Positions 1-64,000 of a stretch of 64,000 bases of DNA are shown one piece after another. Positions within the stretch are counted from its first letter, which is position 1; the number at the start of each line of letters is the position of its first letter. The stretch is taken from positions 62,001 through 126,000 of the forward strand of contig JAUYRN010000026.1 of the NCBI GenBank assembly GCA_030696775.1, in the 5' to 3' direction. The DNA comes from Sulfuricurvum sp. (GTDB lineage Bacteria > Campylobacterota > Campylobacteria > Campylobacterales > Sulfurimonadaceae). Made by a program: the position numbers and the translations under genes. Below the pieces are notes generated by a model that saw nothing but the letters and a program-made list of their open reading frames with translations, had not been told where the DNA came from and did not search any database.

Positions 1-81
1 AGGGTAGGGGATATAAGGTTGCGTGCTGTTCACGATAGCTATATCAATCAAGAAGAGATAGAAAAAATTGTATTGCTATAA
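1..81 (+). CDS. 3' end of an unidentified gene (truncated by window edge)
   Basis: Frame 1 is open from the first base to a TAA at 79-81 and gives 26 residues ending EEIEKIVLL. The upstream part lies outside the window, so no family can be assigned. It is followed by about 210 bases of AT-rich DNA with no recognisable gene before the tRNA cluster. Confidence 0.5.
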   Translation, partial: RVGDIRLRAVHDSYINQEEIEKIVLL

Positions 82-295
82 ATAGGCTATAAAACGAAAA
101 ATTTAGGTACTGTAAAAAGTGTTAAAGATAGAAAATTATAGAGGAGTTTTCGAAGTAATTTTGATAGAAATGGTTTTGTAAATTTGAAGTAATTTATTGA
201 GATCAAAGTTAAAATATTTATGTTATGCTTGATAGATTCGTAGAGGTATTAAAATAGACAAAGTAGTGATAAAGTGGCTATTTAAGGGGGTTGAT

Positions 296-372
296 TGGTT
301 GCGGAAGCAGGATTTGAACCTACGACCTACGGGTTATGAGCCCGTCGAGCTACCGGGCTGCTCTATTCCGCG
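296..372 (-). tRNA. Initiator tRNA-Met (CAT), copy 1
   Basis: On the minus strand the 77-nt gene begins CGCGGAATAGAGCAG and ends TTCCGCAACCA. The cloverleaf folds with anticodon CAT. The unpaired C1/A72 at the top of the acceptor stem and the three G-C pairs at the base of the anticodon stem (GGG CTCATAA CCC) mark it as the initiator rather than the elongator tRNA. CCA is encoded. A second, slightly different copy follows at 433-509. Confidence 0.96.
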
Positions 373-432
373 ACGCTTAAATTGTTGTTAAAAAAAGTAT
401 TTTAAATATTAGAAGAAATAATATCTAGGGGT

Positions 433-509
<77 letters not shown>

Positions 510-517
510 GTATAAAA

Positions 518-592
518 TGGATGGGGTGGAAGGACTCGAACCTTCAATCTACAGTACCAAAAACTGTTGGCATACCATTTGCCTACACCCCA
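518..592 (-). tRNA. tRNA-Gln (TTG)
   Basis: The 75-nt minus-strand gene starts TGGGGTGTAGGC and ends CACCCCATCCA. The anticodon stem ACAGT/ACTGT encloses the loop TTTTGGT, giving anticodon TTG. The U1-A72 pair is typical of glutamine tRNAs, and CCA is encoded. It is only 8 bp upstream of the second initiator tRNA, so the three are probably one transcript. Confidence 0.96.
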
Positions 593-713
593 ACGTTCTC
601 GTTGTGAGGCCGAAATTATAGACTCTTTTTCTGAATTTGTCAAGAGTTTTTCAAAGCTTTTAAAAAATAAATCGTTTCATTTAGAATGTGATGCTTTTTT
701 AATCCTTTTTGAT

Positions 714-719
714 TATAAT
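714..719 (+). promoter_or_regulatory. Candidate -10 box for ribBA
   Basis: TATAAT preceded by TGAT, with T-rich DNA further upstream, lies 33 bp before the ribBA start codon. Campylobacterota housekeeping promoters usually have a good -10 box and T-rich DNA instead of a -35 box. The assignment is by motif only. Confidence 0.5.
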
Positions 720-751
720 CTCTACTAATATATTAATTAAAAGAGATATTC

Positions 752-1789
752 ATGTCAGCAATACTTCGCGTACAAGCAGCAATAGAAGAGTTTAAAAAAG
801 GACGCATGGTCATCATGGTCGATGACGAAGATCGTGAAAATGAGGGTGACTTGGTTTATGCGTCTGTTTTTTCGACTCCGGATCATGTAAATTTCATGGC
901 TACACATGCTAAAGGGCTTATTTGTGTTGCTATCAATCCAAGCATCGCTAAACGTCTAAATTTGGAGCCTATGGTAAAAACCAATTCATCTATGCATGAG
1001 ACAGCCTTTACGGTCTCTGTGGATGCTACAGCGGCTACTACAGGTATTTCTACACATGAACGAGACATGACGATCAAAATTTTGGCAAATCCGGTAAGTC
1101 ATGCGACTGAGCTTGTGATGCCGGGGCATATTTTCCCTTTGATTGCAAAAGAGGGTGGAACGTTGGTTCGTATCGGTCATACGGAGGGATCAGTTGATTT
1201 GTGTCGTTTGTCCGGTTTGGCAGAATCTGCGGTTATTTGTGAGATTATGAAAGAAGACGGCTCAATGGCGCGACGGGATGATCTGGATGTTTTTGCCCAA
1301 AAGCATTCACTTAAAACGGTTTATATTTCAGATATTGTTGAGTATCGTCTCGCCAATGAAATATTGGTCAAAGCAATTTCAGAAGAAGAGATTGAGTTTT
1401 TTGGTGTTCATGTCAAAAAATATTGCTTTGAAGATCATCAAGGCGATCAGCATACGGCGATTGTTTTTTATAAAGCAGGGGAAACCGCTAACGTGAGAGT
1501 TCATAATGTCATCCCTGATATTGATCTTTTACTCAATCAAAATCGTTATTCTCAACTTATTGATTCGATACACTACTTGAAACAAAACAGCGGGGTCTTA
1601 TTGTTTATTAACAAACCACAGCATCATTCAGCAAATATGAAAGAATACGGCATTGGAGCACAAATACTCAAAATTTTAGGTGTTCGTCATATGCGACTTA
1701 TCGCCGATTCAAAAAATGTTGAGTTTGCTGCGTTAAGCGGATTTGGTTTGGATGTTGTTGAAGTGATCAACCCTAGCGAGGGGATATAG
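752..1789 (+). CDS. ribBA: 3,4-dihydroxy-2-butanone-4-phosphate synthase with degenerate GTP cyclohydrolase II domain
   Basis: The N-terminal 200 residues are a RibB domain, with the acidic DDEDRENEGD motif at residues 24-33. It converts ribulose 5-phosphate to the four-carbon riboflavin precursor. Residues 205-345 align in outline with GTP cyclohydrolase II (VRVH, then EYGIGAQIL near residue 298). The cysteine cluster that binds zinc (C-x2-GD plus C-x-C) is absent: VRVH is followed by NVIPDIDLLLN instead. The second domain is therefore probably not a cyclohydrolase, as is known for Helicobacter-type RibBA, and a separate RibA should exist elsewhere. The ATG at 752 follows AAAGAGAT. Confidence 0.93.
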   Translation: MSAILRVQAAIEEFKKGRMVIMVDDEDRENEGDLVYASVFSTPDHVNFMATHAKGLICVAINPSIAKRLNLEPMVKTNSSMHETAFTVSVDATAATTGISTHERDMTIKILANPVSHATELVMPGHIFPLIAKEGGTLVRIGHTEGSVDLCRLSGLAESAVICEIMKEDGSMARRDDLDVFAQKHSLKTVYISDIVEYRLANEILVKAISEEEIEFFGVHVKKYCFEDHQGDQHTAIVFYKAGETANVRVHNVIPDIDLLLNQNRYSQLIDSIHYLKQNSGVLLFINKPQHHSANMKEYGIGAQILKILGVRHMRLIADSKNVEFAALSGFGLDVVEVINPSEGI

Positions 1790-1807
1790 TAGGCTTACCA
1801 GCCTACT
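1788..1807. terminator. Hairpin between convergent ribBA and lpoB
   Basis: AGTAGGCT-tacc-AGCCTACT is a perfect 8-bp stem with a 4-base loop. It overlaps the stop codons of both convergent genes, so it could terminate transcription from either side. There is no long T tract, which lowers confidence. Confidence 0.5.
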
Positions 1808-2406
1808 GAAGATTTAGAAGTAACTTTGCGTATTTCTTTTTCATCTGCCCAGACTATCTCTCCCGTTTGCGGATTAACCAATTCAAGTGAAACATTGTAA
1901 TAGACATCTTTTACACTGTCATTTGCCTTTTTAATAGAACGCACATTCCCGGTTACAATATAATTAGCCTCTTCAATATTTTTACTGTTTTCTTTTACTG
2001 CCGTGGACGCGGTTAACTGCTGTTCATCGTAAACTTCATCAAGATTGGTTTTGTCTGCTAAAAAGCGTACTTGTCCAGATTTGAGTAATTTAATACGAAT
2101 TTTGTCTGTAATCGCTTTGGTGTCAATATGCTCATATGTTAGATTATTAACCGTACGAAGGCGTACTTTTGGCGGTTGTGTTGCTTTTGAGATATAACGA
2201 GATTCAAGAAGTGACTGAGTAAGTGCTTCAGCCGTACTTTGCAAATCAGTTGACCCAAAATCAGCGGTTACTGTTTCTACCGCTTTGGCATCGCCGTATT
2301 TGACATTGGAATCATAGCCGACCATGCCAGCTCCACCAGAAGTAGAGCACCCACTTAAAAAGAGTGCAGCTGTCGTAATTGAAAGAATAAGAGTTGTTTT
2401 AGTCAT
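1795..2406 (-). CDS. lpoB: LpoB-family outer-membrane lipoprotein (PBP activator-like)
   Basis: The protein has 203 residues, a signal peptide and a lipobox LSGC (acylated Cys20), followed by a Ser/Gly-rich linker. The folded part contains the phrases TVNNLTYEHIDTKAITDKI and ANYIVTGNVRSI, which fit the LpoB/YcfM family (COG3417). In E. coli that family activates penicillin-binding protein 1b from the outer membrane. It sits downstream of a YcfL-like lipoprotein and a COG3014-like protein, the usual partners. Its function in this phylum is inferred. Confidence 0.8.
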   Translation of the reverse strand: MTKTTLILSITTAALFLSGCSTSGGAGMVGYDSNVKYGDAKAVETVTADFGSTDLQSTAEALTQSLLESRYISKATQPPKVRLRTVNNLTYEHIDTKAITDKIRIKLLKSGQVRFLADKTNLDEVYDEQQLTASTAVKENSKNIEEANYIVTGNVRSIKKANDSVKDVYYNVSLELVNPQTGEIVWADEKEIRKVTSKSSVGW

Positions 2407-2418
2407 TGTGATTCCTTA

Positions 2419-2787
2419 TTAAAGTTTTTCGGGTACTGAGACCACGATTTTATAGGTGGTAACGTCAGGGAGATTGGACATCTCAACAATTTGTATTTTT
2501 TGATTTTTATGAATAACTATCGGCTTCCATGCTGTTGCTTCTTTGAGGATTCCATCTTTATCAAACCACTCTATGCGATACACAAAACCTTCTACATTGT
2601 CATAATCATTGTTTTCAAGATCAATAACAGCTTTAATAAAGTTTCCCTCTTTAAACGTTCTGTGATCAATAATATCAACTCGTTTGTCTCCTATAATTGT
2701 CACATCTTTAGAAGCGCACCCCGTAAAAAAAGCTACTAGAAGTGTAGTGGCAGCAAATGTGATTATGAAGTTTTTAGTACGATACAT
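2419..2787 (-). CDS. YcfL-family (DUF1425) lipoprotein
   Basis: The 122-residue protein has a signal peptide ending in the lipobox FTGC (Cys24). The rest is a small beta-rich domain with the conserved phrase FVYRIEWFDKDG and a hydrophobic C-terminus, as in DUF1425/YcfL proteins. These are found beside LpoB in many proteobacteria, and their role is not established. Its start overlaps the end of the upstream gene by 14 nt, and lpoB follows 12 nt after its stop. Confidence 0.75.
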   Translation of the reverse strand: MYRTKNFIITFAATTLLVAFFTGCASKDVTIIGDKRVDIIDHRTFKEGNFIKAVIDLENNDYDNVEGFVYRIEWFDKDGILKEATAWKPIVIHKNQKIQIVEMSNLPDVTTYKIVVSVPEKL

Positions 2788-4126
2788 GATCTATCCTTAT
2801 GTTGTTTTGGGTTAAGTATGATACGAGTATTATAACCCCTTTTTTGTTACTAGGAAGCATTATTGATTCTTGATGGTTATTGAGCGTAATGGTAACGGTT
2901 TCACCTTTTTTTGCTTCGAGTTGTGCTAGATAGCCAGAATTTGGCAGCATTTCCCAGTTTCTAAATCCAGAATCCGAGTAAGAACTCCCTATATCCATGA
3001 GCAAAGAAGCTATAAGCCCTCCCATGTCACCAAAATGATCATTGGCCTGTTTTGCAACTACACCTTTGGTCGTAGCACGTACAATTGATTTCGCGAGTTC
3101 TGCAGGAAGTTCATCTTTGAGCGTTTTATACGCCATGAGATCACTTTTTAAAAGTCTTGGTGGCTGAATACTTAATTGAGATGTCGATATGGAAGGGGGA
3201 TAAATATCATTAACAGGTATTGAATAAGAGGGCAGATCGATACTGGTATAACTGGCACCTTGAAAAATCGGAAAACGTATTTTTTCAACTTTTAGGGAAG
3301 GGGCAAGACCGGATAAAACAATGACAGTGATTTTCATTTTTTCTTTTGAAGGAAGAGAATACGGTAATTTTACAAAAACTTTTTCACTCTCAGGATTGAG
3401 AGCAATAGAGCGTTTTAAGCTAATTTCTGATGAGTTCCCAAGTAGTGGTGAAAGCCCAGAAATATCATGAATAATACTGCTTAAAGTATAGGAAAAAGGG
3501 TCTTGATAATTGTTTGCCATAGCTCTGACATCAGCATCTTCGAGTAGAACTCCCATCGAATATCCTGATGGAATAGAAGAAATGTCGCTTCCTTGCTCTC
3601 TTGCTTTTATTTTTTCATCGGAAGCATCTTTGATCTTTTCTTCACTTTCTCGTAACCAAAATTCTTGGCGTAATTCCATTCGGCGCAGTTCAACGGCAGA
3701 CCCCTCAAGGTCACCTAACATAGCGTAGTTGAGAGCATTAAGGGTGTGCATAAGAGTTCGCTCATATCCTTTGCCGTAGTACGTCTGAGACCCTTTTGAA
3801 AGAAAGGATGAGCCTAAAAAAGAACCAACATTACGGATACTTATCGTTGCTCTGTTCTCAAAATCATCCAAAATAGCATACGCTTTTTCAAAAGAGAGGA
3901 TGGAAGCTCTAAACTCACCATTCGCTTGTTGAAGTCGTGCAAGATCAAGCCAATACCACAGTTGATCTTCATCAGATGTATGAGTGCTTAGATAGGAAAG
4001 AGTTGTTGTGAAATCATTTTTTGAGAGGCCAGAACGGAGCTGCTGAGAACTAAGAACGGTTGCTTGGAGTGAGTGGAAAGAAAAAAAAGTGAAAAGAAAA
4101 ATAATTTTTAAAAGAACTCTGTTCAC
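2774..4126 (-). CDS. Exported COG3014-like protein of the LpoB/YcfL cluster
   Basis: This 450-residue protein starts with a signal peptide (MNRVLLKIIFLFTFFSF...) and has no lipobox cysteine. The first 200 residues are helical and TPR-like (LARLQQANGEFRASILSFEKAYA). The C-terminal half is beta-rich. The arrangement COG3014-YcfL-LpoB is common, which supports the family call more than any single motif. Biochemical function is unknown; a role in envelope assembly is only suggested by the neighbours. Confidence 0.65.
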   Translation of the reverse strand: MNRVLLKIIFLFTFFSFHSLQATVLSSQQLRSGLSKNDFTTTLSYLSTHTSDEDQLWYWLDLARLQQANGEFRASILSFEKAYAILDDFENRATISIRNVGSFLGSSFLSKGSQTYYGKGYERTLMHTLNALNYAMLGDLEGSAVELRRMELRQEFWLRESEEKIKDASDEKIKAREQGSDISSIPSGYSMGVLLEDADVRAMANNYQDPFSYTLSSIIHDISGLSPLLGNSSEISLKRSIALNPESEKVFVKLPYSLPSKEKMKITVIVLSGLAPSLKVEKIRFPIFQGASYTSIDLPSYSIPVNDIYPPSISTSQLSIQPPRLLKSDLMAYKTLKDELPAELAKSIVRATTKGVVAKQANDHFGDMGGLIASLLMDIGSSYSDSGFRNWEMLPNSGYLAQLEAKKGETVTITLNNHQESIMLPSNKKGVIILVSYLTQNNIRIDHVSY

Positions 4127-4142
4127 TTCTCACTGCCTAAGA

Positions 4143-4844
4143 TTAATTTTTCATTGCCTTGATGAACGATTCATAAATATTTTCGAGTTGAAGATCTTGC
4201 TCAAGAATTTCGGTGTTGTCTTGAACCATGTAGTGTTCTAAAACCGCAACACGTTTGAGAAGGTATTCAAACATCTCTTTATTAATATCGGGAAGTTTAT
4301 TATGGCTAAAGGGATCTTTGTCTCGTCCTTTTTGGATTACATGAGCTGGAATCCCGATAGCAGTACTGTTTTCAGGAACATTACGTACAACAACGGAGTT
4401 GGCTCCTACTTTGGAGTTCTCTCCGATGGTAATGTTGCCCAAAATTTTGGCTCCTGCACCGATGACCACACCACGTTTGATTGTAGGATGGCGTTTACCT
4501 GCTGTCAAACTGACTCCGCCTAGTGTGACACCTTGATAGATGAGGACATCATCTTCGATAACTGCTGTTTGTCCAATAACAACACCTGTTCCATGGTCGA
4601 TGAAAACACGTCGTCCTATTGTAGCTCCCGGGTGTATGTCTATATGCGTAATAATCTGATTGATTCCCATAATAAGACGAGAGAAAGCTTTAAAATTATT
4701 TCGATAAAGTCGATTGGCAATGCGATACCAAAAAATCGCCCATACTCCCGGATAGTTAAATAATAACTCTAACCGTGAGCTGATTGCAGGGTCGTTTTTG
4801 TAAACATTTGAAAAATCTTCGCTAATTTCAGAAAAAAGTCCCAA
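4143..4844 (-). CDS. cysE: Serine O-acetyltransferase
   Basis: CysE transfers acetyl from acetyl-CoA to serine, the first step of cysteine synthesis. The 233-residue protein has an alpha-helical N-terminus (ELLFNYPGVWAIFWYRIANRLY) and a left-handed hexapeptide beta-helix. The beta-helix carries HIDIHPGATIG, DHGTGVVIG and GGVSLTAGKRHPTI. The CysE signatures are complete, and the C-terminal helix that normally binds cysteine synthase is longer than in short family members. It is the last gene of the flgA-cysE operon, 9 nt after speA. Confidence 0.93.
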   Translation of the reverse strand: MGLFSEISEDFSNVYKNDPAISSRLELLFNYPGVWAIFWYRIANRLYRNNFKAFSRLIMGINQIITHIDIHPGATIGRRVFIDHGTGVVIGQTAVIEDDVLIYQGVTLGGVSLTAGKRHPTIKRGVVIGAGAKILGNITIGENSKVGANSVVVRNVPENSTAIGIPAHVIQKGRDKDPFSHNKLPDINKEMFEYLLKRVAVLEHYMVQDNTEILEQDLQLENIYESFIKAMKN

Positions 4845-4853
4845 AAAAAATCC

Positions 4854-6683
4854 TTATCTTGTTGTGCGTAAATAACCATTTTGGTAAAGGTACATTTCGA
4901 GTTTTTGAAGTGTATCAGTTTTTTCTTCTTCTGCCATAAATTCACTGGTTGCCAGTTTATTTTTAAGGTTGGTTAGAAGTTTTGAGCTGTCATACCCAAT
5001 ATCTTCGAGAATATTGAGGACATTATCCGATTCGGTGAAGTTTTCAATCTCATATCCTGTGTCATTGATGAGAATAGTACATTCACTAGGGTGAGTAAAG
5101 AGGTTATGATTCATACCCAATGTCTCTTGGTAGGCTCCAACGTTGAAAAAGGCGAGGAAATATTCCTCTTCGTCCAAATCAATATCGTGGAGATACAAAG
5201 GAGTCTCGGGTTTGAATTTTATCTCCCCATCGCTATCGCAGGTAATATCCCAAAGACTCGCTGCACGAATGGCAGGGATGTCGAGACGATCAAGCGGCAT
5301 GATAGGGAAGGGCTGTTGTAATCCCCAGTAATCGGGAATACTTTGGAAAATAGAGCTGTTAATGAGATAACGCTCTTGCAGTTTGACTTGAAGACGCTCG
5401 ATTTCGGGTACGAGGTTGTCTTGGGAGAGGTAGAGTGATTTTTTGATAATCTGATGAACCAAAATTTCAGCATTAGAGCGATCCAAAAGATCAATGTGTC
5501 CTAGGTTGAAAAGAGTAAGTAATGATTCCATGTGGTCGAGTGCATCGTGCATGTATTCGATGCAGGTACGTGGGGAAAGAAGAGCGTTTAATTCGCGTAA
5601 TTCTTCGATTAATGGTGGATTTTTTTCTTTGAGTTTGAGAGATTTTTCTTGATAATCGTGTGAAAAAAGCTCCAGAACAGGGGTAATCAAAACGGAGTGT
5701 GACGCTACGATAAATCGCCCTGATTCGGTATAAATATCGGGATGGTCAACGCCTTTTGCATTCATTATTTCACGAAGCAAAAATACGACACTGTTTGAAA
5801 ACTCTTCTAGGGTGTAGTTGCGAAGTCGTGTGGAAGTATGCTGAGAATATTCAACTGCCAATCCTCCGCCTATATTGATCGCTCCCAGTGCCGTGGCTCC
5901 CATTTTTTTGAGTTCAGCATAGATATTTCCCGATTCACGTAAGACACGTTTGAGTGTTGAGATATCTTGCATTTGTGAGCCGACATGGAAATGAATCATC
6001 GTAAAATGTTCCACCATATTATGTTCTTGCAGCATACTCATCGCTTCAATAAGCTCAGTAGAGGTAAGACCAAATTTAGCACTTAAACCGCTGCTTTTTG
6101 CCCAGATTCCACTGCCTTCGCTTTGGAGACGAATACGAATACCGATATTGGGAACTTTGAGATTGCACGACTGCGCTACATCAATAATCCATTCAAGTTC
6201 ACCAATCCCCTCGATAGTGATGGTAATGTCATGACCCATTTGTGCGGCAATGAAGCTTAAGGTAACCATCTCTTCATCTTTGAAACCATTGACGGTGATA
6301 GGAGAACCTAAAGGGGTTTTTGCCATTGCGAGGGCGAGTTCTGCTTTGGAACCTGCTTCCAATCCATAACCAAATTTTTCACCATGCTCAACAATAGCAT
6401 CAACAGCTTCTGGAAATTGATTTACTTTTAGAGGAAATACGGCACGAAATTTTCCAGTGTAATCGTTTTCAAAAATGGCACGTTGAAAGTTTGAGTAAAG
6501 TAAATCGATTTGTTTTCCAATAAGATGCGGAAAACGTAAAATCAAGGGACCGCTAAGATTCGTTTTACGAATTTTATGGGCAATTTCAATCAATGAGGGA
6601 GAACTTTTGTAGTTAACTTTTATCATCCCCTGATCGATCATAAAATTGTTTTCACCCCAAATATCAATACCGTAATTATTCAT
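4854..6683 (-). CDS. speA: Biosynthetic arginine decarboxylase
   Basis: SpeA is a PLP enzyme that converts arginine to agmatine in polyamine synthesis. Conserved segments include the PLP-lysine region FPLKVNQ, HFHVGSQ, the glycine-rich AINIGGGLAVEYSQH and DITCDSDG. I place the start at the ATG at 6683 (MNNYGIDIWG), giving 609 residues. It has the Shine-Dalgarno GAGGGAAC just upstream and overlaps the hisS stop by 8 nt. An in-frame start 42 nt upstream would lie deeper inside hisS and has no comparable site. Confidence 0.92.
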   Translation of the reverse strand: MNNYGIDIWGENNFMIDQGMIKVNYKSSPSLIEIAHKIRKTNLSGPLILRFPHLIGKQIDLLYSNFQRAIFENDYTGKFRAVFPLKVNQFPEAVDAIVEHGEKFGYGLEAGSKAELALAMAKTPLGSPITVNGFKDEEMVTLSFIAAQMGHDITITIEGIGELEWIIDVAQSCNLKVPNIGIRIRLQSEGSGIWAKSSGLSAKFGLTSTELIEAMSMLQEHNMVEHFTMIHFHVGSQMQDISTLKRVLRESGNIYAELKKMGATALGAINIGGGLAVEYSQHTSTRLRNYTLEEFSNSVVFLLREIMNAKGVDHPDIYTESGRFIVASHSVLITPVLELFSHDYQEKSLKLKEKNPPLIEELRELNALLSPRTCIEYMHDALDHMESLLTLFNLGHIDLLDRSNAEILVHQIIKKSLYLSQDNLVPEIERLQVKLQERYLINSSIFQSIPDYWGLQQPFPIMPLDRLDIPAIRAASLWDITCDSDGEIKFKPETPLYLHDIDLDEEEYFLAFFNVGAYQETLGMNHNLFTHPSECTILINDTGYEIENFTESDNVLNILEDIGYDSSKLLTNLKNKLATSEFMAEEEKTDTLQKLEMYLYQNGYLRTTR

Positions 6684-7896
6684 TAGTTCCCTCTTTAAGT
6701 GAAATAGTAGACTCTTTTTGTTCAACCAAATCTTTTATCCAAATCGTATTATTCAGCCGTTCATTTTCACCGATTACTGCACAATAGCGAGCATTGATAC
6801 GATCGGCCCCTTTGAGGTGATTTTTAAGACTTTTTGCATCATATTCAACGACAGCTTTATCCGTTTTACGAAAATTTTCAGCAGCTTTGAGAATGAGCGG
6901 TAATGACTCCGCTTCCATTGCTCCAAGATAATAACCTTCACGAACGGGTTCCGGCATTACTATGAGCTCCATGAGTCTCTCAATCCCTAGAGCAAATCCT
7001 ACCGCAGGGGTTGGCTTCCCGTCTAAAAATTCGATAAGACGGTCATAACGTCCCCCTCCGGCAATAGCGCTTTGAGAGCCGATTTCATCACTGACAAATT
7101 CAAAGGCAGTTTTAGAATAATAATCCAGTCCGCGTACGAGATTGGTATCAAGTTCATAATTAATATTATGCTGATCTAAAATAGATTTAAGGGTTTCAAA
7201 ATCACTTTCGCACCCCGTACAGAGATGATTGAGGAGTTTTGGTGCTTGGGTATAAAGATTTTGGCATGCTTGATTTTTACAGTCCAATACACGGATGGGA
7301 TTGGTTGATTTACGGCGTTGGCAGTCTTCGCAAATAGCATCTCCGCAGGTATCAATAAAAGCAATGAGTTTCTCACGATAAGCAGGCATGCAGTTTTGAT
7401 CACCCAGAGAGTTAAGTTTTAGGCTGTAACCGATCCCCAAAGCTTTTAGAATATCAGCAACCATCATAATCATCAATGCATCTTCATAGACGGAATCCAC
7501 ACCAAAACTCTCTACTCCAAACTGGTGAAACTGACGTAACCGACCTTTTTGGGGACGTTCGTAGCGAAACATTGATCCATGATAGTAAAAGCGGTGAATT
7601 CCCCCTTTTTTATCCAGCTTGTTTTGGACAAAGGCTCGAACTACTCCTGCTGTTCCCTCGGGGCGTAAGCATACGTCGTTGCCACCCTTGTCAGTGAACT
7701 GATACATCTCTTTACCTACGATATCACTGCTTTCACCCACGGAGCGCTTGAAGAGAGCTGTTTCTTCCAGAAGCGGGGTTTCGATGTAATGAAAACCGTA
7801 ACGTTTAGTGATAGTGGAAGCAGTAGAAATAAAATACTCAAAACGTTCATAGTCGTTTGAGAGAATATCATTCATTCCGCGTAAAGATTGGATCAT
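6676..7896 (-). CDS. hisS: Histidyl-tRNA synthetase
   Basis: This is a class II aminoacyl-tRNA synthetase of 406 residues, slightly shorter than the E. coli enzyme. Motif 2 is FRYERPQKGRLRQFHQFG. The histidine-specific segments LVRGLDYYSKTAFEF and the glycine-rich GGGRYDRLIE are present, and motif 3 contains GFALGIERL. It overlaps tmk by 4 nt at its start and speA by 8 nt at its end, consistent with translational coupling. Confidence 0.96.
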   Translation of the reverse strand: MIQSLRGMNDILSNDYERFEYFISTASTITKRYGFHYIETPLLEETALFKRSVGESSDIVGKEMYQFTDKGGNDVCLRPEGTAGVVRAFVQNKLDKKGGIHRFYYHGSMFRYERPQKGRLRQFHQFGVESFGVDSVYEDALMIMMVADILKALGIGYSLKLNSLGDQNCMPAYREKLIAFIDTCGDAICEDCQRRKSTNPIRVLDCKNQACQNLYTQAPKLLNHLCTGCESDFETLKSILDQHNINYELDTNLVRGLDYYSKTAFEFVSDEIGSQSAIAGGGRYDRLIEFLDGKPTPAVGFALGIERLMELIVMPEPVREGYYLGAMEAESLPLILKAAENFRKTDKAVVEYDAKSLKNHLKGADRINARYCAVIGENERLNNTIWIKDLVEQKESTISLKEGTNE

Positions 7897-8474
7897 TCGT
7901 TTCCTTTTATGAGATCGGCGATCTCGTTTGTAATAGTATCAATAGATTGTGACGCATCGATTACAAAGGTTTGTATCCCCAGTTCTTGGGATGCTTTTAT
8001 AAGAGCTTCTTGAATATTAAGCAAGTAGTCAATTCCTCGAGATTCTATAACATCATGCTCTTTTTGAGAGAGTCGATTTGCTAGTTCTTGTGGAGAAAGT
8101 TTTAGGATAAAAACTTTCTCAGGGAACTTTCCGCCAGTAGCAAGTGTGTTAAGAGATACAAGTGTCTTAATATCACAAATATCTTGTACTAAAGCATATG
8201 CAACCCCAGAAACAGCGGAACGATCACTGATGATCAGAGAATTAATATTAGGAAATATGATGCTCTCAGTATGCTCAGCACGATCGGCTAAGAAGAGGAG
8301 CAATTCTGCCATTTTACTTTTAAGTTCTCCGTGCAGCACCATAGAGCGTATTTCTACACCGACAGGAGTTCCTCCCGGTTCTTTGGTATAAACAGCTTCC
8401 GGAAAAAGCGATTTTAGGCACTCAATCTGGGTGCTTTTACCCGCGGTATCAATCCCCTCTATTGCAATGTACAT
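7893..8474 (-). CDS. tmk: Thymidylate kinase
   Basis: Tmk phosphorylates dTMP to dTDP. The 193-residue protein begins with the P-loop EGIDTAGKST, followed by KEPGGTPVG, DRAEH and the DR motif SDRSAVSGVAY. It lies in the minus-strand operon between coaD (16-nt overlap) and hisS (4-nt overlap). Confidence 0.95.
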   Translation of the reverse strand: MYIAIEGIDTAGKSTQIECLKSLFPEAVYTKEPGGTPVGVEIRSMVLHGELKSKMAELLLFLADRAEHTESIIFPNINSLIISDRSAVSGVAYALVQDICDIKTLVSLNTLATGGKFPEKVFILKLSPQELANRLSQKEHDVIESRGIDYLLNIQEALIKASQELGIQTFVIDASQSIDTITNEIADLIKGNE

Positions 8475-8956
8475 GATTTCATACTCCCAATAACATTTTG
8501 AACCGATGCGGGGAGAAGGTGATCGGTCTTACCGTTGAATTTCAGTAGATTCCGGACGATGGAAGAACTGATAAATGCGTGTTTGAGGCGAGGCATCAAA
8601 TAAACGGTTTCAATATCCGGATCGAGGGAGTGGTTTAAGTAGCCAAGTTGCAGCTCAAACTCGAAATCACTCACCGCACGAAGACCACGAATAAGGACGG
8701 TTGCACCTAATGTTTTAGCAAGCTCTACTGTTAGATTATCGAAGCCGACTACCCGCACGCGATCTAAATCTTTGACAGTAAGTTTCGTCATCTCTACTCG
8801 CTCTTCTAGGCTAAACATAGGACGCTTGTCTCTCGAATCTGCCACAGCAATAATCACTTCGTCGAACAGTTTTAAGCCTCGCTCAATAATGTCAAAATGA
8901 CCATTGGTAACAGGATCAAAGGTCCCTGGATAAAGGGCTATTGTGTTGCATTTCAT
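8459..8956 (-). CDS. coaD: Phosphopantetheine adenylyltransferase
   Basis: CoaD makes dephospho-CoA from 4'-phosphopantetheine and ATP. The nucleotidylyl transferase motif YPGTFDPVTNGH and the C-terminal ISSSIVRNL (ISSTxxR-like) are both present. I choose the ATG at 8956 (MKCNTIALYPGT), giving 165 residues, because it forms an ATGA overlap with the ubiX stop and GGAG lies 8 nt upstream. An ATG 12 nt further upstream is possible. Confidence 0.94.
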   Translation of the reverse strand: MKCNTIALYPGTFDPVTNGHFDIIERGLKLFDEVIIAVADSRDKRPMFSLEERVEMTKLTVKDLDRVRVVGFDNLTVELAKTLGATVLIRGLRAVSDFEFELQLGYLNHSLDPDIETVYLMPRLKHAFISSSIVRNLLKFNGKTDHLLPASVQNVIGSMKSCTLQ

Positions 8957-9477
8957 TCGCCGCTCCACCGTTTATAAAGATTATTGTCAATTTTCATCAA
9001 ATCCATCCATTTGCCTATCATAAAATTTTCCATATCTTCCAAAGTCGTTTGTTCTCCATAATACGCCAAAGCCGGGGGTGCGATGATGACTCCCATCATG
9101 GACAGTTTATGCATATTTTCCAGTGCAATTGATGAAAACGGTATTTCTCGCGGCGCTAAAATTAATGTTTTACGCTCTTTTATCATTACACTTGCCGCAC
9201 GTGTTATAAGATTATCAGCGATTCCGCAGGAGATTTTAGCGAGGGTATTCATACTGCACGGTGTGATAATCATCGCATCTGCACCGTATGAGCCTGATGC
9301 TACAGAAGCCCATATTTCAGTATTTTGATGAAGATTGGTATTTTCTTCTTTTTCCAAAACGATATTTGCATGTTCAGATACAATTAAATGCTTGATGATA
9401 TCAGCAGGAAGCGCATGCAAAAATTTAAGTCCCAAAGAAGCACCGCTGGCTCCGCTTATACCTACGACGATTTTCAT
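8953..9477 (-). CDS. ubiX: Flavin prenyltransferase
   Basis: UbiX prenylates FMN to make the cofactor of UbiD-type decarboxylases. The 174-residue protein has the FMN-binding GISGASGASLG, the central MIITPCSMNTLAKI and the late LILAPREIPFSSIALENM. No ubiD is in the window. In menaquinone users the partner may serve the futalosine route or aromatic metabolism, which is inference. It overlaps flgA by 4 nt and coaD by 4 nt. Confidence 0.94.
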   Translation of the reverse strand: MKIVVGISGASGASLGLKFLHALPADIIKHLIVSEHANIVLEKEENTNLHQNTEIWASVASGSYGADAMIITPCSMNTLAKISCGIADNLITRAASVMIKERKTLILAPREIPFSSIALENMHKLSMMGVIIAPPALAYYGEQTTLEDMENFMIGKWMDLMKIDNNLYKRWSGE

Positions 9478-10340
9478 TGAAGCTCCACTGCATTTTCTCC
9501 GATTATTTTGGCACGAACCCTTTTATTGTCGGCTTTTTCGATTGTAATAATATCATACAGTGCACCCTCTTGCATGGCTGTTGCGATAAACTCAACAATT
9601 ACTGTGTCATTTTTGACTTGGACACTCACTTTTGAACCGCGTAAAACGAGAGGGATAGATTCGATTTGGCGTTCAATTATAGGTGTATCATCTCTCAGTG
9701 AAACTTTAAATCGACTCATTGTCTCAGGAAGAGAAATGAGAGGTTTACTTCTAAACGTGCTAAAAGGAATTGTTTTTATTGCACTGTTGTTCAGTGAAAC
9801 GACCTCTTTTCGAGATACTTTTTGGGTTGTATGCAGGACGCTTAAGCTGGCATCAATCGTAAAATCAAAATACCGACGAATACCACTGTTGTCGGCGACA
9901 TAAAAAGTACCTTTATTTTTGGTCGCCATATCTTTATCGAAAACAGCATGGGCGTTATTGGGAAGTGATTGAATATAGCCATGAGGAAAAACCTGGATGG
10001 ATTGGATGATAATGGTAGGATATTGCTCAGTATAAAAAGCGGTCAGCTGATTTTGAAGCAAGGTATAGTCGGTATCACTTCGCTTCAAAAAGGTCACAAA
10101 CCGAACTTTACCGCTATTAAGAGCGCATCCGTTGAGTTCAAAAGTTTTGAGAAGTATTTGTGAATTTATGCGATAAGAGGTTTTGCCATCAGGAACAAGG
10201 AAAATTTCAAACGGCTTTGGACAGCTCACATTCAAATCCGATGATGTAATTGTTGGATTAGTAAAGGTATAGCTTTCTTGCAGGGCATTAGCATAAAGCT
10301 GAGACAGAAAGAAACTGATAATAAAAATAAATTTGACCAT
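9474..10340 (-). CDS. flgA: Flagellar P-ring assembly chaperone FlgA
   Basis: The protein has a cleavable signal peptide (MVKFIFIISFFLSQLYANA) and acts in the periplasm as chaperone for FlgI during P-ring assembly. The C-terminal 80 residues match the FlgA SAF-like domain (IPLVLRGSKVSVQV, AMQEGALYDIITI, KRVRAKIIGENAVEL). The ATG at 10340 starts exactly at the signal peptide. A start 27 nt upstream would add nine residues before it. No strong ribosome-binding site is visible for either. It heads the operon that runs down to cysE. Confidence 0.85.
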   Translation of the reverse strand: MVKFIFIISFFLSQLYANALQESYTFTNPTITSSDLNVSCPKPFEIFLVPDGKTSYRINSQILLKTFELNGCALNSGKVRFVTFLKRSDTDYTLLQNQLTAFYTEQYPTIIIQSIQVFPHGYIQSLPNNAHAVFDKDMATKNKGTFYVADNSGIRRYFDFTIDASLSVLHTTQKVSRKEVVSLNNSAIKTIPFSTFRSKPLISLPETMSRFKVSLRDDTPIIERQIESIPLVLRGSKVSVQVKNDTVIVEFIATAMQEGALYDIITIEKADNKRVRAKIIGENAVELQ

Positions 10341-10423
10341 AAGAGTGCAATTGTAACACAGTGACATTTGTTTTTCATACGGATTTCGTTATTCTACGAA
10401 AAAAAAACATTATAAGGGTTAGG

Positions 10424-12772
10424 GTGCTTTTTTTTAAAAAAAATCGACAACAAGAGAATGCAGCGTCTTTAACTATTGCAGAAGTGCTCGAAACTGAACA
10501 GGTTGCTATCGCGTATCGCCACATGCGGTTCTCATCACTGGCGGTTATTGTTAATATGTTTATTCTCACATGGGCACTGTGGGATATTGTAAATACGACG
10601 ATTTTAGAGGCATGGTGCATTGCTCACATTATGGTTATTGTTTGGCGATGGTTAAAGTGTCGTGAGTATCGGCTTGATAATAAAAGTCGAACCGTAAGTG
10701 AGTGGAAAAATAGTTTTTTAATCGGAATGAGCTTTTCTGCTGTTATTTGGGGAGTGACACCCATTGTATTATTTCCAATAAGTGTTCTTCACCAAACTTT
10801 TTTGGTCATTATACTAGCTGGAATGTCTGCTGGAGCTGTGAGTACACTCACTTCAATCCGTTATGCCACTCAGATTTATTTAACGATTATTACTTTCCCT
10901 CTCGTTGCGGCTATGCTGATGCAGGAAAATTCCTTGTATGATGTTTTGGCATTTGTAATACTGTTTTATTGGATATTACTGCTGGTACTTGCCGGTCGTA
11001 TTTACAATAATATTACGAGTGCTTTGCAATCTCGCATTTTACATGAACGCGCTTTGTCGGAACTTGAGCTGAGCGAAGAGCGTTTTGAAACGATTTTTAA
11101 AGAGGCTCCGACAGGAATATTTTATTATGACAATGATTTGATCGTGTTGGATTCAAATTCTGAGATGCTCAACATTCTTCAAATTACGCGTGAACGGATG
11201 ATTGGATTGGATTTGAGTAAACTTCCTGATCCATGCTTAGATGAGGCAATGAGTGCTCCTAAAAGAGGAGAAAAAGGATATTACGAAGGTCCATATACGA
11301 CAATGATAAATAAAATTAATTTGTGGATTACTCTTAAAACATCTCCGATTTATGATGCCCATCGCACCATTATCGGAGGTGTTGCCATTGTCAATGATAT
11401 TACTGAACGAAGGATAGCCCAAGAGAAGATGCAGCATCAAGCCTATTTTGATGCGCTCACAGATATACCTAACCGGCTATTACTGACCGATCGTATTGCG
11501 CAATCTTTAGCACAGTATCGACGTCATGGGACTATATTGGCAATATTGTTTTTAGATTTGGATCATTTTAAAAGCGTGAATGATTCATTAGGGCATCACA
11601 TCGGGGATGTATTACTCATTGAGACGGCTAAACGGCTTGTAAGTGTTTGCCGTGAAGGGGATACAGTTGCGCGTTTAGGTGGAGATGAATTTGTTGTTTT
11701 GCTCAACGAATTGGGAAATGAATCTCATCTTGCCGCAGCAAGAGCAGAAAGTGTAGCTGAAAAAATACATGAAATCCTCTCGAGAGGTTTTGAGATAGGT
11801 CTTAATGAACTTATTTCTACTAGTTCCAGTATTGGAATTTCTTTAGTAAGTTCTCGCGATCATACCGCTGGTGATTTACTTAAATTTGCCGATACGGCAA
11901 TGTACCAAGCAAAAAAAGAGGGAAGAAATACCACTCGTTTTTACCAAGATCAAATGGATCAATGGATCAAAAAACGTCTTTTTATGGAAAATGCTCTTCG
12001 TCATGCGATTAAAAATGATGAACTTGAGCTTTACTATCAGCCTCTTGTTGAAGTGAAGTCTAAAAATATTATCGGAGCAGAAGCGTTGTTGCGTTGGAAT
12101 CATCCGACGATGGGGTTGGTTATGCCCGATGATATGATTAGCCTTGCCGAAGAGAGCGGATTAATAATCCCTATAGGTGATTGGGTACTTAAAGAGGCGT
12201 GTACTCAGTTTGTAAGCTGGCAAACCAACCACACACGAGGGAGAGAACTAACGCGACTTGCTGTTAATGTGAGTGTTATCCAATTTCGACAAAATGATTT
12301 TGTAGCCAAGGTTATGGATATCATTACCCAAACGGGTATGGACCCTTCTATGCTTGAGATCGAGCTGACTGAATCGGTGATTATTGAAAAAATGGATATG
12401 ATTATTGAAAAAATGAAGCAGTTGAAAATTTTTGGTATAGGAATGTCTATGGATGATTTTGGTACGGGTTATTCCTCCTTAAGCTCTTTAAAACAACTTC
12501 CAATTTCGACGTTGAAAATTGATCGCAGTTTCATCCGCGATATTATGATTGATGGAGATGATGCTGCTTTAGTTGAAACGATTATAGCGATGGCATCAAT
12601 TTTTAAACTGGATATTATCGCAGAGGGAGTGGAGACAATGGATCAATTACTCTTTTTAGAATCATACAAATGCCGTTATTTCCAAGGTTATTTGTGCAGT
12701 AAACCAGTAGCTGTTGAGGAGTTTATTGAGTTATTGGCAACCAATTTTATATGCAGCCGATTGGGCGTCTAA
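10424..12772 (+). CDS. Membrane-bound PAS-GGDEF-EAL cyclic-di-GMP protein
   Basis: The order is a hydrophobic N-terminal sensor region with about six membrane segments (first 210 residues), a PAS domain (RFETIFKEAPTGIFYYD), GGDEF (intact RLGGDEFVVLL) and EAL (GAEALLRWNHP, DDFGTGYSSL). Both catalytic signatures are intact, so it may make and break c-di-GMP. I prefer the GTG at 10424, which has AAGGGTTAGG before it and gives 782 residues. A GTG at 10361 would overlap an alternative flgA start and lacks a ribosome site. It is divergent from flgA, but a motility role is only suggested. Confidence 0.88.
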   Translation: MLFFKKNRQQENAASLTIAEVLETEQVAIAYRHMRFSSLAVIVNMFILTWALWDIVNTTILEAWCIAHIMVIVWRWLKCREYRLDNKSRTVSEWKNSFLIGMSFSAVIWGVTPIVLFPISVLHQTFLVIILAGMSAGAVSTLTSIRYATQIYLTIITFPLVAAMLMQENSLYDVLAFVILFYWILLLVLAGRIYNNITSALQSRILHERALSELELSEERFETIFKEAPTGIFYYDNDLIVLDSNSEMLNILQITRERMIGLDLSKLPDPCLDEAMSAPKRGEKGYYEGPYTTMINKINLWITLKTSPIYDAHRTIIGGVAIVNDITERRIAQEKMQHQAYFDALTDIPNRLLLTDRIAQSLAQYRRHGTILAILFLDLDHFKSVNDSLGHHIGDVLLIETAKRLVSVCREGDTVARLGGDEFVVLLNELGNESHLAAARAESVAEKIHEILSRGFEIGLNELISTSSSIGISLVSSRDHTAGDLLKFADTAMYQAKKEGRNTTRFYQDQMDQWIKKRLFMENALRHAIKNDELELYYQPLVEVKSKNIIGAEALLRWNHPTMGLVMPDDMISLAEESGLIIPIGDWVLKEACTQFVSWQTNHTRGRELTRLAVNVSVIQFRQNDFVAKVMDIITQTGMDPSMLEIELTESVIIEKMDMIIEKMKQLKIFGIGMSMDDFGTGYSSLSSLKQLPISTLKIDRSFIRDIMIDGDDAALVETIIAMASIFKLDIIAEGVETMDQLLFLESYKCRYFQGYLCSKPVAVEEFIELLATNFICSRLGV

Positions 12773-12867
12773 ACGTTTTTATAAAATAGACTTCTTGTTT
12801 AAATATCCTTCTTTATTAAGAGACTCTGCTATAGACTTACGCAATTAAATATCTACAGGATGATAAA

Positions 12868-14532
12868 ATGACAAAAAGCTTATACAAGCTTTTAGAGCCA
12901 AAACTTATTACCTATATTAAAAAAAATGGCTATTCTAAAAAAGATTTTTTTAAAGATACTCTCTCTGGACTCTCGGTCGCTATTGTTGCGTTACCACTTG
13001 CTATGGCGATTGCGATTGCTTCGAATCTTCCCCCTGAACGAGGTCTTTTTACCGCGATAGTAGCAGGATTTTTGATCTCAGCACTGGGAGGCAGCCGTTA
13101 TCAAGTGGGTGGTCCAACTGCTGCTTTTATCGTTACCGTTGCTCTTGTAGCAATGAAGCACGGTTATGAAGGGTTAGTCTTAGCAACAATTATGGCAGGA
13201 TTTTTGCTAATAATTATGGCCTTTGTCCGTGCAGGGGAACTCATTAAATTTATCCCTTATCCTGTTATCACTGGATTTACTTCCGGTATTGCACTTTTGA
13301 TCGTCTTTTCTCAATTACGTGATTTTTTCGGTTTGTCCATTACCACGATGCCTCCTGATTTTATTGACAAGCTCATTCTTTATATCACCCATCTGCATGA
13401 AACCAATTTTTATGCCGTCATCGTTGCCTTAATCTCCATCGGTATTATCCTTTTGATGACCAAGAAATATCCGAAGATTCCAGGACCAATTGTGGTGGTT
13501 ACTCTTTCAGCGTTAGCCGTATGGCTTTTAAATATACCTATTGATACCATCGAGAGCCGTTTTGGTGCTATTCCCTCCATGCTTCCAACTCCTACCTTTC
13601 CTGCCATTACGTTTGAAAAAATTCGCTTGCTGTTTCCCGATGCGATTACGATTGCCGTTTTAGCGGCCATTGAATCACTTCTCTCTGCTGTTGTGGCGGA
13701 TGGAATGGCGGGGACGAAGCATAAACCCAATACCGAACTTTTAGCGCAAGGAGTTGCTAATATCGCATCGTCTGTGTTTGGAGGACTCCCTGCTACTGGA
13801 GCCATTGCGCGAACGGCGACGAATATTAAAGCGGGTGCAGTATCTCCGGTATCGGGAATCATGCACGCTTTTTGGCTTTTGCTCTTTATGATTCTTTTGG
13901 CTCCTATGATTGTTAAAGTTCCGCTGGCCGCTCTAAGCGCTATTTTGATAGTGGTGGCGTGGAATATGGCGGAGATCAAACATATCCGTTCTATCATGAA
14001 AGCTCCTCGCTCGGATCGTGTTGTTCTTTTTGTCACTTTTGCGTTGACGGTTCTGGTTGATTTGAACTTCGCGATACAAGCGGGCATATCTCTTGCTGCG
14101 ATCTTATTTATCCATTCGATGATGCAGGCTGTGGAGATTAAGTCGTATAACGAAGATGATGAAGAAAATGATGATCCGGATGCGACATCTAAAAAAATCA
14201 TCCCTGTCGGTGTTGAAGTGTATGAAATCAACGGACCGCTCTTTTTTGGGATTGCTGAAAAACTGCTGGATACTCTTGCCCTTTTTGAAGCTCCTCCAAA
14301 GGCATTTATTTTACGCCTTCGTCATGTACCGATGATTGATGCGGCTGGGCTTCATGCTTTGGAAGTGTTAAACCAAAGACTTCAAGAACAACATTCCGTC
14401 TTGATATTATCGGGAGTCAATAAAACGGTACGGATGTATATCCATAACTCAAAATTGGATAAAAAAATTGGGGAAGCCAATATCGTGGATCACATCGACA
14501 AAGCGATTCACCGAGCAAAAGAGTGTTGTTAG
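12868..14532 (+). CDS. SulP-family anion transporter with STAS domain
   Basis: The 554-residue protein has 10 or more membrane segments and the SulP signature region GLSVAIVALPLAMAIAIAS. GSRYQVGGPTAAF and FGGLPATGAIARTATNIKAGA follow. A cytoplasmic STAS domain occupies about residues 440-554 (FILRLRHVPMIDAAGLHAL). SulP proteins carry sulfate, bicarbonate or other anions with H+ or Na+. In an autotroph bicarbonate uptake is attractive, but the substrate cannot be read from sequence. It is a single gene with a 95-nt leader and converges on yggU. Confidence 0.92.
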   Translation: MTKSLYKLLEPKLITYIKKNGYSKKDFFKDTLSGLSVAIVALPLAMAIAIASNLPPERGLFTAIVAGFLISALGGSRYQVGGPTAAFIVTVALVAMKHGYEGLVLATIMAGFLLIIMAFVRAGELIKFIPYPVITGFTSGIALLIVFSQLRDFFGLSITTMPPDFIDKLILYITHLHETNFYAVIVALISIGIILLMTKKYPKIPGPIVVVTLSALAVWLLNIPIDTIESRFGAIPSMLPTPTFPAITFEKIRLLFPDAITIAVLAAIESLLSAVVADGMAGTKHKPNTELLAQGVANIASSVFGGLPATGAIARTATNIKAGAVSPVSGIMHAFWLLLFMILLAPMIVKVPLAALSAILIVVAWNMAEIKHIRSIMKAPRSDRVVLFVTFALTVLVDLNFAIQAGISLAAILFIHSMMQAVEIKSYNEDDEENDDPDATSKKIIPVGVEVYEINGPLFFGIAEKLLDTLALFEAPPKAFILRLRHVPMIDAAGLHALEVLNQRLQEQHSVLILSGVNKTVRMYIHNSKLDKKIGEANIVDHIDKAIHRAKECC

Positions 14533-14546
14533 CTAGAAGGCAAAAT

Positions 14547-14855
14547 TTATTCTTTTGGTTTTATGAGTGCTGGGAGCTCTTTTGGAGCTTTAATCCGAAG
14601 CTGTTTGTTAACATTCATACGTCCATAGACCACCTCAAAGTCTGATGGTGAAACTTTAAATTCTTTTGCCAAAAAACGGACCATATGATCGGTTGCTTTA
14701 CCGGAGACAGGTGCGGCTGTAACGCTTATCTTGAGCTGATTTCCTTTGGCTTTTCCTATGGCATCTCGTTTGGAACTTGGGGTTCCTAAAACATTGAGAA
14801 CAAGAATATCACCTTCCCATTGATAAAAAATATTAGTAAGATTTTTTGTTTTCAC
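14547..14855 (-). CDS. DUF167 (YggU-family) protein
   Basis: This small 102-residue protein matches the DUF167/YggU family: LNVLGTPSSKRDAIG, LKISVTAAPVSGKATDHMVRFLAKEF and VVYGRMNVNKQLRIKAP. The fold is known but the function is not. It follows a methyltransferase gene by 11 nt on the minus strand. Confidence 0.88.
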   Translation of the reverse strand: MKTKNLTNIFYQWEGDILVLNVLGTPSSKRDAIGKAKGNQLKISVTAAPVSGKATDHMVRFLAKEFKVSPSDFEVVYGRMNVNKQLRIKAPKELPALIKPKE

Positions 14856-14866
14856 TTATGAGGCCT

Positions 14867-15442
14867 TTACGATTTATAAAATGCAACTGTGCAATCATTG
14901 TCGTAATATCCCCGACGAAAAATGATTCGTGCTCCTAATTTTTGACCCAGTTTTTCAATTTTATTGGCTTGGAGATAATTGTAAGTCTTGGACTCTTTTT
15001 TCCCTTCCAAAAAGTTAAAAATCAATCCTCTTGTAGATGCTTCATAGCAACGTTGGATAAATAAGTAGCCTCCTTCACGTGTGAGGATATTAAGCGCACC
15101 GCTGCATATATAAAATTCCCCTTCGATTAGAGGATCATGTAAAATATCACATTGAAGAATCGGTTTTCCGGTTCGTTGCTGTGCTTCTTTGACCATAGTC
15201 TCAAGAGCATCCAGTCCGACATAATCAACACCATTTTTACCTTTTGAAAGCAAATAGAGATATAAATCTCCAAATCCGCATCCTGCATCGACGATAGATG
15301 CAGTGTTGAAGGGTAGAAGGGAAAGAATCTCATGAAAACGGATTTCTTGTGATTGTTTGGAATGCCATCTCAGACCTTCTGAGGTTAATCCATGCTCATA
15401 AATGGCATCATCATAAAATGCTTGTTTGTCTACTCTATCCAT
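14867..15442 (-). CDS. Class I SAM-dependent methyltransferase
   Basis: The 191-residue protein has motif I VDAGCGFGDLYLYLL and the acidic motif II YVGLDALETMV of class I methyltransferases. Around it are EGLRWHSKQSQEIRF at the N-terminus and FNFLEGKKESKTYNYL later. The family is conserved in Campylobacterota but its substrate is unknown. It lies between yggU and the MFS gene. Confidence 0.78.
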   Translation of the reverse strand: MDRVDKQAFYDDAIYEHGLTSEGLRWHSKQSQEIRFHEILSLLPFNTASIVDAGCGFGDLYLYLLSKGKNGVDYVGLDALETMVKEAQQRTGKPILQCDILHDPLIEGEFYICSGALNILTREGGYLFIQRCYEASTRGLIFNFLEGKKESKTYNYLQANKIEKLGQKLGARIIFRRGYYDNDCTVAFYKS

Positions 15443-15470
15443 ATAGGTTATACCTTTTAAAATTATTTAT

Positions 15471-16634
15471 TTATTCGCTGATAAATCGTTTGCGCATTCC
15501 AAAAAGAAATCCGGCTAATAGGATGGCAGATAGTGATGCAATCATAAAGGGAAGGGTACTGCCAACATTATCCCATAACCAGCCAGCGACTACTAGGGAT
15601 ATGAGGGTAGATACTCCAATAGAAGTATAGTAGACTCCATAAGCAGTTGCCTTAAGTTCAGTGGGAGCTGTATTTGAGATAATGGCTTTTGCCAAAGAGT
15701 TAAATCCTCCGGCAAAAAAACCATAAATGGCAAATCCTAGCCATGCTCCCAAAATGCTACCCGATGTCATAGCCAATGCTCCTAAACCAAATGCCATATA
15801 GATAATGGATAAAAGAGTTGCTTTACCAAAACGATCTGCCATCTTACCGATTGGTATAGCAAAGAGTGAGAGTATAAGATTGTAGAGGGTATATGCCAGA
15901 GGAATCATTGCCAAAGCCATACCGTTATCTCCAGCCTTGAGAATCATAAAGGAATAATTCATCGCAAAGAGGCTAAAAAGGCTTTGAAATGCGACCAGCC
16001 AATAAAATGGTGCACTAAGTGCTCCAGGACGAAATCGTCGTATGGGTGCCGGAGTAAAAGGGGCATCCACAACAAAAAAGACGAGAATGGCCATGGCAAT
16101 AATTCCAGGTATGAGGCTTAGAGCAAAAATGGTACGAAAAGTAGCTTCGCTCTCTCCTAAAAACCACAGTAATCCAAACGCACTCAAACTTCCGACAACC
16201 GCTCCCGCGCTGTCCATCATCTTATGAAAACCAAAAATAAAACCACTTGATTCTCTAGGGGTAGAGTGGCTGATGAGGGCATCACGAGGGGCAGAGCGAA
16301 TCCCTTTTCCTACGCGATCGGCGATACGGATGGTTGCAATCATTGTAGCGCTTTGGGCAAAAAAGGCGAAGGGTTTGATGAGGTTTGAGAGGCCATACCC
16401 GATAACTGTGAGTATTTTTCGCTTTCCTAGCCGATCCGAGTAAAAACCGGAAAGTGCAATCAATAATGCAACCCCAAGCTCTGCTGTTCCTTCAATAAGA
16501 CCAATCTCTCCTTTGGTCGCATGTAAAAAATGGTCCAAAAAAATGGGTAACAGTGGTAAAATCATTTCGGTTGAAAAATCGGTAAAAAAGCTATTGGCGC
16601 CTAAAGCGACGATATTTTTGTTTATTTTATTCAT
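15471..16634 (-). CDS. Major facilitator superfamily transporter
   Basis: The protein has 387 residues and about 12 membrane segments. The loop 2-3 signature SGFYSDRLGKRKIL and the equivalent in the second half (IGKMADRFGKATLL) are both present. The VGKGIRSAPRDALISHS segment is seen in a subgroup of uncharacterised MFS exporters. Substrate is unknown. It overlaps the end of the upstream CDF exporter gene by 8 nt, so the two are coupled. Confidence 0.85.
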   Translation of the reverse strand: MNKINKNIVALGANSFFTDFSTEMILPLLPIFLDHFLHATKGEIGLIEGTAELGVALLIALSGFYSDRLGKRKILTVIGYGLSNLIKPFAFFAQSATMIATIRIADRVGKGIRSAPRDALISHSTPRESSGFIFGFHKMMDSAGAVVGSLSAFGLLWFLGESEATFRTIFALSLIPGIIAMAILVFFVVDAPFTPAPIRRFRPGALSAPFYWLVAFQSLFSLFAMNYSFMILKAGDNGMALAMIPLAYTLYNLILSLFAIPIGKMADRFGKATLLSIIYMAFGLGALAMTSGSILGAWLGFAIYGFFAGGFNSLAKAIISNTAPTELKATAYGVYYTSIGVSTLISLVVAGWLWDNVGSTLPFMIASLSAILLAGFLFGMRKRFISE

Positions 16635-17589
16635 GATGATGATGGTGATGTTTTATATGTCCATTGCAATGCGTGTCATTATCTTGTGCATACTTTTTTG
16701 TTTCAGGCTGAAGAAGGACATGGGTTGCCCCTGCATGTGAGAGATCATGACGCAACTCTTCGATGATGGATTCAACTTCTTTAAGCGAGAGCGTTTCATC
16801 CAGTACGATGTGAGCCGAAAAATAGTGCTCTTTACTGGAAGGGTGGATAAGGTGAACATCATGTGCTTGGATTACCATAGGGTTATTGATGAGAAGATCT
16901 TTCAGTTTAACTAACATTGCAGGTTTAGTACTATCCATAAGGCTGGAAAACGATTGCGCGAGAAGTTTACCGCTGGCGACTAAAATTACCGTTGCAAACA
17001 TGAGAGATAAAACCGAATCAATCCATGGAATTCCCCATAAAATCATCGCTCCTCCACCTAATACAACTGCCAATGATAAAACAGCATCACTTGCCATATG
17101 CCAAAAAGCGGCTCGAACATTGAGATCATGGTGGTGTTCGTCATGGTCATGAGTGTGTGCATGAGCATGTCCGCCTAAAATTATGGCACTGGCGGTATTG
17201 ACAATCAGCGCAATACCAGCAGTAATCATCGTCAGCCATCCATCAACTGGTATAGGGTGAAGAAGACGATTGACAGCTTCTACTGCCACCCATATCATCA
17301 AAAGAGATAAAAAACCTGCATTGATAAACGTTGCCATCATCTCCGAGCGTACATATCCATACGTCATCGTTGATGAGGCAGCACGGGCACCAAGACCTAA
17401 CGCAATTACTGTTACCACTAGGGCTAGAACATCACTTAGGTTATGCCATGCGTCGGAGAGAAGGGCGAGTGAGCCACTGATGACCCCAACAGTGCTTTCG
17501 ATGATAACAATAATAATATTAAGTAGTATGACCAGTGCAACGCGTCGTTGATCACCTGAGAGATTTTTGAAAAATGAGTTAATTTGCAT
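16627..17589 (-). CDS. CDF-family divalent metal cation exporter
   Basis: This is a 320-residue ZitB/CzcD-type cation diffusion facilitator with six membrane segments. The metal site is formed by DAWHNLSD (HxxxD) in the second segment and HMASD in the fifth. A histidine-rich cytoplasmic loop (HAHAHTHDHDEHHH) and a natural C-terminal tail with six consecutive histidines are additional metal ligands. The cytoplasmic C-terminal domain covers about residues 205-300. Likely substrates are Zn, Co or Cd. It is probably co-transcribed with the MFS gene. Confidence 0.92.
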   Translation of the reverse strand: MQINSFFKNLSGDQRRVALVILLNIIIVIIESTVGVISGSLALLSDAWHNLSDVLALVVTVIALGLGARAASSTMTYGYVRSEMMATFINAGFLSLLMIWVAVEAVNRLLHPIPVDGWLTMITAGIALIVNTASAIILGGHAHAHTHDHDEHHHDLNVRAAFWHMASDAVLSLAVVLGGGAMILWGIPWIDSVLSLMFATVILVASGKLLAQSFSSLMDSTKPAMLVKLKDLLINNPMVIQAHDVHLIHPSSKEHYFSAHIVLDETLSLKEVESIIEELRHDLSHAGATHVLLQPETKKYAQDNDTHCNGHIKHHHHHHE

Positions 17590-17627
17590 GAAGTCTCGTT
17601 TGTAAAATATTTCTTATTATAGCGGAG

Positions 17628-18059
17628 TTATTTTTTCTTTGTTTCCTCGATAAACTCTTTGGCTTCATCACCCCGTAGATAACCAGCAAGCCCTATTAAT
17701 CCGTCGGTAAGATAGCGGCTTTTATAGCCTTTTAGGGTCAAATAGATTCGAGCCATTTCGGCACGGTCATAGTGAGGGCACACGGTTACAATGGTTTTAT
17801 TTTTATCCAATTCATCTAATCGATTTGGAAGTTCATTCAAGGGGATTTTTTTCATAAAAGGAAAGCTCCACACAGCCTGTTCCTCTTTGAAGCGGATATC
17901 AACAAATTCAACTTCACCCATTTTGTATAGCTCGACCGCTTCGAGGCTTTTAATCTTCATTTCGGTTCGCTCATTGTAGTCGAAGCGTTTGAGGTAGTTG
18001 TCGAAACTCTCTCCTTGCAAAGAAAGCGCAAGTAATAGGGATAATAAAATCTGTTTCAT
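17628..18059 (-). CDS. Secreted single-domain rhodanese-like protein
   Basis: The 143-residue protein has a short signal peptide (MKQILLSLLLALSLQGESF) and one rhodanese domain. The active-site loop VCPHYDRAEMA keeps the cysteine and the arginine in the C-x4-R spacing, so a persulfide or oxyanion-binding role is possible. It is the last gene of a minus-strand redox/arsenic cluster and follows a periplasmic thioredoxin by 8 nt. Confidence 0.8.
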   Translation of the reverse strand: MKQILLSLLLALSLQGESFDNYLKRFDYNERTEMKIKSLEAVELYKMGEVEFVDIRFKEEQAVWSFPFMKKIPLNELPNRLDELDKNKTIVTVCPHYDRAEMARIYLTLKGYKSRYLTDGLIGLAGYLRGDEAKEFIEETKKK

Positions 18060-18067
18060 CGTTTTGC

Positions 18068-18436
18068 CTAAATCTTATGTTTCGCGAGAAACCGTTTGAG
18101 ACCATCCGTGGTGAATCCACCGATATGACGGTCGATCTCATGCCCTTGTGCGTCATAGACGATTTGCGTCGGGATCATTTGGATTTTCATCGCACGGGCG
18201 GCATCGCGCTCTTCACCGAGGTTGACGAAAAAGATTTTACGTTTAGGGTTGATTTCCATCTCACGGTAGAGGAGTTCTCCCATCTCTTGGCAAGCTTGGC
18301 ACATTGTTGAACCTGCTTCGACCATGACAACTTGACCTTTTCCGATCTCTTGTTTGACCAGAGCATACGGGCGCGGCTGCAATTCGGTAGAGTAGAGTGA
18401 CGCACAGAGTGCGAATAACGAAAACAATTTAATCAT
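18068..18436 (-). CDS. Periplasmic thioredoxin-fold protein (CQAC)
   Basis: The protein has 122 residues with a signal peptide (MIKLFSLFALCASLYS). The thioredoxin active site is AGSTMCQACQEM, and the cis-proline loop is QMIPTQIVYD. It resembles SoxW/TlpA-type reductases that take electrons from CcdA. The ccdA-like gene lies 12 nt upstream, which fits that pairing. It is not fused to other domains. Confidence 0.85.
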   Translation of the reverse strand: MIKLFSLFALCASLYSTELQPRPYALVKQEIGKGQVVMVEAGSTMCQACQEMGELLYREMEINPKRKIFFVNLGEERDAARAMKIQMIPTQIVYDAQGHEIDRHIGGFTTDGLKRFLAKHKI

Positions 18437-18448
18437 GATGTCATCCTT

Positions 18449-19153
18449 TTAGAGTTGTTGATACGCTAAGGTAAAGAAATATAGCCCGATAGCGATAAGG
18501 GCAAATGAGAAAATCTTGGTCATCCATCCGGTGATAAATGCTATTTTTGAGCTACTTGCAACCCCTTGGGCAAATCCGACCGATACCCCTGCCGCGAGAA
18601 GCAAAAGTGAATGTCCTAATGCAAAGGTGAGGACAAGAGCGTAAGCATACCAATCGGGTGCATTAGCGGCAACGGTGATGATAGCAACCAGCGGAGCAGA
18701 GGCACACGGTGTCGAGACGAGACCGAACAGCATCCCGATCAAAAATGCCCCAACATAGCGTAGTGTGATGAGTCGGCTCATCCAGCGCGATTTGTCGATC
18801 ACTTCGGGCAAAACCCCCAGAGAATATAAACCTATAGCAATGGCTACCAAACCTCCGCCGATGTACGCTTCGAGTGGCGCGATAGAGAAAAAATACCCCA
18901 TCTTGGCGACCATATAAGCGAGAATTGAGAAGCTCACCGCCACACCCAGCGCAAACAGCGATGCGAAGATATAGGTAAAATATACCCGCTCACGAGGGCT
19001 TAGATGGGAACTCATCCCCAAAGCACTCCCTACGAGCAATGGTACTGAGACAATAGAACAGGGGGCAAGAGAGGTAAGGGCGCCGATGCTAAACGCTCCT
19101 GCAAAAACGAGTGCGCCGTGCGATTCGAGTAGTTCTAAAAGAAAGCTTTCCAT
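18449..19153 (-). CDS. ccdA: CcdA/DsbD-type thiol-disulfide transmembrane protein
   Basis: The 234-residue protein has six or seven membrane segments. The paired cysteines of CcdA occur in SLAPCSIVSVPLLVGSAL and LVSTPCASAPLVAI. It carries reducing equivalents from cytoplasmic thioredoxin to periplasmic thiol proteins. The neighbours (periplasmic CxxC thioredoxin downstream, small CAKC protein overlapping by 1 nt upstream) suggest a dedicated redox relay. Confidence 0.88.
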   Translation of the reverse strand: MESFLLELLESHGALVFAGAFSIGALTSLAPCSIVSVPLLVGSALGMSSHLSPRERVYFTYIFASLFALGVAVSFSILAYMVAKMGYFFSIAPLEAYIGGGLVAIAIGLYSLGVLPEVIDKSRWMSRLITLRYVGAFLIGMLFGLVSTPCASAPLVAIITVAANAPDWYAYALVLTFALGHSLLLLAAGVSVGFAQGVASSSKIAFITGWMTKIFSFALIAIGLYFFTLAYQQL

Positions 19154-19389
19154 CAGTGTGCTTGGATCAAGTCTTTGATCTCATTGATCGTGAGAAGTTT
19201 TCCGGTACTGACAACCTTCCCATCGATGACGAGTCCGGGGGTGCTCATCACACCGTATTCCATGATTTTCATAATATCTTCAACTTTTTCGATTTGAGCG
19301 AACATTCCGCTTTGCGCTACCGCTTGTTTTGTTGCCGCTTCGAGGGCTTTGCATTTCGCACATCCCGTTCCTAAAATTTCGATTTTCAT
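19153..19389 (-). CDS. Small thioredoxin-fold protein (redox-active disulfide protein 2 type)
   Basis: This 78-residue cytoplasmic protein starts MKIEILGTGCAKCKALE and has the CxxC at Cys10/Cys13. The VMSTPGLVIDGKVVSTGKL cis-proline loop is typical of the family that accompanies UPF0718 permeases. I place the start at the ATG at 19389, with AGGAG upstream. It overlaps the preceding gene by 4 nt. Confidence 0.88.
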   Translation of the reverse strand: MKIEILGTGCAKCKALEAATKQAVAQSGMFAQIEKVEDIMKIMEYGVMSTPGLVIDGKVVSTGKLLTINEIKDLIQAH

Positions 19390-19646
19390 TGTTTTTCTCC
19401 TATTAGACACTCTTGCATCATCGGTGCGAGGGTTTGGGCATCCACATCTCCTGTAATGGTGATCGTTGATCCTCCATCGACACTTTCGAGATCAATTGAT
19501 TCGATCTTTTGCATCATTGCAGGATCACAGTTACATGAACATTCTCCAGTTTTACATGCCTCTATTTTAGCACTTAACTCTTCAGTGCTAAAGCCTGAAA
19601 GAAAAGCTTTTACACCATTTTTTTGATTACTAATTTCGATTTTCAT
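19386..19646 (-). CDS. Small cysteine-rich protein of the arsenic/redox operon
   Basis: I do not recognise this 86-residue protein. It has a compact cysteine cluster at residues 31-40 (CKTGECSCNC: Cys31, 36, 38, 40), which could bind arsenite or a soft metal or take part in thiol exchange. The C-terminal half alternates hydrophobic and polar residues (STITITGDVDAQTLAPMM). It is encoded between a CSC-containing permease and a CAKC thioredoxin-fold protein with 4-nt coupling, so its job is likely linked to theirs. Confidence 0.75.
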   Translation of the reverse strand: MKIEISNQKNGVKAFLSGFSTEELSAKIEACKTGECSCNCDPAMMQKIESIDLESVDGGSTITITGDVDAQTLAPMMQECLIGEKQ

Positions 19647-19654
19647 ATTAACTC

Positions 19655-20605
19655 CTATAAAATTGCGTTAAACAGATACCCGACACCCATAATTCCGAGT
19701 GTAACGGTACCGAAAAAGATAGCGATGAGTTTGAGGCTCATCACCCGTTTTAGGATCATCGCTTCAGGGAGCGAGAGCGCCGTGATCGCCATCATAAATG
19801 AGAGAGCCGTCCCCAAAAGCATCCCTTTAGAAGTAAGCACTTCGATGAGAGGCATCACCCCTGCGGCGTTGGAGTACATCGGAATCCCTATCAATGTTGC
19901 CAGTGGTACGGCAAACGGATTGTTTCCTCCCGCTATAGAGGTAATAAACTCGGTCGGAACATAACCGTGGATAAACGCTCCCACACCAACACCGATCAAA
20001 ACATAGAGCCAGATTTTACGAAGAATATCCAACGTGTATTCTTTTGCATAAATCAGACGTGTTTTGAATGCTATCACCTGATTTTCGGCGTGAATTTCCC
20101 CCTCTATCGGTTTGACCTCGATGAGAACTTCTTTCTCTAATCCAAGTCTTCCGATGATAATACCGCCGACAATCGCCACCAGTAAACCAAACCCGATATA
20201 CAGTGCCGTCACTTTCCAGCCAAATATCCCAAAGAGCATAGCAATGGCAATTTCGTTGTTCAGCGGTGCGGAAATGAGAAAGCTAAACGTTACCCCAAGC
20301 GGAATCCGTGCTTGCAAAAAGCCTAAAAAGAGAGGAATTGCCGAACACGAACAAAATGGGGTGATAATCCCGAACAACGCGGCAAGGACATTCCCCGTAT
20401 ATTCGTGCTTTTTGCTTAAGTAAACTCGCACCTTTTCGGTCGAGAAATAAGAACGGAGTAAGGTTACGATAAAAATAATAACAATGAGTAAAAAGAGGAT
20501 TTTGACCGTATCATAGATAAAAAAGTTGAGAGCTTCAGAGAGTTTCTCCCCCTGAGGCATTTTTAGCCAATCATACACGATGATGTTAACGCTCTCCTGC
20601 CACAT
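19655..20605 (-). CDS. UPF0718-type permease (ArsP-like)
   Basis: The 316-residue protein has about eight membrane segments. Its signature is a pair of cysteines in TPFCSCSAIPLFLGFLQA, plus SAPLNNEIAI and GIPMYSNAAGVMPLIE in the second half. Relatives near ars genes export organic arsenicals (ArsP) or are of unknown substrate. A methylating enzyme is encoded nearby (23186-24544), so export of methylated arsenic is plausible but unproven. It begins 3 nt after arsC. Confidence 0.85.
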   Translation of the reverse strand: MWQESVNIIVYDWLKMPQGEKLSEALNFFIYDTVKILFLLIVIIFIVTLLRSYFSTEKVRVYLSKKHEYTGNVLAALFGIITPFCSCSAIPLFLGFLQARIPLGVTFSFLISAPLNNEIAIAMLFGIFGWKVTALYIGFGLLVAIVGGIIIGRLGLEKEVLIEVKPIEGEIHAENQVIAFKTRLIYAKEYTLDILRKIWLYVLIGVGVGAFIHGYVPTEFITSIAGGNNPFAVPLATLIGIPMYSNAAGVMPLIEVLTSKGMLLGTALSFMMAITALSLPEAMILKRVMSLKLIAIFFGTVTLGIMGVGYLFNAIL

Positions 20606-20607
20606 GA

Positions 20608-21012
20608 TCAGTCACACAACTCGGATTTGATAATTGGCATGAGGGTCTCTTCGATTAGAGCAAGCGTTTTCGCGTATTCTTCCACTTCTTTACCGCTTGG
20701 GTCTTCGAAACTGACATGAATCGTTTTCACCGCTTTTGGAAACATCGGGCAGGTCTCATGCGCATGGTCACAGACGGTGACGACGAGATCGAACGGAGTT
20801 TCGATGACGGTATCGATCACTTTGGAGTGGTACTCTTCTCTCCAGTACCCCTTTTCTTCGAGAAGCGCTTGCGCATTCGGATTTACTTTACCGCTGGCTT
20901 TAACGCCTGAGCTTTGTGCAAATACACAATCTCCCATTTTGGCATTGATGAGGGCTTCACCCATGATCGAGCGGCAGCTGTTTCCGGTGCAGAGGATAAG
21001 GACATTTTTCAT
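20608..21012 (-). CDS. arsC: Arsenate reductase, thioredoxin-coupled (LMW phosphatase family)
   Basis: The protein has 134 residues. The catalytic loop is CTGNSCRS (Cys8, Cys13, Arg14), and the relay cysteines are in VCDHAHETCP (Cys81 and Cys88). This is the three-cysteine arrangement of thioredoxin-dependent ArsC, which reduces arsenate to arsenite. It follows arsR with a 4-nt overlap. A second, differently diverged ArsC is encoded on the other strand at 21450-21887. Confidence 0.93.
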   Translation of the reverse strand: MKNVLILCTGNSCRSIMGEALINAKMGDCVFAQSSGVKASGKVNPNAQALLEEKGYWREEYHSKVIDTVIETPFDLVVTVCDHAHETCPMFPKAVKTIHVSFEDPSGKEVEEYAKTLALIEETLMPIIKSELCD

Positions 21013-21332
21013 ATTTTACAGTCTCCAGTTTCAGATATTTTTATAAGCGGGGGAAGTTCAATTCCCAAACAACGGATTTCCGCCAACGCTTCACTACGAA
21101 AACGATCCAGTGGGGTACGTATGGAATAATATGCCCACGTACCGCACCGATCAACCCGTAAAAATCCCCCATCTTTGAGGATTTTTAGGTGACGTGAAAG
21201 ACGTGACTGAATCATACCGAGTGAAGATTGCAAATCGCATACACACAGCGGGCCGTGTTGATCTAAAAATGCGAGCAACTTTACGCGAGTTTCATCGTTC
21301 AGTGCGGATACTGTCTCTAAAAATATTTCCAT
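21009..21332 (-). CDS. arsR: ArsR-family arsenite-responsive repressor
   Basis: The 107-residue winged-helix protein has the metal-binding CVCDL motif in helix alpha-3 (Cys30 and Cys32), followed by the recognition helix MIQSRLSRHLKILKDGGFL. It should release DNA on binding As(III). It is the first gene of the minus-strand arsenic/redox operon. An ATCAA-N6-TTGAT dyad lies in the divergent promoter region 46 bp from its start, so it can control both directions. Confidence 0.93.
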   Translation of the reverse strand: MEIFLETVSALNDETRVKLLAFLDQHGPLCVCDLQSSLGMIQSRLSRHLKILKDGGFLRVDRCGTWAYYSIRTPLDRFRSEALAEIRCLGIELPPLIKISETGDCKI

Positions 21333-21377
21333 AGATCACCTCCGATTATCGACATTGTAACACAAATGAAACAATAT

Positions 21378-21393
21378 ATCAAGATATGTTGAT
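21378..21393. promoter_or_regulatory. Candidate ArsR operator
   Basis: ATCAA-gatatg-TTGAT is a perfect 5-bp inverted repeat in the 117-bp space between divergent arsR and arsC2. The shape and AT content fit ArsR/SmtB operators. Its position between the two start codons would allow one repressor to control both operons. Confidence 0.6.
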
Positions 21394-21449
21394 TTAATAG
21401 AATCTTTTTTGCTATAGTGTTGTTATCCAAAACAACCAAAGGGGATTTC

Positions 21450-21887
21450 ATGTTGAAAGTATTATTCGTTTGTGTCCATAACAGTGCACGTAGCCAGATG
21501 GCGGAAGCGTTTTTCAACCAGTACGCACAAGGTAGCGATTGTGCCGAAAGTGCCGGGATTGAACCGGGCAAGATGAACCCTTATGTTGTCCGTGCGATGG
21601 CGGAAAAAGGGTTCGATTTTTCTGAAAATCAAACCAAAGGGGTGTTTGCGCTTTACAAAGAGGGTCGAACCTACAGTCACGTGATTACCGTTTGTGATGC
21701 TCAAGCGGCACAGAGATGTCCTATTTTTCCCGGTATCAGCCGTATTATTATGTGGAGCTTTCCCGATCCCTCAACCTTTGTTGGGGCTGATGATGAAATC
21801 ATGGAACAAGTTCGCGTTGTTCGTGATACAATCGAATCAAAAGTAAAAGCATTTATTGCTAATCCAGCTAAAGAGAATATTTCATGA
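21450..21887 (+). CDS. arsC: Second arsenate reductase, thioredoxin-coupled
   Basis: The 145-residue protein begins MLKVLFVCVHNSARSQMAEA with the catalytic loop CVHNSARS (Cys8). The relay cysteines are Cys82 and Cys90 (VCDAQAAQRCP). The usual extra cysteine in the loop is serine-alanine here, unlike the divergent arsC. The ATG at 21450 is preceded by AAAGGGGAT. It overlaps arsB by 4 nt (ATGA), so reductase and pump are coupled. Confidence 0.92.
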   Translation: MLKVLFVCVHNSARSQMAEAFFNQYAQGSDCAESAGIEPGKMNPYVVRAMAEKGFDFSENQTKGVFALYKEGRTYSHVITVCDAQAAQRCPIFPGISRIIMWSFPDPSTFVGADDEIMEQVRVVRDTIESKVKAFIANPAKENIS

Positions 21888-23137
21888 TAATAGCTAGTGC
21901 AATTTTTTTAGTGACACTGATTTTCGTCATTTGGCAACCGCGCGGATTGCAGATCGGCACAACGGCGGTAGTCGGTGCTGCTGCTGCTGTGATCCTCGGA
22001 GTCGTGAGCCTTACGGATGTATGGACGGTTACTTCCATCGTTTGGGATGCAACACTTGCCTTTATCGGTATTATCATCCTATCGATGGTGCTCGATGAGA
22101 TCGGCTTTTTTGAGTGGGCGGCACTAAAAATGGCACGACTCTCTGGCGGTAACGGTCACTTGATGTTTGTTTATATCCTGATTCTCGGAGCATTGGTAGC
22201 GGCTTTTTTCGCCAACGACGGTGCGGCATTGATCCTAACTCCGATTGTATTAGCGAAAATGAAATATCTAAAGATGAAACCTCTCGCCATGTTCGCATTT
22301 TTGATGGCGGGCGGATTTATCGGTGACAGTGCTTCCAATCCGCTCGTAATCTCAAACCTTACCAACATCGTAACAGCGGGTTATTTTCACATAGGATTTT
22401 GGGAATATGCTAAAACGATGTTTCTCCCCAATCTTCTCAGTATACTCGCGTCGATTGCCGTATTATGGATTTATTTTCGCAAAGATATTCCGACCCACAT
22501 CGACATTACGCAACTGGCATCTCCTGAGTCAGCGATTAAAAACATGACGATGTTCCGCCTCAGTTGGTGGTTCTTGGGTCTCTTGATGATAGGTTATTTC
22601 ATCGGTGATGCGTATCATCTCCCTATCTCGGTATTTGCTTTGGGCGGTGCATTGGTCTTTTTAGCCATCGCAACTTACTTTAAAGCAACAAAACCCATTA
22701 TGACTATCAAAGCGGCACCGTGGCAGGTCGTGTGGTTTAGCATCGGACTTTATGTTGTTGTTTATGGTCTTAAAAATGGCGGATTAACAACCTATCTTGC
22801 TGGATTGATTATAGAGTTACAAAGTATGGGAAATGTCTATGCCATAATCGGAACAGGCTTTTTATCTGCAATCTTAAGCTCAATAATGAACAATATGCCT
22901 ACTATTATGATTATGGACATCGCGATTTCCGAAGCGGGGAATAGTGCATTGGCGTATGCCAATATTATTGGATGTAACCTCGGACCTAAAATGACCCCGA
23001 TCGGATCACTCGCGACACTTCTTTGGCTCCATGTTTTGGCGCAAAAAGGGGTCAAGATCGGATGGGGTGAATACATGAAGGTAGGGTTGGTCATTACACC
23101 ACCGGTGTTGTTGGTGGCGTTGATAGGGCTATTATAA
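21884..23137 (+). CDS. arsB: Arsenite efflux transporter ArsB
   Basis: The 417-residue membrane protein of the ArsB/NhaD superfamily has about 11-12 segments. The conserved FANDGAALILTPIVLAKM and FIGDSASNPLVISNLTNIV are in the first half. MNNMPTIMIMDIAI and IIGCNLGPKMTPIGSLATLLW are in the second. It pumps arsenite from the cell. It follows arsC2 with a 4-nt overlap. Confidence 0.93.
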   Translation: MIIASAIFLVTLIFVIWQPRGLQIGTTAVVGAAAAVILGVVSLTDVWTVTSIVWDATLAFIGIIILSMVLDEIGFFEWAALKMARLSGGNGHLMFVYILILGALVAAFFANDGAALILTPIVLAKMKYLKMKPLAMFAFLMAGGFIGDSASNPLVISNLTNIVTAGYFHIGFWEYAKTMFLPNLLSILASIAVLWIYFRKDIPTHIDITQLASPESAIKNMTMFRLSWWFLGLLMIGYFIGDAYHLPISVFALGGALVFLAIATYFKATKPIMTIKAAPWQVVWFSIGLYVVVYGLKNGGLTTYLAGLIIELQSMGNVYAIIGTGFLSAILSSIMNNMPTIMIMDIAISEAGNSALAYANIIGCNLGPKMTPIGSLATLLWLHVLAQKGVKIGWGEYMKVGLVITPPVLLVALIGLL

Positions 23138-23185
23138 AAAGTAATTATTCAGTAAAATAGCACTTTTTACAGTTAGAGGATCACA

Positions 23186-24544
23186 ATGGCTTCATCTCAA
23201 TGCGCACTACAAGGTATCATCACTCTCTACAGTGATCTTGCCCAAAACCCCGATAAAGATTTCGGATGGGACAAAGGGATAATAAATGCCCGAAGCCACG
23301 CTTATAAAGAGGAGTGGATTGCCAAGCTTCCCACGGCGATGTGGGACTATTGTGCTGCTGTCGGTAATCCGTTTGATCTTGGAGAGTTTCCCAAGGGGGC
23401 GAGTGTTTTAGATCTGGGATGCGGAGCGGGTGTCGATTTGTGTGTTGCAGCATTGCTCGTGGGCGAGGGAGGTAAGGTTATCGGTGTAGATATTACGCCG
23501 TTGATGGTTGCAACCGCAAGCCGTCACGCCAAAGAAGCGGGCTTGAACAATGTTGAAGTAATGGAGGGGAATCTCGAACATCTCCCCCTTGAAAACGAAA
23601 GTATTGACATCGTCATCTCCAACGGTGCGATAAACCTTGCATCCTCCAAGTCAAAAGTATTTGAAGAAATTTATCGTGTTCTAAAGGCTGAAGGTAAACT
23701 ATATTTTGCCGATATGATCGATATATCGGAGGGAAGCTGTGCAACGTCATGTTGTTCCTCTTCGCAAGGCGACTGGGCCAACTGTGTAGAGGGGACACTC
23801 ACCAAGGAGGCTTTAATAGAATTGATGGGTGAATCGGGATTTGTGAATGTTGAGTGTATGGGAACTAACCACTACACGACAGCACCTACTACCGCTGGGG
23901 CAACCTTTAGAGCGACCAAGGGCTATGGGAACGTTAAACAGCGCCATTGGGAAAACGTCTATACAACTAAAGATATGAGTAAAGTCGGCTGGTATCAAAG
24001 AGAGCCTTCGATCTCCCTCTCATTATTGCAAAAAATCGGCTCAACTTCCAAAGATCTATTTATCGATGTGGGATGCGGTGTTTCTACGCTGGCGGATACG
24101 CTGATACATTTAGGATATAGAGATATTACACTCCTCGATATTTCTCAAAGTGCATTGGAGATTGTCAAAAAACGGCTTGGGGCATCTGCGGATATTCCCC
24201 TCTACCGTGTCGGTGATGTATGTGCATTTTCATCGGACAACCTTTTTGATGTATGGCATGACCGTGCGGTATTTCATTTTCTTCAAAAAGAGGAGGAACA
24301 ACTTGCCTATATAGAGACTCTCTATCGTTCACTTGCTCCTAAAGGGCATGCAATCATTGGGACGTTTGCGATAGATGGTCCTGATAGTTGCAGCGCATTG
24401 CCGGTTCGACAATACGATGAAGAGCGGATAAAAAATATCATTCGAGACCGTTTTGATCTTATCAATGTTATCGATGATACACATATTACACCGAGTGGAA
24501 GTGAGCAAAAGTATTCCTTTTTCGTGCTACGACCAAAGCAATAA
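23186..24544 (+). CDS. Two-domain methyltransferase: ArsM-like domain fused to a second class I methyltransferase
   Basis: The 452-residue protein has two SAM-binding domains. Residues 1-260 resemble arsenite methyltransferase ArsM: LDLGCGAGVDLCVAALL, then VISNGAINLASSKSKVFEEI, then a cysteine-rich stretch (CATSCCSSS and WANCVEGTL) that could bind As(III). Residues 260-452 are a second class I domain that starts RHWENVYTTKDMSKVGWY. It has motif I FIDVGCGVSTLADTLI and ends in a TPMT-like region. A fusion may methylate arsenic or another metalloid twice or on different substrates; this is inference. GAGG precedes the ATG, and 48 nt separate it from arsB. Confidence 0.82.
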   Translation: MASSQCALQGIITLYSDLAQNPDKDFGWDKGIINARSHAYKEEWIAKLPTAMWDYCAAVGNPFDLGEFPKGASVLDLGCGAGVDLCVAALLVGEGGKVIGVDITPLMVATASRHAKEAGLNNVEVMEGNLEHLPLENESIDIVISNGAINLASSKSKVFEEIYRVLKAEGKLYFADMIDISEGSCATSCCSSSQGDWANCVEGTLTKEALIELMGESGFVNVECMGTNHYTTAPTTAGATFRATKGYGNVKQRHWENVYTTKDMSKVGWYQREPSISLSLLQKIGSTSKDLFIDVGCGVSTLADTLIHLGYRDITLLDISQSALEIVKKRLGASADIPLYRVGDVCAFSSDNLFDVWHDRAVFHFLQKEEEQLAYIETLYRSLAPKGHAIIGTFAIDGPDSCSALPVRQYDEERIKNIIRDRFDLINVIDDTHITPSGSEQKYSFFVLRPKQ

Positions 24545-24560
24545 ATATGTTAAAAGTTCA

Positions 24561-24583
24561 TTTCGGGTTGATTTAACCCGAAA
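24561..24583. terminator. Bidirectional hairpin between arsM-like gene and diguanylate cyclase
   Basis: TTTCGGGTT-gattt-AACCCGAAA is a perfect 9-bp stem. It overlaps the last codons and stop of the convergent diguanylate cyclase gene, so the hairpin is partly coding. It can act on both convergent transcripts. Confidence 0.6.
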
Positions 24584-25655
24584 TAACCCGATTTCTCCCT
24601 TGTTCTTTTGCCTCATATAGATACTTGTCGCCTTGATTAACGAGCGTCGCAAATTTATCGATATTTTCGCTGTTTTCGATCAGACCAATACTTACCGTCA
24701 CATGGATAACGTGATCATCATAGATGATCGGTGTCGATTCAATGGTGTGGCGTATACGCTCGGCAATCGTTTTGGCTTCACGCAGATCAGTTTGCGGAAG
24801 TACAATCCCGAACTCCTCACCGCCAAGCCGTCCGACAATATCGTAATCGCGAGTTTGCTCCAAAAGAATATTGGCAACCGTTTCAATGACACGGTCACCG
24901 CATTCATGTCCGTAGGTGTCGTTAACCCGTTTAAAATGGTCAATATCGAGCATCATAAATGATATCCCTTTGCTGTTTTCCCAATGACGATCTGATTCTT
25001 CGTACCAAGTACGACGGTTGAGGAGATTGGATAAGGAATCCAATGACATAAGTAGATGGTTCTCATAGGCGTTGACGTAGGCTTCTACACTCATTCGATG
25101 GTTTAAAACAACGAGAATAAAGACATAGCCTGCCAGCGGAATCGCGAAAAAGAGATAGATAAACAACGCATCGGCTGTAGAACCGATCCATGACATCATA
25201 AAGGCAACAAATACTATTTGGTACGTTTCCATAATGAGATAAATTTTTTTACTCAATAAAGGTGCGAGCATGATCGTCGGGACGAGATAAAACATCCAAG
25301 CCAGTGCCGCAAAAAAATAACTGTTGCCATAGAGCAGGTAGGTTAATACTGTTGCGCTAAATCCCATCGTACCGAAGATCGTGATTGCTTCCACTCGATG
25401 GTTACGGAAATAGGAGTATGCCACGGCAACCACCACCATCACCGCAAAAAATGCAGTTGTGAGCCGTCCGCCCAAAACATAAAAAAATTCACCTTTAGGG
25501 GCATGGATTTGATAATCAAACGGGATGTAGATCAGTGAAAGAACGACACCGATATAACTAAACAATAAAAAGTTTTTGTAGATTCGTTGAGCGTAGTACT
25601 CTTCGTACGACTCGAAACGGATAAGTCGGTTTAACGGGACAAGGGGTTTGTGCAT
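24573..25655 (-). CDS. Membrane-bound diguanylate cyclase
   Basis: The 360-residue protein has about six membrane segments in residues 25-200 and a C-terminal GGDEF domain. The active-site motif is GRLGGEEFGIVL, a functional GGEEF variant, and the substrate site FMMLDIDHFKRVNDTYGH is intact. It should make c-di-GMP from GTP. It lies 58 nt downstream of the histidine kinase gene and might share its transcript. The signal it senses is unknown. Confidence 0.88.
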   Translation of the reverse strand: MHKPLVPLNRLIRFESYEEYYAQRIYKNFLLFSYIGVVLSLIYIPFDYQIHAPKGEFFYVLGGRLTTAFFAVMVVVAVAYSYFRNHRVEAITIFGTMGFSATVLTYLLYGNSYFFAALAWMFYLVPTIMLAPLLSKKIYLIMETYQIVFVAFMMSWIGSTADALFIYLFFAIPLAGYVFILVVLNHRMSVEAYVNAYENHLLMSLDSLSNLLNRRTWYEESDRHWENSKGISFMMLDIDHFKRVNDTYGHECGDRVIETVANILLEQTRDYDIVGRLGGEEFGIVLPQTDLREAKTIAERIRHTIESTPIIYDDHVIHVTVSIGLIENSENIDKFATLVNQGDKYLYEAKEQGRNRVISG

Positions 25656-25713
25656 TACTACTCCATGAAAAGGTCTCTTCTCATAGAGTACGACAAGTTA
25701 TGTTATCAAACTC

Positions 25714-26973
25714 TTAAGACAGCACAATTTTAAAGCAGTTCATCCCAGATTGATGGGTATAGTAGAAATTAAATCCATGCTTTTGGAGTATTGAGTGGGT
25801 GAGATACAGACCTAATCCCAATCCTGCTGAGGAACTCTCATATTCACGGTTGAACGGTTTGGAAAAATCACGTTTTTCTTCCGGAATCGGATTGCCGACA
25901 TTACATATTTCGATAGTGTGGCTTAAAATCATCAGTGTTGGTTTTGTTGTAGAATATTTCAGCGCATTATCGAGAAGATTTTTAAGTGCAATAGCAAAAA
26001 GTTCAAAATCTACTTTCACAATCAGCTGATATTCTTCCCCTTTAATCGTAAGGCTTTTTTTATCACAGAGGAGTATGTCGCAGGCATGATCGACCAAATC
26101 GACAAAACGGTACTCTTGAAAATTAAGCTGCCACTCATTACTGCTAAATCGCTCCATCTGTGTAAACTCATTTAAAAGATAATCCATGCGAGTAAAGATT
26201 TGCTTTAAGCGCTCTTGATCTACAGAGGCTTCCAAGCAATCGGTCGTGAGAGCACCTTTCATAATCGGTGTTTTAAGCTCATGTAAGATGTTACGCAGAA
26301 AGAGGGAACGTGCCTCACGCATTGACGCTATTTTTTCTAATGTATGGTTAAATTCCTGGGTAATTTGGGAAATTTCATCTTCACTTGTAATGGGGATATT
26401 TAAAGAAGTATCACCCTCTTTAAATGCAATAATGGCATTTTTAAGACGATGCAGCGGGAGAAGTTTAGCCAGTAAATAAGCATAAAAAAGTAATATTAAC
26501 GTATCTACCCCTGCCAATACTATCCAAAACATTACCAATGAATGGGGCTGAATGTCTTCAAAAACCATGGAATGAAAATGATTCATCTCAGCTGGTGGCG
26601 GTGGTCTGAACTCAAATTTATTGAAAGGATGGGGAGGTGGTGGCGGTCGTAATTTTACAAAGAATGTATGACCGTTCATCTCTATCATTTTTCCAAACGG
26701 CAAAGTAATGATAGTAGAGCCTTGCGACAATAGTTTTTTACTTGAAAGTGTTGAGGGTTGAATCATTAATTGTGCTAATTCAGGAGATAAATCGCGCTGA
26801 TTATGCTCAAAAAAGAATAAGCGATCGGCGAGGAGAAATCGACGTATTTGTTCTACCTCTTGCTGTTTAGAGAAGTGTTCATGCGCTATCCAAAAAAGTC
26901 CATTAATAAGGATAAAAATTAGGATAAAAAATAGCGTGATAAGCCGAATGATGGAGTGTTTATTTGTTAACAA
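25714..26973 (-). CDS. Sensor histidine kinase with proline-rich periplasmic region
   Basis: The 419-residue protein has a membrane segment at residues 8-30, a periplasmic domain and a second segment near 150-170. HAMP, dimerisation and ATPase domains follow. The phospho-acceptor is in LRNILHELKTPIMKG, the N box is LKNLLDNALKYST, and the G box is GLGLGLYLTHSIL. The periplasmic domain has two proline runs (RPPPPPHPF and RPPPPAEM). Its start overlaps the regulator gene by 14 nt. An EF-hand protein gene lies upstream of both. Confidence 0.9.
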   Translation of the reverse strand: MLTNKHSIIRLITLFFILIFILINGLFWIAHEHFSKQQEVEQIRRFLLADRLFFFEHNQRDLSPELAQLMIQPSTLSSKKLLSQGSTIITLPFGKMIEMNGHTFFVKLRPPPPPHPFNKFEFRPPPPAEMNHFHSMVFEDIQPHSLVMFWIVLAGVDTLILLFYAYLLAKLLPLHRLKNAIIAFKEGDTSLNIPITSEDEISQITQEFNHTLEKIASMREARSLFLRNILHELKTPIMKGALTTDCLEASVDQERLKQIFTRMDYLLNEFTQMERFSSNEWQLNFQEYRFVDLVDHACDILLCDKKSLTIKGEEYQLIVKVDFELFAIALKNLLDNALKYSTTKPTLMILSHTIEICNVGNPIPEEKRDFSKPFNREYESSSAGLGLGLYLTHSILQKHGFNFYYTHQSGMNCFKIVLS

Positions 26974-27628
26974 ATTTGTATCCTACTCCTCGTACTGAGA
27001 CAATATAGCGGGGATTTTTAGTATCATCCCCGATTTTTTGGCGTATACGACCTATGATTACATCGATACTTTTGAGACTGCTTTCATACCGGATAGAGCC
27101 GATGTTAAGTAATAATTCTTCGCGTGAAATGACATAACGATCTTTTTTAATCATATAGGCAACAATATCGTATTCGGCTTGTGTGAGCCGAAGAAGTGAA
27201 CTGTTTTTAGAAATTTCGTGTCTTTCTTCATCGATTTCAAACGGTGTAAGCTTCTTAGGCATGGTGGGATGAATACGGCGCATGATGGCATCAATTCGAA
27301 AAATCAATTCCTGCGGATCATACGGTTTTGGGAGATAATCATCCGCACCCCGCGAAAATCCCATCATTTTGTCTCGTATATCTGAACGTGCAGAGGAGAT
27401 GATGATAGGGATGTCACTTTCTTGACGAATAAGACGGCAAATCTCCATCCCATCCATCTGTGGCAATGAAAGGTCCAGTACCAGCAAATCAAAAGTATGT
27501 GCTTGAAAAAGGCTTAATCCTTCCAGCGGAGTCGAAGCAATCGTAACATTAATATCATCTTTGTGCAGACGCACTTTCAATAACTGTGCCAGCTCAATAT
27601 CATCTTCAATCATTAAAACATTAATCAT
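26960..27628 (-). CDS. OmpR-family response regulator
   Basis: The 222-residue protein has a receiver domain with phospho-acceptor Asp52 (VLDLSLPQMDG) and the conserved lysine in YLPKPYDP. A winged-helix DNA-binding domain follows (LTQAEYDIVAYM, RIRQKIGDD, VRGVGYKF). It is the partner of the overlapping histidine kinase gene. Targets are unknown; the EF-hand gene 61 nt upstream is a candidate co-transcribed or controlled gene. Confidence 0.93.
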   Translation of the reverse strand: MINVLMIEDDIELAQLLKVRLHKDDINVTIASTPLEGLSLFQAHTFDLLVLDLSLPQMDGMEICRLIRQESDIPIIISSARSDIRDKMMGFSRGADDYLPKPYDPQELIFRIDAIMRRIHPTMPKKLTPFEIDEERHEISKNSSLLRLTQAEYDIVAYMIKKDRYVISREELLLNIGSIRYESSLKSIDVIIGRIRQKIGDDTKNPRYIVSVRGVGYKFVNK

Positions 27629-27689
27629 AAATCGATTATATCGGGGAGAGAGTAAATAAAAAGTAACATACCCGTAAGGGCATGCCCGC

Positions 27690-28370
27690 TTAAGCGCTGA
27701 TGCTTAAAAGAGAAGTAGAACTTGCTGTGGAGCTATTGTTCCCATAATAGGAGAGTATGTTTTTGAGCATAACGTCGCTGAACTTCTGAGAGGCATTTTC
27801 TGTTTTAGAGGTTGTGGATGCAGTAGAGGAATCAGTTGTTGATGCCGTATCATTGTTTTTATTGGACGAATCAGTTTTTGAATTTCCTAAAGCTGCCAAC
27901 AATTCATCGATACTGACTGTTCCGTCTTGATTGGTATCCATTGCATCAATAATATCACTGCTGCTTGAACTCTCAGACGTTGAGGATGAATCACTTGAAG
28001 AAGGGGGAGGCATTCCACCGGGAGGTGGTGGCATATCTCCTTTGCCCTCAGGCGGTTTCATATTTTTAAGAGATGCAACCAGTTCTTCGGTACTCATACT
28101 TCCGTTACTGTCGGTATCGAGAGTAGAAAAAATATCAGTTACATCAGTTGCAGACGAACTGTCCGTCGTGCTACTGCTTGAACTGGATGCGAGTGCTTGC
28201 GCCGCCGCACTAAATTCGGCTTTATCGATTGAACCGCTTTTATCCGTATCCAACGAACTCAGTAGTTCCTGAGCCATCTTTTCAAAATCGGGTTTTCCTT
28301 TTTGTGAAGCAGATGAGACGCCGGAGGAACTATTAGACGAATACGCACTGTAGTTAGAACTAACTGTCAT
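27690..28370 (-). CDS. EF-hand calcium-binding, Ser/Thr- and Pro-rich protein
   Basis: The 226-residue protein has three canonical EF-hand loops: DTDKSGSIDKAEF, DTDSNGSMSTEEL and DTNQDGTVSIDEL. They are joined by low-complexity Ser/Thr linkers and a MPPPPGGMPPP segment. There is no classical signal peptide, although the N-terminus is Ser/Tyr-rich. GGAG lies 8 nt before the ATG. It heads an operon with a two-component pair, so it may be a calcium sensor or an exported calcium-binding protein under their control. Confidence 0.85.
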   Translation of the reverse strand: MTVSSNYSAYSSNSSSGVSSASQKGKPDFEKMAQELLSSLDTDKSGSIDKAEFSAAAQALASSSSSSTTDSSSATDVTDIFSTLDTDSNGSMSTEELVASLKNMKPPEGKGDMPPPPGGMPPPSSSDSSSTSESSSSSDIIDAMDTNQDGTVSIDELLAALGNSKTDSSNKNNDTASTTDSSTASTTSKTENASQKFSDVMLKNILSYYGNNSSTASSTSLLSISA

Positions 28371-28457
28371 GGTAAACTCCTTATCAGGTGTAGCAAGAAA
28401 ATTTCTTACTCAACTGCAAGCATAAAATAGATCGGGTAACTAATGGGTAACACTGTT

Positions 28458-28970
28458 TTATTTAATAATGTCAAACCCTTGAGGAATAACAGCCTTAAAG
28501 CGTGATGCTTCAATAGGTTTATTGGTTGATGGGGTTAAAAATTTAATGATGACTTGATTTTCATAACCATCCGTATAGCTGATGGAAGAGAGCGTGTCAT
28601 TGGAAAAATCGATAAAATAGGTTTGATTATTCACCGTCGCACTGTAGCGTGAGGCATCAATAGGTTTAGCTTTTTTAATGATTTCCAGAAAATCTATGTC
28701 GCCATTGAGTGTTCGGACGGTAGCTTGCTCGATAGCAGGCTCTATGAGGGTAAGACGTGCTCCGTTTATATAAACACTTTTTTGAATCGGCTTTTGATAC
28801 GTCCATAAAGCGTTTTGAGGTTTAGATGCCCATAGTTCTCCGGTATAGACCAGCTTTTTTTTGTGCTCATCTATAATGGTTTGAGTAAAGGTGGAGTGAA
28901 ATGAGCTAATATCTTTTGGAGCTGCCAAGAGAGAAAGAGCTGATAAAAGTGTGAAGATGAAAATGCGCAT
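28458..28970 (-). CDS. lolA: Outer-membrane lipoprotein carrier protein LolA
   Basis: LolA shuttles lipoproteins across the periplasm. I start it at the ATG at 28970, where the signal peptide MRIFIFTLLSALSLLAAPKD begins, giving 170 residues. FHSTFTQTIIDEHKKKLVYTG, ASKPQNALWTYQKP and a late NDTLSSISYTDGYENQ segment fit the family. It is divergent from secA, and a LolC/E-type permease gene lies after secA. Confidence 0.85.
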   Translation of the reverse strand: MRIFIFTLLSALSLLAAPKDISSFHSTFTQTIIDEHKKKLVYTGELWASKPQNALWTYQKPIQKSVYINGARLTLIEPAIEQATVRTLNGDIDFLEIIKKAKPIDASRYSATVNNQTYFIDFSNDTLSSISYTDGYENQVIIKFLTPSTNKPIEASRFKAVIPQGFDIIK

Positions 28971-29090
28971 ATTTTTCCTTTTTTTTTGAGTGAGACATTG
29001 TATCCAATCGCCATTAACCAAAACAATAGTTTCTATATGATAAAATCGTCAACTTTTTAAATACAGTCCATACTATACAGAAGGCAATCA

Positions 29091-31658
29091 ATGCTCCAAT
29101 CGTTCGTAGGAAAATTATTCGGAACTCAAAATGACCGTGAAATAAAAAAATACACCAAACGTGTTGAGCTGATAAATGCTCGCGAAGCGTATTTTACTGA
29201 TATGAGTGATGAGGCTTTACAAGAAGCGTTTAATGAGCTCAAAGAATCCGTTCTCTCAGGTGATAAATCACTCAATGATGTTTTGGTAGATTCCTTCGCC
29301 ATTACACGTGAGGCAAGCAAGCGCGTTCTTGGGATGCGTCATTTTGACGTTCAGCTTATCGGCGGGATGGTTTTGCACGAGGGTAGAATCGCGGAGATGA
29401 AAACAGGGGAGGGAAAAACTCTTGTAGCTACTCTCGCAGTTATCCTTAATGCAATGAGCAAACATGGTGTCCACGTTGTCACAGTCAATGATTATCTTGC
29501 GTCTCGAGACAGTTCAGAAATGGCTCCGCTTTATTCTTTTTTAGGGTATGAAACAGGCGTTATTTTAGAAGGTGATTATAATCCTGCTGCTAAACGTGTT
29601 CAGTATGCTGCAGATATCACTTATGGTACGAACAATGAATTCGGATTTGATTATCTACGTGACAATATGACCTACACGAAAGAACATATGGTTCAGCGTG
29701 GGCACTCATTTGTTATTGTCGATGAGGTGGATTCTATTCTTATTGATGAAGCACGTACTCCGCTTATCATCTCAGGACCCACGAATCGTACGCTTGAGAA
29801 CTACACTCGTGCAGATGCGGTGGCAAAAGCGTTAGTAAAAGATGAACATTTTACCGTTGATGAGAAAGATCGTCTTATTCTTATCACCGAAGAGGGGATT
29901 ATCAAAGCTGAAGAGCTTTTCGCTGTTGGCAATATTTACAGTGTTGAAAATGCTTCACTTTCTCATCATCTCGATCAAGCGCTTAAAGCCAACTACATTT
30001 TTGAAGTGGATGTTGACTATGTTTTGCGTGATAATCAAGTAGTAATCGTTGATGAGTTTACTGGGCGTCTCTCTGAAGGACGACGTTATTCTGAAGGCTT
30101 ACATCAAGCGCTAGAAGCCAAAGAAGGTGTGATTATCAAAGAAGAGACTCAAACTCTTGCCGACATTACCTTCCAAAACTATTTTAGAATGTATAAAAAA
30201 ATCGCTGGGATGACAGGTACAGCACAAACAGAGGCGACCGAGTTTGCCCAAATATACAATCTGGATGTTGTTTCTATTCCTACGAATGTACCCGTTATTC
30301 GTCAAGATCTTAATGATTTGATTTATAAAACTGAAGCTGAAAAATTTGCCGCTGTTATTGCAAAAGTCAAAGAGTTAAGTGCAAAAGGACAACCTGTTCT
30401 GATTGGTACAGCTTCTATCGAAAAATCCGAAAAATTGCATCAGATTATTAAAGCAGAAAAAATTCCTCATACCGTTTTGAATGCAAAAAACCATACACAA
30501 GAATCTGAAATCATCAAGAGCGCCGGTGCGAAAGGTGCAGTGACAATTGCAACCAATATGGCGGGGCGTGGAGTTGATATTAAAGTAAGTGATGAGATCA
30601 AAGCGCTTGGCGGTTTATACATCATCGGAACTGAACGCCATGAAAATCGCCGTATCGACAATCAGCTTCGTGGACGTTCAGGTCGTCAAGGTGATCCTGG
30701 AATCAGTCAATTTTATTTGAGTTTGGATGACAGTCTTCTTCGTATTTTCGGTTCTGACAAGATCAAATCGATCATGGAGCGCTTAGGTGTTGAAGATGGC
30801 GAATATATCGAATCGGCCATGGTCACACGTGCCGTTGAAAAAGCTCAGAAAAAAGTCGAAAACATGCATTTTGAAGGGCGAAAACACATTGTTGAATATG
30901 ACGATGTTGCCAATGAACAACGTAAAATCGTTTATAAATTTCGTGGTGAATTGCTTGACCCCGATTATGATATTTCAACTAAAGTCGACACTATTCGCGA
31001 AGAATACGTTGTACGTCTTTTAGCCGAATGTTCAATTTATGACGGTATGCAAGGCGATGAGATGGATTTAGATCATCTCAAAAAACGAATTTTAGAAGAT
31101 GTAAATATTGAAGTCGACTTTGATTTTATCAATGAGGTTACCTACTCGATTTTATTAAGCCGAGTTTCTGAACAGCTCAAAGAAAATTACGATGAAAAAA
31201 TGTCTCAAATTGATCCTAAAACACGTTCGGCAATCGAGAAAGAGATTTATTTGAAAACACTTGATACTGCATGGCGTGAGCATTTATATCAAATGGACAG
31301 CATGAAAACCGGTATTCGACTTCGTGCCTACAATCAAAAAGATCCATTGGTTGAGTATAAAAAAGAGAGTTATAATCTCTTTACTGAGTTGGTCAGTGCG
31401 ATTAAATACGATACGATCAAAACTCTTCATGTGATTCGATTTAGAGTTGAAAATGCAGAAGAGGAAGCCGAAGCATTAGCTCACCAGATGGAGATTGAAA
31501 AGCGTCAAGAAGAGCTTCAAATGTCACTAATGGGTGCACCATCTGAGTTGGAAAATTCTAAAATTGCACGAAATGATGATTGTCCGTGCGGCAGTGGATT
31601 AAAATACAAAAACTGCTGTGGAAAATCAGGACCTAAAAAAGGGGTTTTTGCTTCTTGA
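29091..31658 (+). CDS. secA: Preprotein translocase ATPase SecA
   Basis: SecA drives export through SecYEG. The 855-residue protein has the Walker [14 protein letters not shown] and the [18 protein letters not shown]-like box. It also has [15 protein letters not shown] and [21 protein letters not shown] in the second motor domain. The C-terminal zinc motif is [13 protein letters not shown]. All domains are complete. The stop codon overlaps the TTG start of the downstream permease. Confidence 0.97.
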
Positions 31659-32851
31659 GTATCGTCAGCTATCTCGTCAAACGCTTCTTACGCTTTGATA
31701 AAGAGCAACCTTTTATCTTTCTCTCTGCTCTTTTAGCCTTTTCAGGTATTGCTCTTGGCGTCATGGTACTTATCATCGCCATGGCTCTTATGAACGGTTT
31801 TGATAATGAGTTTAAGAAAAAACTCACCGTCATGAACTATCCTCTCACAATACAACCCAAATTTTTTGGTTCGGTTGATCAAACATTGTTGCTTCAATTA
31901 GAAAAAAAATTTCCTGAACTCTCTTTTAGTCCTTATTTAACTTCGTCTGTTTTGTGTCGTCATGATTCGATGCTAGAGGGTGGTTATCTCTTTGGGGTTG
32001 ATTTTAAACGTGAATCGGCTGTAAATGATATCGTAGCACTTGGTTTAAAACAGCATGTCCCAACTGGATTCGAAGTGATGACAGGTAAAGGGCTTGTCGA
32101 AGAGTATGCGATTAAAACAAATGACAGACTGACCTATATTTTCACGCAACTTGAGCCAGGTGGCATTGCAATGACCCCTAAAATGAAACGTTTTAAGGTA
32201 ACCGCTACGTTTGATTCAGGTTTAAGTGCTTATGATAAAGGCTATTCCTATACTACCATTGCATCTATGCAAAAAATATTAGGAGTTCCTGAAGGACTTT
32301 ATGACGGAATACATGTCCATTCTTTTAACCCTGAAGCCGACATTGCGAGAGTTTCTGCTGCATTACCTGACTCTGTCTCCATTCGCGGATGGTGGGAAGA
32401 TAACGGTAACTTTTTTGCTGCGCTAAAAATGGAAAAAATGTCACTTTTCATTGTTTTGATGCTCATAATACTTATAGCTGCAATCAACATTATCTCCTCG
32501 CTTCTAATGACCGTCATGAACCGTCGCAGTGAAATCGCTCTATTAATTTCACTTGGTGCATCCAAGCAAGAGGTCAAAAAAGTATTTTTGATTTTAGGAG
32601 TAGTAATTGGTGCTTTGGGGATTATCACAGGTTCTATACTTGGATTTTTTGGTATATGGGTTTTAGGTACGTTTGATATTATTTCTTTGCCTGCAGATGT
32701 TTATCCTACCTCAACGCTTCCTCTTGATTTGACAGTAGGTGATTTTTTCTCTATTATAATCGGCGCATTTGTGATCGTTCTAGCCTCTGCCTGGTATCCT
32801 GCTAAAAAAGCCGCCGATGTGGATGTCTTGACAGTTTTACGAAACGAATAA
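31655..32851 (+). CDS. LolC/LolE-type lipoprotein-releasing permease
   Basis: The 398-residue protein of the FtsX-like family has one N-terminal membrane segment ([29 protein letters not shown] region), a large periplasmic domain and three C-terminal segments. [20 protein letters not shown] and [16 protein letters not shown] are LolC/E signatures. It should release lipoproteins to LolA. The start is a TTG overlapping the secA TGA by 4 nt, suggesting coupled translation. Confidence 0.9.
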
Positions 32852-32921
32852 GTTATTATTTTCTCCCGTATCCGAAAGATACAAGTAGCTTCAGGGGGTT
32901 GCAAGGGACGTATTTCCCTGC

Positions 32922-32949
32922 CACTAAAATGGACGAGTTCGTTTTAGTG
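32922..32949. terminator. Bidirectional hairpin between convergent lolC/E and AsmA-like gene
   Basis: CACTAAAA-(12)-TTTTAGTG forms a perfect 8-bp stem ending in a run of T on one strand and A on the other. A second smaller hairpin, AGGGA-cgtat-TTCCCT-like, precedes it. Both sit in the 117-bp gap between two convergent genes. Confidence 0.5.
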
Positions 32950-32968
32950 TGTAATATCAATACATAAA

Positions 32969-35900
32969 CTACTTTTTCTTCTCATCCGTCATCATCCATA
33001 AAAACGGATAAGTAATCGTTCGTTTTAGGATATTAAACGGAGCAGTAACAATCTCTTTAGCAATGGCGGTTTCGACGATTGGATCACTGAGTTTTCCTTT
33101 TAGATTGACGGTTGTGCTAATCGATCCATCATCTCCAAGTAAAATATATCCTACCATAGGAACTTTACCAAGGGCAGAGCCTAAATCACTTTTAAGCGTC
33201 AGTGTACCTGCTATGCTGTCATTAACCATATTAACACTTGCAAATCCAGCAATTTTTAATTCAGGAGAATTGAGCGTGTAGCTATCCATGTCAAAGAGAT
33301 GATTTTTATAAGTAAAATGACTGTATGTATCTTTTACAAAGAGTCCTTTTGTATTGTAATTAGGAAGAGAAAAAGTTGTTAGTGAAGGAATGGTATTGAT
33401 AAAAGATAATATATTGTTCAACACTATGTATTCTTTTAGTGTTGTGTTTTCTATACGCATAATTCCTTCAAATTGATCCAGCTTTCCTTCTATCGTGAAG
33501 GATAGGTTACCTCCATTAAAATCACTGAATGCAAAAAGATTTTCCATAAATCTATCACTAAAATGTATGCCTTGTAGATAAAAGATATCTTCTTTCATTG
33601 TCAAATCTGCTGAACCGTCTCCATAAGTTAATCGTGCATCTAGTCCATCTATAGAAAGTCTTGCCGTAAGACTATCGGCTAATATTTTTCTATTTTGCAT
33701 AAGATATAGATTAATATTCGTAGCATTAATATTTATGGTTTGAGTATCGGTTGAAGTAGATTGCTCATCGTTATTTTTCTGAAAAGAAGCCAACCATCGT
33801 AGTAATTCAGGCGCATTAACGCCCATGTTGTTAGCACGTATAGTAATGGATTCGTTTTGCGTGATATTCAACCGATCATTTACCCGTATAAAAGTTTTTC
33901 CCTTGAAATGAGAACCATTAAAATGATACGTTGAGAGTGCTTTACCATTTACCATCATGAGGCGATAGGAGTAATCGATTAGTCCACTGAACGTTATATG
34001 CTCGTCTTCAGGAGAATAGAGTAGCGTTATGTTTCCATGATTAATCTTATAACGAGTGAGCAGAGGAGAGTTGTTACTAAGCAACGCAATGTCTTTAATC
34101 TCCATTTTCCATCTTTGATCGATTGGGGTTAGAAGGATACCAAGGGATTGAGAATGAAATACTGGTTCACCATGAGAGGCATCAAGGGACAGTGTTTGAT
34201 TTCGATTCATATCAATATAGTTGGCAATTTTTGGGTTTATGGCACTTGTGTCTTTTAAAATTAGAGTACCTTGTCGGCTTTCCCATATAAATTTACCAGA
34301 AAGTGTTGTTTTTATTTGATCTTGAACTTCCATTTTAATATCATTAAATCCTAACGATGAGCTGGTATTTATAAGAGAAAAAGGTGAAAAGGTGATGGGC
34401 TGATTACTTAATTTCCAATTGGATAGGGTATCGGAAGAGAAAATAATATTAGACTCTTTTGGAGATATATGCAGAAGAAAAGGGTTCTTCTGCAATTCAA
34501 GGCCAAGCATATTAAATTCATCTAATCGAAGGTCAAGTTTCCAATCTTTTGATGAAATATCCCCTGTAACGCTACCGTATACTTTTTTATCGATGCTAAA
34601 TTTTAGTTTTGGAATATGAATCTGCTGTTCTTTAAAATTAAACGGAAGTGTAAAGCTCTCTAAATGAAGCGTTTCACCGTAAAAATTCCATGTTGTTGGG
34701 GTGAGGGAAATGCTGTCATGACGAGGATCGATATAATAAATAACGTGAGATGCTAAAGGTGACTGATTTATAAGTGATATATCCTTGGAATTACCTGTAG
34801 GAACACAAACATAAGGGAAGATATGAACATCACCAACCTCTTTAGTCGCATCAAAATTTCCTTTTAATTTAGCTTTTGTATGTGTGTCATAGGTAACATC
34901 AAATCCATTAAATTCTACTTTTGAATTTATGAGAGATACCGTACCTCCTGATGTTTTAAAGACAAAATCTTCCAACTGAATTTCTGAGGGAGCAGGTGTG
35001 AATTTTCCATGTGCCGTAGTATTAAGAGTATGCAAATTAACGTCTAAATGAAGATCAACATTCGTATAACCACTATTTTGTCGTAGAGGTATGTTGATCT
35101 TATAATATTTTAATAAGGAAAGAATATCGTCATTAAGCTGCCCATGTGAAGTTAGGATGTGTGCCTTGAGAATAGCATGAGGCGTTTTAAAATCAATAAA
35201 CAAGCGGCTTTGTTCTGTCGGAAGCGTATAAAAAGTCCCTTCATGCGGAAGAATATGAAGTTTTCCTTTTTGAAAATAAATATCAACATTTTTTGCTTTG
35301 ATTGGGGCAATATCTTTTGCAAATGTGTATTCACCCTCTACAGCTGTAGCGTGAATATTTAGACTGTTTAGAAGATCATCGGGATGGTCATAGAGAAAAT
35401 TCCCCTCGCATAATTGAAGCGTTGCTGTTTTAAAAACGGCATACTCAACAATCCAAGGTCGAATAATGGAATCAACACCGATAAAATCAATCACATTATC
35501 AATACGAGTAAAAGGTTCATCTGCAGTTACTTTCAGATAAAGCTTTTTTTGATCGCCCATCGCATATTCTCGGATAGTAGGAGTGTGCGGTATCTTTAGT
35601 TCAGATGTAAGAATAAACTTTTGTTTTAGGATGTCTAGAGAAAGTTTTCCATTGATTTGAATAGTACTGTTAGTAGGTGTGACTAGATTTACGGTAAGTA
35701 ATTTGGGAGTTAATGTAAATTTTCCATATAGATGAGTAGCGCCATTATGGACACTGATTTGACCTAGTGAATTTTTACGATAGGTCAATGAAAGAGATGT
35801 TTTTTTATAGAGTAAGTTTTTTATATCAATGGAACCAATCCATTGTTGTGCGTATTTTATGACTTGCGGGAAGTGTTGAAGAGGCTTAAGCGTAATGGGT

Positions 35901-36136
35901 TCATTGTCGCTTTTAAGTGCACTTAAATCAATTAAAGATGCTTGAATATGGAGTCTATTATCCCATTTTAGGTATACTTTCTCAAGTATAATATCCCCTA
36001 ATTTGAGATGAGAAATGGTGAAACCTTCAATTAAGACAACAAAACCGAAAAAAGTAATTAAAAAAAGAAAACCGAAAAAAGTTAGTAGTTTTAAGTGGAT
36101 TTTTTTAATTATTTTGATAATAATTTTATCGTTCAT
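32969..36136 (-). CDS. Giant AsmA-like (DUF3971) inner-membrane-anchored protein
   Basis: The 1055-residue protein has one N-terminal membrane anchor (residues 17-38) and a very long periplasmic beta-rich region. The C-terminal 200 residues (GGNLSFTIEGKLDQFEG, VNMVNDSIAGTLTLKSDLGSALGKVPMVGYIL) match the AsmA/YhdP-like C-terminal domain. Such proteins form lipid-conducting bridges between membranes, which is established for YhdP/TamB in E. coli and inferred here. Its 5' end overlaps mltG head-to-head by 122 bp, and the K-rich N-tail before the anchor is opposite mltG's membrane segment. Confidence 0.85.
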   Translation of the reverse strand: MNDKIIIKIIKKIHLKLLTFFGFLFLITFFGFVVLIEGFTISHLKLGDIILEKVYLKWDNRLHIQASLIDLSALKSDNEPITLKPLQHFPQVIKYAQQWIGSIDIKNLLYKKTSLSLTYRKNSLGQISVHNGATHLYGKFTLTPKLLTVNLVTPTNSTIQINGKLSLDILKQKFILTSELKIPHTPTIREYAMGDQKKLYLKVTADEPFTRIDNVIDFIGVDSIIRPWIVEYAVFKTATLQLCEGNFLYDHPDDLLNSLNIHATAVEGEYTFAKDIAPIKAKNVDIYFQKGKLHILPHEGTFYTLPTEQSRLFIDFKTPHAILKAHILTSHGQLNDDILSLLKYYKINIPLRQNSGYTNVDLHLDVNLHTLNTTAHGKFTPAPSEIQLEDFVFKTSGGTVSLINSKVEFNGFDVTYDTHTKAKLKGNFDATKEVGDVHIFPYVCVPTGNSKDISLINQSPLASHVIYYIDPRHDSISLTPTTWNFYGETLHLESFTLPFNFKEQQIHIPKLKFSIDKKVYGSVTGDISSKDWKLDLRLDEFNMLGLELQKNPFLLHISPKESNIIFSSDTLSNWKLSNQPITFSPFSLINTSSSLGFNDIKMEVQDQIKTTLSGKFIWESRQGTLILKDTSAINPKIANYIDMNRNQTLSLDASHGEPVFHSQSLGILLTPIDQRWKMEIKDIALLSNNSPLLTRYKINHGNITLLYSPEDEHITFSGLIDYSYRLMMVNGKALSTYHFNGSHFKGKTFIRVNDRLNITQNESITIRANNMGVNAPELLRWLASFQKNNDEQSTSTDTQTININATNINLYLMQNRKILADSLTARLSIDGLDARLTYGDGSADLTMKEDIFYLQGIHFSDRFMENLFAFSDFNGGNLSFTIEGKLDQFEGIMRIENTTLKEYIVLNNILSFINTIPSLTTFSLPNYNTKGLFVKDTYSHFTYKNHLFDMDSYTLNSPELKIAGFASVNMVNDSIAGTLTLKSDLGSALGKVPMVGYILLGDDGSISTTVNLKGKLSDPIVETAIAKEIVTAPFNILKRTITYPFLWMMTDEKKK

Positions 36137-37010
36137 CGCATACCTATTTACATCAGTAACATCACCGAAAATCGTTTATATACCACAAGGATCAGTCTTT
36201 AAGAGTATAGCACATCTACAGGCTGAAGGAGTAGATGTTTATAAAGCAGATGCCATTATTCTTCGTCTTTTAGGTAAGCCACAACAGGGATGGATTGATC
36301 TAAAAAAAGAAAAACATACTCGTATTGAATTTCTTTATCGACTTACTACTGCAAAAGCGGCAACTCATGAGGTAACATTAATTCCAGGTGAGACGACGAC
36401 GGTATTTTTGGATCAACTTTCCCAACAGCTCTCCTTAGATAGCAAAAAGCTGCATACAGTTTACAAAGAGTCGGAAAAGATTTCAGAGGGAATGTTTGTT
36501 CCTGATACCTACAGTATTCCCAAAGAAATTGATGAAGAACAAATCATAAAATTTTTGTTAGAACGATCCAGTCAAAAACAAAAAGAGCTTTCTATTGAGC
36601 TTACCGGAAGCTATGATGAAGAAAAATGGTTACATATTGTAACACTTGCTTCGGTTATTCAAAAAGAAGCAGCTTCTGTAGCCGATATGCCGATGGTGAG
36701 TTCAGTGATTCAAAATAGACTGGCAAAAAACATGCGATTGCAGATGGATGGAACATTAAATTACGGTAAATACTCTCACCAAAAGGTAACTGCGGCACGA
36801 ATTCGTAGTGATGAAACATCCTATAATACCTACAAACACCGAGGTTTGCCGGAGTTTCCAATTTGTAATGTCAGCAAAGAAGCGTTGTTGGCAGCCTTGC
36901 ATCCAAAACAGACAGATTTCCTCTATTTTGTACGTGGTAAAGATGGAGAGCATATTTACAGTAGTTACTTTTCTACACACCATAAAAACATAGTAAATGC
37001 TACAAAATGA
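36015..37010 (+). CDS. mltG: Endolytic murein transglycosylase MltG
   Basis: The 331-residue protein has a lysine-rich cytoplasmic tail (residues 1-25), one membrane segment (28-48) and a YceG/MltG periplasmic domain. The catalytic glutamate lies in ASVIQKEAA, followed by VSSVIQNRL, MRLQMDGTLNYG and YNTYKHRGLPEFPICN. It cuts nascent glycan strands. The ATG at 36015 is the only start that keeps the membrane anchor. This places 122 bp of its coding sequence antisense to the divergent AsmA-like gene. Confidence 0.92.
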   Translation: MVKPSIKTTKPKKVIKKRKPKKVSSFKWIFLIILIIILSFIAYLFTSVTSPKIVYIPQGSVFKSIAHLQAEGVDVYKADAIILRLLGKPQQGWIDLKKEKHTRIEFLYRLTTAKAATHEVTLIPGETTTVFLDQLSQQLSLDSKKLHTVYKESEKISEGMFVPDTYSIPKEIDEEQIIKFLLERSSQKQKELSIELTGSYDEEKWLHIVTLASVIQKEAASVADMPMVSSVIQNRLAKNMRLQMDGTLNYGKYSHQKVTAARIRSDETSYNTYKHRGLPEFPICNVSKEALLAALHPKQTDFLYFVRGKDGEHIYSSYFSTHHKNIVNATK

Positions 37011-37112
37011 AACATATTGAGTGATTTCTCCTTCAGGTTAAGGTACAAATAGAAAAAAAGGTTTAAGTAAGTGTTATGATTCTTTCATAAAAAAAAATGA
37101 CAGGAGAACCTG

Positions 37113-39308
37113 ATGGCAAAAATCATTTGGTCAGTAATTGATGAAGCTCCGGCATTAGCGACATATTCGCTACTTCCAATCGTAAATGCATTCACACAAG
37201 CCGCAGGTGTTGAAGTTGTAACAAGTGATATTTCACTTGCAGGTCGCGTTATCGCTACATTCCCAGAACGTATGACAGATGCTCAGCGCATCCCCGATAA
37301 TCTTGCCGAACTCGGTAAGATTGCATTACAACCTGATGGTAACATCATCAAACTCCCTAATATTTCTGCTTCAATTCCACAGCTTAAAGCGTGTATTGAA
37401 GAGCTTCAAGGTCAAGGTTACGATCTTCCTAATTATCCGGAAGAACCAAAAACTGATGAAGAAAAAGAGATTTTTGCTCGCTATGCAACCTGTCTTGGTT
37501 CTGCGGTTAATCCGGTGCTTCGTGAAGGTAATTCAGATCGTCGTGCAGCCGTTGCGGTTAAAAATTTTGCTAAGAAAAATCCACATAAACTTCGTGCATG
37601 GGATGAGGGTTCAAAAACTCGCGTTGCTCACATGAACAGTGGGGATTTCTATGCAAATGAGCAGTCAGTTATCAAAAATGGTGATGGCAAAGTAACAATC
37701 TCTCTTAATGGCAATGTTCTTAAAGAGATCAATGCATTTGACAAAGAAGTTCTAGACGCTACATTCATGAGCGTAAAAGCATTTCGTTCATTTATTGCTG
37801 ATTCGATTGCTGAAGCTAAAGAAAAAAATATTCTTTGGTCTATTCATCTCAAAGCAACCATGATGAAAGTTTCTGACCCAATCATGTTTGGTCATGCAGT
37901 TGAAGTATTTTTTAAAGATGTATTTGCAAAATACGGTGCAGAGTTCAAAGAAATTGGTGTTAGTGCTAATCTTGGTTTGGGCGATCTTTACAAAAAATTG
38001 GCGAAGTTACCTGCTGATAAAAAAGCGGAAATTGAAGCAGCTATTATGGCAGTTTACCCAACACAGCCTGCAATGGCAATGGTTGATTCGGATAAAGGAA
38101 TCACAAACCTTCATGCGTCAAACGATGTTATTATCGATGCATCACTTCCGGTTGTTGTACGTGACGGTGGTAAAATGTGGAATCCAGCCGGTAAAGTAGA
38201 ACAATGTATTGTTACGATTCCAGATCGTTGTTATGCAACCATGTACGCTGAGTGTATTGAAGATTGTAAGAAAAACGGGCAATTTGATGTAACTACTATG
38301 GGTTCTGTCTCTAATGTCGGTTTGATGGCTCAAAAAGCAGAAGAATACGGCTCACACCCAACTACATTCGAACTTACCGAAGGTGGAGTTGTTACCGTTA
38401 CTGATGAAAGCGGCGTATTGATGACTTTCAACGTAGAGAAAGGTGATATCTGGCGTATGTCGAGAGCAAAAGATATCCCGATCAAAGACTGGGTTCGTCT
38501 TGCGGTTGAGCGTGCAGAAATCGAAAACATTCCGGTTGTGTTCTGGCTAGATGAAAACCGTGCTCATGATGCTCAGATTATTAAAAAAGTAAATGAGTAT
38601 CTTCCTGAGTTTAATAAATCAGGAATCGAGTACCATATTATGGCACCAGAAAAAGCGATGGCGTTCTCTCTGAAGCGTGTACGTGCAGGACAAAATACTA
38701 TCTCAGCAACGGGTAACGTTCTTCGTGACTATTTGACTGACTTGTTCCCAATCCTTGAGCTTGGAACATCGGCTAAAATGCTTTCAATCGTTCCTCTTCT
38801 TGCAGGCGGAGGATTATTCGAAACAGGTGCAGGCGGTTCTGCTCCTAAGCACGTTGAACAATTTGTTAACGAGGGTCACCTTCGTTGGGATTCATTGGGC
38901 GAATTCTTGGCATTGGCTGAGTCACTTCGTCACATCAACAAAACAAAAAAAGATAATAAGTTGACGGCACTTACAGCAGCATTGGATGAAGCTAACGCGG
39001 CATACCTTGATAATAATAAAGAGCCATCACGTAAAGCAGGTGAGCCGGATAATAAAGCAAGTCACTTTTTCCTTGCACAATATTGGGCAAAAGCGTTGGC
39101 TGAACAAACAATAGATACAGAACTTGCAGAAAAATTTGCAGGGGTAGCTGCATCATTGAGTTCAAATGAAGCTAAAATAATGGAAGAACTTCTCAGCGTA
39201 GAAGGAAAACCTCAAGATATCGGTGGTTATTACCATCCTGATCTTTCAAAAGTAACAGCGGCAATGCGTCCAAGTGCGACATTGAACGTAATTATTGCTT
39301 CAATCTAA
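37113..39308 (+). CDS. icd: Isocitrate dehydrogenase (NADP), monomeric type
   Basis: This 731-residue enzyme is of the monomeric family, not the 400-residue dimeric one. Conserved parts include [63 protein letters not shown] (split across positions 580-610) and [12 protein letters not shown]. In a reductive TCA cycle it carboxylates 2-oxoglutarate to isocitrate. AGGAGA lies 7 nt before the ATG. A strong terminator follows, so it is likely a separate transcript from mdh. Confidence 0.96.
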
Positions 39309-39314
39309 CTAACT

Positions 39315-39339
39315 TCCAGCTTCGGCTGGATCGTTTTTT
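39315..39339 (+). terminator. Rho-independent terminator after icd
   Basis: TCCAGC-ttcg-GCTGGA with a UUCG-type tetraloop is followed by TCGTTTTTT. It begins 7 nt after the icd stop. Confidence 0.85.
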
Positions 39340-39489
39340 ATCTGTAGAGTTGATCTCTATAGATAAAAGACGATAGGTTATCGTCTACGGTGTATCTCTC
39401 TGATCCTATGCTTAGGAGTGTTTTCGTTGCTGAAAGCAGTTTTGAGTATATTGAAGAGAGTGAGCTATTTTGACACTAGGAGTTTAAAC

Positions 39490-40446
39490 ATGGGAAAAGG
39501 TAAACGTGTCGGAATTATAGGAGCTGGTAATGTTGGCTCCACAATCGCGTATTCTCTTGCGATGTTAGGCAGTTGTCATGAAATTATCTTACGTGATAAT
39601 AAAATGGAAATTGCAAAAGGGAAAGCGCTTGATATGTCACAAGCTGCTGCTGCTGTTCGTTCTCATACTGTAGTAAGTGTTGCAGAAAAAATGTCGGATT
39701 TGACGGATTGTGATATCGTGGTTATTACCGCTGGAAGTCCACGTCTACCAGGAATGAGTCGCGATGACTTATTGATGATAAATGCTAAAATTACTCGTGA
39801 AGTAGTTGCGGGTATCGCGCAATACTCACCTAATGCCATTATTATTATGGTTTCTAATCCTCTTGATGTAATGACGTATGTGGCACTTCGTGAAAGTGGA
39901 TTTGAACGCAGTCGAGTCATCGGCATGGCTGGAATTTTGGACAGCGCACGAATGGCTGCCTTTATCCAAGAAAAATTGGGTTACGGCGGTGGGCAAATCC
40001 GTGCTTCCGTTATGGGTGGTCATGGTGATGATATGGTTCCATTGCCTCGTTATTCAACGGTTGCAGGTGTTCCTCTTTCCGATTTATTGACGCAAGATGA
40101 GATTGACGGTATCGTTCAGCGTACACGAAAGGGCGGAGCTGAGATTGTTGCATTATTACAAACTGGATCAGCGTATTATGCACCTGCAAAATCAACAGCG
40201 ATCATGATTGAAGCGATCTTAAAAGATACGAAACAAATCCATGCATGCGCTGTGTATTTAGACGGTGAGTATGGTTATCACGATGTCGTCAGTGGTGTTC
40301 CTGTTATGTTGGGGGCAAATGGAGTAGAAAAAATTATTCAAATCACTTTGGATGATGCGGAAAAAAAGATGTTTGCTGATTCTTGCCAATCCGTACAAAC
40401 GTTGATCGATACTCTTAATACTAACAATTTTTTTCAAGGAGCATAA
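39490..40446 (+). CDS. mdh: Malate dehydrogenase
   Basis: The 318-residue LDH-like malate dehydrogenase has the NAD-binding [17 protein letters not shown], the [11 protein letters not shown] substrate loop and the [10 protein letters not shown] region. The catalytic histidine is in [14 protein letters not shown] start at the ATG at 39490 because AGGAG lies 7 nt upstream and Rossmann homology begins there. An in-frame start at 39418 would add 24 non-conserved residues. It reduces oxaloacetate to malate in the reductive cycle. fumC follows after 2 nt. Confidence 0.93.
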
Positions 40447-40448
40447 AC

Positions 40449-41840
40449 ATGGGTTTTCGCATAGAAAAAGACACAATGGGGGAAGTTCGGGTTCCGAATG
40501 ATACTTACTGGGGAGCGCAGACACAGCGTTCATTGGAAAACTTTCAAATTGGTGAAGAAAAAATGCCATACGAAATAACTCGTGCATTTTCCCTTTTGAA
40601 AAAAGCGGTTGCTCTGGTCAACTGTGATCTTGGAATGTTAAGTAAAGAAAAAGCTGATGCTATAGCGCAAGCGGCTGATGAGATGCTTGAGGGAAAACTT
40701 GATGCCCATTATCCGCTTGTTGTTTGGCAAACGGGTTCAGGTACACAATCCAATATGAATAACAATGAAGTATTGGCGGCTCGTGCGACTGAAATTTTGG
40801 GCGGTGATTTTAGAACTCAAAAATTGGTTCACCCTAATGATGATGTTAATAAATCACAAAGTTCAAATGATACATATCCTACAGCATTGCACGTTGCAGC
40901 AATTATTGCAGTAGAAACACGTCTTCTTCCTGCGATTGAACTTTTACGTTCAACGCTTGATGCAAAAGCCAAAGAGTTTAATGATATCGTTAAAATTGGA
41001 CGTACTCATTTACAAGACGCCACTCCGTTAACTCTTGGTCAAGAGATTAGTGGTTGGGTTGAGATGCTCAATAAATGCGAAAAAATGGCGAAAACTTCAC
41101 TCGAATCCGTTCGTGAGCTTGCTCTTGGCGGAACAGCTGTTGGGACAGGGCTTAATGCTCATCCCGAACTTGGAGAGCGTGTAGCAGCAAAACTTTCAGA
41201 GCTTACAGGACATCAGTTCGTTACTGCACCGAATAAGTTTCATGCTCTAACCTCTCATGATGCGCTTGTGTTTGCGCATGGTGCGCTTAAAGCACTGGCA
41301 GCGGATATGATGAAAATCGCCAATGACGTCCGTTGGTTAGCATCAGGACCTCGTTGCGGTATCGGTGAAATTACCATTCCGGAAAATGAACCAGGCTCAT
41401 CGATTATGCCGGGTAAAGTCAATCCGACTCAAAGCGAAGCGGTAACGATGGTAGCATGTCAAGTTATGGGCAACGATACGTGTATCGGTTTCGCTGCAAG
41501 CCAAGGAAACTTTGAGCTCAATGTATTCAAACCGGTAATTGCCTATAACTTCTTACAATCCGTACGCTTATTGGCGGATTCTATGAATTCGTTTAACGAT
41601 AACTGTGCAGTAGGAATTGAACCGGTACGTGAGCAAATTGACCATTATCTCAACAACTCACTGATGTTGGTAACTGCATTGAATCCGTACATCGGATATG
41701 AAAATGCAGCGAAAATTGCTAAAACGGCGCACAAAGACAATTCTACACTCCGGGCAACAGCGATTAAGCTTGAGCTTATGAGTGGTGAAGATTTCGATAA
41801 ATATGTCATCCCAGAAGAGATGACAAGACCAATCGCGTAA
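40449..41840 (+). CDS. fumC: Class II fumarate hydratase
   Basis: The 463-residue fumarase/aspartase family protein has [16 protein letters not shown] and [16 protein letters not shown]. The signature loop is [15 protein letters not shown]. The iron-free FumC type interconverts malate and fumarate. It lies between mdh (2 nt) and sucC (20 nt). Confidence 0.96.
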
Positions 41841-41860
41841 ACTTAAACAGGAGGAATTAA

Positions 41861-43030
41861 ATGAATATTCATGAATATCAAGCAAAAGAGTTGTTCAAAA
41901 AGTACAATGTACCGACAGTACGTGGTCATATTGTGTTTACACCCGATGAGGCTGTAAAAGCAGCACAAGAGTTAGGTGGCAGTATCTGGGTTGTTAAAGC
42001 TCAAATTCATGCTGGTGGACGCGGACTTGGCGGAGGTGTTAAGTTAGCACGTTCAACGTCAGAAGTACGTGCCTTGGCAGCTGAGATTTTGGGAATGACA
42101 CTTGTTACTCACCAAACAGGACCTGAAGGCAAATTGGTACAAAAAGTTTACATCGAAGAAGGTGCAGATATCAAAAAAGAGTACTATCTTGGTCTTCTTC
42201 TTGATCGCGCACTTGAAATGCCTATTATGATGGCATCGACAGAGGGCGGTATGGCAATCGAAGATGTTGCCCATAATACACCTGAAAAGATTATCAAAGT
42301 TGCTATCGATCCATTAACTGGTTTCCAACCATTTCATGGTCGTAAATTGGCATTTGGTTTGGGTCTTCCTGTTGAAGAGATCAATACCTTTATCAAATTC
42401 GCATCTGCACTTTATAAAGTTTACATGGATCACGATGCTGAGATGATTGAAATCAATCCATTGGTTAAAACCGGTGATGGTAAATTTTTGGCACTTGATG
42501 CAAAAATGGGCTTTGATAACAATGCATTGTACCGTCAAGACCAAGTTCGTGAAATGCGCGATTTAAGTGAAGAAGAGCCAACAGAAATCGAAGCGGACAA
42601 ATACGGTTTGAGTTATATCAAACTCGATGGTAACGTTGGATGTATGGTTAACGGAGCAGGGCTTGCAATGGGAACTATGGATACCATTAATTATGAAGGT
42701 GGAAAGCCTGCTAACTTCCTTGATGTCGGCGGTTCAGCTAGTGCAGAAACGGTTGCAAAAGGGTTTGATATTATTCTTAAAGATCCTAACGTAAAAGTAA
42801 TTTTTGTTAATATTTTTGGTGGAATAGTCCGTTGTGACCGCGTTGCAAATGGTATTATTGAAGCAACAAAGATTACAAATGTCAATGTACCCATTATTGT
42901 TCGTCTCGATGGTACAAATGCTATTGAAGCGGCAGATATTTTGAATAATGCTGGGATTGCAAATATCGTAGCAGCAACTGATCTTGCAGACGGTGCACGC
43001 AAAGCCGTTGCAGCAGCGAAAGGAGAATAA
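41861..43030 (+). CDS. sucC: Succinyl-CoA synthetase beta subunit
   Basis: The 389-residue ATP-grasp subunit begins [18 protein letters not shown]. It has [18 protein letters not shown] and the C-terminal [19 protein letters not shown] ligase loop. With SucD it forms succinyl-CoA from succinate using ATP in the reductive direction. AGGAGG lies 6 nt before the ATG. Confidence 0.96.
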
Positions 43031-43033
43031 TAA

Positions 43034-43909
43034 ATGTCAATTTTGGTAAACAAAGATACAAAAGTTATCGTTCAAGGTTTCACAGGTAAAGAGGGCACTT
43101 TCCATGCAGAGCAATGTATGGCATATGGTACTAAAATCGTTGGTGGTGTAACACCGGGTAAAGGTGGTCAAGAGCATTTAGGACAGCCGGTTTTTAATAC
43201 TGTTTCTGAAGCAGTAGCAGCTACTGGGGCAACTGTTTCTATGATTTTTGTTCCACCTGCGTTTGTTTCGGATGCAGTGATGGAAGCAGCAGACGCAGGT
43301 ATTACTCTCGCAGTCATCATTACGGAGGGTGCACCGGTTAAAGATATGATGTTTGCAAAAGCATACGCAGTGAAAAAAGACATGATGACAATCGGGCCAA
43401 ACTGTCCGGGAATAATTACGGCTGATGAATGTAAAATCGGGATTATGCCGGGCTTCATCTTTAAAAAGGGAAATGTAGGCTTGATCTCTAAATCAGGTAC
43501 ATTGACTTATGAATCAGCGAACCAAGTCGTTAAAGAAGGCTATGGAATTACGACGGCTGTCGGTATCGGTGGCGATCCGATTATCGGTTTGAGTTACAAG
43601 CAATTGTTGCCAATGTTCGAAGCTGACCCTGAGACTCATGCTATCGTTATGATTGGTGAAATCGGTGGTGATTTGGAAATCCAAGCAGCAGCGTACATCA
43701 AAGAACATATTACAAAGCCGGTTGTTGCTTTTATCGCGGGTCAAACAGCCCCGGCTGGTAAACGCATGGGACATGCAGGCGCTATTATCTCTGGAAGTGC
43801 GGGTACAGCACAGGAAAAAATGGCAGCTCTTGAAGCAGCAGGCGTTACGGTAGTCGTTTCTCCGGCAGATATCGGAAAAGCTATTGCTAAGGTAATGGCA
43901 GCATTATGA
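43034..43909 (+). CDS. sucD: Succinyl-CoA synthetase alpha subunit
   Basis: The 291-residue CoA-binding subunit has [15 protein letters not shown] and [19 protein letters not shown]. The phosphohistidine loop is [17 protein letters not shown]. It is 3 nt downstream of sucC, and its TGA overlaps the ATG of the next small gene. Confidence 0.96.
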
Positions 43910-44196
43910 TTCATACTTTTGAGGTAGCTAATGTACGTTGTGGCGGTTGTGCTAATACGATTACAAAAGCACTTCAAGAAGCAGGTTTTCAAGGGATCAA
44001 TGTTGATCTTTCGTGCGAGCCACGTAAAGTAACAGTGGAAGCTGTGAACGAGGCGCATTTAGCACAATTTACTACTATATTAAGAAAATTGGGTTATCCT
44101 TTAACTGATATAGATAATGGATTAATTGAAGGCACAGTTCTCAAAGCAAAAAGCTTTGTTTCATGTGCAGTAGGAAAATTTGGTAGTGAAAATTAA
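43906..44196 (+). CDS. Small HMA-domain (heavy-metal-associated) protein inside the TCA operon
   Basis: The 96-residue protein has an HMA-like N-terminus: [17 protein letters not shown] with Cys12 and Cys15, then [15 protein letters not shown]. Canonical CopZ-like domains are about 70 residues; the last 30 residues ([17 protein letters not shown]) add one more cysteine. It overlaps sucD by 4 nt (ATGA) and precedes oorD by 15 nt. Copper chaperone activity is not assured; the location suggests help with metal or Fe-S handling for the oor enzyme. Confidence 0.78.
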
Positions 44197-44211
44197 TTTT
44201 AAGGAGAATGT

Positions 44212-44562
44212 ATGATAACTAGTGGAATGATTGAATTCGCAGGAGCACCTGTTTGGATCAACAGAAACACCTGTAAGGCGTGTGATATATGTGTATCAGT
44301 ATGTCCATCAGGTGTTCTAGGAATGAGATATGACTCTACATCAACGTTGGGAGCGATGATCTCTGTTGATAATCCAGATGCATGTATCGGTTGTAATGAC
44401 TGTGAATTAAACTGTCCTGACTTTGCTATTTATGTAGCAAGTAAGGAAGATCTAGCTTCAGTCGGGAAAAAGTTTGCAAAGCTTACTGATGATGCAAAAG
44501 AACGTCAAGAAAAAATTGTCAAAAACAATTACATGTCTTTAGACTTGCAAGGAGTTAAATAA
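44212..44562 (+). CDS. oorD: 2-oxoglutarate:ferredoxin oxidoreductase delta subunit (ferredoxin)
   Basis: The 116-residue protein has two 4Fe-4S motifs, CKACDICVSVCP and CIGCNDCELNCP, inside the OorD frame. It is the small electron-transfer subunit of the oor complex. Its stop overlaps the oorA start by 1 nt (TAATG). Confidence 0.94.
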   Translation: MITSGMIEFAGAPVWINRNTCKACDICVSVCPSGVLGMRYDSTSTLGAMISVDNPDACIGCNDCELNCPDFAIYVASKEDLASVGKKFAKLTDDAKERQEKIVKNNYMSLDLQGVK

Positions 44563-45716
44563 TGGCTGATACAAGAGAAGTAATATCAAGTGGTAACCAC
44601 TTAGCAGCACTAGCGGGAGCAGATGCTGGATGTAGATTTATGGCGGGTTATCCAATTACACCTTCATCCGAAGTAATCGAACAAATGTCTGATTTACTGC
44701 CAAAGCGTGGTGGTTCTTGTATTCAGATGGAAGACGAGATTGCTGCTGTTGCTGCTGCAATTGGTGCTGGTATGGCTGGTCATAGAACAATGACAGCGAC
44801 ATCAGGTCCTGGTATTTCATTAAAAGCAGAAAACCTTGGTCTTGCACAAATGTGTGAAGTTCCTTTGGTTGTTGTAAACGTTATGCGTGGTGGCCCATCA
44901 ACAGGTCTTCCAACTCGTGTATCTCAAGGTGATGTTCGTCAAGCGAAAAATCCATCTCACGGGGATTACCGTTCAATTACTTTATGTGCTGGTAATTTAG
45001 CTGAGTGTTATACTGAAACAGTACGTGCATTCAACTTGGCAGACCGTTTCATGCAGCCTGTATTTGTTTTACTCGATGAAACAATTGGTCACATGCACGG
45101 TAAGGCAATTATTCCTACCCCAGAAGCAGTTGCAGCTGGCGTTGTTCCACGTAAACAATTTTCGGGTGCCCCTGAAGATTATCATCCTTACGAGTGTGAG
45201 TCAGATCAACCAGCAGTTCTTAACAAGATGTTTGAAGGTTACCGTTACCATTTCACAGGTCTTCACCATGATAAAAATGGTTTCCCAACAGAGGAAATTG
45301 AAACATGTCGTAAACTTATCCAACGTCTTGAAGACAAGGTTATGCTGCACACAGATGAACTTGAATTAAATGAAGAGTTTATGCTTGATGATATGACTGG
45401 TGAAGAAGGCGAAGTATTAATCATTGCTTATGGTTCTGTTTCTCTTTCAGCTAAAGAAGCAATTCGTCACTTACGTGCTGCAGGTATTAAAGCGGGTCTT
45501 TTCCGTCCACTTACACTATGGCCTTCTCCAGAGAAATCTATCAAAAAATATACTGATTTGATCAAAAACGTACTTTGTGTTGAGTTAAATATCAGACAAT
45601 ATACTGAAGAAGTAGAACGTGTTTCATCTAGACTTGATATCGAAGGTCTATTTAAAGTTAATGGTCGTCCAATTTCTCCTTATGAAATTGTTAGCAAAGT
45701 AAAAGAGGTATTCTAA
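44562..45716 (+). CDS. oorA: 2-oxoglutarate:ferredoxin oxidoreductase alpha subunit
   Basis: The 384-residue protein has the pyrimidine-binding domain of 2-oxoacid:ferredoxin oxidoreductases: AGYPITPSSEVIEQM, QMEDEIAAVAAAIGAG and TATSGPGISLKAENLG. In the reductive cycle the complex fixes CO2 onto succinyl-CoA. Its stop overlaps the oorB start by 1 nt. Confidence 0.95.
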   Translation: MADTREVISSGNHLAALAGADAGCRFMAGYPITPSSEVIEQMSDLLPKRGGSCIQMEDEIAAVAAAIGAGMAGHRTMTATSGPGISLKAENLGLAQMCEVPLVVVNVMRGGPSTGLPTRVSQGDVRQAKNPSHGDYRSITLCAGNLAECYTETVRAFNLADRFMQPVFVLLDETIGHMHGKAIIPTPEAVAAGVVPRKQFSGAPEDYHPYECESDQPAVLNKMFEGYRYHFTGLHHDKNGFPTEEIETCRKLIQRLEDKVMLHTDELELNEEFMLDDMTGEEGEVLIIAYGSVSLSAKEAIRHLRAAGIKAGLFRPLTLWPSPEKSIKKYTDLIKNVLCVELNIRQYTEEVERVSSRLDIEGLFKVNGRPISPYEIVSKVKEVF

Positions 45717-46573
45717 TGGCATTCAATTATGACCAATATTTAAGACTTGAAAAAATGCCAACACTTTGGTGTTGGGGTTGTGGTGATGGTGTTATTCTTA
45801 AGGCATTTATACGTGCTATAGAAAAAATGGGTGTTAAGCAAGATGATGTTTGTGTTGTTTCTGGTATCGGTTGTTCAGGACGTTTTTCATCCTATGTTGA
45901 CTTTAATACTGTGCACACAACTCATGGACGTACTGTTGCATTTGCAACGGGTATTAAAATGATGCATCCAGATAAAATTGTTGTATGTGTTGCCGGTGAT
46001 GGTGATGCGCTTGCTATTGGCGGTAACCATACTATCCATGGTGCACGTAGAAATATTGATATGACTTTGATCATTATTAACAACTTTATCTATGGTTTGA
46101 CAAATTCACAAACTTCTCCAACTACTCCTCAGGGTATGTGGACCGTTACACAAAAAGTAGGTAATATTGATCCTACTTTTGATGCTTGTGCTCTTGGTAT
46201 CGCATCAGGTGCTTCTTTTGTTGCCCGTGAGACGATGCTTGATCCTAAGAAGCTTGAAAAAATCTTTGTTAAGGCTATGGAACATAGAGGTTTCTCATTC
46301 CTTGATATCCTTTCTAACTGTCACATTAATCTTGGTCGTAAGAACAAAATGGTTTCTGCAATGGATAACCTTAACTGGATCGATAGTATCACTATGCCTG
46401 TTAAGAAATACAATGAGCTTCCAGAAGAGGAAAAACTTAACATCTTGCCAACCGGTATTCTAAAAGAAGATACGAAGGTTAGAGAATATTGCGATATGTA
46501 TCAAGATATTATTGATGCACACCAAGGTAAACGTTCTAATATAACGCAAGATGACTTTGAGAAAAAAATATAA
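45716..46573 (+). CDS. oorB: 2-oxoglutarate:ferredoxin oxidoreductase beta subunit
   Basis: This 285-residue subunit binds thiamine diphosphate. It has LWCWGCGDGVILKAF, VVSGIGCSGRFSSYVDF and the ThDP/Mg motif AGDGDALAIGGNHTIHGARR with NNFIYGLTNSQTSPTT. The cysteines ligate the proximal 4Fe-4S cluster. oorC begins 9 nt later. Confidence 0.95.
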   Translation: MAFNYDQYLRLEKMPTLWCWGCGDGVILKAFIRAIEKMGVKQDDVCVVSGIGCSGRFSSYVDFNTVHTTHGRTVAFATGIKMMHPDKIVVCVAGDGDALAIGGNHTIHGARRNIDMTLIIINNFIYGLTNSQTSPTTPQGMWTVTQKVGNIDPTFDACALGIASGASFVARETMLDPKKLEKIFVKAMEHRGFSFLDILSNCHINLGRKNKMVSAMDNLNWIDSITMPVKKYNELPEEEKLNILPTGILKEDTKVREYCDMYQDIIDAHQGKRSNITQDDFEKKI

Positions 46574-46582
46574 GGAGAGCTG

Positions 46583-47146
46583 ATGAGTAAAACATTAATG
46601 AGATTTACGGGTGTTGGTGGTCAAGGTGTTCTTCTTGCCGGCGAGATTTTTGCTGCGGCAAAAATTGCAACGGGTGGAGAAGGCCTAAAGACAGCAACAT
46701 ATACATCACAAGTTCGTGGTGGACCCACCGTTGTTGACATTCAACTAGATGATCAAGAAATTTATTATCCATATGCAAATGATGGTGAAATTGGTTTTAT
46801 GCTTTCAGTTGCAAATGTTTCTTATAACTCATTCAAAGATGGTGTTCAACCTGGTGGAATCATTGTTGTTGATCCTAATCTTGTTCACCCAACGGATGAA
46901 GATCGTAAAATGTGGAAGATCTTCGAGATTCCAATTATTACTATCGCTAAAGAAGAAGTAGGAAACGTTATTACTCAATCCGTTGTTGCACTTGCTATTG
47001 CAAACACGATGATGAATGCAGTTGATAAGAAAACTCTTGTTGATACCATGCTTTCAAAAGTACCTGCAAAAGTTCACGCTGCTAACTTAAAAGCTTATGA
47101 CCTAGGCGAAAAATACGCTAAAGAAGCTATGGCAAAAGCGGTATAA
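46583..47146 (+). CDS. oorC: 2-oxoglutarate:ferredoxin oxidoreductase gamma subunit
   Basis: The 187-residue protein starts MSKTLMRFTGVGGQGVLLAG, the gamma-subunit signature, followed by TYTSQVRGGPTVVDIQL. It is the last gene of the oorDABC unit and is followed by a clear terminator. Confidence 0.95.
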   Translation: MSKTLMRFTGVGGQGVLLAGEIFAAAKIATGGEGLKTATYTSQVRGGPTVVDIQLDDQEIYYPYANDGEIGFMLSVANVSYNSFKDGVQPGGIIVVDPNLVHPTDEDRKMWKIFEIPIITIAKEEVGNVITQSVVALAIANTMMNAVDKKTLVDTMLSKVPAKVHAANLKAYDLGEKYAKEAMAKAV

Positions 47147-47149
47147 CTA

Positions 47150-47176
47150 TTTTCCGCTTTTGCGGAAAATTCTTCT
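47150..47176 (+). terminator. Rho-independent terminator after oorC
   Basis: TTTTCCGC-tttt-GCGGAAAA, an 8-bp stem with a 4-base loop followed by TTCTTCTTC, starts 4 nt after the oorC stop. It closes the mdh-oorC transcript. Confidence 0.8.
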
Positions 47177-47274
47177 TCAATTTTCTTCTTTATAAAACTG
47201 TTTTACTGACAATCTTAATCTAATTATTAATGTTTGATTAGATACTCTTTCGTAAATAATATCAAGGAATAAAT

Positions 47275-47571
47275 ATGAATAAATTCGATGCTTTATTTGA
47301 GGATGAAGATGATATTTTTGGGGGTTCTCCAAAGTCAAAATATTGGGATATTTCAAATCAAATCAGTAAAGATTTGATGCAAGCTGAATTTGATGATGTC
47401 ATTATGCGTCTCGCTGTTATGGAAAAAATGCTTATGAAAATTCACGACGAAGAGATGCTTGATAATATTATTAAAAATTACTACTATGAAAATATGGATG
47501 AGATTGATGTGCTAAAAAAGAGCATGTACATGGAACTGGCAGGAAAGCTTATATATCGACTTGCTGACTAA
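47275..47571 (+). CDS. Conserved-looking small acidic protein of unknown function
   Basis: I do not recognise this 98-residue protein. It has an acidic N-terminus (FDALFEDEDDIFGG) and a helical remainder rich in Met and Leu (IMRLAVMEKMLMKIHDEEMLDNIIKNYY). It has no signal peptide, membrane segment or cysteines. AAGGAA lies before the ATG. It stands alone between the oor terminator and the sensor operon. Confidence 0.75.
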   Translation: MNKFDALFEDEDDIFGGSPKSKYWDISNQISKDLMQAEFDDVIMRLAVMEKMLMKIHDEEMLDNIIKNYYYENMDEIDVLKKSMYMELAGKLIYRLAD

Positions 47572-47638
47572 TTAGTATATCTTTCTTTTATACTTCTTAT
47601 GTTAGAATGATAATATTAAATGATAACACTGGTATTGA

Positions 47639-48838
47639 ATGATAAAAATAATATTTTTACTATTGTTGTTTTTTCTTTCTTTTCTCTACTCTCAGGAAAA
47701 TAAAAAACATATCTTAATTCTTCACTCTTACTCGCAAGAGTACAAATGGACAAAACTTCAACATACAGGTTTTGTCTCAACTTTAGAAAAATCATTTTCA
47801 TCTCCTGTAGATATATCTGTTGAATATTTGGATACCAAACGTTTGATGTTCACGGATAATTATCAATTATTTTTCTTTCACTATCTTCAAGGAAAATACA
47901 ATGGAACTAAGCTTGATGCAGTTTATGTAACAGATGATAATGCATTAGATTTTATTATAAATTTTAAAAATAAATTATTCCAAAATATTCCTATCTTTTT
48001 TTCTGGTATTAATAATTTAGAATTAATAAATACTCTAGATTTAACAAAATTCACAGGTGTCTATGAGACTAAGGATATTGAACCAAATATAAAGTTAATT
48101 CATGAATTTTCTCCTCAAAGTCATGATATTTGGTTTATAGGAGATACTTCTAACACCTATAAATCGATTGAACAAGACATTAAAACGTCAATGTCTAAAT
48201 TCACAAATTACACATTTCATTTTATTTCTTTTAACAATATTGATGATATTATAAATCATCTTCCTAGTAAACCAAAATCTTTTGTTGTTTTGACAACCAT
48301 AGGTGGCTTTACTGATGGTAAAGGTGAAAGTTTATTGCCAAAAGAGTCTATAAAGCGATTAAAACAAAATAAAAATATTATTGTGTGCAGCATGGAAGAT
48401 TCATATATGGTTGGTGATGTTGTTGGCGGGTATGTAACTAGTGGAAAGCAGCATGGCTCTAAGAGTGCAGAACTTATGATACGTTATTTTAATGGTGAAT
48501 CACTTCAAAGAATCAAGTCAATTACTAAAAGTCCAAATATTTACATGTTTGATCGTAAAGCATTGACTGAATCAAGGTTAATACTCTCTGAGTATATTAG
48601 ACGAAATGCAGTAATTTTACATGAAAATAAAACTTTTTTTGAGCGCTATGAACATGTTATTTTAAATACTTTTTTTATATTATTTGTCTTCTTTTTACTT
48701 TTTCTTTTAGTTGTATTTCTCATTGCTTTACAAAAAAATGCTTTATTAAAAACATTAAAAATCAATCTTGAAAATTGTACTGGTGAATTAGCTAGGATGA
48801 AAGAAAAATTTTCTTTGTTTAAAAATAAAAATGAATAA
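47639..48838 (+). CDS. Membrane-anchored periplasmic substrate-binding sensor (ABC_sub_bind-like)
   Basis: The 399-residue protein has a signal peptide (MIKIIFLLLLFFLSFLYS). Its periplasmic domain is of the two-lobed type (HILILHSYSQEYKWTKLQ, DAVYVTDDNALDFIIN, VVGGYVTSGKQHGSKSAELM). It also has one C-terminal membrane segment (near residues 340-365) and a short coiled-coil tail. That layout is the sensor half of a receptor without any kinase or GGDEF domain. It overlaps the SCO gene by 8 nt, so it likely works with the downstream proteins. Confidence 0.8.
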   Translation: MIKIIFLLLLFFLSFLYSQENKKHILILHSYSQEYKWTKLQHTGFVSTLEKSFSSPVDISVEYLDTKRLMFTDNYQLFFFHYLQGKYNGTKLDAVYVTDDNALDFIINFKNKLFQNIPIFFSGINNLELINTLDLTKFTGVYETKDIEPNIKLIHEFSPQSHDIWFIGDTSNTYKSIEQDIKTSMSKFTNYTFHFISFNNIDDIINHLPSKPKSFVVLTTIGGFTDGKGESLLPKESIKRLKQNKNIIVCSMEDSYMVGDVVGGYVTSGKQHGSKSAELMIRYFNGESLQRIKSITKSPNIYMFDRKALTESRLILSEYIRRNAVILHENKTFFERYEHVILNTFFILFVFFLLFLLVVFLIALQKNALLKTLKINLENCTGELARMKEKFSLFKNKNE

Positions 48839-49412
48839 AAAAATCACGCTAGCAGTAGTTTTTTTTATTTTTTTAGGCATTCTACTTCCTCTGTTGTTTT
48901 CTTTGTTATTTTCTAATCAACGCAGTAGTACAATAGTCATAGATCAAAGGATACAGGCACCATACCTTCGTCATACAAGTAAAGATTGGATATTAGTTTA
49001 TTTTGGATATGTAGGTTGTGTTAAAGTTTGTACCCCAATACTTCAAAATTTAGATAATTTTTACGATTCTCAATCTTTTGAATCTTTGAAAGAATCTGTA
49101 GGATTTGTTTTTATAAATTTAATGCCTGAGGTTGAGCGAAGCCAGCCTGATGCATTTGCAAAATCATTTAATCCAAAGTTTGAAGGTTTTTATTTAACCC
49201 AAAAAGAGTTGATGTCTATTGATCGAGAGTTCAATGTCTTTTTTTCAAAGAGTTTACGTGATGTTACTGAAATTAACCACAGTGATTATGTTTATTTGGT
49301 GCAACGTAAACAAAATGGGGATTTAATTTTGAAAAATATTTATGCTACGCACCCCTTGAATCGTGAATTGATTATTACCGATATAGATAGACTGCAAAAG
49401 GAAACTAAATAA
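48831..49412 (+). CDS. SCO1/SenC-type copper-binding thioredoxin-fold protein
   Basis: The 193-residue protein has an N-terminal membrane anchor (residues 5-28) and a SCO domain facing the periplasm. The copper/thiol motif CVKVC (Cys63 and Cys67, preceded by FGYVG) is intact. So is the distant histidine in INHSDYVYLV, so a Cu site can form. SCO proteins usually load the CuA site of cytochrome oxidase. Here it sits in an operon with a sensor and a c-di-GMP enzyme, so a redox or copper-sensing role is possible. Confidence 0.85.
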   Translation: MNKKITLAVVFFIFLGILLPLLFSLLFSNQRSSTIVIDQRIQAPYLRHTSKDWILVYFGYVGCVKVCTPILQNLDNFYDSQSFESLKESVGFVFINLMPEVERSQPDAFAKSFNPKFEGFYLTQKELMSIDREFNVFFSKSLRDVTEINHSDYVYLVQRKQNGDLILKNIYATHPLNRELIITDIDRLQKETK

Positions 49413-51337
49413 TGGCCATTGATATGAATAATTTATTCACAGTTCCTACTGTTCCTGAATTTGCACAAGATAATTTTGATATGCATTTTATACAAGCTGA
49501 CAGAGTTATGTTGGTTCTTCTTAGTATTCAGTGGCTTGTAGCAACGTTTATTACATCGATCAGTTATTCGACGTATAGTTATGGATTTATTAGTGGAGGA
49601 CTTATTACAATGTCTTTATTTGTTGCCTATCGCTACTTTAAAGGAACACAAGTGATGCGGTCTCTTGTAGCGGTTGGTATGATGCTCTTTTCTTTAGTTT
49701 TCATACAGCAGCATTTAGGGCGTATTGAAATGCACTTCCATATTTTTATAGCAATGGCTATACTAACCCTTTATAAAGATATTGTACCAGTCTTTGTGGC
49801 TGCAGTAACAACTATTGTGCATCATGTCGTTTTTAACTTTCTTCAGTTATATGAAGTATCCTTATTTGATATGCCTGTTATGATTTTCAATTATGGATGC
49901 GGTTTTGATATTGTTTTCTTGCATGCAGCATTTGTTATTGTAGAAGCTTTTGTTTTGGGTTATATCATTAAATTGCAAATCGAATATGGTGTTGGATTGA
50001 ATAAGTCTGAAAAAGAGATATCAGGATTAAATCAAGAACTGAGCTATACATCGCTTCATGATGCACTGACGGGTCTTTCAAATCGGTATAGCTTGCACTC
50101 TCAGCTTGGTCTTATGGTGGCCAATGCAAATCGATATAAGAGGAAGTTCGCCGTTTTATTTTTAGATTTAGATCATTTTAAAAATGTTAATGACACACTA
50201 GGTCATGGTATTGGAGATATACTTCTTGTGAAGGTTGCTAATAAATTAAAATTATTAGTACGAGAAAATGACCTTATTGCCCGCATAGGTGGAGATGAGT
50301 TTGTCATTATTCTAAATGATATTGAGAATAATCAATTTCTAGAACAGATTATTGTAAAAATATTAGATGAGTTTCGTAATGAATGGGTCATTGATAATCA
50401 TTTTTTAAGACTTTCAGTCAGTATAGGGGTGTCAATTTATCCAGACGATTCAAAAGATATTGATGAGTTAATGAAATTTGCTGATATTGCAATGTATAAA
50501 GCAAAAGCTGAGGGGAGAGATCAGTTTAGTTTCTTTACCAGTAACTTGAATCATAAAGTTCATGAAGAAGTTGCGATTGCTAATGATTTGCATCGGGCAT
50601 TGGATGACAATGAATTTGTACTCTATTATCAGCCAAAAATTGAAATAATGAGCGGTAAAATAATTGGAGCAGAAGCCTTAATTCGCTGGATACATCATGA
50701 AAAAGGTCTTATTCCACCAATAAGTTTCATCCATATTGCTGAAAATACCGGTTTTATATTAAAACTTGGTACATGGATTATTAATGAAACTGCCAAGATG
50801 ATTAGTCGTTTAAATCATTTGGGGTACAACGATATTCATGTTTCTTGTAATGTGTCAACACGACAGTTTCAAAATTTGCATTTGTATTCGGATATTAAAA
50901 ATTCTCTTTTACAAAATAAGATAGATCCAGCTTTATTCGCTATTGAAATTACCGAAAGTGTTATGATGGAGTATTTGGATGTTACATTGGAAACAGTCAA
51001 AAAAATCAAATCACTGGGTGTTCATATTTGTATGGATGATTTTGGTACTGGATACTCATCATTATCGTACTTACGCCAATTCCCGATTGATTCATTAAAA
51101 ATTGATAAAAGTTTTGTTGATGATATAGTACAGGGTGGTAATAATGATCATATCCTTCTCAATACAATTATTGCCATGGGACAAACATTAAATCTTCATG
51201 TAATAGCAGAGGGTGTGGAAGAAGCATATCAAAGGGACTATTTATATGAAAAAGGATGCCATTATTATCAGGGATATTATTTTTCAAAGCCTGTTCCTGA
51301 AGACATATTTTTTACATTAGTTAAAAATAATCGCTGA
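49412..51337 (+). CDS. Membrane-sensor GGDEF-EAL cyclic-di-GMP protein
   Basis: The 641-residue protein has a membrane region (residues 30-200) unlike the other GGDEF-EAL protein of the window. It contains histidines inside helices (LGRIEMHFHIFIAMAILTLY, TIVHHVVFNFL). This pattern is also found in some chemoreceptors and could bind heme or metal. GGDEF (ARIGGDEFVIIL) and EAL (GAEALIRWIHHEKG, DDFGTGYSSLSY) are intact. It overlaps the SCO gene by 1 nt (TAATG). I infer a sensor-SCO-effector chain that controls c-di-GMP. Confidence 0.88.
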   Translation: MAIDMNNLFTVPTVPEFAQDNFDMHFIQADRVMLVLLSIQWLVATFITSISYSTYSYGFISGGLITMSLFVAYRYFKGTQVMRSLVAVGMMLFSLVFIQQHLGRIEMHFHIFIAMAILTLYKDIVPVFVAAVTTIVHHVVFNFLQLYEVSLFDMPVMIFNYGCGFDIVFLHAAFVIVEAFVLGYIIKLQIEYGVGLNKSEKEISGLNQELSYTSLHDALTGLSNRYSLHSQLGLMVANANRYKRKFAVLFLDLDHFKNVNDTLGHGIGDILLVKVANKLKLLVRENDLIARIGGDEFVIILNDIENNQFLEQIIVKILDEFRNEWVIDNHFLRLSVSIGVSIYPDDSKDIDELMKFADIAMYKAKAEGRDQFSFFTSNLNHKVHEEVAIANDLHRALDDNEFVLYYQPKIEIMSGKIIGAEALIRWIHHEKGLIPPISFIHIAENTGFILKLGTWIINETAKMISRLNHLGYNDIHVSCNVSTRQFQNLHLYSDIKNSLLQNKIDPALFAIEITESVMMEYLDVTLETVKKIKSLGVHICMDDFGTGYSSLSYLRQFPIDSLKIDKSFVDDIVQGGNNDHILLNTIIAMGQTLNLHVIAEGVEEAYQRDYLYEKGCHYYQGYYFSKPVPEDIFFTLVKNNR

Positions 51338-51376
51338 TTTTAGTATTTTAGAAGCCTCTTCTAATGCACTTTTCTC

Positions 51377-51382
51377 TATAAT
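51377..51382 (+). promoter_or_regulatory. Candidate -10 box for rnpB
   Basis: TATAAT immediately repeated as TATAATTATAAT lies just before the first base of the P1 helix of RNase P RNA. The first copy is 7 nt upstream of the likely 5' end. Confidence 0.5.
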
Positions 51383-51387
51383 TATAA

Positions 51388-51711
51388 TAGGTACACAGGT
51401 GATAGCTTGAATCACAATTCAAGAGGAAAGTCCGGGCTGCTGTAGGACACGGTTCCATCTAACTGATGGCCATGGTAACATGAGGGACAGTGCAACAGAG
51501 AGTAGACCGCCTTGTCAAAGAGGTGAGGGTGAAACGGCGGGGTAAGAGCCCACCAGTCTCATAGGTAACTATGAGAGCTATGTAAACCCAACCGTGCAGC
51601 AAGAAACAGATGGTTAGCGTCCTACATTGCTATTGTTTCGCTAGAGGCTCAGAGTAATTTGGGCAGTAGATTAATTATCACTTTATCCAGAACCCGGCTT
51701 ATGTGTACCTA
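51388..51711 (+). ncRNA. rnpB: RNase P RNA (rnpB)
   Basis: This is the catalytic RNA of RNase P, about 324 nt. The universally conserved core is present: GAGGAAAGTCCGGGCT (P4 5' side), CAGTGCAACAGAGAGTAGACCGCC-type CR-II (51490s), GGTAAGAGCCCACCAG (CR-III) and a 3' segment CCGGCTTATGTGTACCTA. The outer P1 helix is TAGGTACACA at 51388-51397 paired to TGTGTACCTA at 51702-51711, a perfect 10-bp complement. The 3' strand of P1 is also the attachment core used by the integrated elements downstream, so insertion keeps the RNA intact. Confidence 0.95.
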
Positions 51712-51714
51712 CTT
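51695..51714 (+). repeat. Attachment site copy 1 (attL) at the rnpB 3' end
   Basis: CGGCTTATGTGTACCTACTT covers the last 17 nt of rnpB plus ACTT-type flank. It recurs exactly at 58858-58877, and its first 17 nt recur at 59997-60013. With a tyrosine integrase gene starting 29 nt further on, this is the left boundary of the mobile region. Confidence 0.88.
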
Positions 51715-51742
51715 CCCCTGTAAGCGCCTGTACGACGGGGTT

Positions 51743-52786
51743 TCAGAGCTTCCTAATCTTCGACTGTGACCGTATTGTGTCAAATAAATCGAAATTTTTT
51801 CCCAAATCAATCGTTTTAGAATCAATCACACTTGCATAATATGATAATGTAATCTTCGGTGTCGAGTGACCCAACAATCCTGCAAGCTCATTTATACTCA
51901 CTATGCTATCTTGTAGCATGATCGTTGCAAACGTATGACGAGTTGAATACAACTTTCGTCTTTCCATGTCACACCGTTTTAGAAGATTCCACCATCTACT
52001 ATGCAATCGTGAAACGTCGTTATTATTTCCAAACAAAAAAATGTGATCTTTTTGCATTGCATTCAATTCATCAATGACAAACTGAGGGCAGGGTATACGA
52101 CGTATTGAGTTACGCGTTTTTGGATGATCTATCCGTCCACACGTTCGTACACGCTTAATATCAATCCAACCATCACCTATATCTCCTAATTGCAATCCTA
52201 GAATCTCTTCTGGACGCATACCTGTATTAAATGCAAGCATCAAATAAGGACGCATAATAGAAGTTGCGTTTGAGATCAAGAGATTGACTTCTTCTTTTGT
52301 GAAATAATCAACTTTCTTCGTTCCGTCAGCGGGTAGCTTGATGTTAACCGCAGGGTTAGTTTTGATTGTTTCATCATCTAACGCTAATTCGAAAATCTCT
52401 TTGAGAGCGTGTTTATACGCTCCTTTGGAAACTGATTTGATAGGTAGATCAAGAATGTATCGTTTTACATCAAGACGTGTGATCCGATTAATATCAACGT
52501 CTTTAAATCTCTCATTAACTTTATTCCATTGGTGTATCTTTTTAAAATACGCTTTGTTTCCGTCTTTGAGTTTTAAAAATATATCAAAATAGTATCCAAA
52601 CGTTTTGGGCTTATTTTGATGTATTTCACCAGTTGCGATCATGGTCATTAGCTTTGGAATAATTGTTTTTTTAACGAGAGTCCGATTCTCTTTCGTATCG
52701 TCGAGCCCCGTTGCTTTACGCTGACGAATTCCGTCAACATAATAATCAATCCATAACTTATTACCACGTACAAAACTATTTGCCAT
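51743..52786 (-). CDS. int: Tyrosine-recombinase integrase
   Basis: The 347-residue phage-type integrase has an N-terminal arm-binding part, a core-binding SAM-like domain (about 60-145) and a catalytic domain. The catalytic domain contains NTGMRPEEILGL (Arg I), TRHTFAT (His/Arg box), LLGHSTPKIT and SYYASV (nucleophile Tyr). I start at the ATG at 52786 with GAGGATAG upstream; a start at 52846 would overlap the xis-like gene. It is adjacent to attL, as expected, and should catalyse integration into rnpB. Confidence 0.93.
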   Translation of the reverse strand: MANSFVRGNKLWIDYYVDGIRQRKATGLDDTKENRTLVKKTIIPKLMTMIATGEIHQNKPKTFGYYFDIFLKLKDGNKAYFKKIHQWNKVNERFKDVDINRITRLDVKRYILDLPIKSVSKGAYKHALKEIFELALDDETIKTNPAVNIKLPADGTKKVDYFTKEEVNLLISNATSIMRPYLMLAFNTGMRPEEILGLQLGDIGDGWIDIKRVRTCGRIDHPKTRNSIRRIPCPQFVIDELNAMQKDHIFLFGNNNDVSRLHSRWWNLLKRCDMERRKLYSTRHTFATIMLQDSIVSINELAGLLGHSTPKITLSYYASVIDSKTIDLGKNFDLFDTIRSQSKIRKL

Positions 52787-52833
52787 TTTTCTATCCTCTC
52801 GGACAGAAACGCTATGCTGTGGAATTATAGCAC

Positions 52834-53055
52834 TCATTTTACGCACAACCGTTTTAGTACATCTTGGGTTCGCTGATCAATGTCATCATGAATAATCAAA
52901 GAGTGCATCTTTTCAACGTTAAAACGGACAGCTTTTCCAATCAGAACGAAATGTTCATCTTTTATAATATTAATTCTTCTAAACATGCGACGAAGCGTGT
53001 CAGGATGGACATCATAGTACTTTGCTAAGTGAGGAAGAGATAGATACTTTATCAT
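52834..53055 (-). CDS. Excisionase-like MerR-type helix-turn-helix protein
   Basis: The 73-residue protein has an N-terminal helix-turn-helix LSLPHLAKYYDVHPDTLRRM and an FNVEKMHSLI wing, as in small Xis or MerR-like DNA-binding proteins. It lies just upstream of int and overlaps the preceding ORF by 4 nt. An excision or copy-control role is inferred from size and position. Confidence 0.75.
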   Translation of the reverse strand: MIKYLSLPHLAKYYDVHPDTLRRMFRRINIIKDEHFVLIGKAVRFNVEKMHSLIIHDDIDQRTQDVLKRLCVK

Positions 53056-53279
53056 GATCTTTCCTTACTTGATGAGTATTTATGAGAGGTACGATTTTCT
53101 AATTCATTCCTCGCCATTTCAATCTGTTCAGTTAATAGCAGATATTTATCTGAGGTCTTATCTAACTTGTACCGCTCTAAAGAAAGATCAATTAATAATC
53201 TACGCAAGCCGTGTATTGATTCGTACCTAATAGATTGGTAATGCTTATGTGCATACGCTTTTATATCAATTTGATTCAT
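53052..53279 (-). CDS. Small helical protein of the integrative element
   Basis: I do not recognise this 75-residue protein. It is charged and helical (YKLDKTSDKYLLLTEQIEMARNELENR), with no motif. The start at 53279 has GAGG upstream and overlaps the rep gene by 12 nt. The stop overlaps the xis-like start by 4 nt, so it is translated as part of the rep-int operon. Confidence 0.6.
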   Translation of the reverse strand: MNQIDIKAYAHKHYQSIRYESIHGLRRLLIDLSLERYKLDKTSDKYLLLTEQIEMARNELENRTSHKYSSSKERS

Positions 53280-53289
53280 AATCTTGACC

Positions 53290-54609
53290 TCACGCAAACG
53301 GATTTTCGTAATCAATGCTACGAATATCAATTTCACGGCATACAATCATGTACCGTTCGTATAAATCTAAATGAAGCGGATCACTTAGAGGAATACTGTG
53401 CATTTCCCTAGACAAACTTGCTTCAAGGTTTTGCAACCCTTCGTCACTGTACGTTTGAAGTTCATCTTCAAAGCTAGGTTTTTCAATATGTGCTTCATGC
53501 AAATTTTTGAGATTTTGTTTCAGATCAAAGTCATCCCGTGCTTTTTGGAGTACATCAAGCATAAAATAAGCTGTTGGATCACTTTGATGAATGAACAGAC
53601 GAGTAATAATTTTCTTCATAGACTTTTCCGCATCTTCAAGAGAGTATCGGAAGGTGATTTTTTCAATCTTCTCTAATGGCGTATCAATCTGCATAAACTC
53701 TTTGATGCTGTACGAATCTTTGACATGTTGCCAAATTGGCAATGTCTCTGCTCTTCGACGGTTAGGCGTATTTATATCTTTATCGCTTATGGTTGTCAGA
53801 TCAAGTAAGCGAATCGCATCACAAGCATGTTTAAACAGTGTCTCAGCACGTAAGAGAACATCATCAACCGTATTGATTCCAAAAGGCTTTAAATACTCTC
53901 TGTGCATCTCAAATTCAACATTAAATATCGGTTGTTCAATATCCAAACCATTAACACCAAAATGATTGTGCATAAGATCACGTTTGATCTGTGTTGCTGT
54001 TTTTAATTCTCTGCGTTTGTTATAAATACGGAGCAAAAACGGTTTCTTACCCACGTAATAGGTTTCAAGTTCGTATGCTCCCATATGTTCGGCTATATTG
54101 GCATGCTGATCTTTTTTCTTTGAGAGGATCATTTCCTTACGTAGATAGCTAAAGTCATGTTGTACGAACATATTGAGATCAATACGAGTTATTAAAAATA
54201 CATTCATGGTGAGTTCATGCAAGAATACTTTATTGATGTACTCAATAAGAGATTTTAAACCGAGAGTGTAAATTCCTACTGCATTAACTTGGACACGGAT
54301 GTTTTGAATATTGGGAGATTTTTCGGAGTCTTTGAAGGCTATACGAAAGAAGTCATGATAAAACCAGTGAAAGCCGTCACGACCCATACCACTGTATAAA
54401 ACATCAATGTTATTTATTTTTACGATGATGTCATTATCTGCATAGGCGTAATTAATGCTTTTAAAATAAGCTTTTTTATCTTCGATCTGATCCATGAGTT
54501 CTTCAAAGAATCGTTCGTAAAAAGCACCGCTTTGGGCGAAGTATTGGAGAGCGTCGATACCGCTCACAACTGGGGTTGAATTAATTAGGTTTGGCGTTAT
54601 CATTTCCAT
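53290..54609 (-). CDS. Rep_trans-like rolling-circle replication initiator
   Basis: The 439-residue protein shows the spaced motifs of Rep_trans/RstA-type initiators of plasmids and filamentous phages: ITRIDLNMF at 140-148 and ETYYVGKKPFLLRIYNKRRE at 182-201 (tyrosines at 184, 185 and 196). The N-terminal region, IDALQYFAQSGAF, also fits. It would nick an origin and prime rolling-circle replication. A hairpin-rich DNA segment directly upstream (54684-54757) is the candidate origin. The family call rests on motifs only. Confidence 0.68.
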   Translation of the reverse strand: MEMITPNLINSTPVVSGIDALQYFAQSGAFYERFFEELMDQIEDKKAYFKSINYAYADNDIIVKINNIDVLYSGMGRDGFHWFYHDFFRIAFKDSEKSPNIQNIRVQVNAVGIYTLGLKSLIEYINKVFLHELTMNVFLITRIDLNMFVQHDFSYLRKEMILSKKKDQHANIAEHMGAYELETYYVGKKPFLLRIYNKRRELKTATQIKRDLMHNHFGVNGLDIEQPIFNVEFEMHREYLKPFGINTVDDVLLRAETLFKHACDAIRLLDLTTISDKDINTPNRRRAETLPIWQHVKDSYSIKEFMQIDTPLEKIEKITFRYSLEDAEKSMKKIITRLFIHQSDPTAYFMLDVLQKARDDFDLKQNLKNLHEAHIEKPSFEDELQTYSDEGLQNLEASLSREMHSIPLSDPLHLDLYERYMIVCREIDIRSIDYENPFA

Positions 54610-54683
54610 GATGGTTAAACCTTTTCATAAACGTACTATTTTTCATTGTTGATCCTTTTAATTTTAGATGTATTTGATTTATG

Positions 54684-54757
54684 TCTGGGGATGTTATTAG
54701 AATCCCCAGACGCTAACGCGCGAAGCGAAAGGCAGAACCACATGGGGGCAAAGCCCC
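54684..54757. other. Hairpin-rich candidate replication origin between rep and ssb-like genes
   Basis: TCTGGGGAT-(9)-ATCCCCAGA at 54684-54710 is a perfect 9-bp stem with a 9-base loop GTTATTAGA. GGGGC-aaa-GCCCC follows at 54745-54757. The segment is far more GC-rich than its surroundings, and the block AACGCGCGAAGCG lies between the hairpins. Between a rolling-circle rep gene and an ssDNA-binding gene this is the natural place for the nick site, but a terminator or RNA control element would look similar. Confidence 0.5.
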
Positions 54758-54795
54758 AAGCTGGCTCAGACCTACGCATACGCTACGGCCTCTTT

Positions 54796-55053
54796 TTATA
54801 TACCGTAGAAGATTGTTTTACCAATCGTGGCAACGTCTACTTCTACAACTTCGTTCTCTTTGCCCTTATAGAGCTTTACTTTCTCGGAAGGGATCGAGAG
54901 ATCCATTAGCTCTTTACGTGAACCACCGTTTTTAAGAGGCGTTTCTAAGAGCAACTGCAATTTATTTTTACCTTTGATGATCTCACCCGTTTCTTTATTG
55001 GTAAAATCATTTCCTATATAGACGTTTAAAAGCGTCGCTGAGATTTTGATCAT
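54796..55053 (-). CDS. Small probable single-stranded DNA-binding protein
   Basis: The 85-residue protein reads as a beta-barrel: MIKISATLLNVYIG, NKETGEIIKGKNKLQLL, LSIPSEKVKLYKGKENEVVEV. It resembles the small helix-destabilising proteins of filamentous phages and rolling-circle plasmids by size, fold pattern and position before rep. AAGGAGGG lies 8 nt before the ATG at 55053. No specific motif proves it. Confidence 0.5.
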   Translation of the reverse strand: MIKISATLLNVYIGNDFTNKETGEIIKGKNKLQLLLETPLKNGGSRKELMDLSIPSEKVKLYKGKENEVVEVDVATIGKTIFYGI

Positions 55054-55087
55054 TGTCAAAACCCTCCTTATTTAAAGTTTGGATTTT

Positions 55088-55103
55088 GACTAAGCGCTTA
55101 GTC
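55088..55103. promoter_or_regulatory. 16-bp perfect palindrome upstream of the ssb-like gene
   Basis: GACTAAGCGCTTAGTC is a perfect palindrome 35 bp before the ssDNA-binding-like gene. It lies where a promoter for the leftward rep-int transcript would be. It is a good operator shape for a dimeric repressor. No repressor gene is recognised in the element, so the xis-like protein or a host factor may use it. Confidence 0.5.
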
Positions 55104-55153
55104 GATTGTTATAACGGTGAAAGTATGCAGGATGAAGAAGTGAAAGTGTATGT

Positions 55154-55176
55154 AAAAATTATCGGCTTATAACCGA
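55154..55176 (-). terminator. Candidate terminator of the retron operon
   Basis: On the minus strand TCGG-ttataag-CCGA is followed by TAATTTTT, directly after the third gene of the retron operon. The stem is only 4 bp; an overlapping ATAACC/GGTTAT pairing is an alternative fold. Weak evidence. Confidence 0.35.
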
Positions 55177-55185
55177 AAAGAAGGG

Positions 55186-56253
55186 TTATTTGGAGAGGTA
55201 GGAGGAGAAATTTTTCGGTAAAAAACCGAAATATTTTATTTTTAGCCTTGAAAGTCTGTAAAATAGGGGATTTGTAGCTATTAAATCAAAGTAAGGTGAA
55301 AATTGAGGATCGTTCATCATGGGATGAGCTTTCTTCATATTTTTAACAAATATTTTTCCGACTCGGTTTTTTTGCTTTTTTGTCTGATTATTATCAATGT
55401 CAAAAACAGCAAACTCACCGATAACATTTTTCAAATAAGCATCTTGCTTATTAAAGTCTGTAAAATTTTTATAATCTTTATCAAACGAAAAATAGATCAA
55501 GCGATTGATTATGACTTTTAAATCAGATACTTCGAGATTATTTTTAAATAATTCAAAAATTTGCATTGCCATGCTTTTGAAAATCATATCTGGCGTTGCG
55601 TGACCAACTTCAAAAAAATCTAAAATATCATTAATGACTTCATTGATTTTCCCTTCTTTAAGTTCTTCTTGAAAAAAATCATCATTGCGATATTCTATAA
55701 AGTGTAGTAAAAAGAAATTGATATGTTCAGGGTGCTTTTTCTTCATTATGGCTAACATGCGTCTTACTTCAATCTCACGACGTGCTTGTGGATGAGAGAG
55801 TTTATTCTCATTTTCACCTTCAAGTTTTTTTGTCCAATGTTCGATTAAATTATCTAGCTTCCCATTCTTACCAGCTTCATAATACGCTATACGTTTATTG
55901 TCTTTATCGACTTCTTGTGTTAAATCAAGTGCTCTACGACCTTGTGACACAATTAAAGCGACAAAAAATGTTAGAGGAAATACACGAAGTGTATTTTCCG
56001 TAAGCAGATATTCATTTTCAAATGAGGAAAGCTTTTTTAAGAGTGCTTCGATTTCACTAAGTGGGTTAAATTTATGTTCATGATCTGCAAGTATGTCAGA
56101 TTCTAAAAGGATTTGATGTTGTGTCATTAATTCGAGGGTTTCATTAAAAAGATCATCACGAGATTCGTATTTGATTTGTTTTCGAGATCGGCGTTGAGCT
56201 TTGACAACTCGACGCATCATCCACCAAAATTTTATAATTTTAAAAAATCTCAT
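55186..56253 (-). CDS. Unrecognised third gene of the retron operon
   Basis: This 355-residue protein is not recognised. The N-terminus has an aromatic, basic patch (FFKIIKFWWMMRRVVKAQRR) that may touch membrane or nucleic acid. The middle is helical, with ELMTQHQILLESDILADHEH, RREIEVRRMLAIMKKKHPEH and FFEVGHATPDMIFKSM. The C-terminus is rich in aromatics and lysine. No catalytic motif is clear, and there is no signal peptide. Its ATG overlaps the RT stop by 4 nt (ATGA), so it is translated with the RT. Whether it is a retron component or ordinary cargo is open. Confidence 0.8.
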   Translation of the reverse strand: MRFFKIIKFWWMMRRVVKAQRRSRKQIKYESRDDLFNETLELMTQHQILLESDILADHEHKFNPLSEIEALLKKLSSFENEYLLTENTLRVFPLTFFVALIVSQGRRALDLTQEVDKDNKRIAYYEAGKNGKLDNLIEHWTKKLEGENENKLSHPQARREIEVRRMLAIMKKKHPEHINFFLLHFIEYRNDDFFQEELKEGKINEVINDILDFFEVGHATPDMIFKSMAMQIFELFKNNLEVSDLKVIINRLIYFSFDKDYKNFTDFNKQDAYLKNVIGEFAVFDIDNNQTKKQKNRVGKIFVKNMKKAHPMMNDPQFSPYFDLIATNPLFYRLSRLKIKYFGFLPKNFSSYLSK

Positions 56254-57179
56254 GGTCGTTTCAGTGGTAAAAGCTCTTGAATCAAATCAGAACTATATTT
56301 TGTTTTCAAATTTTGAATGTATTCTGGCTCAATAGAGTATATATAAGATAGATATCCTTTTAAATAATTCAATTGTTTAAAATCAAGTTTCTGTTTTGAA
56401 TATTTGAATATTAAACTTTTAATATATCTTTTTTTATCTCTTCCTATCGAAAGTTTTCTATCTGTAGTTAGCCTTAAGCCTGTAACTTGTTGACTTGTTT
56501 TACGTGAAGTATTAATCGTTTTTTTATTATTAATTCTTAGTCGAATAAAAAAAGTCTTTAAATATTCACTCAATGATGGAAGAATATACTTTAAAATATC
56601 AGGTTTAGATGTAGAAAAATACAAATCATCAGCATATCTTGTGTAAGTAATATCCCTTTGTGAGCAATATAAAGTTAAAAATTCATCCAAATCATATAGA
56701 ATTATATTGCTAATAATAGGTGATGATGGAGCCCCAATAGTTAATCTACCACCCTTGCAGACAAGTAAATTAATTAATGTGATATCATGCTCTTTCAATG
56801 TAACTGGTAATACTGTTTTGCTTTTTGAACGTAAAAATTCACGAATATGCTCACTTTGAATAGAAGAAAAAAAATCAATAAAATCAATACGAAGTAAAAA
56901 ATTAGACTTTAAATGTTCCAAGGCCATTTGTTTTATATTCTTATCTCGTTGATACGAATAAACAGAAGCATGTATGGGAAAATGACTAAATATGTTTGAA
57001 ATTATGTATCGTTGATATTCTTTTAATTCGGCAGATGGCTGAGCAATTTTCCGCAAACCACCTGTTCTCTTTGGAATCTCGTAAACTTTGTAACGTCTTG
57101 ATGCATAAAAAGAAAATCGAAAAACTTCTGCAAACGTTTTTGAAAATTTTTGACATATTTCATTATTAAAATCTGTCAC
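56250..57179 (-). CDS. Retron reverse transcriptase (St85/Ec86-like)
   Basis: The 309-residue RT is about the size of Ec86 RT (320). Motif A is LLRIDFIDFFSSI (Asp99), motif B is GAPSSPIISNI, and the catalytic motif is TRYADDLYF (YADD, 182-185). The retron-specific VTG is at 232-234 (QQVTGLRLT). An MALEH at 85-89 stands where retrons have NAxxH, a change of the first residue. There is no maturase, endonuclease or protease domain. The start is a GTG that overlaps the effector TGA by 4 nt. It would make msDNA from the adjacent RNA. Confidence 0.93.
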   Translation of the reverse strand: MTDFNNEICQKFSKTFAEVFRFSFYASRRYKVYEIPKRTGGLRKIAQPSAELKEYQRYIISNIFSHFPIHASVYSYQRDKNIKQMALEHLKSNFLLRIDFIDFFSSIQSEHIREFLRSKSKTVLPVTLKEHDITLINLLVCKGGRLTIGAPSSPIISNIILYDLDEFLTLYCSQRDITYTRYADDLYFSTSKPDILKYILPSLSEYLKTFFIRLRINNKKTINTSRKTSQQVTGLRLTTDRKLSIGRDKKRYIKSLIFKYSKQKLDFKQLNYLKGYLSYIYSIEPEYIQNLKTKYSSDLIQELLPLKRP

Positions 57180-58093
57180 TGTCTAAGCCTTTTTTTATCT
57201 TCAGAATATTCAATTTCTAAAGCCATAAGGTGAACTCGATCACGCTCTGATAAACTAAAACTAATAAATTCATAATTTTCATCAACAGGAAGAAAATAAA
57301 TATTTTCCTCAACTTCTTGACGAATAATTAATCCTGATACAACTAACATAGATATATTAACTGTAAAATCTTTTGTATCATATCTAATATCAGAAAAAGT
57401 ATCCAAAATCATTTCTGTTGCAATTTGTAATTGTGTATATGTTAAAAATGGTAAAAGCCTAATCAGTTCATAAGTAATTGCGAGAGGAAATAATAGACTA
57501 TTAACAAACTTATGAACTTGTCGATTGGCTTCATAGTCTTTTGCCAAATTTTCAATAAGTCTGTCAAAACGATCTTCAGGAATCCCAACATGATTGAAAT
57601 CAAGAAATAAAGGGCGCAATGTTCTTGTATTATGAATAACATCTATTAAATGGTTTAAATAAGACTCTTGATCGGAATAAGCATAATCATTAGCTATATA
57701 CATCTTCTGTTTTGTTTCTTCAATAGCAGTAAAGTAGCCAAGTTCTGCATAGGAACCAGCACTTTCAGGAAAAATTATTAGTGAATGGGCCTGTTTGATG
57801 GCACGCAATTCTAAATCAACCAATGCTATTCGTTGTGCAGTGACGCCTTTTTTATTGGAACTGTAAGCTTTCAAATCATTGTATAAAGCTTCAATTGTTA
57901 TAAAATTAAAAGGAGTCCTATGAGCATTTATATATGTTAAAAATTTTGCACGATTCGATTTTAATGTATCATCACTTGCCATACCAAAAACAAATACAAC
58001 TTCTAAATGTTCCCTAATAGACTTGACGGTAGTAAAGACAAATTTAAGATTATTAACACGTTTTTTTAATTCAGTAAAAGAAATGATAGACAT
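57176..58093 (-). CDS. Retron effector, nucleoside deoxyribosyltransferase-like (St85 family)
   Basis: The 305-residue protein has the NDT-like signature FPESAGSYAELGYF at 108-121, with the presumed catalytic Glu117. VVFVFGMASDD lies near residue 32 and ALVDLELRAIKQAHSLIIF before the signature. Residues 205-305 look like a winged helix-turn-helix DNA-binding part, as in the Ec86 effector of type II-A retrons. Those effectors act as toxins held off by the RT-msDNA complex, an established model for Ec86 and its relatives. Gene order (RNA, effector, RT) and sizes match Ec86 closely. Confidence 0.9.
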   Translation of the reverse strand: MSIISFTELKKRVNNLKFVFTTVKSIREHLEVVFVFGMASDDTLKSNRAKFLTYINAHRTPFNFITIEALYNDLKAYSSNKKGVTAQRIALVDLELRAIKQAHSLIIFPESAGSYAELGYFTAIEETKQKMYIANDYAYSDQESYLNHLIDVIHNTRTLRPLFLDFNHVGIPEDRFDRLIENLAKDYEANRQVHKFVNSLLFPLAITYELIRLLPFLTYTQLQIATEMILDTFSDIRYDTKDFTVNISMLVVSGLIIRQEVEENIYFLPVDENYEFISFSLSERDRVHLMALEIEYSEDKKRLRQ

Positions 58094-58094
58094 A

Positions 58095-58129
58095 AATGAG
58101 GTTCATGAATAGGGATGTTACTCCTCATT
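58095..58129 (-). promoter_or_regulatory. Hairpin at the effector ribosome-binding region
   Basis: On the minus strand AATGAGG (58129-58123) can pair with CCTCATT (58101-58095), directly before the effector ATG at 58093. The strong Shine-Dalgarno-like GAGGAG is inside the 5' arm and about 28 nt from the ATG. Pairing would hide it, or bring it near the start if only the loop base remains open. It lies between the retron RNA and the effector gene. Confidence 0.4.
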
Positions 58130-58135
58130 CACTTT

Positions 58136-58303
58136 TCTTTCCTACTTTTAAGATACGAAGTTCTTCTTATAGAGCTTTGGAACGAATGTTACAAAGGGCT
58201 AGAAGAAAAACTTCGTAGACCAATGTAACACAATAGAAGTCGACCCGGCTATACACCAGGCACAAGCTTAAAAAAATAATGTTTTAAGCCAAGCTAGGAA
58301 AGA
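58136..58303 (-). ncRNA. Retron msr-msd non-coding RNA
   Basis: The 168-nt RNA is read leftward. The a1 arm TCTTTCCTA (58303-58295) pairs perfectly with a2 TAGGAAAGA (58144-58136). Right after a1 comes TAGC, the context of the branching guanosine in Ec86; the predicted branch G is at 58294. msr has stem 1 GCTTAAAA/TTTTAAGC (58289-58266) and stem 2 CCTGG/CCGGG (58260-58244). msd is a long hairpin at 58217-58154. Its stem opens TACGAAGTT/AACTTCGTA and continues to about 26 positions with 3 mismatches and a 12-base loop. Position, size and fold match a retron RNA. Confidence 0.87.
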
Positions 58304-58306
58304 TAG

Positions 58307-58312
58307 ATGATA
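58307..58312 (-). promoter_or_regulatory. Candidate -10 box of the retron RNA promoter
   Basis: TATCAT on the minus strand lies a few bases before the a1 arm, and T-rich DNA precedes it (ATATTTTTGGTTTTATTG). A start near 58300 would put a1 at the 5' end of the transcript. Motif evidence only. Confidence 0.3.
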
Positions 58313-58362
58313 GCACAATAAAACCAAAAATATGAACTAGATATGCAATATTATCTGTTCAA

Positions 58363-58488
58363 TTATTTATTATTGACGATCTTATGTAGATCATCTAGAG
58401 TTTCATCAACATTTATATCCCTATCATCCATAAAAGTAAGTTTAGCTTTGCCTATAAAAACTTTATCTAAAACGGGAATAATAGACTT
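58363..58488 (-). pseudogene. Possible gene fragment upstream of the retron RNA
   Basis: A short open frame on the minus strand encodes about 41 residues ending FMDDRDINVDETLDDLHKIV and a TAA. An in-frame TAG stops it upstream, and no start codon or ribosome site is convincing. The residue pattern looks protein-like (amphipathic, acidic). It may be the 3' remnant of a gene lost from the element, or chance. Confidence 0.25.
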
Positions 58489-58857
58489 GATCTAGTTACT
58501 TTTACCATATGCCATCTAGTATTATTTATTTTGATATTATATATACATAGCTTAAGAAGAAGGACATTTATCAGAGACTATGTAGAAAATAGGGGTCTTA
58601 GTATTTTAATTCATGATATTCACTAGGAATAAATATTTAGCTTTTCTGTGATTGAAACTATAATAGCTTACAGTAATTTTACGTTGATTAAAGTGCCTAT
58701 TTTAATATTTTATAGTCAACTGACACTAGTGTACGAGTTTTTTATATGAAGTTATGATGAGATTTATTCAAAAAGTGTGCCAAAGAAACATATAAAAGCA
58801 TAGCGTTTCAGTCACAGTAGTGCCTCTAGCCCCCTGAAATAGGGGGTAAAAGTAACA
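58489..58857. other. Non-coding right end of element 1
   Basis: No gene is seen. From 58683 on, the sequence resembles the right end of the second element at 59827-59996 in blocks (GTTGATTAAAGTGCCTATTTT, ATAGTCAACTGACACTA, AAAAGCATAGCGTTTCAGTC). CCCCCT-gaaat-AGGGGG at 58830-58846 is a short hairpin just inside the att core. The part 58489-58682 is AT-rich and has no recognisable signal. Confidence 0.6.
58683..58857. repeat. Att-proximal terminal segment, element 1
   Basis: This segment is similar to 59827-59996: GTTGATTAAAGTG versus GTTGTTTGAAGTG, TATAGTCAACTGACACTAGTGTA versus TATAGTCAACTATCACTAATGTA, and AAAGCATAGCGTTTCAGTCACA versus AAAGCATAGTGTTTCTGTCACA (compared in pieces). Both end at an att copy. 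The conserved pieces are candidate integrase arm or accessory protein sites. Confidence 0.7.
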
Positions 58858-58877
58858 CGGCTTATGTGTACCTACTT
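58858..58877 (+). repeat. Attachment site copy 2 (between the two elements)
   Basis: CGGCTTATGTGTACCTACTT is identical over 20 bp to 51695-51714 inside rnpB. The preceding bases (AACACGG versus AACCCGG) differ by one. This is attR of element 1 and attL of element 2. The C-terminal codon and the stop of the nucleotidyltransferase-like gene lie within and next to it. Confidence 0.88.
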
Positions 58878-59603
58878 TTTCTGCTCATCTACATAATGTT
58901 CAATGGCACTTTTTATATTGACTAGTTTATTGGGATTGCCCTGAAGATTTTTAAAATACACCGACATGTCGTTTTCTTCACCCAACTGTAACGATGCGAT
59001 TTTTGCACAAACTTGCAAAAACACTTCATAAGGTACATCATCTCCACGTTTTAAAAAGTAGATTGCCCGCTGGAGAGAAACAAAGGGATTAATACTAACT
59101 TTGGATAAACGGTTGACTCGTGTATTGATATAGTTAACAAATTCGATTCTCATGTCGCATCTGACGATAGTAAAGAGCCTTTTAAGTGTATCGTAATGGC
59201 ACTCAAAAGCAATTTTTGTAGAATCAAAATCAAAGCCCTCTACTAGTTCTTCTAGCGTTGCATCCCTAAACCTCTCCCGATAGACAAGCTGGTAAATGTC
59301 ATTTTTGTATTTGTAAGTATAAGAGTTGTTCTCGTACTCGAAATAATCCTTATTCATTGCATTGTTGATCAGTTCCTGATCTTCTTTCGACGGAAAAAAC
59401 AGATCAAGATCTCTGAATGCATCTGCCTTTATGCATGAGCCTGCCAAATAAAAGTGAATATCCCGTTTATCGATATGGTCGATAATCAGTCTTTGGAAGA
59501 AGATATTAAGTTTGATGGCTATGCTATCGAGCCTATAATCGAGCAACGATGCTTGATCATACGAAAGCAACTGATCGTAGTCTTTCCAAAAATCGTAAAT
59601 CAT
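58872..59603 (-). CDS. Nucleotidyltransferase-like protein in the second element
   Basis: The 243-residue protein has a minimal polymerase-beta-type nucleotidyltransferase signature, LAGSCIKADAFRDLDLFF: GS at residues 55-56 and DxD at 65-67, here DLD. The C-terminal half is helical (FVSLQRAIYFLKRGDDVPYEVFLQVCAKI). It could be a toxin- or defence-type NTase, or a housekeeping-like enzyme; I cannot choose. The gene's TAG stop lies inside the att core at 58872-58874. It is the only gene of the second element. Confidence 0.75.
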   Translation of the reverse strand: MIYDFWKDYDQLLSYDQASLLDYRLDSIAIKLNIFFQRLIIDHIDKRDIHFYLAGSCIKADAFRDLDLFFPSKEDQELINNAMNKDYFEYENNSYTYKYKNDIYQLVYRERFRDATLEELVEGFDFDSTKIAFECHYDTLKRLFTIVRCDMRIEFVNYINTRVNRLSKVSINPFVSLQRAIYFLKRGDDVPYEVFLQVCAKIASLQLGEENDMSVYFKNLQGNPNKLVNIKSAIEHYVDEQKK

Positions 59604-59826
59604 TTTTTCTCCTCATACGGATATGATTGTTTTCGCTATTATATTTAAAAATAAGGTAAACTACTCAATCTTAACTTTTATGTTTTCAAATATATGAGTC
59701 AGACGTTAAATGTTTAAATATAAATATGTGATAAAAACAATGATAGTTTGTGGCAACCTTCGTGGCAACACTTGCCATATTGGTATGTTTTCAGTTTCTC
59801 AGTGACCGACTTTGTAGTTGTTTTAG
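59604..59826. other. Non-coding part of islet 2
   Basis: No gene is seen. At 59750-59769 GTGGCAAC occurs twice, 12 bp apart (GTGGCAACCTTCGTGGCAAC), followed by ACTTGCCA. Such a short iterated motif near an att end could bind Xis/integrase or be an iteron, but two copies are not strong evidence. Confidence 0.45.
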
Positions 59827-59996
59827 GTTGTTTGAAGTGTCTATTTTAGGCATTTTACAATTTTTTAGTTTTTATAGTCAACTATCACTAATGTAAAAAT
59901 TGACGGGATGTTTTGAGCCAAAATACTGCCATTAAAGCATAGAAAAGCATAGTGTTTCTGTCACATCATTGCGGTATTTACGAGGTTTTTACAATT
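59827..59996. repeat. Att-proximal terminal segment, islet 2
   Basis: The partner of 58683-58857: blocks of shared sequence occur in the same order with insertions between them. An AT-rich insertion (ACAATTTTTTAGTTTT region) separates the first two blocks here. Both copies end at an att core. Confidence 0.7.
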
Positions 59997-60013
59997 CGGC
60001 TTATGTGTACCTA
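59997..60013 (+). repeat. Attachment site copy 3 (outer attR)
   Basis: CGGCTTATGTGTACCTA is identical to the last 17 nt of rnpB. Here it is followed by GCTTTTTTATC, a T tract that looks like the original rnpB transcription end. The integrations have thus moved that T tract 8.3 kb away from rnpB. Confidence 0.88.
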
Positions 60014-60084
60014 GCTTTTTTATCTGCTAAGTAACAATCAAAGTATATATTAAAATATAAATCAAAATAAATTTATGCTAAATA

Positions 60085-60096
60085 CCCCAAACGGGG
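60085..60096 (-). terminator. Candidate terminator after the sdh operon
   Basis: On the minus strand CCCC-GTTT-GGGG is followed by TATTTAG, 13 nt after the last gene of the sdh operon. The stem is short and the T run imperfect. Confidence 0.4.
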
Positions 60097-60108
60097 AAAG
60101 AGAAGAAG

Positions 60109-60990
60109 TTAAATAAAATTAACTTTGGTAACGTGGTGATTGAGTCCTAATTCGGCTGGAGTACATCCTAGTGCAAGACCGATCATCTGCTGCATATGAA
60201 GGACGGGAAGAGAGACATCACGTCCAATAGCAATTGAAGCATGGTGAGTTTGGGTATCGAGCTTAAGGTGACAAAGAGGACATGGCGTAACCATCCAATC
60301 CGCATTGGCATCCATAGCACCTGCTACTGCATTTCCGGTTAGAACAGCAGCCGTATGAGGTGCTTGAAGCTCAGCATGGAAACCGCAACATTTGTTTTTC
60401 TCAACATAATCAACATTTTTACCGCCGCATGCGATGATAAGATCATCGAGCGATGTTGGGGCATAAGGATTTTCATGACCTTTATGAGTCTCATTTTGAA
60501 GCTCTGATGGACGAATGTTATGACAACCGTAAAACGGTGCAATGTTGAATTGGCTCAAAGGTTTTACAACCATTTCTTTAATCTTATCTAAACCAAAATC
60601 ATCGATGATAGCATACAAGAAGTGAGTAATCAGTGAAGTACCTTTATACTCCAAACCAACTTCTGCAAGTTTTTCATTGACTTTCGCTTTTAGTGCTGCA
60701 TTTTGGTCAAGTCTATGTTTTGTCATTGCTGTGTTGAGCTGACATGTATTACAGATAGTAACCATTGTAAGACCATGCATTTCAGCATAAGCAATATTCC
60801 GTGCATTTAAAACTAACGATAAAAAGTCATCATAATCTTGCAAATGTGAAGCACCACAACATGAAGCTTCAGTCAGTTCTATGAGTTCTATTCCAAGTTT
60901 CTTTGCAACTGCCAGTGTAGACATCATCTGCTCAGGAGTACTCTCTTTAGCAGTACAACCTGTAAAAAGTGCGTATTTTAATTCTTTCAT
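60109..60990 (-). CDS. sdhE: Succinate dehydrogenase/fumarate reductase CCG-domain subunit (SdhE type)
   Basis: The 293-residue protein has two cysteine-rich CCG domains: TEASCCGASHL with ICNTCQLN in the first, and KNKCCGFHAELQ with TPCPLCH in the second. Such subunits replace the heme b anchor in type-E complexes and bind Fe-S clusters for quinone or thiol chemistry. It is the last gene of sdhABE, 13 nt after sdhB. Confidence 0.9.
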   Translation of the reverse strand: MKELKYALFTGCTAKESTPEQMMSTLAVAKKLGIELIELTEASCCGASHLQDYDDFLSLVLNARNIAYAEMHGLTMVTICNTCQLNTAMTKHRLDQNAALKAKVNEKLAEVGLEYKGTSLITHFLYAIIDDFGLDKIKEMVVKPLSQFNIAPFYGCHNIRPSELQNETHKGHENPYAPTSLDDLIIACGGKNVDYVEKNKCCGFHAELQAPHTAAVLTGNAVAGAMDANADWMVTPCPLCHLKLDTQTHHASIAIGRDVSLPVLHMQQMIGLALGCTPAELGLNHHVTKVNFI

Positions 60991-61003
60991 TGCGTATAAC
61001 TCC

Positions 61004-61981
61004 CTAAAACTTTACTGTTGATGACGACTTGATAAGCTTTTGGATCTCGTCTAACTTATCTGATTTTGGCATATTCCATGGTAGAATAATTTTACCTTTA
61101 GTAAACATTTTGAGTGCAACTGGAACGTGTTTAAGAACACCGATATTCCCTTCAGAGTAACGTACAAGCTCTCCTTCATCCAAAAGACCATGTTTGGCGA
61201 TAGAGTGCGCAAAACCAACAGCGTGACGTGTTGCAACATTGTTCTTAGCGATATTGGCTTCAAAAATCATGTTGTGAAGTTTCGTTATTTTTTCAATTGG
61301 ATTGACATCTTTAGGACAAGCCTCCGCACATTCCATACATTTGACACAATCCCAAACACCGCTTGCTTCTTCATTCACAATATGAAGACGCTCAAGTGCT
61401 GACTCATCACGAACATCTGCAGAGAAACGATACGCTGCAGCAAATGCTGCAGGCCCTATAAATTGTTCATTGATGGCAAGAGCAGGGCAAGAGTAATGAC
61501 AGGCTCCACATTGGATACAATAATCTGCTTCCAATAGCTTTTCAGCATCATGCGGGCTAACAAGGTGTTCTGACTGAGGAGTTTCTTCAATTTCACCGGT
61601 CAAAAATGGTTTTACTTCAGCGTGTTTGTCCCAAAAATCTTTTTTATCTATAATTAAATCTTTGATAGCACGTTTAGTGCTGAGCGGTTCAATGACAAGC
61701 TCAGCCCCAAATACATTAACAAGATCAAATAGACGTGATTTACAAGCCAAAATGGCTTTTCCGTTAACCTTGATTGAACAAACGCCACAAATACCATGAC
61801 GGCAGCTTCGACGGTAGGACAAACTGCCATCGTGATCCCACTTGATACGATTTAAAATGTCTAAGACGACCTCTTCGTGAGTAACGTCTAGGGTATAGGT
61901 ATTATAATAAGGGAGGTAATCAGTCTCTTCGTTAAAACGAAAGACTTTAAACGTTACCTTTTGTGATGTTAATGCATCCAT
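61004..61981 (-). CDS. sdhB: Succinate dehydrogenase/fumarate reductase iron-sulfur subunit
   Basis: The 325-residue protein has an N-terminal 2Fe-2S ferredoxin domain (SCRHGICGVCSIKV and ILACKS) and two 4Fe-4S motifs, CIQCGACHYSCP and CVKCMECAEACP. The C-terminus is longer than in E. coli SdhB, as usual for type E. I start at the ATG at 61981 (MDALTSQKV), 7 nt after AAGGA. An upstream ATG in frame overlaps sdhA and its extra residues are not typical. Confidence 0.92.
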   Translation of the reverse strand: MDALTSQKVTFKVFRFNEETDYLPYYNTYTLDVTHEEVVLDILNRIKWDHDGSLSYRRSCRHGICGVCSIKVNGKAILACKSRLFDLVNVFGAELVIEPLSTKRAIKDLIIDKKDFWDKHAEVKPFLTGEIEETPQSEHLVSPHDAEKLLEADYCIQCGACHYSCPALAINEQFIGPAAFAAAYRFSADVRDESALERLHIVNEEASGVWDCVKCMECAEACPKDVNPIEKITKLHNMIFEANIAKNNVATRHAVGFAHSIAKHGLLDEGELVRYSEGNIGVLKHVPVALKMFTKGKIILPWNMPKSDKLDEIQKLIKSSSTVKF

Positions 61982-61991
61982 AGTCATATCC

Positions 61992-63704
61992 TTAGTAAGA
62001 TCTAGCTTTGAGTTCATGACGACCGAGGGTAACGTCCATGTAATCAAGAGTAAGTGCGCCGTTTTCATCCATGTATGCCATGGTGTGTTTTAAGAATTTT
62101 TCGTCATCACGAGTTGGGAAATCTTCACGGAAGTGTGCTCCGCGACTCTCTTGACGTGCTAGACCGCTAGCAACGATAAAGAGTGAATAATCTAGCATAT
62201 GTCCAAATTCGATTGCTTCTTGGAGTTCGGTATTGAAAATTTTTGATTTATCTTTGATACTGATATTTTTATAGCGTTTACGTAATTCTTCGAGTATTCC
62301 CATTTGAGCGGTTAATGTTTCAGCGGTACGGAAAACACCTGCATTATCGGTCATTGAGCTTTGAAGTTCATCGCGCAATACAGCGACGGATTCTTGACCA
62401 TGATTGGTAAGCACCCAGTTGAGCTCATCATTCATACGTGCTGCATCGTCTGAAGTTGCTTCATGCAGTTTAATACCATCGACTTCATCTACCATTGTTT
62501 TACCGACAAAACGACCAAACAACAATGCTTCAAGAACTGAGTTTGCACCCAAACGATTGGCACCATGAACACTTGAACATGAACATTCACCTGCAGCATA
62601 AAAACCTTCTACAAATTCGGTATTGTTTTTACGAACGTGTCCGAGTTTATCCATAGGTATTCCACCCATAGAGTAGTGAGCGGTAGCAGAAATCAAAATA
62701 GGTTCTTTGATCATATCAAGACCTAGGAAAGTAATCGCAAGGTCACGAAGTTCTGGAAGACGTTCCATGATTTTTTCTTTTCCTAAATGGACAAGATCAA
62801 TGAAAACCGCATCTTTACGTGGTCCTACTCCGCGTCCTTCCCGGATCTCTTGGATAATTGCACGTGCGACAACGTCACGAGATGCGAGTTCCATTGCATT
62901 GGGAGCATATTTTTCCATAAAGCGTTCGCCCAGTGAGTTGAGTAGTTTTCCACCCTCACCACGAGCAGCTTCAGAAATCAATACACCGTTTCCGGATAAT
63001 CCCGATGGATGAAACTGAACGAACTCCATGTCTTCAAGAGGAAGACCATGACGAGCGACCAATGATAAGCCATCTCCGGTATTGGCATGAGCATTTGAAT
63101 TGATTTTGAAGGCACGTGCGTAACCGCCTGTTGCAAACATAACGGCTTTTGCATTGAAAATAGCTTTTTCACTGTTCCGGATATTGTAAGCACTTACTCC
63201 GTATACCTTCCCATCGGTATAAAGAAGATCTGCAACGTACCACTCATCCCAAAAGTCTACACCCTCACGGAATGCTTGCTCATAAATGGTTTGAAGAAGA
63301 GTGAGACCAGTACGGTCTTTTGCAAAACAAGCACGCGGCGAAGATTGTCCGCCAAAAGGACGCTGAGCAATCGTACCGTCTTCATTACGGCTAAATGCTG
63401 CACCCATTCTCTCAACCCATCGGATTGTTTCTGGAGCTCTTTGACACATAAATTCAACAACATCCTGATCCGCTAAGTAGTCCGAACCTTTTACAGTATC
63501 AAATTCATGTAATTCAACACTGTCTGCATCGCTAAAAGCAGCATTGATTCCACCTTGTGCAGCACCTGAGTGAGAACGTAGTGGGTGGAGTTTTGTTATA
63601 ACGGCTACTTTTTTACCAGCCTTTTGCAATTCGCGAGCTGCAGCACATCCGGCTAAACCAGCTCCGACTATAATCGCATCATACGTATGAACGGGAATAC
63701 TCAT
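61992..63704 (-). CDS. sdhA: Succinate dehydrogenase/fumarate reductase flavoprotein subunit
   Basis: The 570-residue flavoprotein has the FAD Rossmann motif AIIVGAGLAGCAAA and the covalent-FAD histidine in PLRSHSGAAQGG (His45). The active-site region is FHPSGLSGNGVLISEAARGEGG. There is no twin-arginine signal, so the catalytic domain should face the cytoplasm. The periplasmic 8-methylmenaquinol:fumarate reductase MfrA of the same phylum does have one. It fits the fumarate-to-succinate step of the reductive TCA cycle, with sdhB and sdhE downstream. Confidence 0.95.
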   Translation of the reverse strand: MSIPVHTYDAIIVGAGLAGCAAARELQKAGKKVAVITKLHPLRSHSGAAQGGINAAFSDADSVELHEFDTVKGSDYLADQDVVEFMCQRAPETIRWVERMGAAFSRNEDGTIAQRPFGGQSSPRACFAKDRTGLTLLQTIYEQAFREGVDFWDEWYVADLLYTDGKVYGVSAYNIRNSEKAIFNAKAVMFATGGYARAFKINSNAHANTGDGLSLVARHGLPLEDMEFVQFHPSGLSGNGVLISEAARGEGGKLLNSLGERFMEKYAPNAMELASRDVVARAIIQEIREGRGVGPRKDAVFIDLVHLGKEKIMERLPELRDLAITFLGLDMIKEPILISATAHYSMGGIPMDKLGHVRKNNTEFVEGFYAAGECSCSSVHGANRLGANSVLEALLFGRFVGKTMVDEVDGIKLHEATSDDAARMNDELNWVLTNHGQESVAVLRDELQSSMTDNAGVFRTAETLTAQMGILEELRKRYKNISIKDKSKIFNTELQEAIEFGHMLDYSLFIVASGLARQESRGAHFREDFPTRDDEKFLKHTMAYMDENGALTLDYMDVTLGRHELKARSY

Positions 63705-63860
63705 ACACCATCCTTATATAGAATATTTTCGAATACCAAATTGGCATAAGTTGATATGATTATAGCGTTCTAACTCTTGCGTATAATTAAATGGCGAAAG
63801 AGTAACACTTTGAAAAAATATGAGAGATTAAGTGTCCAAAAATGTAACAAAAAGATAAAG

Positions 63861-64000
63861 CTAACGGAACATATCCGCTTTTTCTCGTAGTTGTGCGATA
63901 CGATTTCCGCCGGACTCTTTTGCTTTTACGACCAATTTTGCAACATCCGGCAGTGATTCTTCAAGAGTTTTAGAAGGGAGTTTTAGAATTATTCCACCAC
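63861..64000 (-). CDS. 3' end of an unidentified gene (truncated by window edge)
   Basis: A minus-strand open frame runs from the window edge to a TAG at 63861-63863 and gives about 46 residues: LPSKTLEESLPDVAKLVVK, then AKESGGNRIAQLREKADMFR. The VKAKESGGNRI phrase resembles the end of a GGDEF domain. The rest is outside the window, so this is only a suggestion. It is separated from sdhA by 156 bp of AT-rich DNA that should contain the sdhA promoter. Confidence 0.5.
   Translation of the reverse strand, partial: GGIILKLPSKTLEESLPDVAKLVVKAKESGGNRIAQLREKADMFR

Follow-up and report, generated by a model that had tools for sequence, protein, structure and literature searches.

Retrons are bacterial anti-phage systems in which a small RNA-linked DNA keeps a toxin in check. 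A preliminary description of the 64,000-nt stretch of Sulfuricurvum DNA analysed here (the window, in its full length) noted a putative retron RNA with a branch context like that of Ec86. This raises the question whether the locus encodes a retron and, if so, of which type. In this study, we analysed the RNA, the neighbouring proteins and the surrounding element computationally. The locus is very probably a St85/Retron-Sen2-like type II-A retron and the cargo of an integrative element, in which reverse transcriptase (RT) and msDNA would restrain an NDT-like effector until phage attack. The features of the locus are listed in Table 1.

Table 1. Features of the retron locus and its element (window coordinates).
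Feature	Position	Strand	Basis or remark
Retron ncRNA (msr-msd), a1 to a2	58136..58303	-	fold z -7.96; R1 172 bits; covariation in 6 and 8 homologues
a1 (TCTTTCCTA)	58295..58303	-	sequence; pairs with a2; helix 1 covaries
a2 (TAGGAAAGA)	58136..58144	-	sequence, alignment; conserved TCTTAAAAG precedes a2
Predicted branch G	58294	-	follows a1; TAG[CT] in 6/6 founding homologues
msr stem 1	58265..58290	-	MFE, consensus helix 2
msr stem 2	58243..58261	-	consensus helix 3; 98% cells paired, 5 pairs changed both sides
msd hairpin	58154..58217	-	MFE as RNA and as DNA; helices 4-5 covary
Predicted msDNA, ~76 nt	58145..58220	+ (sequence as on + strand)	start just inside a2; predicted ends
Promoter-like site TTCATA-18-TATCAT, TGC before -10	58307..58336	-	scan; few bases upstream of a1; consensus match only
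Effector, 305 aa	57176..58093	-	NDT/TIR-like N-terminal domain, winged-helix-like C-terminal part
Retron RT, 309 aa	56250..57179	-	YADD, VTG
355-aa ORF, possible accessory gene or element backbone	55186..56253	-	overlaps RT stop by 4 nt
Integrative element with retron, 7.2 kb	51715..58877	.	at rnpB 3' end; 24-nt direct repeats; empty site L050

Fold of the retron RNA

The ncRNA (58303→58136) is encoded on the minus strand, as are the RT and the effector. The 168-nt RNA folds at -59.2 kcal/mol compared to -32.2±3.4 kcal/mol for shuffled sequences, none of which (0/200) folded as well, and the DNA copy folds likewise (z -6.8). The perfect 9-bp pairing of a1 and a2, described previously with the strand unstated, was found on the minus strand between 58303→58295 and 58144→58136. 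Both segments had first been spotted by eye, and the homologues are an independent test of them. The G following a1 had been predicted as the branch site, and the homologues support this. In the predicted fold it is a single unpaired base, because the CUU after it pairs with the AAG before a2, and retron biochemistry points to branching at this position.

Two msr stems and a long msd hairpin had been described and were recovered here, and the boundaries and direction of msd copying agree with homologues and covariation. In alignments to gammaproteobacterial retrons, msr stem 2 is the part most clearly common to the St85/Ec78-type msr. Instead of the three mismatches reported for the msd stem, we found three internal loops (1x1, 2x2, 1x1), which comprise four mismatched positions. 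Loop and bulges had also been considered specific to this retron. This holds for the internal loops, which vary among members, but not for the tip TAACATTCGTTC, which is nearly the same in three relatives (CAACATTCGTTA in L004, CAACATGCGTTA in L010 and L012). A tip motif CGTT[AC] occurs in 7 of 14 clusters, which none of 20000 shuffles equalled; however, after correction for the choice of motif, 21 of 1000 shuffled sets reach this level, and the recurrence is only suggestive. In addition to the promoter-like site in the window, each of the six founding homologues has a -10-like hexamer ahead of a1 (match at 5 or 6 of 6 positions; consensus evidence only).

Covariation and RNA searches

A covariance model of retron RNAs had been named as a check, and we built such a model (R1) from six Campylobacterota RNAs that were aligned without structure information. 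The alignment supports five helices with 90.6% of the cells paired, and pairing drops to at most 52% once the partners are slid by one. Changes on both sides were observed in 22 of 46 pairs compared to 9.2±2.0 in shuffles, although the rows are related and the counts are thus not independent events. With two held-out members added (eight homologues), 23 pairs were changed on both sides and 91.5% were paired. Apart from the window RNA, R1 recovered these two relatives (E 1e-37, 159 bits and 7e-28, 122 bits; all R1 E-values are rough owing to a short calibration). Searches of the window with the library models of Rfam, at gathering and relaxed thresholds, gave no retron family and a chance SNORA36 match only.

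R1 was further applied to gammaproteobacterial loci with St85-type RTs, upstream region included. The RNA was found in 16/16 of these loci (E ~3e-3 to 2e-8), which stem from plasmids, phages and E. coli chromosomes and include several near-identical copies. All matches lie on the correct strand before the RT or effector. The set contains type I-A systems with PtuA/PtuB (L020, L038, L044) as well as NDT systems (L021, L041), and the E-values in four E. coli St85-family loci ranged from 1e-6 to 3e-7. Thus, R1 finds St85/Ec78-type RNAs where they are expected. No match at E<=10 was obtained in the Ec86 locus (L037), and none in a Pf-phage fragment (L048), which may not contain the RNA. Since msd hairpins are near-palindromes, R1 matches them on the antisense strand as well; antisense matches were disregarded.

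The gene order ncRNA-NDT-RT recurs in seven related loci: in a Sulfurimonas MAG (L004/L007), two genomes of the order (L005; L006, Arcobacter caeni), an Arcobacter MAG (L010), a Sulfurovum MAG (L012), a genome of the same genus (L071/L075) and one of the same family (L072/L076). The effector is present in 4/397 sampled Campylobacterota genomes and in 4/228 of the family. The RT as single query retrieved no relatives from genome contigs and viral contigs, and the NDT effector none from plasmids and phages. In L076 (10776-11951, 12401-12573) a transposase gene splits the effector, the RNA does not have TAGCTT after a1 and the RT is open; this locus is apparently a decaying retron. A second RT domain was observed in the same genome as the window (G000:C25:295957-296460; L002), inside a 716-aa open frame.

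Effector and reverse transcriptase

On the minus strand the ncRNA is followed by the effector, the RT and the 355-aa ORF, with overlaps of 4 nt between neighbouring ORFs. An RT with retron signatures stands beside an RNA with a1/a2, a predicted branch G, msr stems and an msd hairpin. The RT exceeds the cut-off of NCBIfam retron_St85_RT (309.9 vs 235) and the effector that of STM3845_fam, the retron St85 family effector (112.9 vs 100), although NCBI also applies the 'St85 family' label to Ec86 proteins. PADLOC ranks RT_II-A best (332 bits), followed by RT_I-A (303), and assigns the effector to NDT_II-A (2e-26). In a sequence search of the PDB, the RT matched St85/Ec78/Ec83-type (I-A/St85) RTs with E 2e-54 to 7e-57, whereas the RT of Ec86 gave 9e-29. 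The RT carries FFSS where relatives read FFPS, a change that is unexplained.

An AlphaFold model of the effector, built from six relatives (pLDDT 74), has the Retron-Eco1 effector as its best fold match (Foldseek 6e-8; VIA Z 11-12, rmsd 6.3-6.9 Å). The match spans the model at a high rmsd of 6-9 Å and at 17-19% identity. In the profile alignment, E117, which is invariant in six relatives, corresponds to E106 of Eco1, which carries the mutation in the inactive structure 8qbl. By sequence, the Ec86 effector is likewise the only retron match in the PDB. Since no structure of a St85 effector was found there, the match to Ec86 does not discriminate between the types.

For the 355-aa ORF, none of four libraries yielded a family match. 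A 66% identical homologue directly follows the RT in L075; elsewhere the RT is followed by unrelated genes or none, and the ORF was therefore rejected as a conserved fourth retron gene.

The element at rnpB

The 24-nt 3' end of rnpB (51691-51714) is repeated at 58854-58877 and 59993-60016. Besides the retron, the region between the first two repeats encodes an integrase, an HTH protein, a replication-protein-like ORF and an 87-aa ORF. In the sister genome G406 the site is empty (L050): rnpB directly joins a sequence matching the window from 59997 onward, and the two flanks are 99% and 97% identical to the window. From the repeats and this empty site it follows that the element carrying the retron is 7.2 kb long and is adjoined by a remnant or second element of 1.1 kb. 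This second small insert, between the repeats 58854-58877 and 59993-60016, carries a 243-aa ORF (58872-59603) that is nucleotidyltransferase-like by eye; its sole match is phrog_4400, a PHROG without known function.

The element belongs to a family (also L007, L009 and L075) with a Rep_trans-like protein, an 87-aa ORF, an HTH protein, a tyrosine integrase and retron cargo. No library recognised the Rep_trans-like protein at threshold; in the window (53290-54609) the Rep_trans match is sub-threshold (E 0.048) and the AlphaFold model is poor (pLDDT 48). It is 57% identical in L007 and about 35-41% in L009. In L075 it is 95% identical, compared to 63% for the RT, 50% for the effector and 66% for the 355-aa ORF, which suggests that the retron module is exchanged on a conserved element backbone. 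The insertion sites differ, with rnpB in the window and a site beside a tRNA-Asn array in L009. In four genomes of the genus (L054, L056, L058, L068) a sequence with 72-74% identity to the integrase region directly follows rnpB, and rnpB therefore appears to be a recurrent integration hotspot. The Sulfurimonas element L007 carries, upstream of its retron, a 349-aa ORF (7225-8274; phrog_30889, SIR2-like by eye), possibly further defence cargo.

Alternative interpretations

One alternative is an Ec86 (Retron-Eco1)-type retron. The preliminary description pointed in this direction: TAGC does follow a1 as in Ec86, the Ec86 effector is the nearest in fold and in PDB sequence, and the NCBI family name covers both. 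However, the effector match is non-discriminating, as explained above, the RT is far nearer to Ec78/Ec83/St85-type RTs, R1 finds the RNAs of these types and not that of Ec86 at E<=10, and neither an Ec86-related RNA nor the order effector-ncRNA-RT was found in the window. An Ec86-type retron is thus largely refuted and very unlikely. Judged by its sequence, the window retron is a St85-family member and not of the E. coli Ec86 type, and the analogy to Ec86 is a short branch-site resemblance only.

Such a St85-type retron might have decayed, with an RNA that still folds and msDNA production lost. Decay occurs in the relative L076, the msd stem of the window has internal loops absent from L010, and the RT has FFSS. 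Nevertheless, both window ORFs are intact with their 4-nt overlap, and a1/a2, the branch G, YADD and E117 are retained, so that we regard decay as very improbable. It is also conceivable that the effector-RT mRNA has ordinary hairpins here that act in termination or regulation, since they occupy the leader upstream of the effector ORF. This is extremely improbable: a scan of the region gave no terminator-like site, the five-helix architecture and the blocks TAG[CT]..GGCTTAAA / TCTTAAAAGTA are conserved in Campylobacterota, and in the second phylum R1 matches only upstream of retron genes. Finally, it seems unlikely that the 355-aa ORF is a dedicated accessory, for example a second effector or sensor, with the CGTT[AC] msd tip as a recognition site.

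Proposed mechanism

The analysis shows the structure of the RNA, the homology, the order of the genes, the families of the proteins and the mobility of the St85-type retron. How it branches, where the msDNA ends, and which toxicity, substrate and trigger it has, we infer as follows. The transcript would start near a1, and a1-a2 pairing would present G58294, from whose 2'-OH the RT would prime and copy the msd from ~58145 to ~58220. The product would be a hairpin msDNA of ~76 nt joined to the msr RNA; in Sen2 and others, the msDNA ends are set by host RNase H1 (PMC8989520). The NDT-like effector would be bound and held inactive by RT and msDNA; an inactive complex of RT, msDNA and toxin is known from relatives (PMC12409349). 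A phage enzyme might then degrade or modify the msDNA and thereby free the effector; the trigger in Sen2 is a phage exonuclease that degrades msDNA (PMC12409349). The freed effector, with its NDT/TIR-like fold and E117, would attack a nucleotide, most likely NAD+, which the Ec86 toxin depletes (PMC12409349), and the infected cell would stop. By homology, the window retron most likely follows the same scheme as Sen2 and Eco1.

Comparison with known retrons

This study extends the St85-type retron RNA to Campylobacterota, with covariation evidence, where Rfam finds none in the window. The same RNA architecture is used with NDT and with PtuAB effectors in two phyla, R1 is a tested model able to locate St85-type retron RNAs, and the rnpB element shows how such retron systems move. 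Among the known systems, Retron-Sen2 (St85; RcaT effector, type II-A) is similar in that the cut-offs for the St85 RT and its NDT-like effector (RcaT/STM3845) are passed here, and in Sen2 an ORF is likewise located between msr-msd and RT (PMC6868368). In contrast, the host of the window retron belongs to Campylobacterota and the primary sequence of the RNA has diverged; the likeness is drawn from the proteins and the gene order. Retron-Eco7 (Ec78) and Retron-Eco4 (Ec83), both of type I-A, have RTs of a type that is 37-42% identical (tblastn; PDB E ~1e-55) and RNAs of a type recognised by R1, but PtuA/PtuB effectors in place of the NDT-like protein. Retron-Eco1 (Ec86) shares the effector fold and the position of the catalytic glutamate, whereas its RT is distant, its RNA is unmatched by R1 and its genes in E. 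coli C are ordered effector-ncRNA-RT instead of ncRNA-effector-RT.
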